This document shows positions 1 to 64,000 of a stretch of DNA of 64,000 nucleotides, in pieces. Under the pieces are notes generated by a model, which saw only the letters and a list, made by a program, of their open reading frames with translations, was not told the DNA's origin and searched no databases. The stretch comes from Halichondria panicea. Its lineage: Eukaryota > Porifera > Demospongiae > Suberitida > Halichondriidae. Numbering within the stretch: position 1 is the first letter of the stretch; every line of letters starts with the position of its first letter. The translations under genes and the position numbers were made by a program. The stretch is from NCBI RefSeq assembly GCF_963675165.1, contig NC_087388.1:2520800-2584799 (forward strand), in the 5' to 3' direction.

Positions 1-45
1 AAATTTTGTAAATTGATTGTGTTGGGTTTCACATTATTTTTACAG

Positions 46-540
46 CCGAAGAACATAGTGGATCTTTGTAATGCAGTGGTGCTGGCAGCAGGTAACTACG
101 AACCTGCTATTATGGAGAAAGCAGAGAAGATCCAGAGGACGTTTTCGGTGGTACGTGTCATAACATCTACAGTAAGGAAATTGCTTCTCTAGGTAAATTA
201 TTTGTCTAAAGAAATGCCACAAATTACCTTGTAATTCCATCTAAAGATTTGCACATCTGCACATCAAGTCATTCATGACGTTCTACCGAGAGCAATTTCC
301 TCATGCAACGGTAATCCCCATATACTGGAGAAGCATGTAGTTGACTGGCTCAATGAGTGGAAGGTAGGATTAGGACTGATGGGCGAGCAAGGGGCAGAGT
401 CTATTCATGCCTACTTCAACAACCTCAAGGGATCCTATCGAAATATTGCAAATGGAGTTGATAGGCTGAGATGCATGATGACTTTATCCATATTGCACCG
501 TCCACCATAACGTGCCGACCTTCGCGAAAGAGGAACCTTT
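46..540 (+). pseudogene. RAG1-like transposase gene, 3' exons only (copy A)
   Basis: Two exons match the last two exons of the fuller RAG1-like gene at 58.3-61.8 kb. The first runs from an acceptor ending at 45 to a donor at 193 and reads LCNAVVLAAGNY...AIMEKAEKIQR. The second (about 270-540) carries the zinc/catalytic motif EKHVVDWLNEWKVGLG then GEQGAESIHAYFN and DRLRCMM. Glu in GAES corresponds to the third acidic residue of the RAG1/Transib core. The reading frame is broken near 150 and 330 by short deletions, so this copy is not functional. Upstream exons lie outside the window, so its 5' state is unknown. Homology to the 58-61 kb copy is seen directly; the RAG1 assignment rests on that longer copy. 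Confidence 0.75.
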
Positions 541-679
541 AATAATTTAGTATGCGTTTTTGTGATTTTACTTGCAATGTACATGTCACAAAGCATCACT
601 TTCAAACGGGTTTAACTTGCTTAAAAAAATTAAGTCCATTACAATGTAGTATCAATACTTACCTGAAAGCTTCCTTTAT

Positions 680-1005
680 AGTATGCCCTTTATAGTATGC
701 TGCTTGTTGCTTGTGGACAGAAGCGCTTCTTTGCTGCAGACACCATTCATGTTGGCCACAACATGTACTGCAGCTACAAGTAAAGCTGCGTTCGCGTGAT
801 TTTTATGACAATGGGAGACAATGGGAAGTACAGACTTTGTACTTCCTGCATAGTCACATTTTACACATTTTTAGGAACTCCCCTTCCCATGGGAATACTC
901 CTAAGACCAGACCCATTTCCACTGGTTTGTGGTTTTTGGAATGTATTATCATGTCATAATCATGTAGTACATCCTGCTAAACTAAGTGGTGAATTTTCAT
1001 TGTTG
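680..1005 (-). repeat. Companion repeat segment S of the RAG1-like element (copy A)
   Basis: This segment read in reverse matches 57780-58140, including a shared ATG-led start (MKIHHLV) followed by QDV.HDYD.IIH. In both places it lies beyond the 3' end of the RAG1-like exons, in opposite coding sense if coding at all. The match stops abruptly near 1005, where hAT sequence begins. In this copy the MKIHHLV frame meets a stop directly after V. What it encodes, if anything, is unknown. Confidence 0.6.
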
Positions 1006-2453
1006 CGGTGGACAATCAATCTTCAACCATCGACGCCTACAAAACTCCGCTACATCAAGTCCAGTTAGTCGTTCTGTTGCCGTCTTAATTCTTTTTAGAG
1101 ACCTCTCTGCTGAGCAGCTAGTGACAGGCAGAGTGCACAATATACTAACCAAGGCTCTGATATTGGGGAACATGGTCGTGGCGTGCTTGAGAGGACGGCT
1201 ACTATCCTTACAGTATTGCTCCCACTTCATCTGCCAGCAGTGTAGCTCACTCTCGATGCAGGTTGGTGATGGGACTTGTACAGGTCAACTCTGACTTTGG
1301 ATTCTGCCGAGAGGCCCACCATAATTGATGGAACTGATCTCTGTGATCGAACAACAGTAGAACTGTGAATTGCTTCGATGGATTAGTCTGGATTTGTCGA
1401 CCACATCTCCTCGGCAAAGACGGCTCAGTTCTGCTCAATGGTACGAAACCATTTTGAATGGTGTATGTTCAGCCTGCCTGAATATACTTGAGGCATGAGC
1501 ACGAGTGCGCAGAGGAATTCGGTTGTGGTGGCTAACAGTAGCATCGGTCAAAGAATCTCCATAAACCCCGGCCGGCAGTAGAAATGACTTCCATACAAGC
1601 AACGATGAAGAGACTGAAAAATGTCAACGGCATCAATTCGCCGTGTTCGACACATATGTGACAGGCTCTGGGAAAAAGGAGCAGGCTACAATTGTTGAGA
1701 TTTAAATACCAGATGATAGAGCAAAGAATTGCCTATGCACTTAGTTTGCACATACCTCGTTCCATGCCTGAGTTATGCGCTCAAAGTTCTGAAATAGCGG
1801 TATTGAGAAACGCCCACTTAAAGATTGCTAAATTGGGAAAAGTAAGGTAATGGTGGCTGCTTAGTCAAAGCACTTCGGTGGAACGCGTTGGATTCAGAGC
1901 ATCAGATTTTGCTAGTAGAAAGACTGTAGATAACTATAAGCCAAGAAAAATTATTATACACTGGCTATTGCTCCAATATGGGCTTTTTCCCAGAGCCTGT
2001 CACATATCCTTCAACTTCAGAACTTTTGAGGAAGATTGTGTATCAGCTATGGCGTCCTCAAGAGCCTTCTGTCGTTTGGGGTGAGCAGCAAAGAACTGGT
2101 AAATCCGGCCAACAACACCACACATCATGCTACTTATCTGTAATCAACAGCAAGGTTGAGACAGTGGGAAGTACAGTGGAGGTAAAGAGCACGTGGGTAC
2201 TGTTGTGTTATGAGAGCTGCTGTACTATTAACTGAACCTGCAGCTCCGTCATAAGACTGGCCTCGAAGATTGGAGAGCTGACGACCTGAGATTCCAGTAT
2301 CACACTCAACATGGTTTCAGTGTCCACATACCTCAAAACCAGGCTCAACTGCTCTTTGTTTGACACATCAGTGACTTCGTCAGCTATAACAGTGAACCAC
2401 GTTGCTGCTTTAACTTTGTCAATGACTTGCTGTCTAACTTGGTCTGACAGCAC
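997..2453 (-). pseudogene. Decayed hAT-family transposase (ZMYM1-like type)
   Basis: Minus-strand pieces occur in the order expected of a hAT transposase. At 2208-2453 there is a stretch with VKAATWFTVIADEVTDVSNK, typical of the DDE-start region of ZMYM1-like/DUF4371 proteins. At 1247-1438 there is EPSLPRRCGRQ, a motif before the C-terminal part. At 997-1230 there is the hAT dimerisation segment (ILCTLPVTSCSAERS, LKRIKTATERL), missing a few residues in the middle. The intervening 1440-2200 shows no sustained frame. It is a dead copy with small deletions. Whether the ends survive is not visible. Confidence 0.7.
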
Positions 2454-2459
2454 TGTAAT

Positions 2460-4735
2460 TAACTGGTTTTGGATATTGGATGACGTGCAGATCGAGAACC
2501 AGTCGCTAAATGTTCACTGAGGACCTTGTCTCCTGCCACGATTCTGCACAACCTGACACATCTCTCTCGATATCTGTGGAATTATCACGATGGAGCAACT
2601 TAATAATGGAAGCAAGCTTCTGGCGATTGATTGAAATCCTGTCAAAATGTATTTCTAACTAATGGTGACATTAGGGGGCATGAAAATGACGGGCTCTGAA
2701 CATCTTGCATGATAATTATTATTCATGAAACATTGTTTCCTAACACGGATTGACATCATGATCATGTGTCATAGCAATACAGCTGCACCTTCAGTTTCCG
2801 TTACTCTTTTTCTTGCAGTGGTGCTCAGTGGTGCTCTTTAATTTACAAAATTTGCCTGAAAGTTCAAAGGTCATAGCAGGCTCTAATAAGTGTCAACTAT
2901 CATACTAACTTTGCACTGAAGCATATACATCACAAACATATACATCACAAACATGCGGTGAGTTCAGTCTTCGATTTCATCAATGATGTTGGCTGATGCA
3001 CCTGTATCCCGATGTCAATTGGTGCTTTGGAATGGGGTAGAGTACGTATAGGTACTCTACTGCTTGTATCTGTCTGCAGTTGTCTGCAGTTGTCGTATAC
3101 GTCTAGTTCCTTTCCATTGTTGTTTACTGCGTGATTTGGACAAACAACATGAAATTGCCATGTTGCGCACTCCTCCGCGCACTCCTCCCCACGCAACACT
3201 CCTCCCTACGCAAAGGGATAGGGATATTCTGTCGCCCACACAACAAAACTTATCTCAATTATCGACTGGAGCTTCTGGAAATTTGTGGCAATTTGTTGTG
3301 CTGTCGCCTCACTTAAACGTTTACGAATACTGGGTTGTTCGTTTGTCTCATGACGTAGCACTGATGGAACGGTTTTTTTCATGCTTGTTCAAAATCTCAA
3401 GGGCAGTGGCTAAAAAATAAATGAGTTACCATGTGGACGTTACCATGTGGACGAGGAATGAGCAAACACATATTGGACAAATATTGGACAAATACCAAAT
3501 GAAGTAATTCGTCACAAAATTAATACGTGTCAGTACATACACACAGTTGCTAGAGCTCTAGAGCTGTATATACATGTCTGTAAGCATCTTCTTCATGTCT
3601 TGTGAACAAAGTATTTTTTTCGTTATGAGATGGGCTAGTGGGTGGGATGGGCTAGTGGTCATAAATCCATCGCACTCCACTCACCCAAGCACGATAAACA
3701 CTTCCAACAAAAATAGCCCTTTTGAATATAATATAAGTAATATCTCTAGAGCTTGTTCATTTCTCATTTGTACATGTGGTACTCTTATGCTGATGTCGCT
3801 ATTCAGCTTCGTCTGGAACATCGTCTGGAACGTCTCTTCCAATTGGGTGTCAGTGAGAAGGTTGGACGTAGCTCATTTGTCCTTCTCTAATTCTCTAATT
3901 CTCTTTTCTACTCGATACTCGATACTGAAAATATCTGCACATTAATCTCTCTGCCACAGCTCGTGTCGAATTCCTTCGGTCTGTTTCGAATTTCGTGAAC
4001 TAGTGCTACAACTAGTGCTACAAATCGCTCGAACTTGGTTTTGAGACCAAGCATATCGTGTCGACAAAGTACTCTGCTCCACCTATCAATTTCAACATCA
4101 ATTGCCCGTTGAACTCTTGTGTACCGATCTCCAAGTGTATCAATGAATGTATTGTCCTAGGTGACTTTAATGTGGACATTCTACTAATTCACCTAATTCA
4201 CTTGTTATTCTCAGCTAGTGCACACTCCCACTACAGACTCTGCAATAGCCTAGCACCAATAGCCTAGCACCAGAGCGTGTTCATACCCAGAGCGTGTTCA
4301 TACAACACGATGCAGTTCTCTGCTCCATTCCCCTCTAATGCATATAGACGTCTGTAGAATATCAAGCCTAAGTGTGTCCTGAATGGAATGTTAGTCTATC
4401 GGCTCTATAATTATCTTGAACCCTGTTTGCCATGAGATCATGATATGCAAAGAAGCTCAGAAACTCAGAACTCAAACTCTTAAACTTAATTAACATGCGA
4501 TATGCGTGTACATAATTATGACAAGTCTCATAATAATTATTACGAGTAGAACCATAGATAAAGAAGATTTTTGCTCTATCTATGGTAGAACCATTAGCAC
4601 AGCATCATATAAGTCATAGAATCGATAGGTCATACACATACAAAATAGACAACCAAAAATAATTATACATCTAGCTAGATCTAATGTCAAAATGAATGTC
4701 AAATCAATTCAGTTCAAATCAGAGTACAGACGTTT
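2460..4735. other. No recognisable gene; short tandem duplications
   Basis: I see no supported coding region here. The stretch holds many exactly adjacent short duplications, for example a 14-bp unit at 3425-3438/3439-3452, a 12-bp unit at 3999-4010/4011-4022 and a 14-bp unit at 4244-4257/4258-4271. Confidence 0.6.
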
Positions 4736-5004
4736 CAATAATCTTTTCTGGATTAAACATTCTTCACCATTAATCTTGAATGCATCCAGTCGTCATGGTA
4801 TGCAGATTCTCATCATCCGTCATTTGCGCTAAATCTTGCACCATTTTTCCAAAAGCATCACCTCTTTCCTTCACCTAGTAGGACACCACTAGCATCAACA
4901 GGTCCATTAGGCACACCTTGTCTTTTGAAAATTCAACTACTCCTGTCACTCGTTCAGTTCACCGTCTTTTTCCAGACTCCACAGCTCCTATGTCAGCGAT
5001 AGAC

Positions 5005-5474
5005 TTAACTCCCTTTGTCCCTTTTATCATAAAACTTGAAAGCAAATAGCAACATCCATCGTTTAAAGTTCAAAGTTCCAACATGGTCTCCCCAAATTGT
5101 ATCGTTCACCGATACTACTCTTGTCTTCACGTTCACAAATACCGTCGTATCCTGATCTTCTTGGGAGAAGCCGTATTTGATTGCCTTCAACTCAACAGCA
5201 CTCTCTATCCAATCACATTGTTTTCCATCACCATCGAAGAACCATCACCATCGAAGAACTCCACATTTCTACCTTTTTTGAGAGGTGACAAGACACCGTG
5301 CACATCTGCACTGGTGGGTGGATGGCTCTTCTCGAAATCTGTCACAATCCTAGGCCTTTTTCTCGCCATCTGCACCAAACAGCAATCAGCAATCGAATCA
5401 GCAACAGCAGTAGAATCAAACAGCAATCGAATCAGCAACAGCAACAACAGTAGAATCAAACAGCAACCGATCAA
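5005..5474 (-). pseudogene. N-terminal fragment of a dispersed protein family (OB-fold-like, sponge-type)
   Basis: Two minus-strand frames, 5374-5205 (beginning MARKRPRIV, then VLSPLKKGRNVEFFDGDGSS) and 5190-5005 (KAIKYGFSQEDQDTTVFVNV), look like one protein interrupted by a small deletion. The pattern of LSP..KGRN..FFDG followed by short beta-rich segments resembles a repeated family in which I also place the fragments at 39.0-39.8 kb and 46.4-46.7 kb, the latter ending in a zinc ribbon. An RPA-like OB fold is my inference; no profile search was possible. The frame does not continue convincingly below 5000. Confidence 0.35.
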
Positions 5475-5545
5475 ACAGCAATCGAATCAGCAACAGCAAC
5501 AACAGTCAAACAGACAGCAGCAATCAGCAACAGCAAAAAACAGTA
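5380..5545. repeat. CAGCAA-type low-complexity tract
   Basis: Repeated CAGCAATCGAATCAGCAACAG-like units, imperfect, about 165 bases. A plus-strand frame across it (5083-5628) is Gln/Ser/Asn rich only because of the repeat and is not treated as a gene. Confidence 0.8.
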
Positions 5546-5639
5546 GAATCTCATCCCTGGAGCTTCTCTTAAGGTTACGGTCTAGTGTTTTGCCCACGCA
5601 GTTTAGAGTCACTCATGAATATAATTAACACTACAACAA

Positions 5640-6400
5640 TTATGTATTCCTCGTGTAGTTGTGGTTTACCACCTTGTAGCACTACAGCAAACAGGGTTAC
5701 ACGTGGTCAGTACGGACAGAGTTCTGGAGTTCTTTTTTGCTTCCATAGCTAGGTGTGACAGTCTATAATAGAGAACATAAAGGATGAAAATCATTGAGTG
5801 AGAGTATATAGGCACGTACCATAATTATATTTATGTCCTTGATGATCTAGTATTTGGTTAGTTGGATGTAGGTAGAGAAGCAAGCTCAGGCAGTAGAGCA
5901 TCTTGATAAAAAGCGTTCAGTTTCAGTATCTGTTGGTCCCACCACTTTCTGTCTCTGTAAATTCTCTCTGTCCCTCTGTCCAATCGCACCACTCGTTGTT
6001 CGTACAATAATTATAGTTGGCATTTGATACGTTTGTTCTTCTTTTCCATTTTTCAGGCAGAACGTTGAACCACTGTGAGTGACAGGCCTCAGACAACGTC
6101 ATACTTCTCTTAGTGAAAGGGTTTTTTATTTTTTATTTCAAGTATCTATTTCAAGTATCCTTGTTTGGTCACTGGGATCTTGGACTTGGACTATACCGTT
6201 GCCGCTAACCGTCAATTTTGTGCACTTAGTTCTTTGCTGGTGAGCAGTGTATTCGATTCGTGCTGTTTCCTCCATCTCCATTCCGTATCTGGTAGCCGTT
6301 ATTCCCACGAAACGTAAATTCTTTTATTTTCAGTTAGTGGCTTCTTTCTTTCTTTTCGCCATCTATCATTTCCAGCTTGTTCTTTCGTTGTGTTTTCTAT
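5640..6400. other. No recognisable gene
   Basis: AT-rich stretch without a supported frame. It contains adjacent duplications such as tatttcaagtatc twice near 6137-6162 and tttctattgcta twice near 6400. Confidence 0.5.
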
Positions 6401-6425
6401 TTCTATTGCTATTTCTATTGCTATT

Positions 6426-7089
6426 TTAGAACAGTGAGGTCATCTGGTTCAACGTCATTGTCATGCCTACTGTAGGCTTTTCGTGCCGCAGCTGAATTAT
6501 CCTTTCGAGTGTACTTACTTTTACCTCGTGTTGTGACTTCCTAGCAGTGTTCTTCTTTTTTGATTCTTCGGCTGTTGTTGAAAAAATACTATTTGAGGAC
6601 CAAACGCTTGGTCCCCAGTCTTTTCCCAGATTCTGTTGTAAGCCAGCTCCCATACATCTATGTTCCCACGACCCACTTTGGGAATGGTTAATCACTTTGC
6701 CTCCGTCATACTTTGATCTAATATGCATCCACCCTTCAGCCATATTGGTTGTTTATATTTACCACTTTCTGTGTACAATTAAATAAAATTAAATGCTAGT
6801 CGTACTTAATCCTACTTAATATCTTAGGCCTTTGAGCACAAAGTCTTGGCAATCTTTGTAACTTCCTTTTTCTGCGTAGTGGCAATAAGCAAAGTCGTCG
6901 AATAAGGCCGTTTTAGCTCCACAACCTACACAGCTGTTTCATACTGTTGGGCTGGGCCATCTCCATGAAAGAGCACGTTTATTGGCTCACTAACCAGTCG
7001 CATGCACTCTTGGCACGATTCTTTAAACATCATCTGATCTGCTATGCTTGCTCTTGATCTTCCGAACCTCCACTAACGCCATTTTAATA
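6426..7089 (-). pseudogene. C-terminal part of an older transposon gene, interrupted by the Ginger element
   Basis: Reading on the minus strand from the Ginger insertion point, one finds MALVEVRKIKS, then NVLFHGDGPAQQYE, then CVGCGAKTALFDDFAYCHYA and GSYKDCQDFVLKG. At 6743-6426 follow AEGWMHIRSKYDGG and QSGSWEHRCMGAGLQQN. The N-terminal half of the same protein lies at 10477-11566. I recognise this as a protein family repeated in sponge and cnidarian genomes but cannot name the transposon superfamily. Several short deletions and a stop in the 7.0-kb region make it a pseudogene. The insertion must be younger than this gene. Confidence 0.5.
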
Positions 7090-7093
7090 CCGG
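7090..7093. repeat. Left target-site duplication CCGG of the Ginger element
   Basis: CCGG immediately precedes the left terminus TGTCATAGGAT. The same CCGG follows the right terminus at 10473-10476. A 4-bp duplication is what Ginger1 elements make. Confidence 0.75.
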
Positions 7094-7210
7094 TGTCATA
7101 GGATAGAACCTCCGGGCGACAGTTTCTCCCCCGGAGCCTGTGGTCTTAGGACAATGCCTCCCCCCCGGTGGTTTTGTCCTAGGACAGAATCCCCGCCCCC
7201 AGGATATATC
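7094..7210. repeat. Left terminal inverted repeat of Ginger, GC-rich subterminal region
   Basis: Imperfect inverted counterpart of 10365-10472. It contains poly-C blocks and GTCCTAGGAC, quite unlike the AT-rich surroundings. Confidence 0.75.
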
Positions 7211-7305
7211 ATCCGGGTACATATGTACCCTGTCAAAACCTGTCAAGGCTTTAGTATAATAAGCGTGCGCGTGCATGTGAAATGTATAGACTGTTAGCAA
7301 TCAGA

Positions 7306-8796
7306 ATGGCTACTCAACAAGAGTATGAGGACATACTGCTGTACAAGACTGCTGCCAGCAATGCTGGCCAAAAGAAATACAGAGACGGGCTTTCCACTAA
7401 TGACAAGATAAGTATAAGAGACAAAGCTCAAAGATATGCTCTGCAGCAACAATGCTTATACCTGCCTGAGAAAGACAGCACTGGCATGCATAGAATGAGA
7501 AGAGTTGTGGTGAAGCAAGAGGAGAAAAGCAGGATACTAAACATGTGCCACGATGGACTGGATGGGATGCATTTTGGGAGAGACAAGACCTATGAAAAGG
7601 TATATTTATCATCATAAAGTATAATTATATCTGTTTCATGCATGTAGGTTGCTCAGGATTTCTACTGGAAAAGCCTACATGCTGACGTCATACAGCTCTG
7701 CAAGCACTGCGACAAATGCCAACGAACGAATCACCAACTGCAGAAACCCAGAGCAGAACTACACCCCATCCCTGTGACAAAGGTCTGGTACAGAGTTGGT
7801 ATTGACTTGGTAGGACCTCTACCTGAAACAAGCTCTGGAAACAAGTACATTATCACCCTCTCTCTCTAAGTGGCCTGAGGCTGCCCCACTCCCATCAAAA
7901 TCAGCAGAAGGTGTAGCAAAATTTCTGTTTGACACATTTTGCAGGCATGGGTGGCCAAAAGTGATTCAATCAGACCAAGGAAGAGAGTTTGTCAACGAAA
8001 TCAACACCCGACTTTTTGAGTTGACTGACATACAGCACTGCGTATCAAGTGCTTACCACCCACAAACAAATGGCCTTGATGAACGCTTCAACCAGACTCT
8101 AGTGAACACTCTCAAGAAGGTAATCGATTCTAGTACTGATGACTGGGATCAGCATCTCTCTGCTGCTCTTTATGCCTATCGCATATCAAAACAGGTAAGA
8201 TTTTAATTATTATATCATGCATGCATATATTATTTTTTGATTGTAGGCGTCGTCATCAAAGTACACACCCTTTTTCCTAATGTTCAATCGCCACCCGCGG
8301 AAAGCTGTTACTTTTGATATGGATCAACGAGATGGTGCCGACGCTATAGAAGATAGAGGAGCTGCTAACCAATTGAGTGGAGAGGAGACTGAAGATGAAG
8401 ACGGAGAAGACATGGATGGAATTCTCCGAAGGTTGATGGAAATTCGTGACCGCTGTCACCTCAATGCCAAGGAGAACATTGCTGCATGCTGCACAGCAAA
8501 AACAGAAGCAGCAGTATGACAACAAGCATAACTCTTTGAAGGTATTATTTTATATAGCAAACTTTAGCTTATTTTTTTGCCATTTTTGTCGTAGAGTTAT
8601 CCAGTTGGCAGCAGTGTCATGCTAAAGAATATGGCCAATTCGCATCGAATGGGAGGGAAAATGGACTGCACCTGGAAAGGTTCATATATTGTCCATAAGA
8701 TCCTTGACAAGGGTAGATACGAGTTGCAGTCTGGGAGCGGCAAAGTATTGAAAAAGTGTTACAATGGAGTACTGCTAAAGGAATACTACTCTCCAG
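7306..8796 (+). pseudogene. Ginger1 integrase-like DDE transposase, exons 1-4
   Basis: Exons are about 7306-7599, 7648-8194, 8247-8541 and 8595-8796, all with GT donors and AG acceptors. The start chosen is MATQQEYED at 7306. Exons 1-2 give the zinc-binding H-H-C-C region (CHDG...MHFGRDKTYEKV..FYWKSLHADV..LCKHCDKCQ). The DDE core follows: Asp in VGIDLVGPLP, Asp in IQSDQGREFV and Glu in GLDERFNQTL. Exon 4 resembles the GPY/F-type C-terminal domain (GKMDCTWKGSYIVHKILDKG). Two lesions break the frame. About 11 bp are missing at 7858-7867, removing the expected VDYF-like step before SKWPEAAP, and a 7-bp tandem duplication lies at 8480-8493. The family is established; the inactivity is inferred from the lesions. 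Confidence 0.8.
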
Positions 8797-8869
8797 GTAA
8801 AGTGTGGCTAGCAATAACCTCCTTCTGTCGTGTTCCTTGCTATATAATTATGCTTAAAACATTTTACAG

Positions 8870-9254
8870 AAACCAACGATGAAGAAAACACTCTTCCTGG
8901 CTCTGAAGACAACCACTCTTCTCCAGTCAAATCACCTAAGAATAAACGAATGCCTGACGTACCCTCTCAAAATCCTGACCTACCCTCTCAAAAGCCTGAT
9001 GCACCCTCTCAAAAGCCTGACCTACCCTCTCAAAAGCCTGATCTACCCTGCCTGATGTACCCTCTCAAAAGCCTGATGTACCCTCTCAAAAGCCTGATGT
9101 AAATTCTCAAAAACCTGATGTACCCTCTCAAAAACCTGACCTACCCTCTCAAAAGCCTGACCTACCCTCTCAAAAGCAAGATAAGCGTGATAAGCGTCCT
9201 CTTGACACAAAAGATCCTTGCAAGTCACCTCCTAGGAAGAAACAAAAGAGTCAG
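8870..9254 (+). pseudogene. Ginger linker exon 5 with PSQKPD repeats and basic tail
   Basis: This exon follows ...YYSP and begins ETNDEENTLPGSEDN. It then runs through roughly ten 21-bp repeats encoding PSQKPD(L/V/A) and ends in a basic, probably nuclear-localising stretch (KSPPRKKQKSQ) at a GT donor. An 8-bp deletion near 9050 shifts the frame in mid-repeat. The linker joins the integrase part to the protease/PHD part. Confidence 0.6.
8961..9180. repeat. 21-bp coding minisatellite
   Basis: About ten tandem copies of CCCTCTCAAAAGCCTGATGTA with small variations. Confidence 0.85.
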
Positions 9255-9362
9255 GTAATAATAATAATTATCATAACATGTCTATTTTCTTGGTAGAATA
9301 TTCTGGTATAAGCTGTGTATATATCTTGTACAATTCTTAGACTTCTGTGTATATGATTATAG

Positions 9363-10155
9363 GGAACGATGTGGCTGAAGACCCTAGATCTAAACCTCTT
9401 TGACAAACAAGTGTTGAGTGCAATAGGTGGTATGCTCTCCGACAAGCATATGCGTGCAGCCCACCAGTTATTATCGATGCAATTCCTTAAGTTTGAAGGC
9501 TGCTATAATACTCTCTTGGCCCAATTAAAGGCATTTCCACCAGTTTCCAATAATCAAGGCCCAGGTAAGACAACGTTTATGTAATTATGATAATTTTACT
9601 TGTACACGTGCAGCTGTGCAAATCTTCTTTGTTGAAGAACGACAGCACTGGATTGCCACTTCTCTGTTTAAGGGTGAACTGTATTTGTACGACAGCTGCT
9701 TCAATGGAACGCTTTCCCCAAGTACTGAGCTCCAGATAGCACAAGTGTATAGCCCATTAATTCAATGCAATGGGCTGTTGATTTCTGTGGTGGCTCTCCA
9801 GCAGCAAGAGGGTGCTAACAACTGCGGACTATTTAGCATTGCTGCTGCATATCACGCTGCTATGAACGATAATGTGGGTTCTCTAGTGTTTGATGAGGCC
9901 AAAATGAGAGCACATCTCATTAAGTGCTTTGAGAAGGGCAAACTCTCACGGTTCCCTCGCACAAAGAAAGCGATGCCAAAAAGACCAACACCACAAACCA
10001 TTGCCATTACAATATACTGCATGTGCAAGAGACCGGACTCTTTTGAGGATATGGTCATGTGTGACAAATGTAGTGAGTGGTATCACTATTGCTGTGCCAA
10101 AATTCGCAAAGAACCAGTAGGTAATTGGTTTTGTTCTGGTTGCATCACTTTATGA
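9363..10155 (+). CDS. Ginger C-terminal exons: Ulp1/C48-like cysteine protease domain plus PHD finger
   Basis: Exons 6 (about 9363-9564) and 7 (9614-10155) are open. The first reads TMWLKTLDLNLFDKQVLSAI. The second has the C48-type layout: His in ERQHWIATSLF, Asp in LYLYDSCFNG, and Gln...Cys in LQQQEGANNCGLFSIAAA. The last 45 residues form a C4HC3 PHD finger (YCMCKRPDSFEDMVMCDKCS, then EWYHYC and WFCSGC). These domains could process SUMO-like conjugates and bind histone tails; in Ginger1 their role is inferred, not known to me. The stop is at 10153-10155. This part has no visible frameshift, unlike the integrase half. Confidence 0.8.
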
Positions 10156-10364
10156 TTTATGCACTTTTGGTTATATTTATTGTACTTCTTTCTCTTGCAT
10201 TGTTGTATATATTGAGTATTGAGATCTATAACATAATAGATACAGCATCTATTGCATCTAGTTAGGCTTTGTCTATGGCTGTTTACTTCGTAGCCTAGAC
10301 TAGCTTAGTCCTCTCAGATTACCTGTGGACTGACTTTCACCGCAGAATGGGGGAGCTCTGGTCC

Positions 10365-10472
10365 TGGGGTAGGAGCTTTTGTCCTAGGACAGAAACTCCG
10401 GGGGGAGGATTTATCCTAAGGACGGAACCCCCCCCGGAACTCCTGTCCTGGGGGAGGCCGTGTCCTGTGACA
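10365..10472. repeat. Right terminal inverted repeat of Ginger, GC-rich
   Basis: It ends in CCTGTGACA and is the inverted counterpart of the left end, followed by the CCGG duplication at 10473-10476. Confidence 0.75.
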
Positions 10473-10476
10473 CCGG

Positions 10477-11566
10477 TTTTCTTCTCCATCTCCTCTTGTG
10501 TGTAGAAAAACACTTCGTCATATATAGCGGCCGCTATTGCTGAGTGATCGTGCCAAATTTTTAGGTGCCTGTGCATACTAAGCAGTTCTCTGAGATCATT
10601 GTCTGGTAGGTCACTCGCACCTAGTTTGGGGCAGTTCCAAATCTTCTCGGCAAAGTTCATTCAGGGTTTCTGTTCCTCGAATGAGGCCTATTCTTTCGTG
10701 TTAGTTTCTCCCGAATTTCTGAAAGTGGTATCTTTCTTGCGGAAAACTTGACTGTCTCTGTTTCAATTGAGCTTGGTGTGAGCCTTTAAACCTTGTGTAC
10801 TCTTGCTCCTCTCCAAGTGAAAATTCTCCATTGGACATTCGTTTTTTTAGGTTTTGTCTTTCTGTACTTGCAGGTGGAGGCATTGGTAGAGAGACCCTCC
10901 CTACGTTTCTTGGATCGGCGGGGAGCAGGTTTGACGTTGTGTTGAGCCAAAAATTCTTTAACTACTTGTCCCTTGTTCCCACCAGTTACACCGTGCTCAG
11001 TAGCAAGTGTAGACCAGTTGATAGGCATGTTAGGCATGTTTTCAGTTAGGCATGTTTTCATTCCAGGTTTGTGCCTCTGTAAGTAGGTTTTCCTTGTCAA
11101 AGTTAAGTTTCTCTTTCATGTCTTTTTGCTCTTTTCCTAGAGGGTGTTGGTTCGAGGCCATTGTTGATTCTAATTTTATCGTATTTGTTCCAACTTAGTC
11201 AGAACTGTAGCCTGGTCATCCATTTGTATTGTAGTGGTTTTGTCGTTTTGCGCGGTGAACAAGTTGGGGTGCGTTGACAAGAACTTCCTGTTTAAGATAG
11301 TCTTCCTGTTTAAGATAGGCGGTTGTGACTGCCTCGAGTTTTCAGGATTGAAGGGAGGCTCTTTTGCTTGGTAGCGCAGATTGGGCATTTGCGTCTGGCA
11401 CTGCTTGCAGTCGCTGTTCGTGTGGAGCTCTTTCTCTTCTGCACGAACGATTCGAGGTAGTCTTTGCGACAGCCAGGTGAGCCGTCGACATTGACGACTG
11501 CACTGTATTTCTGTATTTCACCTGAAGAGATGAGAACGCCTTGAAGTGTTCATTATATTCTGCCAA
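10477..11566 (-). pseudogene. N-terminal part of the older transposon gene split by Ginger
   Basis: Minus-strand frames in order are: MAEYNEHFKAFSSLQ (11566), then MPNLRYQAKEPPFNPEN (11388), then INWSTLATEHGVTGGNKGQ (about 11020), MPPPASTERQNLKKR (10883), and HLKIWHDHSAIAAAIYDEVF at about 10580. The last frame reaches EEMEKKTG at the Ginger junction. Joining across the CCGG gives ...KKTG/IKMALVE..., so the two halves are one protein. The WHDHS and HGDGPAQQ motifs mark a repeated invertebrate transposon family I cannot name. Several frameshifts are present. Confidence 0.5.
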
Positions 11567-11639
11567 TATTTTTGTCCTGCTACCAATTGGTTAGTTGCGT
11601 GCCTTTGAGTTGCTAGCTTGCATAGTCACAGCTTACACA

Positions 11640-12650
11640 GCTTACACTCTCGGCCTGTAAAAAAAAAAGATTGTATGTACTATTAAAACACAACCTATTA
11701 CTTGCATTTTTTCCTCTGCAGGTTGAATTCTACTAATAATTGTGGTAAGTTAGTCTGACTTACAATTTTGTTATCCTAAGTGCTTAGTATAAAGTTAAGT
11801 CTGTCTATTGGAGTTGCAGGCCACTTACAGGGGTGGCCTGCTTATTACAAATTACTGTGTACTAGCCACTAACCAGGGTTTCATCTAGGATTAAATATTT
11901 GGGGAGAAGGATTTGACCACACACCCTATTACATCCCAATATATCTAGTTACATATTGCACGGTGTATCAATAATAAGTATTACTTTCATGTCCGGCTTA
12001 CACATGTATACAGGTGTATCAATAATTAATAGCTGCATGGTTGCTCTTATTGTTCACGTCTGGGACGCAAATTGCATAACTACAGGTAAATCAATTATAG
12101 CTGCTGGTTGCATAATAATTTATTTCAGTATTGTGTGTCGTATAATACTGCAACTTATAATGTACTTATTGCTATTTCCTTGCAGATATTCTGCTGGGAA
12201 CCAGCTGCCCGTGCCCGATAGTGAGTAGTGTCTACGCCAAGAAAGAACAGTTAGCAGTTAGCATTATAATGTGGACAATAAATACTGTTGTGTATTTGAG
12301 TCAATAATTATTAATAACATGTAATTTTTATGCTTTGTTTTACCTGTTGAGAAGTCCTGTTGAGAAGTCCTGTAAACTACAGTAAGTTGTATTCATGCAC
12401 TCCTTTGGTATTGATAGTTGACAATCAAGAGGTAATTTCGCGCATGAACTGCATGCAGCTGCTCTCTCGCAATGAATATTTGGGGAATATCCCCTAAGAT
12501 TGAACAGATTAATTGTAAACAATGCGGGGTTAAATATGGCATTCAATTACATCTTTCTTTTTTTATTTCCTCCATGGTAGTAAAAGGGTTAACCGTCCAT
12601 GTGTGATGTATAACAATTAGCTAGCTAGCTATATTAAAGCTATGTCTGAT
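11640..12650. other. No recognisable gene
   Basis: AT-rich sequence with a poly-A run near 11657, duplicated gttgagaagtcct near 12346 and short unsupported frames only. Confidence 0.5.
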
Positions 12651-12659
12651 TTGCTTTAC

Positions 12660-13330
12660 ATGAAATACTACAATGTACTAGTAGAAAGGACAGAAGAGAT
12701 CTTGGATAAAAGCTGTTGTGAAACCAGTATTGGATACCTTCGCTTTTCTGCAAGAAAAAATTAAACATACTTGTGACAGAGTACAAGCAGCAAGGACAAA
12801 AAGGGCAAAACTGTGGGGTATTGAGAACGGATCAAATGCTTTGCAATTTAAAGATTGAGATCTTCGATCCAATTTGTATGCAACTTATATATGAAAATAT
12901 TTTTGAACGTCTCGTGAAAGAAGAATTGGATAAAGACTGTACATCGAGCTAGTAAATTCGAGTGCTGATGAGCTGAATGCTCTCCGGTATGCTGCAGGAT
13001 TTGTTCCACATTCTTTGCTTAAACGATTTGAGAAAAGACGAGGTGACAAATTTTCTAAGTTTATAACTTGTCTGGAAGAGATGGCAGTGGTTGGTGAAGG
13101 TGGGGATATACTCTCGTACACTAGCAAATGGTTGGATCAAATTAACCGAGGAGGATTGTTTCCCCTCAATGACAATACATTTTCTCTATTTGTTGCTATT
13201 GAGAAAATTGTGAAAACGGCTTTACACAGACACATCTTTAGTGATAAAGAAAGCTTCAAGCATAATGTCCACGCATAATGTCCACGCAAGCATAATGTCC
13301 ACGATGTCATTGTTGCTAGTGACAGTTTTA
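12660..13330 (+). pseudogene. Fragment of a repeated sponge-type protein family (RGGLFPLND domain)
   Basis: The best part is 12960-13263: ADELNALRYAAGFVPHSLLK, then LKRFEKRRGDKF, CLEEMAV, YTSKWLDQINRGGLFPLND and FVAIEKIV. This pattern (two-part Cys/His-poor domain ending in RGGLFPLND) looks like the C-terminal domain of transposon-borne proteins. Upstream (12660-12950) only scattered matching residues remain. A threefold repeat of cataatgtccacg at 13260-13303 breaks the end. I do not know the function. Confidence 0.4.
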
Positions 13331-13904
13331 TTGGTGTATTCTATCGCAAGACATAGATGATGACGAACATTCTCAAGAGCTATTGCGTGAAATTATTAAG
13401 CTATGGGTTACCATCAGAGGATTTCAATGGCTGCATCATGGATGGAAACATATAAACAACATCAGAAAAAAACAATACAAAAATCAACTAGCTTAAGGAA
13501 AAGCATCAGTGGTTCACGTTAATTATTTAATTATTTGTTCTTTGTTCGTGTGCACCTACGTTTGGGTAGTGGAGTATCATCTATTAAATTTTCAGTAGAT
13601 ATAACATTACTTAAAAGGCGTTTACGCCCACAGTTTCCTCTGACAGGATCTAAAACAAATGATCAAATGATCTCTGCATACGTAGTGCAGGAGCATTTTT
13701 GACACACTGGAGCAGGTTTGGATGCTCATTCCTTCACCACATGCTCTCTGTTTCCCAAAGTAGTGTTCTAGAGGGTCTAAGTAGAAACGATGATGAGTCC
13801 AGCTGGGCTAAGAAGATATGTTACTGCATGTATAAATAAAAATGCTAAATAACACTCCTAATTAAATAACACTCCTAATAAATTCACATGGTAAACATCC
13901 TACC

Positions 13905-14050
13905 AGTAATTCGAATCCCTTCCAGAGTCTCCCGAGAGAGTAACATCTTGTTTTTTGCACCTGCTTCCAGATCTTCGATAGCATTGACAGAATCCTCCCA
14001 ATCTTGAAGACATTTCAAAAAATCCTCATCAAGCCCCACTGTACAGGAAA
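13905..14050 (-). pseudogene. Exon fragment resembling THAP9/P-element C-terminal region
   Basis: An acceptor-like cag precedes VGLDEDFLKCLQDWEDSVNA, then IEDLEAGAKNKMLLSRETLE and GIRIT. The FL..L.DWE.SV...KNKM.LS.ETL.G.RIT pattern is typical of a segment near the end of P-element/THAP9-type transposases. Only one exon is visible; the rest of the region to 14340 shows nothing else. Confidence 0.35.
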
Positions 14051-14464
14051 AACACTGGACATTAATTTTGTGAATAATAACCTTCCATTTACCTTCAGCC
14101 GTTCGTCTGATGGAGAAGCTTTAGCTGAGGCTTTCGTTTTCAAACATACTCATTGAAACTTCGAATGTTTAAACAATCAAAGAATTTATCAAAATAAGAT
14201 ACAAAACGTTGAGTTTCGACGGTTGCAGGGTCATTAAAGTTGCAGAAGTTGCAGGGTCATTAAATTAAGGGTCATTAAAATACGCAAATCATTAAAATAC
14301 GCAAAAGCACTTGCTACACTCTGGCTCAACACCTAAAAAATCAGGTTATAACACTAAAAATGAGTGCAATTTAACTCACTTGTGCAGGTAGATCCACACG
14401 CATCCCTCGTGTGTTCCTCCTTGAGTTTTGGTAACAATGACAATCCTTTTGAAGACACTGATCA

Positions 14465-14767
14465 GAGGTCAGCTGTACTAGAGCAACACAGGATTGCTTC
14501 TTACTGCTTTGCGACTCACTACACCTATACGCCTACACACAATCTAGAAGGTCCTTCCAGTTCAGGTCGTTCGAGCTCTTTTCCCATCTCACTCGAGGGT
14601 CGATTGCTCATTCCCCACATCTTGGTGAGTCGTTCGAATTTCACACAACTTACACCAAACTTTATGTTCGACCTTCTGTGAAACTGCAGATTCTTAGCCA
14701 TGCAAATTGCAGATTGGTTATCCTCGAATAGTTCAGACGGTTGATTACTCCTATTCACAAAACACAA
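14465..14767 (-). mobile_element. Ty1/copia RNase H fragment (rearranged copy)
   Basis: In reverse it reads NQPSELFEDNQSAICMAKNL then IKFGVSCVKFERLTKMWGM. It is almost identical to 32290-32520, including the same internal deletions. The adjoining piece (14465-14510) corresponds to 32250-32290, which lies on the other side in that copy, so the order of the two blocks is swapped here. Confidence 0.7.
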
Positions 14768-14769
14768 CT

Positions 14770-14985
14770 CTACGACCTGTACTTCTTGTTCGGGCTTCCT
14801 ATCTTGGTACTATAACACGATCACCTACTTGGATCTTGTCATACTGATGATCTTGCGCTCTCTCTTTCCAGGCGCCTACTCAATCCCGTCTCTGTAGAGA
14901 CGTTTCTCCTGACTGGAGCATTACATTGGTACGCTTCAGCGGGTGGGGTTCCATCCAACCCAGTGGCGGATCCAACCTGAACGCA
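14770..14985 (-). mobile_element. Contracted Ty3/gypsy integrase C-terminal fragment
   Basis: In reverse it reads TNVMLQSGETSL, TETRLS, ERESARSS and IQVGDRV in broken frames. These follow the order of the matching blocks in the gypsy polymerase at 28450-28740 (MMQEST, PTETGLS, IERAQDHQ, IQVGDRV), but the segments between them are missing. Confidence 0.5.
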
Positions 14986-14999
14986 ACAGGTACAATCAT

Positions 15000-15655
15000 T
15001 GAATCAATGTAGACTGTGTAGTAAAGCAAAGGGGGGGATCCGTGGCCGCCACTGCAGCACCAGTAGGCAGAATATTTTTGTTGGCTTCTATTTTTGTTGG
15101 CTTCTTTTGCAGCTTTGTGCCTTATACCATCATAAATTCACTATCACACCATCACATCTTAAATCACATCTTAAATCACAAATTATTATCACGTCTTATT
15201 ATCACGTCGTCATAATTAAATCATAATCAGCCCCTGTCTATTTTACATGACCTCGTGACACATGTGGCCATTGAGTGTTCTTTGTTCTTAGAGAAATATA
15301 AAAATCAAGTAAGTAATTCTTGGGACCTTGTTATTCTTGGCCGGGACCTTGTTAGAAAATGACGCCACTGTCACTGTTGCCTATGTATCATGTATCAACA
15401 TAGTCTTAGAATCAACATAGTCTTAGAAACCACCTGTTATTACTCATTGGCTATCAGTAGGAGGGTGCTCAGATTGCGCTATAGCGCGAAAAATTTGCGG
15501 TATGTCACAGTGTGAAGAAATAGTCGATCATGTGATCGTACTGCTGTCTCAGCAGTAAGTACATCCAAAACGTTAGCCGATATTATTGTTCACTGTTCAT
15601 TACAGACAACAAAATGCAGCAGAGACTGATTTAACCAAAACGAAACGTTAGCCTT
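15000..15655. other. No recognisable gene; dense micro-duplications
   Basis: It holds repeated ttttgttggcttct (about 15075-15107), cttaaatcacat, ttattatcacgtc and caacatagtcttagaat doublets. No coding support. Confidence 0.6.
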
Positions 15656-15659
15656 ATTG

Positions 15660-15985
15660 TTGAGGACAGGCTGAGGACAGGCAGGCACGCCTACAACAAA
15701 ATGCTGCTTCCACCCAAAGCTGATACAACCATTGTTCATAATTATTGTTCATTACAGAGACTCCTGAGGCACGCCTACAACAAAATGCTGCTTAGCAGCA
15801 GAGCCTCCGGTAAATACATCCAAAACAACCAAAACGCTGCTTCCACCCAAAGCAGAGCCTCCGGTAAATACATTCACTGTTCATTACAGGGACTCCTGAG
15901 GCCAGGCAACAACAAAATACAGCTTCCACTCAAAGCAGCAGAGCCTCCGGTAAGTACGTTGTCAAAGCATCAGAGCCAGTAAAGT
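15660..15985. repeat. Degenerate tandem repeat with exon-like units
   Basis: Two to four imperfect units of about 70-90 bp share ttcattacagagactcctga, caacaaaatgctgctt and agcagagcctccggtaaata. Each unit has an acceptor-like ttacag on its left and a donor-like ggtaaata on its right. Confidence 0.6.
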
Positions 15986-16170
15986 AACTACTACAGAGGC
16001 ACGCTTGGAACAAGACAGACAGAGGCACACACAACAGAGAAACGTGAATCCACTGTGGAATGCAATTTGCAAAACTTTCACTCTAAGCTGGCATCTTTGG
16101 AGTGCACGTTGTGTATAGAGAAGTTCCCCAATCTGGTGTACAAGAAACTCTACTCCTCTACTCCTCTACT

Positions 16171-16177
16171 CCGCAAC
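16171..16177. repeat. Left target-site duplication CCGCAAC of the P-like element
   Basis: CCGCAAC precedes the left terminus and occurs again directly after the right terminus at 21117-21123. Confidence 0.7.
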
Positions 16178-16255
16178 CAAGAGTTCATAAGAAGAGAAGA
16201 GTATCGAACTGCCTATACTGCTACGTAAAAACTGTGCACAAAGTAACATGACTAG
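16178..16255. repeat. Left terminal inverted repeat of the P-like element
   Basis: About 75 bases matched by the inverted copy at 21024-21116. Confidence 0.85.
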
Positions 16256-16356
16256 CACGCGATTCAACATTGTAAAATTACTAGTAATCTTCCAGTAAAT
16301 GTTAACCGTGACGTTTTTGGGGGCGTGGGGGATTAGTAGAAACGTAGGATGAAATC

Positions 16357-19255
16357 ATGAATTGCTCGCGTTCAAAGCTGATCGAGCTGCACGATGGAGG
16401 ATATTACAAATCATATGCTACAAATCATATGCTAGGAAAGCGAAGGACAACTGACCTTCAAGTCCAAGAGTGTGAAAAGAGGCCCAGGATTGTTGCTTTT
16501 ACACTTGCTGAGTTTGAGAAAGCTGGCAAAGAGAAGTATCCTGATCTTATGTTTTCTATTTGCACAAAGGTAGATGGAGCTGGTGCATTAACTTGCTGTA
16601 GAAAAGACTTGCACAATCATCCCCCTCTTGGCCTGGTTAGTAGGGTTAGGGTTACCCTAGAAGAAGATGGCAAATATGACTACCAAGTTCTTCTTTTTAG
16701 CAAGGAGAAGGGAAAGATTGGCACTGTTAATGAGTACATGTTATTGTGTGACCAGGTTTCCGTGAAAGGCGGTTACAAGTTCTGTCCAGGGATTAATCCC
16801 GACATGTAACCAAGTATCATGATGTTATTCGATACGATCCTAAGAAACTGAGACGTACGGTGCATCCTGTCCAGCGAATCGATTCTGGCAAATGTAAGCT
16901 ATGGCATAAACTAGCAAAGAATGCTAGCATCTTGGAGAAAGATAATATGACTGACGTAATGTGTTCAGGTTGCAAGTGCTTAATTAATGAACTTAATCAG
17001 AGATTGAAAAAAGTGCAAAATACTACCTCCGAACAGAAACAACACCATGTGAATGCGTCTTCACGTTTTCCTGAAAAGTACCTGTCCCCGAAAAGCCTGA
17101 AGAAGAAGCGGCAGAACATGCAACAGGAGCGCACAGCACTGCTAAAGAACTATACACACACAGAAATAAGCCTTAGTGAAGATCAGCATGACCAAATGTG
17201 CGATATTGTGGATAAAGTCTCCAACGCTAAGGAGCTTGAATCCATGTTCACTGATGGCGACAACCATGGAGTTGGACTAGCTCTTCGAGAATTGTGGAAA
17301 AGTGACCTTCAAAACGTCAAGAAGGAGTTTGAAGGAGACCAACAAAAAAATGGTATTTTAAGCACTTATATAATTATCAATGCTCATTATAATTATATAA
17401 TACATGCACCTTGTATAATGCAGTGACCGGCAGTCGAAGAAATTGATGGAGCATTGTAACAATAAGACTCGCATTAGCTGTTTTCACTAGATCTCCTGCA
17501 GCTTATGATGCGTTGAAAAGCTTCGGTCTTCTTCAGCTACCCTCTCGGGCAACACTGCAGTCATATACAGGAGCATTTCGTGATGAAGCAGGTCAGTGTT
17601 ACAGTACCAACTATCATATAATTATATATACTATACTATTATATAGGAGCCTCACACACAAGACTTGCACACAAGAAGCCAAGCGTTTTGAAGAGTTCAA
17701 GTTACAGAGAGTAGCAGAAAAACTGAAGGTACCGCACGGTGATGGTGTATTGATTTTTGATGAAGTAAAGGTTGTATGCCGGTTGATGTGCCGGTTGATG
17801 TGGAATTCTCGTAGTCATCAGCTAGTTGGACTCGCAATGACTCATGAAGAACTTGCCTCTCTCACTGACGTTTACCAGCTGCTAGATCCAGACTACCGAA
17901 CAAAGCAAACCGCATACATACTGCAAGTTTTATGGCGTGATTTGACATCACCGTTTGATGTGGTTGGTCCATACTTCACAAGCTCTGGTCCACTTGAAAG
18001 CAAATTCATTTTGTCGTGGGTGTTCGAGTCTATTAAGACATTTCATTGTATGGATTTAATACATATGCCTTAGTATGTGATGCAGCTGCTCCCAATATAT
18101 CTGTGGTGAAGGCAACGAGTGGAGTAAAGGGCGCATTTGGGACCAATGAGGTAAAGCCAGAATTTAGGAACCCTTTCAACCCAGGAAGAATGATTTATTG
18201 GATTATCTGTCCAAGCCATCAGGTATATATAGTGGAAATTTTCTTGTTTCCTGTATAGCTAATTCCAATATTTATATTTCAGCTAAAGAACATGATCAAT
18301 GCCCTCTATTCCTCGCAACGAGGAGGGACGAAGTCATTTGAGATGAATGGCATTAACTTTGGATGGAGAACAATAATTGACATGTTCAAACGTGAAGTTG
18401 AAAGACGTAACCTGGGTGCTGCACGAATGGTACCTCGTCTCCGAGAATCTTACGTCCTACGTGACGCATGGACAAAGTTGAACGTAGCTCCTGCTAAAGT
18501 GATGCAGGTGTAATATATACGTACATGCATGCATGTATTTACTCACTATATACCACGGAATTGCAGCAGGAGCAGGTTCTAACGGAATTGTTTCATCACA
18601 CATCTCAAGTTCCACCTCCTGAAGATGCCCAATCAGTTGGGATTACCAGGCTATACTTGGAAGGATGCAATCAGCTTTTTGAGAGAGGACTTGTTTGTCA
18701 CACCAAGATCAGGGATAACGGCAGCGAGGTCCTCAAGAGTATTGATAAAGGCTATCAATTCTTTTTGAAATGGAATGAATACTTGGTGAAAAAATGTAAG
18801 TATTATTGTTAACGCTACTTGGAATTATGACTCACCGAATGTATTATATATAGACGATAAACAATTTCATCCCTGTAATGCCAGACAGAAGTTATTCTTA
18901 TCATGGCAAAGAAAGTCTATATAATGCGCACTATAATAATTATTATAAATAAACACATGCACTATCTATATACACAACAGCCTGGGACAACCTACGCATT
19001 GATGTGTTTGGCTTCAAACTGCTCTGCAACGATTTTTTCATTCGCTACCCTGGATATTATTTGGTTCCGCTACCGCTAAGAGTCTCTGGAAGTGCTGTGG
19101 AAACTTTGTTTTCCCAGTATAAGTATTTAAGCGGAAATAAGCTAGACGCGATCAATTATACGACTTCTAGAGCCAAGTACCTCTGTAGCAAAGCAGTTTC
19201 AGCAAGTCACCACAGTGGAAAATACTATCGAGATATGCCCCTATTCCTTCCTAGC
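16357..19255 (+). CDS. P/THAP9-like DDE transposase, multi-exon
   Basis: The start at 16357 gives MNCSRSKLIELHDGG, then KRRTTDLQVQ. Later exons give RSPAAYDALKSFGLLQLPSR (17480-17590), DGVLIFDEVKVVCRLMWNSR (about 17740-17820), GFNTYALVCDAAAPNISVVK (18049-18110), then ICPSHQLKNMINALY (spliced at 18222/18283), RDAWTKLNVAPAKVMQ and finally SGSAVETLFSQYKYLSGNKL (19088). Candidate catalytic residues are Asp in IFDEVKV, Asp in VCDAAAPN and Glu in AVETLFS. Introns are short (about 45-60 bp) except the one before 18981. A 12-bp in-frame duplication (17777-17800) repeats part of VCRLM. Frame breaks near 16806 and 17440 suggest damage. The N-terminal part has no THAP zinc finger that I can see. Confidence 0.55.
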
Positions 19256-19399
19256 ATGCAAATAACTAAGAAACAATATACAGGAGAAACAATATACAGG
19301 AGAGAAACAGAACTAATTTTTGTAATGTAATTATTGCATGTGACGTGAAATTTTTTTTTTAATTCAAAAATGACTTTGTGTTCACATGACTTTGTGTTC

Positions 19400-20890
19400 A
19401 CATGTGATGTCAATAGTTCATCTCTTAAATTTTGGCCAGCAAGAGTCGACTTCCCTTTTAAAGCAGCCAAGTTTTGCTGTGTCGCACTTATATATTCGTC
19501 TTTATATTCGCCAAGACGAGTATGGCATAGTTTACGACAAAGTTCTTTGTACACCACTTTAATAGCGAGGTCAAACGTTAGTACATCAACAGTATCATCC
19601 TTTTCCAACAGACACAGTTTGTAACCAAAGATTTAAATTGGCATTGAAACTTTTGAGTAGCCTCTACTTGCTTCACGGCAACATCGATCATGTCGGGACC
19701 ATACTTTCTTAAAGTAGATTCGTTTGCATTTTCCATGACACAACTATCAATTCCCCTTAGGACTGTCAAAAAATCCTTGGAAGGGAAGTACATGTGTCCT
19801 CGATCACGATACTTTAGTTTTCCAGGAATGTGATCCTTGTCTGTACACTGAATACATCTCAGCACTTCTATTTCCTGGTTTATAGTTTCTCTCTGATCGT
19901 TTTTACACGATTGTAGCATGCTTGCGAGAGCTGCTCCACAGAAACGGTAATAAACAGAGTCTACATCCCCTTTTAATATGCCACTGCTTGTGGGTTCCAT
20001 CAATAATGACTGCTGAACTTGTGACACACGCTTGAGAAGGTAATTGTACACAGCACTGCAAACTGATATCATCACAGCATCCCTAGTATGCTTGTCGGCA
20101 CAGCTTCCATCACAATATCCAATCCATCGCTGCTGGAAGTGGGCAAGCTCCACTTTCTTTTTGGAATCAATACCTACATCAGACAAGTTTTTTCCGGGAG
20201 GCAGTAGAAAAACACTACAACATTGATGCCACTCCAATTGGAATTTCATGTACTTGTCTTTACCCTTGTCACAGTTTTTGTAGAGTAAACCAAACAAACT
20301 TGCAAGTGTGCGCAACAATTCACTGACCAAAGTCTCAGAGGTTTGCAGACATTTCCAAAACTCCTGCCTAGCAACGCTCACAACTAAGTGTTTTTCACCG
20401 GAAACTGTGTCTTTCACGTAGGAAAGAAGGTCACGAATGTCGACATTACATATAGAGAGCATGACTTGAGCCTTTTCTTCCTTGTTCAACAATCGACGTT
20501 TCCTTTTCACAGCAGATCCAGAGGCAGCAGCACCACCCTTGCCTCGACCTCGCTTACGCCCAGCTTTACCACCCACCCGGAACTTGACAGAGGAAAATAT
20601 ATAATTACGTGAAGCATAGATGCGTAAAGCAACTAGCTAGCATTTGTAATCTGTGTACTATTTTCGTGTAATGGTAACCCTATATAAGAAGAGAGCAACC
20701 AGTAGAGATGTAGCTAGCTATCAATATGTATGTACACATGTAGCAGTCTAATATGCATGGTAAATAAGAATTTTATTTTTAATTTTTTACCTGGAACTTG
20801 ACTGCAGCTCTCTTCAGCTTCAACCTCAACCTCAACATCTTCACAATCATCATCTAAGTAGAGAGAAAAAGAGTCCAGTTGATCCTCCAT
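19400..20890 (-). CDS. Second gene of the P-like element, basic N-terminus, unknown function
   Basis: A first exon at about 20890-20791 reads MEDQLDSFSLYLDDDCEDVE then VEVEAEES and meets a gtaaaa donor. The main exon from 20594 begins with a Gly/Lys/Arg-rich tract (GGKAGRKRGRGKGGAAASGS) and runs about 330 codons, with CNVDIRDLLSYVKD, GKNLSDVGIDSKKK, YCDGSCADKHTRDAV and IQCTDKDHIPGK. A one-base frameshift near 19620 leads into LEKDDTVDVLTFDLAIKVVY and the end near 19400. A 16-bp duplication at 19371-19402 affects the tail. I do not recognise the family. Its place inside the inverted repeats and opposite to the transposase suggests an accessory protein. Confidence 0.5.
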
Positions 20891-21023
20891 TACTCGTACT
20901 CGATACTCGTACTAGCACTCTAGATGGGCGGCCCTACTAGCACTCATGATTGCGTTGCGTAATGAGGCGCAAGCTCGTGTGCAACGTCATCAATTGCGAT
21001 TATCTCACGTGCATCTAACAGGA

Positions 21024-21116
21024 TGTCACGTTACTTTGTGCACAGTTTTTACGTAGCAGTATAGGCAGTTTAGCAGTATAGGCAGTTCGATACTCTTCTC
21101 TTCTTATGAACTCTTG
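21024..21116. repeat. Right terminal inverted repeat of the P-like element
   Basis: Inverted copy of the left end with one internal 17-bp duplication. Confidence 0.85.
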
Positions 21117-21123
21117 CCGCAAC

Positions 21124-22185
21124 TAACAAGTATTTTAAACTGACGGTGTTCACTATTTTAAGTTTTTGAAAATGCAGGGTCTCGCAGTCATGCCAATCTA
21201 TCGATTACCACTCATATGGATACAAAGACTACCAGCAAATTTGGTAGTGCGAAAGGACAATCCCACCGTGACTTTCATGTACGTAGTCGTACATAGCCAA
21301 TGCTGTACATCTCAACGTTGAATCATCGCTTTGGAATGTTTATCACGTGCGTGGGTGGCAAACGTCTGCAATTACTAGTGAGGGCGGAGCTTGGGTCACA
21401 TGACACTCTACTTAATTTATTAAAGTTGACCGTAGCTAGTTGATCGAGTAAAACCATGAAAGCATTTGTTGTAAGGCTTAACTAAGACTATTCATAGATT
21501 AAGGAAGGACCATCCGTGTTACGGTTGACGTCATGTATATGATCAGGCCTGACATTTTTGTGAAATATAAACTGAAATGAAGCTTGTAAGTTACTTTCTT
21601 GTTCTTTTATGACTTTTTAACCTATATAGGGATCCCATAATCTTTCTGAAGTTATTTCTTTCTTGTATTTGGATGTTGAAATTTGGGCATATCTGCATAC
21701 ACAAACGGTCGACGTTTACCTACTAAATTGAGCAAGGTGTAACTTCTCACAAGAATGCATTCAATTCAGGTCATAGAAATAAGACATTACGATGAACCTA
21801 TTCCTATGCTTGGCCTATAACTAAAAATTATAACCTCTTCACCTCTTCACTTCTGTACAAATAAACACATAAATTAATTAGCGTAGTTGATACTTGAAAT
21901 CAGCAATTGACACATGTTTTTCAATCAACACCATTGTGGCTCATTACAATCACTAATGGAATACTACTTCTAGGTTAAAGATTATTTAAGCTAGCTGATA
22001 ATACTATACACTTACCTACGTATCTTGTAAAGTATACTGGGTGTGTTGAAGCCCGAGCAGAAGCTACGCTCAGCATGCAGTGTTGCAATCTATCTGTTGG
22101 TCTCATCCACAATGTATTCTGTTATCAGCTGTGAAGAATGCTGGGCACTGGAAAGTTTGGGCCCATAGGCAGGCCAGGAGTGGAA
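21124..22185. other. No recognisable gene
   Basis: AT-rich; no supported frame or repeat other than short doublets such as cctcttcacctcttcac near 21836. Confidence 0.5.
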
Positions 22186-22194
22186 GTAAGTGGT

Positions 22195-22435
22195 GTTTGT
22201 GTGTGTGTGTGCATGTGTGTGTGTGTGCACTTGTGTGAACTTGTGTGAGCATCTTTATGTGCGCGTGCGTGTGTGTGTGCCCGCGCGAGTGTATGTGTGT
22301 GTGTGTGTAGTGTAGTGTATGTGTGTGTGTTGTATGTGTGTGTGTGTGGCTGCCCGCGCGCGCGCGCGTGTGTGTATCTCGTGTGTGTGTGTATCGGTGC
22401 ACCGCGTGTGTGTGTATCTGTGTGTGTGTAGTATT
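22195..22435. repeat. (TG)n-rich microsatellite region
   Basis: Long runs of TG/GT with CGCG interruptions. Both strands give long frames of Cys/Val or His/Thr here; they are composition artefacts. Confidence 0.95.
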
Positions 22436-22439
22436 CACT

Positions 22440-23226
22440 ATTGGTGCCCACGTGTGTGCCTGTGGCATGATACTTTAGACGTGCTAACAATTATCAGTGC
22501 TACGCCTAGGCTTGTGCCGTTACAATTCAATTAGTCAGTTCAATTAGGCTGACTACTCATTAGGCTCACTGTGTACATGTACAGAGGTTGATTGCTTTCA
22601 GGGGAAACTTGTTGGGTTTACGAGTGTACTGTTTACTTGTGTAAGGACATTTTCTTCCCAACATAATAGGCTCCCCAGCTAGGATTAGGTCACAATTTGT
22701 CATTAGTTGGCTTGTGTGATTAGTTGGCTTGTGTTTGCCTGTGATATGTATTGTAATTCTGTGCCCAAACACTGTGTAGGTGCTGATCGCAAATCAGCAG
22801 CAGTAGTAATCAACTCCTTATAGCTTGTGACAGGACTCCTGCTTGTGACAATTATTATTGATTAATTAGGCAGGGGGGTTCTGTGTGCAGCACGATGTGT
22901 CGTCTTTGGGCAACACAAAGACGACAACCTGACAACCTGTCAAGATGTGTCGTTTTTAGGCAGGGGTGCATCTAGTCTGTGTGTATGTTCTGTTCTATGT
23001 GAGCCTTGGTTGACAAGGAGATGTCAGGTACCTTGCACCGTAAAAATCACTGTCAATAAATCACTGTCAATATCACCTATTCCTATTCTCATCTTGCCCT
23101 ACAATTATCTACTGCTAATACTTATATCATGTAAGCAAAGCAAGGTACCTGACATCTGTGATGCAGACCTCTCAGTCATTCAGAGGTCTTCTATGGAGGA
23201 GGTCTTCTATGGAGGTCCATTATATG
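22440..23226. other. No recognisable gene; micro-duplications
   Basis: It includes doublets such as gattagttggcttgtg near 22700 and gaggtcttctatgga near 23182. No coding support. Confidence 0.5.
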
Positions 23227-23399
23227 TGTAACAATTATTCATTGATTATAATATTATTCATTGTTTTTGTGACAGTTGGTCATGTGATGTGACAGAGTCT
23301 TGATATGATAAATTAACAGTGAAAGTGAGCATGGAGCAAGCTGCTTTTATCTAGTTGCATCGCCTGCAATAAATAGTGTTAGTGACCGTAGCCGTCACA
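23227..23399 (+). repeat. 5' LTR
   Basis: 173 bp, TG...CA ends, identical to the 3' LTR. It contains aataaa (23369-23374) as a possible polyadenylation signal. Confidence 0.95.
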
Positions 23400-23401
23400 T
23401 T

Positions 23402-23420
23402 TGGCGACCCTGCCAGGACC
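23402..23420 (+). promoter_or_regulatory. Primer binding site (candidate)
   Basis: TGGCGACCCTGCCAGGACC follows the 5' LTR after two bases. The leading TGG fits pairing with the CCA end of a tRNA. I cannot assign the tRNA. Confidence 0.6.
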
Positions 23421-23525
23421 TGTGTGTTCATGTCAAGGCGTGAGTTGCAGGCTTTGACTCAAGACTCCGGACACGTGTTGTTACGAAAACGGTTGAGAAC
23501 TACTCATACGGAGAGTATAGAGACC

Positions 23526-24735
23526 ATGGAACAGTTACAGACAGATTTGGAGACACTTCGACAAGAGTTGGCTGCTGCTAAGGACGAATCCAAGAAGCAG
23601 TTGGAAGAGATAGAGCAGCTTCGAGCTGAAATGACGGAGACGACCCGTACCCATCGCATTCGAGGCGACCCGGAACCATGAAGAAGAAATCCGTGCGCTG
23701 CTCCAAGGACAGCTAGAGGAATCTGAGACAAGGGCTGAGCTAAAGCATTTGAGGGCTCTGGAGCAACTTAGAGTTGAGCATCAAGAGGCGATCCACCGAG
23801 AACAGAATGAAGTGGACAGAGAGCGACGACAAGCTCAAGAGAGGGAACAAACCCTGACTGATGCGTTTGAATTAGAGAAGTATAATCTACAAGGACAATT
23901 GGAAGCAGTTACTGCTGAACTACGATCACTTCAGGAAGAAGTTGACTCGGAGGATGACCCGTCTATTGATGATGAGGCGGAGGTTAGACATACCACACCG
24001 CTAGAGAGGGCAGAACCCTCAAGTACCCCCCATATGGAGAGAGGTACCGACCCTATCCGAAGAACTGAAGATCGAGGAACTGAAAGAGGAACTGAAAGAA
24101 CTCGAGGAACTGAAAGAAGAACTGAAGACCGAGGAACTGAAGACCGAGGGACTGAAGGAAGCACTGATCGAGGAACTGAAAGAACTACCGATCGAAGAAC
24201 TGAAACTGATACACGAAGAACAGAGCCACCAGGAGGAGAGGAACGACTGCTGCCCCCTGCTGGAAGAGAGTCTCCTAGTGAGTCATTACTTGTAGCGACA
24301 ATGACAAGGCTTTTGGAAGCTCACACAGAGGCAATTGCTGCCCAAACACAAGCTACAGCTGCCCAGCACCTACCACCCCTAAAGGCCTTTACCGGTGAAG
24401 GGAAACAAATGGAAGAAGATGGATTCGAGCGTTGGATTGAACAGTTTGAAGAACGAGCTAAAGTTGCCGGATGGAGCACTGAGCAAAAGTTACATCAGAT
24501 TAAATTGTTATTGGAGAAAACGGCTCTGAGAGTTCTCCGTGCTCTCCCAGACACGGACCAGAGTCAGTACCAGAAGGTAGTTGATGCCTTACGAGCCCGC
24601 TTCAAGGCTGTCGATATTGAAGAACTTAGAGGCATGGAGTTCCATCATAAAGTCCAGAGAGATGAGTCGATAGATAGGATTGGAGCTTCAAGCACTAGGG
24701 CGCAAAGCGTTCCCATCAATTCAAGGCCGAGAGTT
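23526..24735 (+). pseudogene. gag: coiled coil, charged repeats and capsid-like region (frame broken)
   Basis: It begins MEQLQTDLETLRQELAAAKD, a heptad-rich coiled coil, then shifts frame near 23665 into NHEEEIRALLQGQLEES. A low-complexity stretch rich in RGTE/DRGTE lies at 24050-24220. The capsid-like part has PLKAFTGEGKQMEEDGFERW, LLLEKTALRVLRALP and VVDALRARFK. A second break near 24680 is needed to pass from ESIDRIG into LELQALGRKAFP, which continues gag in the pol frame. Because both breaks fall inside domains, I read them as indels in this copy or sequence errors, not programmed frameshifting. Confidence 0.75.
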
Positions 24736-27700
24736 TGAACGTTTGCTGAAAGGACGCTTCTTTCAAGCTTTGCATGTTAAATGGCAAAGGAGACTGGGTG
24801 CACCAAAGACAAGCGAGACTTTCCAAGAGCTCTATGATAGGGCACGAGTGATAGAACGACATGAACGACAATATGCAGAATCTGCTGCGTCCCGTGGAGA
24901 TACCCCCAAGAAGAATACTTTCCGACCAAGAGAGCAAGGCAAGATGGCCACGCCACAGTCTGAAAGTACACGCCGAGAAGAGAGGAAGACTCGAGAACCC
25001 GTGTGCTATCACTGCCAGCGCCCTGGACACTACAAGAGTGATTGCCCCTTTCGTGGAAATCAGCCGGAAGCACCTGGGAGAAACACTAACCCTTACAGAA
25101 GCGGGAGGTCAAGTCAGTTAAACCGTCACAGTGGAAATCACAGTGGAAATCACAGTGGAAATAACTCTAACCCCAGTACATCCCGTAATGCACTACTGGA
25201 GACCAAACCAAGTGAGGAGACACATTTGAACAGTTTGTCAATAGAACAGTTAGAAGCCCTGATAGCTGTAAAGCGACTGGGTGACGAATGTGATAATCTA
25301 CCCAGAGACGAAGCTACGATGAATACCGTGACCGTCAACCAAGAACAAAGCCCCAAGACAGTCGGTCCTACAGTGTATGTGCCTGTGAACGTATGTGGAG
25401 TGCCTGTAGAAGCCATGTTGGACACTGGTGCTCAGTCTACCATAATCTCTCGAGAGTTGCTACACGAAATTGTACGTCACCTCCGAACCGAAGACCAGCC
25501 ACTACCTGAACTAAAGACACCCTCTGCGAGACTCTATGGCAAGGATGGAGTGGAAGGCGGCAGAGAGATAGTGATCACTGCCCAGATTGATGTAGACATT
25601 GCCGTGGATGGTGAGTCAGTTTGTGTACCTGTATTTGTACAACCAGGAAGTTCCCAACCCCTATTGTTAGGCATGAATGCTATACCGGCCTTAAGCTTTT
25701 CGTTGTTGAGACCTAATGGACAATCCCTCATAGCAAGAAGTAACCCTGACCCGGAAATATCTATTGTGCGGTTAGTGAAAGGTGTTATAGTACCCAGTTT
25801 GAAAGGCAGTTTTGTGAGAGTCAAAATCGACAATGTACATGCCCTACCTGGAGGTTCTGTTTTGTTTGAACCAAGTAATGGTCAGCTTGAGCCTAAGGGT
25901 TTGTATTCCCAAGAGTCCCTTATTACTATTGACGATGATGGTTGTATGCTAGTCCCAATGGTGAATGTGCATGGTGCCTCGACTCAACTTTTGGAGGGCA
26001 TGGAGATAGGGTGTGTACAACCTTTGGACGTTGTGCCTGTTTTGGAACCCGGAGATGTTTGTTGTACTAATACTACATGTGCATCTGTAGACACCGTTGT
26101 TAAGACCTCTGAACGTATGAACCAAATTAAGACTGTCTTAGGTATTGATTCCATGATCCTTTCGGAAGGACAGCAAATTCAGCTTACCCAATTGCTTTAT
26201 GATTACTCTGATGTATTTGCCCTTAATGGTGCCGAGTTAGGTTGCACCAATGTAGTGCGCCATTGCATTGATACCGGAGATAGCCACCCAGTAAAGCAAC
26301 AACCCTATCGCACCCCATTTATCCACCGAGAAACGATCAGTCGAATGGTAGAAGAGATGGAGGAGCAAGGTGTAGTGCAACCCTCTATGAGCCCATGGGC
26401 CAGCCCCGTTGTAATAGTTCCCAAGAAGGACGGTAGCAAGAGGTTTTGTGTCGACTATCGCCGATTGAATGCTGTCACTAGACGAGATGTATACCCTCTA
26501 CCCCGGATTGATGATATTTTGGACGCAGCAGGAGGTGCCAAGTATTTCTCTTCGTTAGACCTCGCCTCAGGATATTGGCAAGTAGAGTTGGACCAAGAGG
26601 CACGCGAGAAGTCTGCATTCACGACTCATCGAGGATTGTTTGAATTCACAAGAATGCCATTTGGACTTTGTAATGCCCCAGCGACCTTTCAGCGACTAAT
26701 GCAGGCCATACTGGCTGGACTGGAAGGAACGAGCTATTTTGTCTATTTGGATGACATCCTTGTAGTGTCCGATACATTCGAGGATCACCTCAAGCATCTC
26801 TCGGAAGTGTTTATGAGGTTGAGAAGAGCTGGTTTACGTCTTAAACCAAAGAAATGTATCCTTCTTCGCAAAGAAGTCCCTTATCTAGGGCATGTACTGT
26901 CTGCTGCTGGAGTCCGACCAGATCCTGCCAAGATCGACACTGTTAAAAACTATCCAACCCCCACTGACGTGACGAAGATACGACAATTCCTTGGCCTTGC
27001 TAGTTATTACAGAAGATTTATCTCTGGATTCGCACGCATAGCCCACCCTCTCCATCGCTTGACCAGAAAAGACGTCCCCTACGAGTGGAGTCCAGACTGT
27101 GAGACGGCCTTCGAACGCTTGAAGGAGTGCTTAGTGACAGCACCTATTCTCTCCTACCCAGAGTGTGGAGCAGGCAAGCAGTTTGTGTTGGAGACAGACG
27201 CCAGCGGACTTGGCCTTGGTGCTGTGTTGAGCCAAGAGAAAGAAGGACAGCTCCATCCCATCGCATATGCCTCCAGAACGTTAGACATCCACGAGTGCAA
27301 CTACGGTATATCCGAATTGGAAACACTTGGTCTTGTCTGGGCTGTACGACACTACCGCCCATATGTCCTTGGACATCATACTGTTGTGTACACTGACCAT
27401 GCAGCATGTACTTCGTTGTTAAACAACCCCCGACCCACAGGGAAGTTGGCTCGCTGGGCACTCACCATTCAAGAGATGGATTTAGAGATAAAGCACCGGT
27501 CAGGAAAAAGCAATGCCAATGCTGATGCCCTTTCGCGGAACTCGATCATCAATGCTGTGGAGACGTTTGCTATGACCAATGGAGAGGATGAAGCCATCCC
27601 ACGACCCGATGTTGAACAGATGACCAAACTCAAGGAAGCTCAACGGAGCGACTCAGAATTACTAGACTTGTGCCGATACCTTGAAGCTGATGTCCTGCCA

Positions 27701-29128
27701 ACGGATGAAAAAAGAGCTAAACGAATTGTCTTCGAAAGTGATCATTTTGAGTTGATACATGGTGTTCTACACTATGAACCCCCGACGTCCATAGGCCGCC
27801 TGTGTGTTGTAGTCCCGAGAAGTGATCGTGACAATCTTTTACAAGAAGGCCATGCCAGTTGTTTTGCCGGACATTTCTCTGCCAAGAAGGTGTATGATCG
27901 CCTGCGAAGGCACTATTGGTGGAAGGGTATGCGAGCAGACGTGTACCACTTTTGTCGGAAATGTTTAGTCTGTGCCAGTCGGAAGGGTCCTGGTAGAGCT
28001 GTTCGACCACCCCTTGTACCTATTCCTGTTGGAGCTCCATTCCACCGTGTTGGAGTTGACGTGCTGCAGTTGCCAGTTACTCACAAGGGCAATCGTTACG
28101 TTGTTTGTTTTGTGGACTATCTCACCAAGTGGGTTGAAGCATTCCCCATGGCTGACCAAAAGGCCGATACTATAGCCAGAATTTTGGTTGAGCAAGTCGT
28201 TTGCAGACACGGCGTCCCCGAACAATTACTTTCAGACAGAGGAACCAACTTCCTTTCCGAGTTGATCAAAGGAGTGTGTGATGTACTTGGAATCAAAAAG
28301 ATAAACACCTCAGGTTATCACCCGCAAACCGATGGTCTAGTTGAAAAATTCAATTCGACACTTGTTAGTATGATCGCTAAATGCTGTGATACTAAGAAAC
28401 GTGACTGGGACGATCATCTACCATACCTTCTGTATGCGTATCGAACAATGATGCAAGAGTCCACCCAGGAATCACCGTTCTATCTTTTGTATGGCCGAGA
28501 TGCACGAATACCTACGGAGACGGGATTGAGTATGCCCACACCCGTGTATGAGCTGGATGCAGAAGATTATCGGACTGAACTTGTTTTGAAACTTTCCAAT
28601 GCGTGGAGTATTGCTAAAGAGAAGATTGAGAGAGCACAAGATCATCAGAAATTGCAGTATGACAAGCACACCCGGAGAAGTGAAATACAAGTAGGCGATC
28701 GTGTGATGGTATTCATGCCAAGCAAAGTGCAGGGTAAAGATAGGAAGCTCGCACGACCATACCACGGCCCCTACAGAGTGTTAAATGTAACGCCTACGAA
28801 TGCAGAAGTAGCCTTGATCGACAGGCCACGTAACCCTTCCATATTTGTGTCTCTGACCCGAGTTCGCAGATGTTATGATGACATGGATGACCACTCGTGG
28901 ACAGGTAGCGATAAAAAGTCCCAGAAGAAGGCCCAACAAGAAGTACCCCCTGATCAAGAAGTGCCATTACCACCCCCAACAGTAGAGAATTTGGACGAGG
29001 ATTTAAACGAGAATTTGGACGAGAACACCCCCTCGGAACCCCCTGAGCCGTCACCTTTGAAGGAGTCAATAAGCCAGAATACCCGAGCAAGGACCCGCGG
29101 TAGGAAGGAAAACCCGGAAGTTAAGTAA
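24680..29128 (+). CDS. Ty3/gypsy gag end plus pol polyprotein (1482-codon open frame)
   Basis: The frame starts inside the end of gag. It has a CCHC zinc knuckle CYHCQRPGHYKSDC (about residue 108), an aspartic protease motif MLDTGAQST (about 246), and a reverse transcriptase with VYLDDILVVS (about 688). RNase H follows (ETDASGLGLGAVLSQ, about 838). The integrase has a zinc-binding HASCFAGHF...CRKCLVC (about 1055-1100) and the acidic triad Asp in VGVDVLQ (about 1125), Asp in LLSDRGTNF (about 1184) and Glu in GLVEKFNSTL (about 1221). A C-terminal tail is rich in Pro and Glu. No stop or frameshift interrupts it, so the enzymes may be functional. Confidence 0.9.
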   Translation: MELQALGRKAFPSIQGREFERLLKGRFFQALHVKWQRRLGAPKTSETFQELYDRARVIERHERQYAESAASRGDTPKKNTFRPREQGKMATPQSESTRREERKTREPVCYHCQRPGHYKSDCPFRGNQPEAPGRNTNPYRSGRSSQLNRHSGNHSGNHSGNNSNPSTSRNALLETKPSEETHLNSLSIEQLEALIAVKRLGDECDNLPRDEATMNTVTVNQEQSPKTVGPTVYVPVNVCGVPVEAMLDTGAQSTIISRELLHEIVRHLRTEDQPLPELKTPSARLYGKDGVEGGREIVITAQIDVDIAVDGESVCVPVFVQPGSSQPLLLGMNAIPALSFSLLRPNGQSLIARSNPDPEISIVRLVKGVIVPSLKGSFVRVKIDNVHALPGGSVLFEPSNGQLEPKGLYSQESLITIDDDGCMLVPMVNVHGASTQLLEGMEIGCVQPLDVVPVLEPGDVCCTNTTCASVDTVVKTSERMNQIKTVLGIDSMILSEGQQIQLTQLLYDYSDVFALNGAELGCTNVVRHCIDTGDSHPVKQQPYRTPFIHRETISRMVEEMEEQGVVQPSMSPWASPVVIVPKKDGSKRFCVDYRRLNAVTRRDVYPLPRIDDILDAAGGAKYFSSLDLASGYWQVELDQEAREKSAFTTHRGLFEFTRMPFGLCNAPATFQRLMQAILAGLEGTSYFVYLDDILVVSDTFEDHLKHLSEVFMRLRRAGLRLKPKKCILLRKEVPYLGHVLSAAGVRPDPAKIDTVKNYPTPTDVTKIRQFLGLASYYRRFISGFARIAHPLHRLTRKDVPYEWSPDCETAFERLKECLVTAPILSYPECGAGKQFVLETDASGLGLGAVLSQEKEGQLHPIAYASRTLDIHECNYGISELETLGLVWAVRHYRPYVLGHHTVVYTDHAACTSLLNNPRPTGKLARWALTIQEMDLEIKHRSGKSNANADALSRNSIINAVETFAMTNGEDEAIPRPDVEQMTKLKEAQRSDSELLDLCRYLEADVLPTDEKRAKRIVFESDHFELIHGVLHYEPPTSIGRLCVVVPRSDRDNLLQEGHASCFAGHFSAKKVYDRLRRHYWWKGMRADVYHFCRKCLVCASRKGPGRAVRPPLVPIPVGAPFHRVGVDVLQLPVTHKGNRYVVCFVDYLTKWVEAFPMADQKADTIARILVEQVVCRHGVPEQLLSDRGTNFLSELIKGVCDVLGIKKINTSGYHPQTDGLVEKFNSTLVSMIAKCCDTKKRDWDDHLPYLLYAYRTMMQESTQESPFYLLYGRDARIPTETGLSMPTPVYELDAEDYRTELVLKLSNAWSIAKEKIERAQDHQKLQYDKHTRRSEIQVGDRVMVFMPSKVQGKDRKLARPYHGPYRVLNVTPTNAEVALIDRPRNPSIFVSLTRVRRCYDDMDDHSWTGSDKKSQKKAQQEVPPDQEVPLPPPTVENLDEDLNENLDENTPSEPPEPSPLKESISQNTRARTRGRKENPEVK

Positions 29129-29213
29129 CGTTTCTACATTTAACTGTTAGAATACCATTATTTATCTTATTCAGTTATTAGCTGTATGGTTGTGTTTTGA
29201 GAATCGAGGACGA

Positions 29214-29235
29214 TCTTCAGAGTAGGAGCGGGAAT
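29214..29235 (+). promoter_or_regulatory. Polypurine tract (candidate)
   Basis: Purine-rich agagtaggagcgggaa lies directly before the 3' LTR. Confidence 0.5.
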
Positions 29236-29408
29236 TGTAACAATTATTCATTGATTATAATATTATTCATTGTTTTTGTGACAGTTGGTCATGTGATGTG
29301 ACAGAGTCTTGATATGATAAATTAACAGTGAAAGTGAGCATGGAGCAAGCTGCTTTTATCTAGTTGCATCGCCTGCAATAAATAGTGTTAGTGACCGTAG
29401 CCGTCACA
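29236..29408 (+). repeat. 3' LTR
   Basis: 173 bp, identical to the 5' LTR; followed by the TATG duplication. Confidence 0.95.
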
Positions 29409-29614
29409 TATGTTCACTACATGCATTTAACATTTTTTACATGATACATACAATCATAGATACATACAATCATACTGAATATTGACTAAACAAAATTAAT
29501 AATAATGCATGCATGTATAATAATTATAATAACAGAATGATGATAATGACGAATGATGATAATGACGTTCAGAGTTCAGAGTATTAATGTTTATAGATAT
29601 GTTTGAGCATGAAC

Positions 29615-31001
29615 TTATATAGAATATTCCTGCATGATCATCACTTGAGGATGAGGTGCGAGGTGCGCTGATGTTGTTAGTCGACACCTGTGAGCAAGGA
29701 AATGTGGTGGCAGCCATTGGAGGAGGCAGAGATGGCTCTGTGAATTGGCTTCTGGATACAGGCACAATGTCCAAACGAGGCTGTAGGATGTCTGAAATTG
29801 CTGCTCTAAGGAAGTTCGCTTGTAGCCTCTGATTCCTTCGATACTGCGATGGCCTGTACGCTCCATTACGAGTTGTTCGTCAACACCACTTGAGTACAAC
29901 CTGGTTGCAGCTGTGGCTCTGAGTGAATGGTTCGTTTTAAAACCTTGTATTCCTGCTTTCACATGTTCTTCAGTATGTTCTTCAAGGTGTTATGTCCCAA
30001 AGGTGCTCGGGAAAACCAGCAATCTTGTTTAGGTTTTGTCAGAGGAGAGAGGTAGAACGCATTGCTCGGGCGATCATGAGGACACAAGCTATTGTATCTC
30101 TTAAACAGCTCAACAAAGCATCTCTGAGGATTTTCGGGATTTGAATAGTGAACCACTACTTTGGGCTTGATTTTGCGTCCTTTCAATCCTCCGGGACGAT
30201 TCTTCGATATGTCTTCTCTGTATCTGAGGAATGATCGTTCATTTCGAGGCTCACAAAGTTCAATTTGGCAAGGATTATGGCGAAGTTGTCTGTGCTCACC
30301 TCCACTGCGCAATGCAAAGTAGAGTCGAACACCATTGTGTTCAAAAGAGCGTCCGGGCTGTGGTCTCCTAAGAGTTTTTTCTCCCACAGCAACTCTTCTT
30401 CTTAAGGGAAATTGGTTCAGCCTGCTTACGTACAGAGCCAACACCAGCAGATTGAAGTCGCTTCATTTGCAAACTCATGGTCCTTGAAGAAATCGATATC
30501 TGGTCTTCCGCAGTTCTGACGTAAATGACGCATAATTCCAGAAACTATATGATGGAGTGAGTTTGGAGCATACTTTGCACCTTTCTTTGTTCTGATTTCC
30601 ATCAAAAAGCGACTCAGCCAGTACTGAAGACCTTGCTTGTCCAACTCTGCCAGTGGTGGAATTTCAACATTTTGTTGCCTGTTGCTTGCCCAGTCTTTCA
30701 CACAGTAAGAGGAGTCTTCTCGTGTCTTTTTGGGTACAGACTCAACTCTGGCTTTAGCTACATCCGTATCAGTCACTGGAATGGTGTACCTTCTTGAACT
30801 TGGCTGCGCAGGCACAGTTTCAGGTTTCTGGTCTTGTTTGTGGCCACTCGTACTCAGTAGGGCTTCAACTGCGTTTTCTAAACTCCGCCTTGGGTCAATA
30901 GGGTCAGTTTCACTATCAGCACGAGAGCTAGTAGAAAGCGTAGCACTGGAACAGCATCCCCAGCCATGCCCAAGTGTTTCCAAGACAAAATGGCAGCTCA
31001 C
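29615..31001 (-). pseudogene. Crypton-type tyrosine recombinase gene
   Basis: It begins near 31001 with a disordered region, then an N-terminal core-binding part (ELDKQGLQYWLSRFLMEIRT, then YAPNSLHHIVSGIMRHLR). The catalytic part has Arg in YFALRSGGEHRQLRH, then HYSNPENPQRCFVELF, RAPLGHNTLKNILK, the H-x-x-R box KTNHSLRATAATRLYSSG, His in ERTGHRSIEG, and the Tyr in IRGYKRTS. This is the R-H-R-H-Y set of Crypton recombinases and the host proteins derived from them (ZMYM, QRICH1 and KCTD1 families). Three short deletions or shifts, at about 30455, 30400 and 30340, break the frame, so this copy is probably dead. I see no inverted repeats, as expected for Cryptons. Confidence 0.75.
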
Positions 31002-31071
31002 AGAAGCCCAGACGGTACTCGTTTAGCTAGCTAGCAGTTTATTTTGTGGTTGCTACGCTATTCTAAATCAG

Positions 31072-31210
31072 TTATAGGCCTCGTCCAACGGTCACTATGG
31101 AGTTTTGAGAACCTCAGGCCCTTAGTAGCACCCTCGCTACGCTCGAGATGCTACAGCCTCAGGCCTTCGGTTCTCAAAACCCCAGAGAGACCTTGGACTC
31201 AGCCTATAAC
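31072..31210. repeat. Foldback element (MITE-like inverted repeat)
   Basis: Left arm ttataggcctcgtccaacgg and right arm, in reverse, ttataggctgagtccaaggt pair imperfectly over about 58 bp around a ccctcgctacgctcgag centre. Confidence 0.7.
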
Positions 31211-31314
31211 CTATATGAAGAAGCCTCAAGAAGTCGAAACAGAAACAATACTGACGTCGAGTAGACTATTATGGAGTAAGACTCTACACTGTCCCTGAAC
31301 TACTGAAGGAGCCT

Positions 31315-32520
31315 GGCAATGCAGAAGGAGATGGAGTTACCCAAAGACCGCAAACCCGTTGGTAACAAATGGGTATTTAAACGGAAAGCTGATGCATTGA
31401 AAGCGCTTAGTTGCACAAGGCTTTTCACAAAGACATGGTTTGGATTACGACGAAACCCGTCATTCGATTTGAATCTGTTCGTAGCCTGGTTGCTATTTCT
31501 GTTCAGAAAGGTCTCAAGTTACATCAATTAGATGTCACTGCAGCGTTCCTCAATGGTTACCTTGAAGAGGAAGTATACATGAAGCAACCAGAAGGTTTTG
31601 TTGTGGAAGGCAAGGAAAGGAACATTTAGTTTGTAAACTCAAGCACAGCCGTACGGTTTGAAACAAAGCCCCAGATGTTGGAACTATGTTCTTGACTCTC
31701 ATCTCAAGAGTATGGGCTTTTTTACTCTGCATCTGAAGGAGAAACATTCCTAATAGGATGTCGACGACATTGTGATCGCTGGAGAAAGCTCTGAGAGAAT
31801 CACAGAAGTAAAGAAAGCTCTATCAGAGAAATTCAATGTGAAAGATCTCGGGGAACTTAACTACTTTCTCGGTGTACAAGTGGTTCAAGACCACACAGAT
31901 GGTAAAGTTTGGATAGGTCAATTTACCTCAGTTCTCAGGAAGTATGGTATGGAAGAGGCCAAACCAATTAAGACTCAAGTCAATGTTGGAAGTACGGTAT
32001 GGAAGAGCCCAAACCACTCCAGTCAATGTTAATTTGAAGTTGGTAAACAAAACAAAAAAAATATACTAATCTGCAGTGGGCAGCCTGCTCTATCTGTCCT
32101 CTAGAACACGACCTGATATAGGAGAATCCAGTGATTACTCTGATGCTGACTGGGCAGGTGATTGTAATGACTACAAGTCGACTACTGGCTACATGTTTCA
32201 GATTGGAGGCACAGCAGTAACCTGGAAGAGTAAGAAGGCCTGGAAGAGTAAGAAGCAATCCTGTGTTGCTCTAGTACAGCTGACCTCTGATCTGTGTAAT
32301 CAACCGTCTGAACTATTCGAGGATAACCAATCTGCAATTTGCATGGCTAAGAATCTGCAGTTTCACGGAAGGTCGAACATAAAGTTTGGTGTAAGTTGTG
32401 TGAAATTCGAACGACTCACCAAGATGTGGGGAATGAGCAATCGACCCTCGAGTGAGATGGGAAAAGAGCTCGAACGACCTGAACTGGAAGGACCTTCTAG
32501 ATTGTGTGTAGGCGTATAGG
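31315..32520 (+). pseudogene. Ty1/copia reverse transcriptase and RNase H remnant
   Basis: Pieces in order: KDRKPVGNKWVFKRKAD, then VIRFESVRSLVAISVQKGLK, LHQLDVTAAFLNGYLEEEVY, MKQPEGFVVEGKER, DDIVIAGESSERITEVKKAL, FNVKDLGELNYFLGVQVV, SDYSDADWAGDCNDYKSTTG, and SELFEDNQSAICMAKN. This is copia polymerase order. The YVDD box reads DVDD here. Tandem doublets at about 31940-32025 (roughly 50 bp) and 32222-32256 break the frame. No LTRs were recognised. Confidence 0.8.
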
Positions 32521-32579
32521 TGTAGGCGTATAGGTTATGATTTGTGCCATGTGCTCTTAAAGCTGAGCTGTTCTAAGCT

Positions 32580-33218
32580 ATTATAAACTGACTGGCTGCG
32601 CCAACAGAGCTGGGTTGTCATTGACAGCTTTGATTTTACTCTTTGAAGAGTCAGGGTCTTCCGGTTCCGGTTCTGGCCATTGCAGATCAGCTGCACTGTG
32701 TGTGAAGAAGATGGTGGGTAGTCCAACCATACTGATGACACGACTGCACTGTCTGAACCAGAATTGTCTGGTGCCACGAAAGCACTGGTGCCACGAAAGC
32801 ATAGTGGAGTACTCTGTTGAAAAAAGCCTCTCCTTCCCTTCCAACCATGTCGTTAGCTGGGCGTCACCTGGGTGCTGCTGAATGTAAATTGAAGACCTCA
32901 TCTCTGTGTTAAGAGCAAAAAACCGGAACCGAGGGTGCCTAGCAAAGCGACCGTCATCATACTTGAGTAGGTGGGTGAAATAATTTCCAGGAAGTCAGCT
33001 GCCCCAGTGGGGAACAAGGTGGGGAACGCCATGCTAAAGTATCCCTCAGTGGTGAACGCAGTTAAAGAGTGTTGCAAATCTTGAATTGACTGATAAAGCT
33101 TCAGCCCAGAATCGATGTGGTAGCTTGGAGTCAGCGAGCATAGACTTTCGGAAACGCTGGTAATACTCATGCCTTCGCTTTTCAGGTAGTTTTCAAACTC
33201 AGTACACATGTACTGCAA
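32580..33218 (-). pseudogene. Helitron N-terminal (Helitron_like_N) fragment
   Basis: In reverse it starts MQYMCTEFENYLKSEGMS and includes AFPTLFPTGAADF, IYIQQHPGDAQLT, FRGTRQFWFRQCSR and GLPTIFFTHSAADLQWPE, then NPALL. These motifs match the region before the HUH nuclease in animal Helitron proteins. The later Rep and helicase parts are absent here, but a related copy at 41.2-43.1 kb holds them. The frame is broken at about 32890. Confidence 0.65.
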
Positions 33219-33219
33219 A

Positions 33220-35210
33220 CTAAGTCAATACAACGATCTCAGATGCACATGCTTTTGCTACAACACTCTAGAAGTGTTTTAAATTATGCATTTTATCAAA
33301 CATTTGCGAGCAATTCGCAACAATAAAAACCGCAAAAACCTAGGTAAATAAATACACACGATCCTAGCCAGATCGCAAAGGGTCAAATTTTCTGTTGATT
33401 TGCAAATGTTTTTCACCCGCCGTTTTTTTTCGACAAAATGCTACCTTTTTGCTTAAGCACTGCTTTCATTTTCGGTTAGTAATAAAATTAATAAAAATTG
33501 ATATCTCGACGGCAGTTCCTATGTACTAATGGGAGTTTTGTTGGTACATCTGGTTTAAGTAGGCACTCAGCTCTAAACATCCTTCACTGGAGCTGTCATT
33601 TTCATAACAGATGTCAAGAAACTTGATAACAGTAACTGTTACTGTCCTCAAGATGCTGAAGAGGAGTAATGTGTTAGATAATGTGTACAAATCTGAAAGG
33701 CAGCTAAGTAATATCTGTTGATGTAGTATCTGTTGATGACCCTTGACCTAAACTTCACACTAGACCTTGTGGCAGGGGGTGCTTACTATTAACACACTAG
33801 TAAAAGACCTTTCCCTCACAGCAAGGAGTACCTGGTGTTGAGTGATAGTCACTGTAATTAGTACACTACTCCTCGAGTCAAACAACCATGTGGGGTGGTC
33901 TAGAAACCAAGAAATCTGGAATTTTTGCGACGAATTATGACAAAATGCTTTCTCGATTCAAATGGAGAGTCCTGGCTGAAGAGAGTCAGATTTAGATAAG
34001 ATTATGATGGGTGATGTGACAGCTCTTCCATACTTCTTCAATCACTACCGTACAAGTACGGTGGTTGTTCTGTCTTCTGTCACGGTTGCGACGGGAGAAT
34101 CAAAGAGGATTGGCAAATCGACTGCAGCATCATAATGGAATTTGTTCCAAGGGACGAATGCTGCCAGTAGGGGGTCACGGTCGAACCAATTGGATTGCTG
34201 TGTATCGACCTCGCAGAAAACCATAAACCTGAGAGCGCCTGAGAGCGCCCATTGTACTTAATTGTCGTCATTATATAACAGCTATCCAGATCCCATTTGA
34301 GCCCCCTCTTAAGTCGGATGGATAATCAAACAGGACTTTCTAGAGAAAATATATATCAATCAGAGGTGGTCCTCAGTGCATGTAAAATTCTATTTTCTAC
34401 CAACTCTACTGAACAATATCAAGCTGGAATCCCCCCTCTAAGAGTGCATTATTTCTGTCCCTGAGTGCACACTCTTGTCTAACACTCTTGTCTACTACTT
34501 TCCTCACTTCGTAAAATTGTATGGGAATGTCAAGCAGTTCAGTGGACAAGGTACGGTTTGGCTATCTATTTGGCTATCTATGTTGAAAAAATAATGAGTA
34601 ATTTCCATGACCTGACCTGATCGAAGCGAAAGCAATTACATCACAAAAATAGCTCCATCACCAAGACTAGGCAGTGTTCAGTACAGTACGCACAGTACGT
34701 CATAAGCATCATGATTCCATCGGAAAACGGTACAAAATGTAGACAAAATAAGATTTACTATGGAACGATAGGGTTCGGGGCCACGTGGGTGGTGCATAGA
34801 GCGGTATCCGTGCCAGTATTGGCCGCGTTGCGAAACACCTGCTCTATATTTTGTAGCTATGATCCCAGTCTCACTCAACAAGGCCATAAATCAACAAGGC
34901 CATAAATCGATATTTTCACTGTCTAGCTATACTTTACTACGAAGATCTTGAAACATTATCAAACGGTCACTTTTCTTTCGACATTACTGTACGAGGCGTG
35001 GTGCGTAGCGCCGGAAAATTTGAGGCTAGCTACAGTACCACACTGAGCAATAATTAGCCTCACACAAACACACTACTAGGCGAACATATTCCGCAAGATG
35101 GGTCGATGAATGCCGGCGTGCTTGTGCTTACAAAATAAGTTTCCAGAGGAACGCTGCAAGTCAGCACTTAGTCAGCGCTGCTACTTTCTGGATAGCTACT
35201 TGTCTTAAAA
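33220..35210. other. No recognisable gene
   Basis: AT-rich. It contains doublets such as tcaacaaggccataaa at 34875-34890/34891-34906 and cctgagagcg at about 34230. No coding support on either strand. Confidence 0.5.
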
Positions 35211-35214
35211 ACGG

Positions 35215-35438
35215 TGTTCCTTTTTCCTTTTAGCTCTTAACTCTTAGTGTAGTAGGTAGGTTTATGCAGACATTTCCGCTTGGAGGGAGCTATCAGCGAG
35301 CTATTTAGAGTAAGTTATTAGCCTATAAAAATATAAATGTCACTTATTGTCAGCTAAAATCCCAAAGAAGTGGGTCTGCTTACGCCTTTGAACTACCTAC
35401 TACACTAAGAATTAAGAGCTAAAAGGAAGGTTTAGAAC
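35215..35438. repeat. MITE-like element with inverted ends
   Basis: The left side has ttttagctcttaactcttag and tgtagtaggtag. The right side repeats these inverted (ctacctactacactaagaat, then taagagctaaaa). Total about 224 bp with no coding capacity. A clear target duplication was not found. Confidence 0.65.
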
Positions 35439-35439
35439 A

Positions 35440-36830
35440 CTGCACTGAATTTTTACACATTAAAAATCGTAATCGTGGGCGTGGCTGCTGATTCAGCAAT
35501 AATTGAAGGTCCCTGTCCTTACCTGAGACGTCAAACAATTTGCAACGGAAGGGGAGCAGGCTATCCTTTCCCATTAAAGTTCAAATGGATAAATTTTTTC
35601 GTATTTTGTTCAAGACCAGCTGCCCAATACCAATACCAGTGTTCCACTCAGCAGTGTTTATAATTATTATATACCAAGCAACCAATGAAACGTTAATCAT
35701 TGTGCATACCCAATTAGTTTACGTTGTAGTCACGGTGCATTGATGGGTATGCTATTCAATCCATGGAATGATTGCAGCATATAGATGGAAGGCATGATGG
35801 AAGGCATGTGATGGAAGGCATGATGTGTTTTTGTTGGATTTAAACATACCAGAAGCAAATATGCATGCTGGGAATCAAGTTACTTGATCAAGCCTTGCCC
35901 ATTATTGTAACTAGCCCATTATTGTAACTACCTTGATGCTCAGATCACCCTACCTGACTCAAGATTTTTAAATCGTGCACTGCACATCAATGCCTTGTAC
36001 GATATATTTTTGAATGATGATACCCCCAATGAGTAGAGTCTGGAGAGTCTGGAGAGGAGCGGATGTAATACCCATTCTTCGGGCTAGGAAATTCGCTTGG
36101 AAAGTGCCCAAGCATTATGATAGAGGAAATCAGACCAGGATTCCCTAAATTCCACACAAGACAAGTTTGGCGGCACTTTTATCGAGGTGGGTATTTGCTT
36201 ATGAAATTGTATACATACTCCAAACACTGTTTGATCTTCGCGAAGTCGAAGGCCATACCACTTTTGAAATATTTTGGGAAGAGGCAGACATAGGTACAGC
36301 AGTTGATGACAGAAGACGCAGAAGACACAGAAGACATGCTGTGTCATGACACAGAAGACATGACACTGTGACTCACCGACTCACCTTGCCAAAGCTAAGA
36401 AATCAGATGAGAGCATAACACAACGTCAATCACATGTACTGGTAGTTTTCCATGTTTTCCCGTCCATGCGCTGGAGTGATGACCATATATATTTATATTT
36501 TGGCACATTGTGCGGGCATATAATCATGTGATTTGTACTGAATTGATGTTTCTAATATTGAGCACAGGTATACACAGTCCCATAGTAACATTCACGGACC
36601 GTACTGGTGACCTGCATGGAATGATGGATGGAAGCTGCATGGTCGAACACAGTCTATCATCTTCATGACGTTCTGAGTTATGCTCTCGTCTTGCAATGTA
36701 TAGAATAAAAACAAGAACATCAAATACATCAAATACAAGAACATCAAATACCCGGTACAGTACAGTACAACAATAATTACAATATCAGGACTGCATGAGC
36801 TGACCAGCTGACCACTGTTGTGAAAGTTCT
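35440..36830. other. No recognisable gene
   Basis: It contains repeated gatggaaggcatgat units (35785-35825) and tcaaatacaagaacatc doublets near 36720. No coding support. Confidence 0.5.
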
Positions 36831-36837
36831 ACCACCA

Positions 36838-37065
36838 ACGTGTATGTGTTTGCGTTGCTGTGTATGTGTTTGCGTACGTATGTGTGTGTTTGCGTACGTA
36901 CGTATGTCTGTGTGTGTTTGCGTGCGTGCGTGTGTGTGTGTATGTGTGTGTGTGTGCGTGTGTCTATGTGGTGCGTGGGTGCGTGTGTCTATGTGTGTGT
37001 CTATGTGTGCGTGTCTCTAACCATTTGACTCCAAGGTACTCCATGTGTGCGTGTGTCTAACCATG
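36838..37065. repeat. (TG/CG)n microsatellite region
   Basis: Runs of tgtgtgcgtgcg-like sequence; the Cys/Val-rich frames across it are artefacts. Confidence 0.95.
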
Positions 37066-37264
37066 TATTCTATTCTTGACTACTCCAAAGGGACCCAGTG
37101 GCAGTCCATAGTGTGACATTCATGGACATACAGCAGTAGCCACAGACATCATTGTTAGTTACGCAAATACGCAAAGAATTATAATCGTTTTCAAGGCTCG
37201 AAGAGCGAGGCTATTATCAAGGGCTATATATAATAGGTTATACACACGAGTGTAGTCAACAAAC

Positions 37265-37440
37265 GTAATATGTATCCTGGCTCCTGGTCACTGTTCAGTC
37301 ACACCAGTGTACGTATGTACACAAAGAAGGCTAATCAATGCTACTTAGCACTACTACATCAGTACCACCAGACCATAGAGCTTCGAGCGATTCTACAAAT
37401 GCAATTTTATGGGCCTGATTTGAAGTTGATCCCGATGTCT
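37265..37440. repeat. Dispersed repeat, second copy at 50735-50935
   Basis: Shared blocks include tacacaaagaaggct, ggctaatcaatgctac, ccgaccatag-like, agcgattctac and ttttatgggcct in the same order. The spacing differs because of small insertions and deletions. Confidence 0.6.
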
Positions 37441-37449
37441 GAACCTCGT

Positions 37450-38995
37450 CTCTTTCTGACGGGCTGGAGCTTTTCCACTGGTGGCTATAATTATTATAAA
37501 CCGAGCTATCATCTTTGACTCCTCAAATGGAGGGTCGGCTGAGCAATTCGGTAGCGATAATAGAGCACAGAAAGGGATTGGAAACGTAATGATGTTCATA
37601 GCATTCTTGTCTCCATCAACGTGATCAATTAATGGTGGGGATTTAATAGAGCTTTACAGAGCTTTACATGACAGTAGTAGCTAAGCTAGTCTCCAGGCGC
37701 AGGCTAGGGAGAAACAGTACTGCAGCAAGTGAACTTGATTACCAATATCTGTGAAAAAAAATTGTGAGAATTAATATCAAACTGTGATCGATGATGTTTC
37801 AAGGTGCAGTAGTTGGCGCTTTGTTCGATGTAGGATGTCAGCAAGAGATGGAACCTGTGAACAATAGTTTACCTTTTCTGATACAGAATCATTGTGATCA
37901 TTGTGTATGTGCGCTGTTGGGAGCCTTCAAGACACATTTAATGTACCAAACGTTCCATCTACACATAATACATACATACGTACATGTACAGCATGTACAT
38001 TTTAATGTTGTAATCTCTCAGAGTATTTATAATTATGTTCATCTTTATCAACCATGCACCACTAAGGTCCCACACAGCAACCAATGATTCTGCACTGATT
38101 TACTGTTACAACTGGTCCCCTTAAACATGTATTTGGAAGGACAGTGCAACACAGTGCAGAACCTACTCTTGTGTGCAGAAAACTTTAATGAAGTTCCTCT
38201 ACTAGAAGTTCCACCTTTCTTTATAGAGGTTTTCCTGTTTCCTGCAGAATACAGAGATTTAACACTGGTACATAAGACAGTTTTGTGGCCTAAAGCAGAT
38301 TCATAGTCAATCCAATTGTCAAAAGATTGTATCCGCGAGACACGCATATCACTATGTGGGTTGTATACTGGGTCACGTGATTGCTACCAGGAGTGTAATC
38401 ATCCAGGTGATGTGAGGAGAAGCAGGAAACAGGAAACACTCCACACACAACACGTTGTCAATTCGATTGGTTTCTCCACAATTAACATTTTATGTGGGCC
38501 AGTGGCAAGGAGCAAATGGAACAGTTACTAACAGTATGGGTAGCTATCACTTTTTTCGGGTTGTATTCTGTGCCGTTTTTTTTTTGAGAAGTACATAATG
38601 TTGCATACTTTCACTATCCGTAGTTACATTAACCCTTTCCCCGCGGCATGGCTACTGAAAAATGATTGTGCGGGCTGTGTTAGAGCATGCTATGCACACG
38701 CTGTAGGTACCATTGTGCTGCCTCGAGGTACGCTTCATACAGATCATACTAGATAAAGCTACTTCTCAGAGTTCAAGCTAGAAGAAGCTCTTGAGACGGA
38801 CCAAACGGACCAAGTTCCTTGACCTGGTAAGTAACTCTAGAGTATTCTGTAGTCTTCCTAGCTTACAATACTAGGAGCATGCAGTGCATGTTTGGGGCGC
38901 GATTAGAGAAAAGTTAATGATGAAGGCAGATAATTTATAGAAGTCCAACAGTGAGTCCAACAGTAAAGTGAACGAGAAATTACAAACGAGAAATT
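37450..38995. other. No gene identified
   Basis: One minus-strand frame (38347-38048, beginning MRVSRIQSFDNWIDYESALG) is basic and open for 99 codons, but I see no family resemblance and do not annotate it as a gene. Confidence 0.4.
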
Positions 38996-39009
38996 GTTTG
39001 ATCTTTAGT

Positions 39010-39776
39010 CTGGGAAGACTTCCTCCAGTGCAGGTGAGAAGTAGTTCCGCTTTCAGTTGACCTTTTGAGTCATTTTACAGCTTGAGCAGGTTCCCAATTT
39101 ATTGTCGAAGGTGTCAACTTTACTTTTGCATACTATGCAAATTAAAGCTGCAACTTCGTGAAGAGTGACGTCGTCAGGTGCCACTGTACCTAGTTCTTCA
39201 ACTGTAGCACCGTGTTTGGGAAATTGGAGCGATTTTTCTTTTTTATAAGATTTGACTAGTCTCCTCTAACTTTCCAATGTCGTCGTTCCACAGCACTATT
39301 TTGTTTGCTTCAGTTGAATCGGCAATTATGACATTCTGTAATGATTGACCACCTGATACAGTAGTCTTGCTTTCTAGTCTAGTCGTAGAACTTTGATAAC
39401 AGAAGATACTCTAGTTCCATCCAAAACATTGGCTAGCTGAACATCACTGTTTGGGGCAAATTTATTGTGATCGATAGATAATTTTTGAGGTGATGTTGTA
39501 AATACTGTGTTCGTTGCCAGTTGTACATTAAAGTCTTCTGCGAATTTGCTAGGCTGACCGTTTTTTCGCCATTTTCTTCGAATTCTTTGAGAAGGTCTCT
39601 TTGACGTTTTTGTAAGCCAAAAATCCTCATTTGTTCAGCATGAAAATAGTCGGTTCCTTTCTTTCGGTTCCTTTCTTCGATGGGCTAACGTTGACAACAA
39701 CACCAGCAACACCAGTCACTCACACTCAGTGTAACTGGCAATGTCCGTTTCGGTGCTATCAGCTGAGTTGGAAGCC
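39010..39776 (-). pseudogene. Dispersed OB-fold-like family member, decayed
   Basis: In reverse it starts MASNSADSTETDIASYTECE (39776). After a frame break caused by a duplicated aaggaaccg it continues MRIFGLQKRQRDLLKEFEEN, GEKTVSLANSQ, NTVFTTSPQKLSIDHNKFAP, VLDGTRVSSVIKVLR and TVAPDDVTLHEVAALICMQK with several shifts. The KGTDYFHAE..MRIFG..K.QR..L layout parallels the 5.0-5.5 kb fragment. An RPA/OB-type fold is suggested only by the beta-rich pattern and by the zinc-ribbon C-terminus in the related 46.4-kb fragment. Confidence 0.4.
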
Positions 39777-39912
39777 ATCTACGTGAAGATTATCACGATC
39801 GAAGTCAACTGTAAATGGCCACGAGTACTGCCTTGTGAACATTGCTATACCTGCCCAGTAATTTTTACAAAGACTGTGCATCTGAGGAGTGTCCACAACT
39901 TTAATATCTTTT

Positions 39913-39966
39913 GAAGACACATCAAATTCAAATTTGTTGTAGCTACAACAAATTTGATGTGTCTTC
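39913..39966. repeat. Near-perfect palindrome
   Basis: gaagacacatcaaatt...acaaatttgatgtgtcttc; the two arms pair over about 24 bp, interrupted only by a 6-bp repeat in the left arm. Confidence 0.9.
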
Positions 39967-39969
39967 ATT

Positions 39970-40590
39970 TCTAGCTACTGAAATATCATGCATGGGATGG
40001 GCTATGATTGTATACGGTTTCCTTTATTTACGATGTCCTGGATATCGTCCTCGTCCACGTGACTTAAACTTCAATTCATCTTTCTTCGGCTTCAATTCTT
40101 GCTCTTTTTCTCATCATCTCTCTCTTCTTCCTTTCCTTCATTCGTTCATCTTTTTCTAGCTTTTTCAACTTTCGATCCATCTGCATCACTTGTCTTTCCA
40201 TTTTATCCTGCCTGCTTGCTTTTACTGTCCTTGATCCTTCTTTTTTGATCAATTAAACTTTCTAACAATTAACATCAATTCCTTTTCACGCAAATCTACT
40301 TCTTTCTGTCTGAGAGCTGCGTCTTTCTTTTCCAGGTTTGAACCCCATCCCCAGTCAACAGCGTCATGATACTGGCAGTCTCACTAAACACTTAGCCCAT
40401 CTAGGTATGACTCTGTCTTAGTGTTCTTTTCTGGACAATCTTACCACGTGGCTCTTTACAGAAAATGTTGGTGGGAGGTACAGATTCACAATGGCCAAAG
40501 CTCAAGGCCGAGCGTTTTCCATGTGATAACCTAACCTGTATATATTAAAAGGGTTGGCACGAGTTATCAGGTTATAGTTGTACTTAGGCT
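39970..40590. other. No recognisable gene; pyrimidine-rich tract
   Basis: 40070-40350 is C/T-rich with many ttctt runs. No coding support. Confidence 0.5.
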
Positions 40591-40596
40591 AACAGA

Positions 40597-41000
40597 CTAT
40601 GGTGGTACAGAAGCAGAGTGTAAAGTTGCTCTGTACAGCTTCCTTCAACTTACTTGAAAATCTCTGTAGTTGATTTCACCATGAACTGCTTTCACCATAA
40701 ACTGTTTTAGGTGTTAATCTTGGGACTTTGAGAGGTAAACCTCCTATGGTGGTACAGAAGCAGAGTGTAAAGTTGCTCTGTACAGCTTCCTTCAACTTAC
40801 TTGAAAATCTCTGTAGTTGATTTCACCATGAACTGCTTTCACCATAAACTGTTTTAGGTGTTAATCTTGGGACTTTGAGAGGTAAACCTCCTATGGTGGT
40901 ACAGAAGCAGAGTGTAAAGTTGCAGCCTTCCTTCAACTTACTTGAAAATCTCTGTAGTTCGCTTTCACCATGAACTGTTTTAGCTGTTAATCCCCTTGCA
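40597..41000. repeat. Tandem repeat, about 147-bp unit, 2.7 copies
   Basis: Copies begin ctatggtggtacagaagcag at 40597, 40745 and 40891. The first two are almost identical; the third has lost two internal blocks. Confidence 0.95.
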
Positions 41001-41189
41001 GTTCAAGCTCTTCACAAGGCTTAGGACTTTTGATCACGGATTTTTGTTTTGATGTTATTATGCTATGAAGGAAAGGGTTGTGATGTACATATGTGATGTA
41101 CATACAAATTAATGATTACAATAATTTTATTATGATGTGTGTAAATGGAGCTTTTTATAGAAGTGTGAGTCATTCATAGTGATGAGATC

Positions 41190-43106
41190 ATGGATCACGG
41201 TAGATGGCATGTTTGTGTGTGTGGGTGGAGACTTGTTTGTTGAATTGTGAAAAGCCGCTGTTGAAGAGAGAGGTCAAGCGCTGGAAAGTGAATGGTGGAG
41301 TAAACAGAAGGTCTGTTATGTCGACAAATGTGAGTCCACAACAAAATTCTACAACAAAATTCTTTTTTTTCCAACATACTACTACTGTGGATGGTGACAG
41401 CGCACTGTACACCTGAGTTGGACCAGGTGCGTCTGAGGGCCGGTGCGTCTGAGGGGCACAGTGGAGTGTTGGTCCTGTGTAGTGGTCAGCTTGACCAACA
41501 CTGCTAGAGGTAGGTCAGGTGGGCCTCCATTTCTGTACTCCATTCACAAGGCCGGTTTCTACCCTGGTGAGCATGACACGAGCTGACTTGGCGAGGCATA
41601 TAACAGCTTCCAGGCCACTTGCAGTGGCAATAGGCTTGGTGATGACCACTGCCTCAACTGTAGGAGCATTTGGCAAAAGGTGTTGGTGTGTGCTTCATCA
41701 GTTCCTCCCAATCTTGGGCTGTAATCTCTGCATGAAGGATGTCTCTGAACTGCACGTGTAAGTATGAAAGCCGTACGGGTGTCAGTACGGGTGTCAGTTG
41801 TGTAGAGAGGTAGATCCATAACTGGTGGCAGTTCTCCAAACAGCAGCATCCACCGAAAACTTCTTGGGTGTCAGTCTGATGCACTGGATTAGATACCTGT
41901 GCCAGCTGGATCCTGAGTGGTGTAGGGTTGTTGTTCAGGTAGTGGTTGTTCAGGTAGTGGTCTTTGACTGTGGTCGTTCTTGGAGATTTTATGGAGTTGT
42001 GAAGGTGCGTGGTCCTGTCTGTTGCCTGGTTCCTAGTGACAAATGTAGGCCAAGTTGGGATAGCATATAGCATTGGGCAGCTGCTGTCCAATCAAAGTCC
42101 TCTTGTGAGCTGCTGCCTGGTTGAAGATTTGCTGTTCCAGCTGGTGTGTATAATTATGATATGTAAAACGTACCTCATCATTTGTAGTATTGTCGTGTTG
42201 ATATTGATATTGATCCAGGTTTACTTGGTAGGAAAATTGTCAGTTTGTAGGAACTCAGCATAAGCTTCCGTGTATGTGCAAGCAGATTGGACAGTTGCCG
42301 GAAATTCTTGTGCTTCATTAATGATTGCTGACAGTACTGCTCGTACTTGGGTCCAGCAGGATCAGGTGGTCGTGTAATGACCACAACGCTGCTCCTTGGG
42401 CATGGTGTATTATGGTGTATTGTTGTGCGTATTCCAGGGTAGTTAATGTGCTATAGGTTGGAGTGGATGGTCTAGAATGGACAGAGTCGACCATCTTGTT
42501 GGATGCGTTCTTCAACTGCTCTTGAACCATCCAAACTTAGTGATGCATTGTACATTGGAAGCTGACATTGGAAGCTGTAAGAGGATGTGACATGTCTCTT
42601 GAGCTGAGTAGTCTCGACAGTGTGACAGTGTGTATTAGGAGGAGGGACTTGTTTCCATCTTTGAGGCCTCTCACTATCCTGGTGAAGGTATCCTTGACAG
42701 TCTCGGACCTTGGCTCACTATTGGTGACGTACTTGACGTCTGGAAATGATAAACTGCATGTCCACATTAGCACACCATGCCGATAGCTGTACAGATTGCG
42801 TGCTGTTAGTAGAGCTGGGTCTTCTTCTGTGACAATGATTCTTCTGTGACAATGACTGTCTCGGGTTGTGGTTGTAATGGTTTAGGGTAGCCAAATCTAC
42901 ATGCTTGTTTGCCATGATGAGTTCGAAGTCAGAACATCGGGTGTGTCTCTGGCATGTTGAAATAAGTTCTTCATCGCGATCTTGAACATCCAAGTATGAC
43001 TTGTTGCAGATGAGGTGAACTTGTACCTCATGGAACGGAACTGTGCACGAGTGTCGTGTTCAGACCGTTCCGTTCCCACAACTTTTAAAGTAAAAAAATT
43101 AACCAT
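41190..43106 (-). pseudogene. Helitron Rep/helicase remnant
   Basis: Read in reverse, fragments follow Helitron protein order: DVLTSNSSWQTSM and FELIMANKHVDLATLN, then VQLSAWCANVDMQFIISRRQ, VKYVTNSEPRSETVKDTF, IVRGLKDGNKSLLLI, a RP.TP...L..AQ.YTI segment, VVITRPPDPAGPKYEQYCQQ, a helicase part with DNPTPLRI-like and FGGCCCL...QLW, then QFRDIL.AEITAQDWEELMK. The last blocks (ALS, PFTFQRL at about 41300) resemble helicase C-terminal motifs. Many deletions of tens of bases have removed motifs such as the Walker A box. Dead copy. Confidence 0.65.
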
Positions 43107-43109
43107 TCC

Positions 43110-44190
43110 ACTGGACCTGTGGGGATGTCACAGTGTCTCAATTATATTATATTTTCTGCCTACAAGCTGTGTGACAGGTACGCTAAATCCTACACAATAT
43201 CATGTTTCATGCAGCAGACATTCTACCAGTTGTTTCATCTTTCATGTGCATAAAACATAGGTTACATGACTTCCAACCCATCTCCTTTCGCAAAATGTTA
43301 ACAAAATCTATACATTATAGCGAGACAGAAAATTGAGGCATACCGTATGGAATTGGCGAGAAGTGGCGAGAAGACATCTTGATCTGTATAATTTTATACC
43401 CACTGCACGGTCCTGTGAGTTCGAGGTGTGAGGTGTGCTTGTAGGTGACCTGATGACCTGATCCCTATCCAACAACAATTTAATTTCTTTAGTGTGTTCT
43501 TAATACGTGGCATAAAATAAAAAAAACTTGGCGAGGGTGTTACTTTACTTCACTTCAGGATGTTACTTCAAGGACAGGGGGAGACACTACATATTTGTAA
43601 AAACAAACGTTTAAAGTTATACAACGTTTAAAGTTATACACAACATCATATACTACACAACATATATACTACACACATATATACTACACAACATGCATGG
43701 CTCATACTATGTTTTTCCTTCCTCCTCGTTTTGGTGGCTCCATCGTTTGGTGGCTCCATCTGACATCCGATCTTCCCACCTGAAATCTGCAGCTTTTTTT
43801 GTGACCCTGAATGCACCTCTACTTTGCACCTTTGCTCCAAGCTAGGTACTAGGTACGTACGTACATCTATTGCTTGCTGAAGCACATGGCCAATGACCTA
43901 ATGGTGATCTTTATTTGGAGTTAGTGTTCACCACATGGCATGGTTTGTTGGCTAGCTCACTGCGCTAGCTTTGCTGGAGGTACATTATTTGGGAGCTCAA
44001 AGAACCATGGATAATATTGTACATAAGATGTTGTACATGTTAGATCTAGGTGTAATATGTACTATAGTAGTAAGGGGAGTGGTCTTTGTATAGGCAGTCC
44101 ACAACCCTTTCCTTGTTGGGATAAAATAATCAAATCAATCGGCTGTGTTATACAGTAAACAGTAAATTAGGCTATTAGTTATATGTGAAC
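43110..44190. other. No recognisable gene
   Basis: It contains doublets (acaacgtttaaagttatac, tacacacatatatactacacaac near 43620-43695). No coding support. Confidence 0.5.
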
Positions 44191-44196
44191 CTGGTG

Positions 44197-44610
44197 TCAG
44201 TTAAATCAGCTTTGGCTGGTAGACTGGGTGTGCTGGTAGACTGGGTGTGTGTGTACTCTGGGTGTGTGTGTACTATATAGTTATAGTGAGCACAGCTCTG
44301 GCTGGTCGACTTCGGCAGTGGGTGTGTGTACTATAGTTGTGTGTACTATAGTTGTACTGAGCATTATGTGTCCCTGTGTCCCTGTGTCCTGTGTCAGTTA
44401 AATCAGCTCTGGCTGGTCGACTTCGGCAGTGGGTGTGTATACTATAGTTGTCCCCGTGTCAGTTGTGTCAGTTAAATCAGGTCGACTTCGGCAGTGGGTG
44501 TGTGTACTATAGTTATTGTTATAGTGAGCATTGTGTGTCCCCGTGTCAGTTAAATCAGGGCAGTGGGTGTGTGTGTGTATAGTAATAGTGTGTCCCCGAT
44601 ACAGTGGGTG
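44197..44610. repeat. Degenerate minisatellite
   Basis: Four or five imperfect units sharing gtcagttaaatcag, ctggtcgacttcggcagtgg, tgtgtgtactatagtt and gagcattgtgtgtcccc, with unit length varying through deletions. Confidence 0.8.
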
Positions 44611-45129
44611 TGAGTATGAGTATCGCTCTAGCTGGCATGACTAGTCGACTTTAGCAGTGTCCTAGTAATATTATGTCAAATGACATAAATGAACAGTGCT
44701 TAGTTGAACAGCTTGAACAGTGCTTAGTTGTTTCTTTTCTACAGTGTATAATGGAGTCGGGAGTCACAAGTGTGTGCATGCCTGGAATATGTGTATCTAT
44801 TGTGGACACGGATACAGGATCTGTGTGGATCTGTGTATGGCACGCTTCGTGCTGATTTCTTATAAGTTTTTTGAAAAATTGTGCGATTTTCAATTTTGGG
44901 CCTGGTCTGCGTGCTATAAGTTATAAAGGTTGACATTTCGTCATTTCGTCATTAATGGAAATGCCTACACATACCCTGTACTACACTGCAGATGGCATCT
45001 ACTTGACATATCATATGGGCCTATACACAGTGCAGATTCAACATTTTAAACATGTTATATACGCACTGGCACGCTCTATACTTGATGTGTCATGATTTTA
45101 TGTGCCTGACTCAGCAGCGCTACAGGAAA

Positions 45130-45490
45130 TTCAAGCTACAGGAAATTCAATTTTTGGCCCAGTGTTCAAAACCCAAAATTGGTGTGTCACCAGGCTGTGT
45201 TCAAAGTTTTAGAGTTTCAGACCGTTCCCACAACTTTAAAAAAACTGTGCACCTGATATCAGTGTCACCAGGCTGTCAGTGTCACCAGGTTTAAAGTTTC
45301 AGACCACTTTTCAAAAAATTTGTAAAAAAATTAACCATTCAGAACCCACAAATTAACCATTTGAAACTCAACGGAACTGTGCACCTGATATGAGCATCAA
45401 CAGGCAGTTTCAGACCGTTCCCACAACTTTAAAAACTTGTGAAATCGTTGGAACGGAACGCATCAACAGGCTGTGTTTAAGGCAGTGTTT
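45130..45490. repeat. Degenerate repeat cluster
   Basis: Repeated tttcagaccgttcccacaac, tttaaaaaaactgtgcacct and gatatcagtgtcaccaggct blocks. A related piece lies at 43025-43110. Confidence 0.65.
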
Positions 45491-45494
45491 CTTA

Positions 45495-46400
45495 AAAGGG
45501 GCACAAACCTTCAAAAAACCACTTTTTAAGCTCAGGTTTTCGTCACTCTAATTAAAGCACAGACATAATGTAAGACATAATGTAACGCGATTGTATTCAA
45601 TTACTGGTCTTTAAAACAGACTATGAGCTCTTAGAAAAAGAATATTCCTTCATTTCGCGCCCGCGAAAACAAGCGCATACAAGGATGGTAATCGAGTCTC
45701 TACGTACAGATCAATGTAAAATGATCACGTGAGTTACTCCCGTTGCCAATCCCTATCCCTTAATCCACGTCCTTAATCCACGTCCATAATCAAGGAAAGG
45801 CAAAGTGTGCGATATTAAACACATTAATTTGACATTTTGTTTTCTCATTAAGTTTCCTTAATCAAAAATAATGTTAACAGAAATTTCCTTGTAAAACTAA
45901 TTATAAATAAGCATTTGTTCCAGTTTAGTTAGATCCTATCTTTTCCTGGAATCCTGATGTACATATCATATACTGATGAAATCCTGCTGCGCAAAAGCAT
46001 ATTCATAGGTAACCATGGTCTATACAAACAACAAGCTAATATTTACCTCCTCCTAACTTTCTTGCTTGGCTGCACTCTGTCTGGAAACAAGTTCTCTACT
46101 ATCTAATAGTCCATAGATTGAGTGGGATTGGAAACGGCTCCAACGTTGCCTCTTGAAACCATCCGTGTTACGGTTCAGCTCCAGAAGCAACTAAAACCAT
46201 GCTAAAACAGTTAGGCTGAGCACAATAAATCTCACCACAATTTGTCGAGTTTCAAGACGACCCTACAACACTTTTGTGAGTCTAAAGTAATCTCTCGCTC
46301 TGTCCTTGGCTGGTTGACTCTTCGACTGTTCAGATAGAACTACAAGGTAGCTTGAAGCACGATTCGTGACATTTCGATCATTACCTAGATCTGCAATCTT
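45495..46400. other. No recognisable gene
   Basis: AT-rich with doublets (taatccacgtccttaatccacgtc near 45761). The phrase accatccgtgttacggtt at 46158 recurs at 21509. Confidence 0.45.
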
Positions 46401-46407
46401 GCAATCT

Positions 46408-46690
46408 GAACATGAAACCAAATATCAGCTGTAAAGGTAAAGTTAAAGTTAAAGTCGTTGAAGATGACATCGTCGAATGCTCAAAATGTGGTGCAACACT
46501 CTTACGGTCTCGTTGCCCTTTTAATCAGATGGCTAAACTGGACTTGGAAGGGCCAGATAGGGCCAGATACCACGTTTGTTACGGTTGTTGAATCAAAGCC
46601 CTCCTGAAAGCTAAACCGTTTGATATTACATACAATCAATACCATGTAGCTACAAGTGTCTCTCAGCGACGGCGACGTTGACACCAGGAT
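46408..46690 (+). pseudogene. C-terminal zinc-ribbon fragment of the OB-fold-like family
   Basis: Reads MKPNISCKGKVKVKVVEDDI then VECSKCGATLLRSRCP, MAKLDLEGPDRARYHVCYG and, after a stop, ALLKAKPFDITYNQYHVATS. Cys spacing (CSKCG ... C) suggests a zinc ribbon followed by beta strands, as in the C-terminal domain of the large RPA subunit. That comparison is by eye. A triplet repeat of gttaaa (46440-46460) expands the KVKVKV stretch. Upstream exons were not found. Confidence 0.4.
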
Positions 46691-46699
46691 CAAGCTACA

Positions 46700-48160
46700 A
46701 CTATTAACATTTAACAATTCCTTTTTCCCATGTGCTGTTTCAACAATTATTACTCAAAACCCAAGACAATTAAAAAGGCCTTGGAAGGCCTTGGATTCGA
46801 GGCTAATAGTGCGTAGCGAGGTTGCACTCCCTAGTTTAAAATTAATTAGATTTTGGTTCCGCGGTGGGCGGTACTACGTATGAAATCATAAACCAAGAAA
46901 TCATAAACCAACGACTAGCCAAAAGACTAGCTACCTTGCCGAAGCTGAATCACTATCTAGCTATCAACTGACTAGCTGACTCTTTTGACTCTCCTACACC
47001 ACTCACCAAATGAAAACATGGATACAAACCTTCCCAGAAAATGAAACCATTAATTGGTCCAGTATGGCACGTACATTCAACATATCGAACAAAAAAATAT
47101 CAAACAAAAAAATATTGGCCCAACCACAGACACAGCACAGTGACACAGCACAGTCCTTAGACGCCCCTGTAACCAGATATTTATAATAAGCACATGGGAG
47201 GTGTGCGTGACTACTATAGCTGTCGAATCAAGTTTACAAGTATGTCACTTCACCTCAAACACCATTCAAAATGTAAAGCAGTTTCGCCTCCAGCGCTAAA
47301 TAATTGATTGGGACATACTGCTCAAAAAAAACCTCAGGCCGCTCATGTGGAGTTCCACGCACACTCTGCAGCACTTTCCTCTCAGAGGATGCCTGCAACC
47401 ATCTGCAAAACAAAGCAAACGCGGGTACTGCTCACAGAAAGAGTGACAGCTCCTGGAGAGTGTGGTGTGTGGCTCTGCCACGATGGCAACCACGTAACTG
47501 ACTGTTTTTACTTGTGGCACAAGTCCCTGTGATATTATTATACCAATGTTGTGATCATTGCTGGCGGTCAGTGTTAGTGCACATAGATCATGTACATACA
47601 CTGATCCAGTGTACATACACAAAGAACAAACTCTATGTACAGCCAGTACCACACCGCTTGTATTTGTACACTGTACACATCTACAACTCGCTGTATTACT
47701 TTACCTATAGTAAGTGGGCCCTAAAGAAAACTCTAAACATTCATAAGAGTCAGCAGAAGTCAACATACAGCTTGGGAAGCTTGGTACACCTTTTTGCCAC
47801 TGTCACTGTTTCTTTCACTGTCTCATGCGTGGCTACCTCTGGTTATAACGTCACACCTAGTACCTTGTAGCTGAACGAAAAAAAAAAGGTTAACGAACTC
47901 TACAGCTACGTTCTACATACCTAGCACAGTAAGTATTAGACTGGCTTCTAGCAAATCGAAAAAGCAGTATTATACGCAACTAGTACTTACCACTTGACAG
48001 AAGCAGATCGCAGCCAATCCTTCGAGCGTGATGTTTGACTGGTCTATCTATCTACCTAGCCCGTCGAACACTTTTCTAAGAACTAACAAATTTGTGCAAT
48101 TAATACGGCGGTGGGGGTGTAACCCGACATGACATCACGGCGTATAATCCATGGTTTGGT
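46700..48160. other. No firm gene; possible small Cys-rich exon on minus strand
   Basis: At 47500-47330 in reverse, SCHSFCEQYPRLLCFADGCR followed by GKCCRVCVE vaguely resembles the end of a VWC-type cysteine-rich module. It stops soon after and has no partner exons, so I leave it as a note. Confidence 0.3.
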
Positions 48161-48165
48161 CACTA

Positions 48166-48215
48166 CAGGGTTTTTCAGGTTACTTGAAAAAGTATAATTT
48201 GCGCATGCGCACACG
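48166..48215. repeat. Left terminal inverted repeat
   Basis: Matches the inverted right end at 50325-50370; contains gcgcatgcgca. Confidence 0.85.
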
Positions 48216-48255
48216 TTCACTTGTACCCACACACTTTTCAAAGTTGTTTTGAGCA

Positions 48256-49227
48256 ATGCCTAACCCTTACTCACTGGATTTGCGCTGGAGGATAGTATTC
48301 CTCAATATATCTGAGAATATTAGTGTGGCAGATATTTCAAGACTCCTGTGTGTAAGTGAGAGTAGTATCAGGAGATATTTGAGTGTATTTCAGCAGACTG
48401 GAGATGTGAGACCAGTAGATCACCATCATGGACCCCATTCAATTCTTGGTGACTTTGAACATATAATTATTTTAAGACTTATACAAGAAAGACCTAGCAT
48501 TTATCTTGAAGAAATAAGGGGGAAACTTCTGGACTTATTTGGCAGTACTGTGAGTACTTCAACGATATGGAGAACGTTGCACCATAAGATGGGCTGCAGT
48601 CGTCAGGTTGTTCGCTACATAGCTTCACAGCAAAGTGAACTTGCTCGGGCACAGTTTATGGCAGAAATTAGTGTTTACGATCCATCAATGTTGATTTGGA
48701 TAGATGAAAGTGGATGCGATCGTCGTGACAGCAAAAGAAAATATGGATACAGCTTCAGAGGGATTACACCAAGAGATCACAGGCTGTTTATAAGAGGAAA
48801 ACGCTACTCTACCATACCACTTCTTTCAACTGAAGGGATTCATGATGTTTACATATCAGAAGGCAGTACTGATGGAGATAAGTTTGTAAACTTTCTCAGA
48901 AACTGTTTACTTCCAATCCTTAATCCCTTTAACTGCGTCAACCCTCTGTCTGTGGTCATTATGGACAATGCATCAATACCTCATATACAAGAAGTCCAAG
49001 ATATGATTGAAAACCAAGGCAATGCAAAGCTGATTTTTCTTCCACCTTATTCACCCGATTTAAACCCATCGGAGGAAGTGTTTAGTCAAGTCAAGGACAT
49101 TATTAAGGAAAACTACCAAATTTTTGAGTCTACCAGTGCTCCTAGAGCACTATTAAGTACAGCATTTGCAATGGTAACGAAGCAATACTGTCTCTCTTAT
49201 ATCAAACACTCAGGATACATTCAATAA
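48256..49227 (+). CDS. IS630/Tc1-mariner-like transposase, intact, 323 aa
   Basis: One uninterrupted exon from ATG 48256 to TAA 49227. The N-terminus is a helix-turn-helix region (MPNPYSLDLRWRIVFLNISE, ISVADISRLLCVSESSIRRY), as in paired-like transposase DNA-binding domains. The DDE core has Asp in MLIWIDESGCDRRD (about residue 154), Asp in VVIMDNASIPH (about 237), and Glu in SPDLNPSEEVFSQVK. The last is 34 residues after the second Asp, so the triad is DD34E. Length is normal for the superfamily. It would bind the inverted ends and cut and paste at TA. The promoter is not obvious; the ATG lies 90 bp from the left terminus. Best candidate in the window for an active enzyme. Confidence 0.92.
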   Translation: MPNPYSLDLRWRIVFLNISENISVADISRLLCVSESSIRRYLSVFQQTGDVRPVDHHHGPHSILGDFEHIIILRLIQERPSIYLEEIRGKLLDLFGSTVSTSTIWRTLHHKMGCSRQVVRYIASQQSELARAQFMAEISVYDPSMLIWIDESGCDRRDSKRKYGYSFRGITPRDHRLFIRGKRYSTIPLLSTEGIHDVYISEGSTDGDKFVNFLRNCLLPILNPFNCVNPLSVVIMDNASIPHIQEVQDMIENQGNAKLIFLPPYSPDLNPSEEVFSQVKDIIKENYQIFESTSAPRALLSTAFAMVTKQYCLSYIKHSGYIQ

Positions 49228-49269
49228 TAATTCACAATTTATGTAAACCTGTATAATAATTATTACTAA

Positions 49270-50241
49270 ATACGAGTGTTTATGTCTTGCAGAAAGGTCA
49301 TTATAGCTTGCTTTTCAGACAAATATTCTTGGTCGCTGAGGACTCCACTACTCTTTAAATTACTGAGCTCGTTTAACTGTTTATACAATTTGGATCTGTT
49401 TTCAATAGCCCTAACAGGACTACAACCACTCACATTGTGTGTTTTGGCTGCGTTGGTGATAAGACGTTTGAGATTGCACAGGCAGCATCAGTAATTGCTT
49501 TAGTTATTGAAGGTGAAGACAACCCAGTAGCTTTCTTAGTCTGTCCACCAGCTCTAACAAACATACTTGTGCTTGGAGGATCATCTGTGCTTGTGTGCAT
49601 ATTTCCCACAATCATCTCAGCCCAAATACGTACTGCATTATAGTAAATTTAAAGCCATGGTTCTCAGATTATCAACTATCTCTTGAACCCGATCCTCTTT
49701 CTCGAGAGATTTAGTTTTTTTTTTCTTAGTTGTTCTTAATTCATCATCTGATTCGCAATTGAGCTCTCGTTTCTGTGGTTTATCTTTAAGCCCATCACAC
49801 CACAAAATTAACTTAGAAGAAGTTTTTAATTCAGACCACACTTCTTGGACATCTTCAGAGCTTCGGATACTAATAACGTTCGTACCTTGAACATATCCAA
49901 CATCAAAATCATGAATGTCAGGTACAATTTCTTGTTTAAGCTGAGCTCTGATAATTTCCTTGAGACAAGTTGCTGTAGTAATGGCGACCATATCCACGTT
50001 CCTCAAAGTGAAGGTCTTTGCATGAGACTTCTTTTCTTTAGACACTGCCTTTAAAAATACTTTGGGGATAACAGCGTTGCTTTGTGGCAGGTAAGGGTTG
50101 CTGGGCTCTTAATGGGGTAATCAACACTCTCCCACTGCTTGCTGCCTTGCCTACGTTGGGTGTGATTGAGAAAGATCTGGAGTTGTTCACACTAGTGTGT
50201 GGCTGGAAAAAACAGGCAGGTTGATCCTTCTTTTTTTCCAT
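49270..50241 (-). CDS. Antisense accessory protein of the IS630-type element (PB1-like and SHOCT-like regions)
   Basis: Reading from 50241: MEKKKDQPACFFQPHTSVNN, a Ser-rich stretch, then AVSKEKKSHAKTFTLRNVD, a compact domain with DFDVGYVQGTNVISIRSSED and SSKLILWCDGL (PB1/ubiquitin-like by pattern), a basic linker (RTTKKKKTKS), AVRIWAEMIVGNMHTSTDDP, and a C-terminal helix pair SKLYKQLNELSNLKSSGVLS then DQEYLSEKQAI like SHOCT domains. Three parts must be joined across one-base shifts near 50105 and 49650, so the gene is slightly damaged or the sequence has errors. Its position inside the inverted repeats and opposite the transposase suggests a helper, perhaps for multimerisation; that role is inference. 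Confidence 0.6.
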
Positions 50242-50324
50242 CGCTTTGCTTTGTAGAAATCGAAAATGGACTGAGACTAGACTTGTTTCTACTTGTACTG
50301 TGCTGACAGAGCAACTTAATTAAT

Positions 50325-50370
50325 TGAGCATGCGCACCACCTTAGCAATCAAGCAACCTGAAAAACTCTG
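50325..50370. repeat. Right terminal inverted repeat
   Basis: Ends ...gcaacctgaaaaactctg, followed by the TA duplication. Confidence 0.85.
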
Positions 50371-50374
50371 TATA

Positions 50375-52245
50375 TGAGTGTAGGAAGAGTAGTAGTAGCA
50401 GCTTAGGGTTAGGGGTTAGGCCATACTGTCCTAAAATGTCCCAAAATGTCCCACTAATTGTAAGTATCCCAATTAACATGAAGCTGAAGCTTAGTCATAT
50501 GATAGCAGATTCATAGGATGACAGTATGTTGACCACCCCCACTAGTAATTGGAGACCCACGCACACGTGATAAACATTCCAATGCGATGACACCATACCA
50601 AAACCTGAGTCACGCTTCTACATTTACATTTTCAACCTCCTACCCTGCCATCTCTAGTATTTCAAAAGTCACTACTCGCTGCCACATACGCCCGCCCGTA
50701 TTCCATCAAACGAAATAACTATTCCTCTGTTCACTGTACATACGCTGATTACCAGTCACACCGTGTACGATGTACACAAAGAAGGCTTACACAGAAGGCT
50801 AATCAATGCTACAGATACAACTACTATCTACCGACCATAGATTCTAGCGATTCTACTAACGCATGCAACAAGCTACAACCGGTTGTATTTTTAATATTAA
50901 TTTTATGGGCCTATAAATTGAAGTCTTATAATAGTTGATGCAGGCAGTATAATAAAAACGGAATAAAACATTACTTTTTTAGATTCGCTAGAAGGCACGT
51001 AGCTGTAGAGTGCTGAGAAGTGTGCAGCTACACAAGGTAGAACCTGAGGCAGCTAAGTGTAAAGAGAAAGAGAAACAGTGGCAGTGGTAAAAAGGTGAGT
51101 ACAAGTTCGCATCATCTTGTAGATCTTTGATTGTAGATCTTTGACTGTTCCTAGTCTAACTTGCACCATCAAAAGTTGAAGCGCTAAGTTGAAGCGCTTT
51201 GCGCTTTCAACACAGCAGACTACCTCATAGAATACGGAGGCAGTCCAATAATGAAACGGATACCGTTTGCAAACATACACGTTGTTTACACGGATTCTAC
51301 CTTATGTAAGGAAACGGTCCCGGTGTGGGACCACTTCATACGGACTGAACGTTTACTGACCGTTGTTCTGGTCCGCACGGACCATCCTTTAGTCAGAATT
51401 ACCATGCACTCGGACATTCAACGGACTACGTACAATTTAGCTGTAGCTACACTGCACATGCGCAGTCAGTTATAATTAATTATCATGACCACACCTTCAT
51501 CAACAATACCTTCATCAACAATAACAATTAAATTGCAAGCAAAAGACAATACATCAATTGCTGATAATGAATCAAGTTCGAGTCTCCTTGCAACTCCACT
51601 TCTACTGGTACCACTAGTAGTATTGGTACCACTGGTACGTATGCGATGTTTCTGCATCAACAACACTCTTGGTAATTGCTTGATACAGTCCACAACGGAG
51701 CATCGTTAGGCGATTTTTGAAGTCTTTTTCCTCCTGTTTGTGACCTTCGTGTTCTGTTCAATTCTCTTTTTCAACAAGCCTGTTCAGTGCTACAAAATGG
51801 ACAAACATGACACACACACACACAACTTTAGTTTCCAACCTTCAGATCGCCCTTCAGATAGATCTTTGGACTATTTTTTCGTCATCCTCACTGCAACTGC
51901 TATATATTGGTAATCGATATCAACTTTATCTCTCGTTCATGTTTTAGGTATAGCTGTGTAATTAAAAAGATAGGACTAATCAGCTATGCAACCTTTTAAG
52001 AATGTACACCTTCTAAGTCATGTTGCCGACACAGTTCGTAATTGGGGACTTTTGTGGGGACTTTTGTGGTCATACTCTTGATTTATGAAACAATGAACGA
52101 AAGAGTATCATTACTTATGTATAATTATAGTTTGCAATCATATCATAACAAAGTAGGTACCTGCATGCATGTACCATGCATGTACCAGAAGGTTTGTGGT
52201 GTTACAAAACTGACATCTGAACTCTAGCACAGTATTTTATAGCTA
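50375..52245. other. No recognisable gene; contains a dispersed repeat
   Basis: 50735-50935 is the partner of 37265-37440. Doublets include gtagatctttga (51117-51143) and ccttcatcaacaata (51490-51523). No coding support. Confidence 0.5.
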
Positions 52246-52251
52246 TGTGGC

Positions 52252-53300
52252 ATGGGGTCACTAGTGAACAAGCTGTATCAATTGAATTGTGAACCTACCA
52301 GAGAACAAGCGTCACCAGCTTGTGAGCAGAAAACTACAAGTGAGAATCGAGGAATTCGTTCAACAAGAAAGCTACAGCTAGTTCATAGCAACGTATATGG
52401 GCCTGTACAAACTGAATCGATCAGTGGCCAAAGGTACTTTGTGACGTTTATCGATGACGCTTCTCAGTGTTGTGCGGTGTACTTTCTGAAACGAAAGTCA
52501 GAGGTTTTTGAGAAATTCAAGGAATTTGAAGCACTTGTCACAAACGAATGTGGGCAAAACATTGTAACTCTACACACCGATGTATTTCAACAGTATTTAT
52601 CAGCAAAAGGAATACGGCATGAGCTAACCACCCCTTACCCAAATGGGGTGGCGCAGAGAACAAACAAGACTCTAATGGAATCAGCTAGAGCCTCATGCAA
52701 GTCTGTCAAACAGCTACTGGGCAGAGGCAGTAGCGACTGCAGCGTATCTGAAGAACAGATCATCACCATCAGGAAATACAACACCGTACCAGAAGTGGTT
52801 TGAGAGGAAACCTGATGTTAGTCACCTGCGAGTCTTTGGTTGTATTGCATATGCTCACATACTGAATTGTGACAGACAAAAGAAAGTGAAGAAGTTGCGG
52901 TTTGTTGGATACTGCAAGAATTCGAAAGGATACCGGTTGTTTGATGAAGAGACCCGAAAGGGAAGAGATGTAATATTCGACGAAACGGTTTTTGTCTTCA
53001 ACAAACCTGTAACTGAACAGAAAAATACGACATTTGATGTTGGAGAGGAGACACATCAACCACAGGATGACACTGAACAGCCACAAGATGAGCCACAGGA
53101 TGATACTCAACAATCAGAAGAACGACGTCGTTCTCAGAGAGCACGTGGACCCCCTGTTAGGTTTGGAGTAGACGAGTTTGCCAACACAACAGAAGCTGAT
53201 CATATGGCATATGTGAGTCAGATCAAGGAACCAGACGCAAGAAAGAGATTACCTGATCCGAGCAGACGACCACCCGTTCCCAAGAGGGGTTGCAACAGAT
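52252..53300 (+). pseudogene. Ty1/copia integrase remnant
   Basis: It begins in the zinc-region end (TREQASPACEQKTTSENRG). The core follows: Asp-like in LVHSNVYGPVQTESISGQRY (the usual DVCGP is NVYGP here), FVTFIDDASQCCAVYFLKRK, then TLHTD...LSAKGIRHELTTPYPNG and Glu position replaced in VAQRTNKTLMESARA. After a shift near 52780 come FERKPDVSHLRVFGCIAYAH, KLRFVGYCKNSKGYRLFDEE and RRRSQRARGPPVRFG, the linker to the polymerase. Loss of the first Asp and of the usual Glu (ERMN type) argues for inactivity. Confidence 0.8.
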
Positions 53301-53619
53301 GTGAGTCACCACAGAGTCCCTTTCCATATGTGCGATGCAAGTATGCTCAGAAGTCAAAGGGACGTCGTCCGCCAATTTGCACGTTTGAGGACCACTATCG
53401 AAACCAGTGTTTAAGATTTGAGTACAATCTACCGATAGTGTTGAAACTAATAGTAGATTGTGAGACTAACGTCATTGTAATTACCTAATTAGATAGATCT
53501 AGAACATTCCATGTAAGTAATCTATAGTAATCTTAGTCAGTAATTTTTGTAAACACATGTGCTGTTCTATCCTAAAAAAGATACTTGATTAAACGAAGTT
53601 GATATAAGGACCAGATTTC

Positions 53620-54295
53620 AACAGTAGGGACAAGCTTGTTAGCAGAAAGGCTATAGAAGCTCTCATAAAGCAGCTCCATACGACGTACATTTACCGCTAT
53701 GCTAAAGCTTTCTGTTCGGTAAGGATTAAAAATGTGTTGTTTGTATAACATACCCGTATATTGTATAGTGTCGTGATACCTACTGGGTTGAGTCGTTCAA
53801 CCATCAACTCCTCACCTACCTGCCCAAGCGCATTCACTTTTCGACTGAGACGTTCATAATGCGAATGAAACATGGAGTATTACTATGTGTACACTATGAG
53901 CTTCTCGTACACTAATTTGTAGTAGTATTTAGAGCTTACATTTACTTTACATTTCAGTCTATACTATCGATAATTGCTTTATTCTAGAATGAGAACGTCA
54001 ATCGCTCTTACACCAGTGACCTTCGACGACCAGATCGCCGCACAGCAATGAAAGCCTTAGTGAAGAAAGGTTGTTGCTTTGCTATGGGCAATGTATGTTG
54101 AACAAAACAAAGCTGATATGAGGTATGATTACAATGTGTACGTACATGTAAGGGCATTTGATATGTAACTTTCGTAGAGAATTGATCGAAATCGAAAAAG
54201 ATGACGTAGTGGAGGAGCAGAATGATGACGTGACCTTAGAAGACGGAGTGATGCCACCAGAATATTTGAGGATGACATGGACGACTAACAACATG
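53620..54295 (+). pseudogene. C-terminal exons of an unidentified transposon-type gene
   Basis: Three exon-like blocks with short AT-rich gaps: DKLVSRKAIEALIKQLHTTY then IYRYAKAFCS (53625-53720), CRDTYWVESFNHQLLTYLPK then RIHFSTETFIMRMKHGV (53769-53890), and NENVNRSYTSDLRRPDRRTA then MKALVKK (53989-54070). An acidic tail follows, ELIEIEKDDVVEEQNDD (54178-54290). The YWVESFNHQLL box suggests the last catalytic segment of a DDE-type protein (W.E.FN), but the family is unnamed to me and upstream exons are missing. Confidence 0.45.
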
Positions 54296-54349
54296 GACGA
54301 CTAACAATTAATGATGACATGGCCGACTAACAATTAATGAGTTTTATTT

Positions 54350-55740
54350 ACTACGTAATTGGTGTGTACAGGATAATTCTAAGGCAGTCACTGTGGACTC
54401 GGTTTCCATACCAGCCTCTTCTGGCAAATACTCGGCCTCAAATGTTGATCTGTAATAGTAATAAGGAATTAGTATTTGCTTTGCTCTAAATTCCTAGTCT
54501 CTTAGCACACTATTCCATTTGATATCAAGGTAGTGATATCAAGCTGGGGTACCTCCTCCTAATCTCCTACACAAGATCATGTACATACCTGTAAAATTTT
54601 ATCACTTACTAAAACTACACCACTAGACGCGACGACTCAGAACCACAAGAAGGTACATAAAAGTAGAAATAAACACACAAGTCAAATTTTTTTATTAGAA
54701 TACCCGCACCATGTTCGTGGTTACCAGCACAACCCAGCAACTCCAGTTCCATTGATCACTGCATACACTGCCTGTGTGTGATTCAGCTTCCTCCAGACTT
54801 TCTAAGAGGATCTTGTGGCCCCCATCCTGCCAACGATGAGAAAAGACATCAACTGTATATACAGGTTGCTGAATACACTGAGAGTGTGGGTAGATTGAGT
54901 ATTTGGCTAGGAAGGAGACGAGGACAGTGATACATGACAAGAGGGAAATAATCGTACTGTGGTTGTTCCGAAGTTCAACCTGTCCACCCAATCACTTGGA
55001 ACTGCCTCCCCACACTCATTCTAAAGTATGGATTTGTATTACTGTTATATCTCTATTTCCATCGCTGTTGGAGGCACAAAAAGTAGAAGTGTTGCTGCCA
55101 TGTGTTCAGGGCTAGTAAAAATAAGTGTGTTTGTGTACTGTACTGTACGTGTGTGTGCATAGAGTTTGAATTAGCCGCCATTTGCAGCAGCATTCACTTC
55201 CGGCCGGGCCCTGCCCCTTTTATACCGTGGGCATAGCGCTCTAGCAACGAGTGCGTAAACGCGCAGTTCATAGATTGCGTATCAATTTTATGCGCAAGCT
55301 TCTCGTTTAACTGACAACTTAAAATGCTTACCATATCCTCTGTATCAACTTCTACTTCAGGAGTTGTTGAAGTTGTTGAATCGTCTAAAAAGTAATTGTC
55401 AAAAAACTTATTGAAGTAGCTCTATTGCATCCATACAATACAGATCTGAAGGTTCTACGCAACTAATGGCTGGGCCTGGGATGAAGATGAAGATTGGAAG
55501 ATTGGCTTGAGTCAGAGAAATGGAAGTCCAAAATCAAATTCTTTCACCTTTGTATTGCAAACTTTCACACTGCCAAACACGTTTTTTTCTGTCAAAGTAG
55601 TGTTTATAAAACTGTGTTTTAGAAAGTTGTTGATCGCAGTGTCCACATAAAATCTTCTCGCTGATTCTGACTCTGGATCTCTCACTGAAAGATCGATGCT
55701 CATATGAAGAGGACATAGACGCCATACTAAAATTGTCACT
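54350..55740 (-). pseudogene. N-terminal exons of an unidentified zinc-finger transposon-type gene
   Basis: At 55725 the minus strand starts MASMSSSYEHRSFSERSRVR then ILCGHCDQQLSKTQFYKHYF, a Cys-x2-Cys...His-x-His-like finger seen at the N-terminus of some invertebrate CACTA-like and other transposases. An exon near 55385-55330 reads DDSTTSTTPEVEVDTEDM before a GT donor. A further exon at 54440-54370 reads STFEAEYLPEEAGMETESTV. Between them, FSHRWQDGGHKILLESLEEA (54870-54790) is open. Splice joints are guesses, so linkage into one gene is uncertain. Confidence 0.35.
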
Positions 55741-55744
55741 GTAT

Positions 55745-56300
55745 TACTCTGTACATCTGGCTCCTGTTAGAATAGTTTTCAGCGGCAGCGGCACATGAAT
55801 GAGAGACCAGGAGAACTTTGGAGGCCAGGGGAACTCTTCAGATGATGAAAGCAACGGTGATGATGGGCGGTTTGAAAGATCTCGAAGGTATCAAACATTG
55901 CAGAACCAATCAAATATTTTTGCAATGCAGCAACATATATTGCAAAAGCAAAGTTCATTTGAACAGCAGCATAAAGATTTGGAAAAAAAATAGAAAATAA
56001 GATGGTAGTGAATAAGATGGTAGTGCAGAGTCTGGAAAGCGTAAAAGGGTTGTCACTCACTCGGGACCTTTCTGTAAGTGTATAATTTTCTTGATCACCT
56101 ATTCCAAATTCAGAAAAAAGTTGTGATGATTCATTTTGCATTGGAAAATAAATTTAAGGCTGACGAAAATGTATGCTCTGGCTTTATTCTATAGTCTTAT
56201 TCTTGCTTTTTTTCTAAAGGTGTCCGTTACAGCTCCGTTCAGGCTACTGTTTTAGGGAGTGGTGAGTGGTGAGTGTAAAAATTATATTATAATACTCATA
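55745..56300. other. No recognised gene
   Basis: A plus-strand stretch (55799-55990) encodes a Gln-rich possible coiled coil (IFAMQQHILQKQSSFEQQHK). It lacks support as a gene. Confidence 0.35.
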
Positions 56301-56489
56301 TATATATTTTTTGAGCTCTGATTTTTGTCCTTCGTATGGTGAGCGACGGAAGTGATGAGGAAGAGGAAGATGAAGATGATTGTGTGATTGTGAGGAAGAG
56401 GGAAGAGGGTGTGCTGTAGTCAGTGTCTCTCCTAATAAGCCCAACATCGTCAGAGGTGATGACTTGGGCTTTATCACCGATAGTGCGCA

Positions 56490-56720
56490 CGACTCACCAC
56501 TGATATACCTCAGGACTTCCTTTTTAAGTAGCACTAGTTTTGAACACATTTGTAAGCGTTACACTGTGCCCCTTGTCCAAAAGGAAGTACAAGCCAATAC
56601 AGCGTGTGCTGTGATCCGTCAATTTTTATCAAACTGGAAAGCACATGCTCTATACTTCCAGCCACAATGGGATGCTCTAAAACCAGCCCCCCCTTCCACT
56701 GGCTTGTGGTTTTGAAGGAA
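56490..56720 (+). repeat. Companion segment S, inverted copy next to RAG1-like copy B
   Basis: It matches the reverse complement of about 57830-58150 with several short deletions (tacctcaggact, aaggaagtacaagcc..., ccacaatgggatgctc, ttccactgg.ttgtggttt). Orientation relative to the RAG1-like exons is opposite to that in copies A and C. Confidence 0.65.
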
Positions 56721-56819
56721 TGTTTATCTTGCGTTTTTTACTGGAAGTTATAACTGACACTTTGTGGCATGCATGTACTATAATAATACATGGCTACGAA
56801 CATGGCTACGATAAAAATA

Positions 56820-57790
56820 ATGAGGTGGACGTCTGCATGCAATGGTTGATGGTGCAACATGTGCAACATGTACAAAGTGCTGTCTCATCATGCCAATGAT
56901 GAAATATGCAACTCAGCTCTCACCTCTCACCCTCCACTCGTCCAGCCTGTGACCCATAGAGATTAGTATTAATAAATAATTATACATTACCTAGACAACC
57001 AATTTCCTCCTCATCGCAGTTGTGGAAAAGAGCGAACACCACAGAATGCATGATAGCAGGACCTGCTGCCAAGTGATGTCCAGCGTAAGCATGTTATAAT
57101 TAATATATAATATTGTACCTGGAGGACGTGGTTTCCCACAAACGTTCCTCGGCTTCGAAGGCAATGTCTAGGGCTTTACGAATGGACCGTCCTCTCGCTT
57201 AAACAACAAAGTTGTTAGTGCTGATCCGTCCTAAAGATATCAGTGTCCTAAAGATATAATTATGTATTGCGTTCCAATTAACTTTCTTTGCTTTCACTTC
57301 TAGCTCTGAGCGGAGCTCTGGATCATCCTCCTCCTCAGAGCAGTTATGTGAATTTTGTATGTGAAAGGTATGTATAACTAAGTTGTTAGAAGCACCTGAC
57401 AGCCCATATATATAGCCCATATATATTGCACAGGAACTCCTCTGTACACGTATATATATTGTATTTAACGTCGTACCTCGTGTGAAGGTTGTCCACCTGA
57501 TCCTGAAATAGGTTAGTGATGTTATCAGGAGCATTGGGGTGAAAACTCATTTTGAAGCTCCCTCCTCCCTTAATCTTTACCATCCCTCCCTTCGTGCCAG
57601 ATTAGTCGGTGCACTCTAAATAGATCGTGATTGTCGGGTAGTAGGATTTACTATCACTCTTATAATGTTCTTGCATGGGTGGCAAAAGCAGGGTGAATGC
57701 CTATTTTAACCGCGCAAGAACTTTTCTTCTGTTTAAAGAAAGATCCACAAACCGCTCATCACCGCTGTTTCACAACAATGAAAATTCACC
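56820..57790 (-). pseudogene. RAG1-like gene, internally contracted copy B
   Basis: In reverse, short pieces of nearly every region of the gene at 58.3-61.8 kb occur in the same order. They are a CGSF/HP.F start, a SAPTN-L piece of the D1 exon, KGGGSFKMSF, APDNIT, FQDQVDNLH, FLC.IYGLSGAS, EDDPELRSELE, REDGPFVK, VFALFHNCDE and MMRQHFVHVAP. Between them blocks of 20-300 bases are missing. The acidic catalytic residues are mostly gone. It lies in direct tandem with copy C. It cannot encode an enzyme. Confidence 0.7.
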
Positions 57791-58150
57791 ACTTAGTTTA
57801 TCAGGATGTAGTACATGATTATGACAAGATAATACATTCCTCCAAACCACAAACCAGTGGAAGTGGGGGCTGGTTTTGGAGCATCCCATTGTGGAAGGGG
57901 ATTCCTAAGTATGTGAAAAATGTGACTGTGCTGGAAGTATAGTCCAGCACAGAGCATGTGCTTTCCATAGATACCAGTTTGATAAAAATTGACAGATCAC
58001 TGCACAAGCTGTGTTGGCTTGTACAAGTACATCATTTTGGACAAGGGGTACAGTGCCTCCAGCAAAGAAGCGCTTCTGTCACCATCTGTGTTTCCTAAAA
58101 CTAGTGAGCAGCAGTTACTTGAAAAGAAAGTCCTGAGGTATGTTTTGATA
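57780..58150 (+). repeat. Companion segment S beyond the 3' end of RAG1-like copy C
   Basis: Conserved with 680-1005 (same relative orientation) and 56490-56720. It starts ATG-AAA-ATT (MKIHHLVYQDVVHDYDKIIH). It also has a possible exon end DKGYSASSKEALLSP..EQQLLEKKVLR at a gtatgt donor near 58139. If coding, it is convergent with the RAG1-like gene. No Kelch or PHD pattern is visible. Confidence 0.5.
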
Positions 58151-58319
58151 CACAGGCTGGAATAGGCAACGTTCTTTACAGGAAGTTATAACTATTTCAA
58201 ATGACACTTTATAGCATGTATAATTATAATACATGACTAGTCTGATATGTATGTACTAAGTACGTACATACATATGTACGTACATATATATGTATAAAAA
58301 ATAATCATAATTTGGTCTT

Positions 58320-61300
58320 TCTCCTCTTTTGAGGGGGACGTCTGCATGCAATGGTTGATGGTGCAACGTGTACGAAGTGCTGTCTCATCATGCATCTTAA
58401 TCTGTCTACACCATTCGGGATGATGCCTTTATATTGTTGAAATAGGCATGAATGGACTCAGCTCCTTGCTCTCCCATCAATCCCAATCCCACTCGCCACT
58501 CGTTAAGCCAGTCAACCACATGCGTTTCAAGCATGTGCACTTTGGGAATCACACTTGCATCGGGAAATTGCTCCCGATAAAAGCTCATGAAGGTAGAGAT
58601 GTGTGTGCCTGTGGACAAAGTTAGTCAATATACATTTACAAAAGTAATTATAGATTACCTAGAAGAGCAATTTCTTTGTCAGTTATGCTGTATGGCTTGT
58701 TATACAATTCATCGCAGTTGTGGAATAGAGCAAACACCACAGAATATTTCCTGTGTATCCTCTCAGCTCGCTGCATGATAGCAGGACGATAATGTCCTGC
58801 TGTAAACACCGCATTGCAGAGAGTCACCGTGTTCTCAGGCTGTAGAGAGAGCGCCGCATAAGCTGTAAGTATAATTATTGTACAGTTGTGATTATTATTA
58901 TACCTTATTATTATTGTGATTATTATTATACCTTATTATTATACCTTGAGGTGGACGTGGTTTCCCACAAACGTTCCTCCATAATAGGCCTGTCGTCGCA
59001 CATTGAAGCCATCTAGTGCGATATCTAGGGCTTTTACAAAGGGACCGTCCTCTCGCTTGAACAGCTTTGTTGTTAATGCATTTGCTTTGGTCCATTCAGT
59101 GTCCTAAAGACAATTATGTATTGCTGACATAGTGTTCCAATTAACACTCACCAGTTTATTTACTTTCGTAGCGATTTCTTCTAACTCTGAGCGGAGGGCT
59201 TGCAGCTCCTCATCCTCACCAAACAGTACGAATATGGCTATTAGATCATTGAGTTGATCGATCTGTTCATTTGCCCTATAATTATGTTGTTCACAAATTA
59301 TCTCTATAGCATGTAAGGATAGTAACCTGTCTATCTCATCTTTGAGGATCCTCGCTCTAGTAACGTCGCCCACATAGTTGGAGTAACTGGGGCCCCCCTT
59401 GTCGCAACTATCCTCCTCATCTCGAACAGCCACGTCCAGCACATGGCACTCATCTTCTAGCAACTGGAAGAGGCGATAGAATATGCCTAGAGTTATGTGG
59501 AGTCCTGGTGGGCAAATCAACATCATTTTAGGAATAAAGTCATGGGTGAGTTAATACAGTGTAGCAGTCTTACTTGATTCAAAGGAATACCCTTAAAGAA
59601 TGGTTCTCTGATGCAGTTGTTGAAATTTTTCACATTTTTCGGTTTCCCTCCAGCTGCAAGAAATCTCTGGTGATCTTGTACGATACTATCAGTACTTCTG
59701 CTCGGAATATTGGCGGGAGGGTTCTTCAGTTGGTCCGATGTCACCAAGCACCACAAGCAGTTATGTCGACCTATTCAATTTTTTGTGTGAAAGGTATGTA
59801 TAACTAAGTTGTTAGTTTTACCTGAAGCACCTGACAGCCCAAACATATAGCACAAGAACTCATAGTCGCCACTTAGGAAGACCCGGATTGTGTTTCCTCT
59901 GTACAGGTATACATTATATTGTGTTTAACCCATTGTACATGTTGTTGTACCTCCATGTTGTACCTCCATGTTCTCTTGTGAAGGTTGTCCACCTGATCCT
60001 GAAATCGCTCCAGTGCAATTTTGAGGTTTGTTATGTTATCAGGCGCCTCAAACACGCAAAAAGCACAGGTGTTGACAGGGGAGTTGGGGTGATCAACATT
60101 GCATATTTGAAAACTCATCTTGAAGCTCCCTCCTCCCTTGTCTCCACACAGCTTTACCCAGATTTCATTCTCGGGTATCCTCCCTTCGTGCCAGGTTAGT
60201 CGGTGCACTCTAAATTGAATTACATCATGAGAAGTATAAAATTATACACAGTATCTCTATGCACCTTCTCTCTGCATCATCATTAAAGTTGAGCATACTT
60301 TCAATCTTATCCCAGAGGTTTGGGGTGCTGCACATGGGAACGTTTTTAATCTCAACTGTGTGTCTTCCATGACAGGGAATGTGAATGGAACAAGCTCAGA
60401 CTTAAGGTTATCAACCCCTGCCAGTGACTCTGCCTCTGCTCTCATTTTCTTCTCTCATTTTCTTCTCAGAAGCAATTTTGATGTTAGGTCCCAGCATTCT
60501 TCAAAGAAAAAAGAAATAAGGTAAAAGTTGTCATGCATTAATTACATTGTACCTTCTCATGATCCTTAGTCTGTTATAAGGTATCATCAGGACTGACTGC
60601 ATCCCCAGGCTTGCTGTAACAGAAAACTCCACTTGAAAGCACCCTGTTGTGTTTCTGAGCTCCTCGACCAGTCTCTCTCGGTCTTCCTTGGTCTTCCTTC
60701 CCAATCACCTTGACTTCGTTACACATCTGTGCTACCTCCTCTCCACCACTCACTCGCTTTCTTGTAATGAGGAGCTCACTGCTGCGGCTCTCAGGGTGGT
60801 CTGGCTCGCACTCCCACTAGAAACTCTTGGTGAGCTCACTTGCACCATTGTGCGAGGCTGTAAATAATGTTATGTGCGGCATAATAATAATAATAATAAT
60901 AATTTTGTTCCTACCTGTCCCCCTGTCTTTACTACTAGAGTTTGAGAATGGTGCATACTGCGCTTAATGAAACTTGACTGCAGTTTCTCCTCGAGAGGCG
61001 TCAAAGACATTTCTTGTGGTCTGATCAAGAGGTCGGAAGGGCGGAGTGGGACAGGCTTAAAGTGTGTGCACTCACACTTGCTGTCAAAGTGAGCCTTGTG
61101 ATACTTTAGCAATCCCTGCTTTGTGCACGCACAACATGTTACCTCAATGCTCCCTATTGCCTTCAGTGTGACTTCAGGTGGAGAGGTAATCAAATTGAGA
61201 TCGTATAGATGGTCTAAATGGCAACAGGGACATGATGGGGTCCGGGAAATTTCGAGACACTTGCACAAACAATCGGCACATACAAGATTATTGCACTCTT

Positions 61301-61795
61301 TCAGCTCGATTGGCTTGTTGACAATCTCCAAACAGATAGGGCAGTCAAATATATCGTGTTGAGTAATCACATTGTTTTGCTGGCAGAAGGCCGGAGGTGC
61401 AATGGACTTAACGTGCGTTATTGCTGACTGAAAAGAATTTTTCCCTGGTCTACCAGGATTATTCTGTTTCTTTGGCCTTCCACCAACACTGTGAGTGCTA
61501 GCTCCGGTGCACACTACACAATTCTGCTCACTGTGAACATACCATGTTGAAATTGTTATTGTAGGGTAGTATGGGGTACCACTACTTGCTTTCCTTTTAG
61601 TATGGTATATAATGTTGTTGCACGAATGGCAAAAACTTGGAGGGTGAATGTCTTCTAAATCTGTGTCAATCTCTATTTTGAACACATTCAGGAGATCAGC
61701 CTTATGGCCCGAGCAAGAAATCTTACGATTCTGGGAGCCTTTTTTCTTTTTGAAGAAAGACCCACAAACCCGGCAGTGCTTTGAGAGCTCAACTC
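58320..61795 (-). pseudogene. RAG1-like transposase gene, 11 exons (copy C), N-terminal and core regions present
   Basis: Approximate exons are 61795-60915, 60857-60553, 60498-60265, 60209-59964, 59898-59822, 59770-59574, 59526-59337, 59275-59152, 59103-58947, 58862-58659 and 58608-58320. Exon 1 holds HCRVCGSFF, IEIDTDLEDIHPPSFCHSC, WYVHSEQNCVVC, a RING (CPICLE...CADCLCKCLE...CPCC) and a C2H2 finger, the RAG1 N-terminal order. The core has Asp in KLCGDKGGGSFKM, Asp in FLSGDYEFL, zinc Cys pair CLWC, zinc His pair HMLETH, and Glu in GEQGAES. From the second Asp to the first Cys is 19 residues, as from D708 to C727 in mouse RAG1. The His pair is spaced as H937/H942. Frameshifts occur in exons 2, 3 (a 13-bp duplication at 60440-60465) and 11, and the exon 7 acceptor is unclear. 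So this copy is probably not functional. Confidence 0.8.
60915..61795 (-). CDS. RAG1-like N-terminal exon: zinc-binding dimerisation region, RING and C2H2 finger
   Basis: This exon is open for its full length after a stop near 61800. From the start: HCRVCGSFFKKKKGSQ, then VFKIEIDTDLEDIHPPSFC aligning with the VFRI..D....IHP..FCH block of RAG1. WYVHSEQNCVVC follows, then a basic Gly/Pro linker (GGRPKKQNNPGRPGK), HVKSIAPPAFC, and a C3HC4 RING with FDCPICLEIVNKPIEL, CNNLVCADCLCKCLE and SCPCC. The end is VTCCACTKQGLLKYHKAHFD (C2H2) and the donor VVKTGGQ/gtagg. In RAG1 this region is an E3 ligase and dimerisation module; activity here is inference. It is the best evidence for the family assignment. 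Confidence 0.85.
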
Positions 61796-61849
61796 AATGC
61801 TCTTCACTCATTGTACGATCGTATAGTCCTGAAGGTTTAATGTAATAGC

Positions 61850-62390
61850 TGAATGTATTATGACTTACACTACACTTATGATATGTACGTATGTATGTAC
61901 TGTAGTCAAGTTATTATCATTGCAACCTTATTATCATTGCCCTTATTATCATTGCAACCAATTTTTTGTCAAGTTTCAGACCTTATTATATTGTTACAAA
62001 GAACGTTGCCTATTACCTGTTATTTTGAAAACACAAGTATGGCCCTTCCTCTTGAATTTGCTAGATGGTAGGTATGTAGCTTTGAAATCATCCACTTATC
62101 ACCTTGTAGTTGTACATCAATTAGTGCTTTGAAGTATCCAGGTGCGCACACGCAGCCTAATACAAGTTGCTATGCGCATTTGGTATCATTCAGTAGATCA
62201 GTAGGTGCACATGGCATATATTCATTAACAATTCATGTGACTTCAATGAATAACAAATAAGTTGCCATGGGTATAAATATTGCATAAAAACATGAATAAT
62301 AAATTTGAAACCACACCCAATTTTCAATATTTCGTTGAGTTCCAGGTTGTTCTAATTATGAACTAAGTGGCAGTCTTGAAACAGCGGTGT
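61850..62390. repeat. Dispersed repeat X, contracted second copy at 63700-63965
   Basis: Shared ordered blocks: acgcagcctaatacaag, aggtgcacatg, catgtgacttcaatga, aagttgccatgggta, tttgaaaccacacccaat, ttgttctaattatgaacta. The second copy lacks about 160 bases in several short deletions. A stretch (aacgttgccta) also matches the area near 58170, linking it to the RAG1-like unit. Confidence 0.65.
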
Positions 62391-62424
62391 CATCTAGATG
62401 ATTATACTTACGACTAAACTTTAT

Positions 62425-62545
62425 GATATGTACAGCTGTTTGCATAGACCTTGCAAAATACTAAATCAGCACTGCATTACCACAAAACCACAACACAATG
62501 TTGCTATGCAAACAACATGTAGTCTTAAGCAGAGATTGGGGAGAA
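62425..62545. repeat. Inverted repeat Y, partner at 63590-63690
   Basis: tacagctgtttgcatagacc, ttgcaaaatac, gcattaccacaaaaccac and aatgttgctatgcaaacaa recur in reverse at 63590-63690. Confidence 0.7.
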
Positions 62546-62559
62546 GTGGATATGAAACT

Positions 62560-63085
62560 AGATCACGTGAGCTTATGCGCTTAATGTAAAACAGAGTAAA
62601 AAGTTTAGGCACTCCGCGTTGCTATAAAAATGGCGGTTTAATTTGCAAAACAGGCCCATGGGAAGCTGGATGACTCACTTGAAGAATTATGATCATAATT
62701 ATAATTGACTAGCCACAGATTGTTTTAAGGTGGCAATAAAATCCAGAACGCCAGATTTCCTGGTTTATTGGCTATACTAGCCTTTGTGGGACTGTAGCAG
62801 AAAGCAAGTTGGTTTTCATAAGATGTTTAGTGATGAGTTTTAATGTTAGCTATGTATTCTATGTACTTGTTGGTGGTATGAAACTCACATACAAATTATG
62901 GTGAGGATCGGAAATGGAGAATGGAGAATGGGCTGGGACTAGCTTGCATATACCAGCAGATAATTATGATATACATGTAGCTACTAACCGTCCACTGAAT
63001 GTATGGAAAGCAGTGTGAAGGCTGAAGAAACTGTTAGTACGAAGTACTGCAAAGGACCTCAAACACTGACATAATATGTCAGTGT
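62560..63085. other. No recognisable gene
   Basis: AT-rich. It ends with the small palindrome aacactgacataatatgtcagtgttt (63062-63087). Confidence 0.5.
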
Positions 63086-63086
63086 T

Positions 63087-63493
63087 TATCAACACCTTGT
63101 GCTGAGACTTGCATGCTGAACGAAAAATTGTTACGCTAAGGAACCTGCAGATAGTTGACTCGCTCACTGTGGTCACATTTCTCGTATAAGCAGCAGGCTT
63201 AAACTATCTTTTGTGATAATATCACAAAAGATAGTTTAAGTTTAAGCAGTAAAGGTACTGCAAAGAAACAGGATATACCACAGTGAGCGAGTCAACTGTG
63301 GTCACATTTCTCGTATAAGCAGCAGGCTTAAACTATCTTTTGTGATAATATCACAAAAGATAGTTTAAGTTTAAGCAGTAAAGGTACTGCAAAGAAACAG
63401 GATATACCACAGTGAGCGAGTCAACTATCTGCAGGTTCCTTAGCGTAACAATTTTTTCGTTCAGCATGCAAGTCTCAGCACAAGGTGTTGATA
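63087..63493. repeat. Large foldback: 86-bp inverted arms enclosing two 129-bp palindrome-bearing units
   Basis: Arms 63087-63172 and 63408-63493 are inverted copies with almost no mismatch. Between them a 129-bp unit is repeated in tandem (from 63169 and from 63298). Each unit contains a perfect 20-bp-arm hairpin (cttaaactatcttttgtgat/aat/inverse) at 63198-63240 and 63327-63369. No coding capacity. Confidence 0.9.
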
Positions 63494-64000
63494 GAGACCA
63501 TTCTCCACTTCAATCCTCCCCGGTTCCATAGTCTAGTTCTAGAAGCCATCATTGCTCATAACTATACTACATGCATGTACAATTTATACTATTTGTTTGC
63601 ATAGCAACATTGCATGACATGTATGGTGGTTTTGTGGTAATGCAGTGAAGATTTGTATTTTGCAAGGTCTATGCAAACAGCTGTACGTACATATTGTTGT
63701 AATCAATTTTTTTTTAGACCTTGTTACAAAAAACGTTGCTGTCACTTCCTCTTGAAGTCCTAGATTACATCAGTGTGTAATATACGCGCAGCCTAATACA
63801 AGATCATTCAGAGGTGCACATGACATTCATTAACATTTCATGTGACTTCAATGATAAGTTGCCATGGGTAATAAAGACATGAAATAATAATTTGAAACCA
63901 CACCCAATTGCAAAATTTTGTTGAGTTCAATGTTGTTCTAATTATGAACTAAGTGACACAGCTAGTATTAGTATTGGTGATGAGCGGATGTCATCGTGGA
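63494..64000. other. Repeat-derived sequence to window end
   Basis: It consists of the inverted Y copy (63590-63690) and the contracted X copy (63700-63965). The last bases include ggtgatgagcgg, also seen near 57750 in reverse. Confidence 0.5.

Follow-up and report, generated by a model that had tools for sequence, protein, structure and literature searches.

Evidence for a damaged Chapaev transposon with a RAG1-type N-terminal zinc region in a probable sponge genome

The element described here is, with high confidence, a damaged copy of an autonomous DNA transposon that moves by cut and paste and belongs to the Chapaev superfamily (CMC group). It lies within a 64,000-nucleotide stretch of DNA (the window, to whose positions the coordinates of its features refer) and occupies 4630 bp on the minus strand (57760..62389). 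We named it by comparison with the published hallmarks of the superfamily.

Ends, copies and movement of the element

Pairwise alignment of the window with 13 genome stretches revealed end points common to the relatives, which together with terminal inverted repeats (TIRs) and a target-site duplication (TSD) delimit the full unit. The extent given by the sequence-only reading, 58320..61795, was therefore too small. Inverted-repeat comparison of the copies placed the 5′ TIR CACCGCTGTTTCA at 62377..62389 (minus strand) and the 3′ TIR CACCGCTGTTTCA at 57760..57772 (plus strand), and flank comparison located the two TSD copies, TCAT on the plus strand, at 57756..57759 (left) and 62390..62393 (right). 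The same CACCGCTGTTTCA inverted repeats are present at both ends of three further copies (L039, L041, and L042), and CACAGGTGTTTC at both ends of L043 and L044. The remaining eight loci, scanned for termini, showed one end or none inside the DNA stretch examined. All six copies with both ends read carry a 4-bp TSD, which on the plus strand is TCAT for the window element, ATGT for L039, GTTA for L041, ACAA for L042, GCTG for L043, and ATGG for L044. A terminal pattern of 15 fixed bases occurred 29 times in the 131-Mb genome (131,455,214 bases in 39 contigs were searched) vs. 0 times for the reversed control.

According to the available text of PMC4079192, Chapaev elements are characterized by TSDs of 3–4 bp, CAC...GTG ends, and a DDE core with C(2)C, LH, and H(4)H motifs. 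The TIRs of the six copies start with 5′-CAC and end with GTG-3′, and the 4-bp TSD was seen in each of them as well as in a short derivative, L060. Motif landmarks revealed the D-D-E residues together with all three of these motifs. The core is also of the DUF1280 type (PF06918, 2.2e-15, 57.3 bits vs. a cut-off of 25), which the available text of PMC3985635 equates with Chapaev, and it is preceded by a Chapa domain and a RING, the hallmark of two Chapaev subgroups. Assignment to Chapaev3, which has a 3-bp TWA TSD, was rejected, as the TSDs found here are 4 bp long and vary in sequence.

The TIRs, the 4-bp TSDs, the multiple copies, the L043 empty site, and the occurrence of near-identical copies indicate that the family has been mobile. 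Empty-site tests covered L043 and L041 of the six copies. When the flanks of L043 were joined minus one TSD copy, all 40 rows scored among 246 candidates matched as DNA that runs uninterrupted across the junction; 35 of the 40 matches span the full 296 bases, 11 of these at 100%. L043 has thus inserted into another, highly repeated sequence. For L041 the sole matches were its own two flanks. Across 4428 aligned columns, 10 substitutions and 44 gap columns distinguish L043 (2360-6752, C17) from L044 (3399-7817, C1), two elements of a second lineage located on different chromosomes; this closeness is indicative of recent movement. By eye the exon frames of L043 appear open, and the genome that harbors the window copy also holds relatives that look intact.

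The window element itself is nested in an older relative, now decayed, whose remnants were found on both flanks. On one side lies an internally deleted stretch (56505..57753, minus strand, with 56505-56731 in inverted orientation), and on the other a matching 5′ piece of an older relative (63808..63958, minus strand). Most of the region 55133-64000 has a duplicate in inverted orientation at C12:2453-2463 kb (L046), with 95.9–96.9% identity; this duplicate is devoid of about 2 kb (window 60643-62635) that include the 5′ half of the element.

Several other features were recorded in the window. At 63082-63498 two exact 129-bp tandem units composed of palindromes are framed by inverted repeats of 46–51 bp, an arrangement resembling that of a further small transposable element or a hairpin-rich insertion. 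A retrotransposon on the plus strand (24674-29128), presumably of the Gypsy type by its domain order, has an open frame of 1484 residues with aspartyl protease, reverse transcriptase, RNase H, and integrase. On the minus strand (29959-31022), a DUF3504 domain (1.1e-20) lies beside a QRICH1-type domain (8e-10), a combination that we take to be the make-up of Crypton-like tyrosine recombinases. Further plus-strand features are a Tc1/mariner-type open frame of 324 residues (48253-49227; DDE_3 at 3.7e-26, HTH domains), a retroviral polymerase SH3-like domain (52676-53488, 2.4e-21), whose occurrence we take to mark Copia-like remains, and an open frame that ends in a PHD finger (9529-10155, 1.3e-7). 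The stretch ahead of this finger, which gave no match, we assume from its motifs to resemble a Ulp1-type protease.

The transposase gene and its damage

As the sequence-only reading had proposed, 11 exons can be laid out on the minus strand, with coding sequence running from a possible ATG at 61811 to about 58308. Exon 1 (60915..61811) comprises a CxxC/His/Cys zinc region, the Chapa domain, followed by the RING and a further zinc finger; it matches PF12560 (RAG1_imp_bd) at 6.4e-12, above the curated Pfam cut-off, while the Pfam RING scores of the window exon were all under their cut-offs. Exons 2 (60553..60857) and 3 (60265..60498) lead to exon 4 (59964..60209), which carries GDKGGG with the first Asp (60145) and whose frame gives the PF06918 match, likewise above the curated cut-off. 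GDYEFL with the second Asp (59870) lies in exon 5 (59822..59898), CLWC with the C(2)C zinc ligands (59759) in exon 6 (59574..59770), LHITLG, the LH motif, in exon 7 (59327..59510), and FVGNH in exon 9 (58945..59103). Exon 8 (59152..59275) and exon 10 (58659..58839) complete the series together with exon 11 (58308..58608), the site of HMLETH, the H(4)H motif (58537), and of GEQGAES with the Glu (58474). The junctions are mostly GT-AG. Exon 4 has two possible donor sites, leaving its end uncertain by about 13 bases, and the exon 6/7 junction shows no standard acceptor in frame, so that the start of exon 7, with its non-standard upstream splice site, is approximate.

All the features that had been listed, from the zinc region through GEQGAES, were found on the minus strand in the claimed order. 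After splicing, 19 residues separate the second Asp from the first Cys, 5 the two His, and 21 the second His from the Glu, vs. 19, 5, and 20 in mouse RAG1; recounting on the PDB sequence reproduced the RAG1 positions D600, D708, C727, C730, H937, H942, and E962. The window copy is a pseudogene from which the protein cannot be made: the sixth codon is TGA, exon 2 has a stop or frame break at 60752, and two frame changes occur, one internal to exon 3, near 60.40–60.45 kb, and one in exon 11, near 58.42 kb.

A gene of this form could also belong to the host, having been domesticated and lost its mobility while showing a RAG1-like architecture, since it is a single multi-exon gene and its relatives are annotated as hypothetical or uncharacterized. 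We consider this extremely improbable in view of the several precisely bounded copies flanked by TSDs, the nested insertion, the empty sites of L043, and the broken reading frame; for the window copy, stops and nesting contradict it.

N-terminal module and catalytic core compared with RAG1

The RAG1-type N-terminal region proposed earlier proved to be specific, beyond what generic RING similarity would give. A profile of seven homologs searched against the PDB matched residues 100–378 of full-length mouse RAG1 at 1.3e-21 and, with profile positions 6–102, a 137-residue RAG1 fragment (21wb), the match lying ahead of the RING, at 3.3e-11; the best non-RAG RING reached 2.9e-10. With a 20-homolog profile the respective values were 1.8e-24, 4e-12, and 6.7e-9. 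In the alignment with RAG1, the pre-RING part has in common CR(V/I)C, an HP...C..C stretch, a W, and a second Cys pair, with single ligands missing in some rows. The match of the pre-RING fragment, the higher rank of RAG1 over non-RAG RINGs, and the aligned ligands thus argue together that the likeness is not that of any RING. PF12560 was found in five of the seven homologs at E<=1, in three of them above the cut-off, and all 14 PF12560 sites in the genome overlap Chapaev pieces (judged by eye). In P0006, one of the DUF1280 proteins, the Chapa position (residues 15–88) gave a zf-AD match (PF07776, 3.7e-5, below cut-off), a hint of possible kinship between ZAD domains and the N-terminal zinc domain of Chapa/RAG1.

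The core had been assigned to a RAG1/Transib-superfamily transposase, which holds for the fold. The predicted structure of P0013, an Ephydatia homolog used as a stand-in for the window protein (own N-terminus lacking a Chapa domain; mean pLDDT 70.8), has the RAG1/Transib core fold, and its core superposes best on RAG1. Whole-length Foldseek superpositions of P0013 were loose, with TM values at ranks 1–8 of 0.23–0.35 by query and 0.35–0.48 by target and rmsd of 15–22 Å. At the level of sequence no significant similarity to the RAG1 core was found: its profile PF12940 matched neither the frames of the window exons at E<=10 nor the seven homologs at E<=1, and each RAG1 chain among the best 60 of the 179 rows from the PDB has a single matched stretch, on the N-terminal side. 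Alignment with the mouse RAG1 core by hhalign, of low power as it used a single RAG1 sequence, returned a probability of 0.3%. Chapaev, with its 4-bp TSD and dissimilar core sequence, is a branch separate and distant from RAG1/Transib. The available text of PMC12730594 (2025) unites these lineages in a CMCT clade, with C(2)C and H(3-4)H motifs common with RAG1. Transib as a class was rejected by the 4-bp TSD in six of six copies vs. the 5-bp duplications that the available text of PMC8355894 gives for transposition by Transib and RAG.

The N-terminal match at 1.3e-21 and the superposition of the P0013 core on RAG1 would also fit a genuine transposon of the RAG1L/RAG2L (ProtoRAG) type, directly related to the RAG locus of vertebrates. 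RAG1L elements are described in cnidarians (PMC7204232) and a RAGL in a pelagophyte alga (PMC9435367), as far as the available texts of these sources go. For the present element we regard such an identity as highly unlikely, given the negative PF12940 searches, the restriction of the RAG1 chain matches to the N-terminal side among the best 60 of 179 rows, the low-power hhalign result, and the 4-bp TSD. The RAG2 profile PF03089 gave 0 matches in the genome, in a search in which no control genome matched either.

The Chapaev element encodes one multi-exon transposase in which Chapa, RING, and zinc finger, in the order of RAG1 residues 100–378, precede a core with a predicted RNase H of the RAG1/Transib fold bearing D-D-E, C(2)C, LH, and H(4)H. 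By analogy with RAG1 and Transib, this core would bind the CAC-type ends, the D-D-E triad would perform the cutting, and insertion would occur at cuts staggered by 4 bp. As in RAG1, the zinc module at the N-terminus may serve in regulation, import, or ubiquitin ligation.

Relatives, derivatives and known systems

The joined protein matches seven proteins: three of Ephydatia muelleri (one known by its Em identifier alone), one of Hydra, two of Ptychodera, and one with no source named; the best database match is that of the sponge E. muelleri. A profile search recovered at least 73 proteins among the 7999 candidates listed, each carrying an E. muelleri name or an Em identifier, several lower-ranking matches resembling mixed gene models. 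These matches make a sponge host likely. In a core tree of 18 rows L043 and L044 stand clearly apart as a second lineage of the genome; the deep branching lacks resolution.

The earlier suggestion that the fusion of N-terminal module and core is very deep in animals is plausible. It agrees with the similar layout in Ephydatia, Hydra, and Ptychodera; the core tree and known horizontal movement speak against reading depth directly from this distribution. Indeed, the same Chapaev may have arrived horizontally, in which case its presence would be silent on the depth of the fusion. We hold this to be possible rather than probable: transfer of Chapaev between animal phyla is known (available text of PMC4079192), and the core tree does not separate the host copies from those of Ephydatia, Hydra, and Ptychodera, yet the second lineage in the same genome and the large Ephydatia families suggest long residence.

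The derivative L060 (C1:16024450-16025431) is 982 bp long, has kept both TIRs, and is flanked by the TSD AACC. Over the first 960 bp it matches the beginning of the L041 element with 97.9% identity, and the final 23 bp equal the L041 3′ end, which identifies it as a product of internal deletion. An open frame of 141 residues spans the Chapa domain and ends ahead of the RING. In the available text of PMC8355894, Aplysia N-RAG-TP is made wholly of RAG1 N-terminal-like sequence and is proposed as a separate donor of that region; by this description it resembles L060 in having the N-terminal-like part alone, and L060 provides a simpler route to an element of this type. A possible reading, though less likely than not, is that the full RAG1 layout (Chapa zinc domain, RING, zinc finger, and RAG-fold catalytic core) was one mobile unit before sponges split from the other animals and that N-RAG-TP-type elements are internally deleted Chapaevs. 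If true, the origin of RAG1 would not require that a Transib later joined an independent N-RAG-TP, and N-RAG-TP-type elements would have kept the N-terminal exon alone, like L060.

Among known systems, RAG1/RAG1L (ProtoRAG) has the N-terminal zinc region in the same order and, judging by the predicted model, the same core fold, with D-D-E and C-C-H-H in the same order and local spacings nearly equal. It differs in its 5-bp duplication; a RAG2 partner was not seen in the search made here, no significant core sequence similarity was found, and the distance from the first to the second Asp is 70 in P0013 vs. 108 in RAG1 and that between the second Cys and the first His 305 vs. 207. Transib (HzTransib), which also makes 5-bp duplications, lacks the RAG1 N-terminal region, according to the available texts of PMC8355894 and PMC4411706. 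The E. muelleri DUF1280 proteins (P0001, P0013, and others), likewise from a sponge, have similar domain order and motifs but about 30% identity to the window protein, and are annotated as hypothetical or by an identifier. Also among the closest systems are the Chapaev transposases with Chapa and RING domains for which an ancient fusion was inferred (Kapitonov & Koonin 2015, PMC4411706, available text); compared by description, they have the Chapa domain, RING, D-D-E core, and CAC ends of our element, whose TSD falls within the 3–4 bp given for Chapaev and which differs in its new, probably sponge, host and its divergent copies. The N-terminal fusion is thus already known from other Chapaevs. 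As far as our literature search reaches, the additions made here are the likely sponge members of this group, the fold-level comparison, and the Chapa-only derivative.
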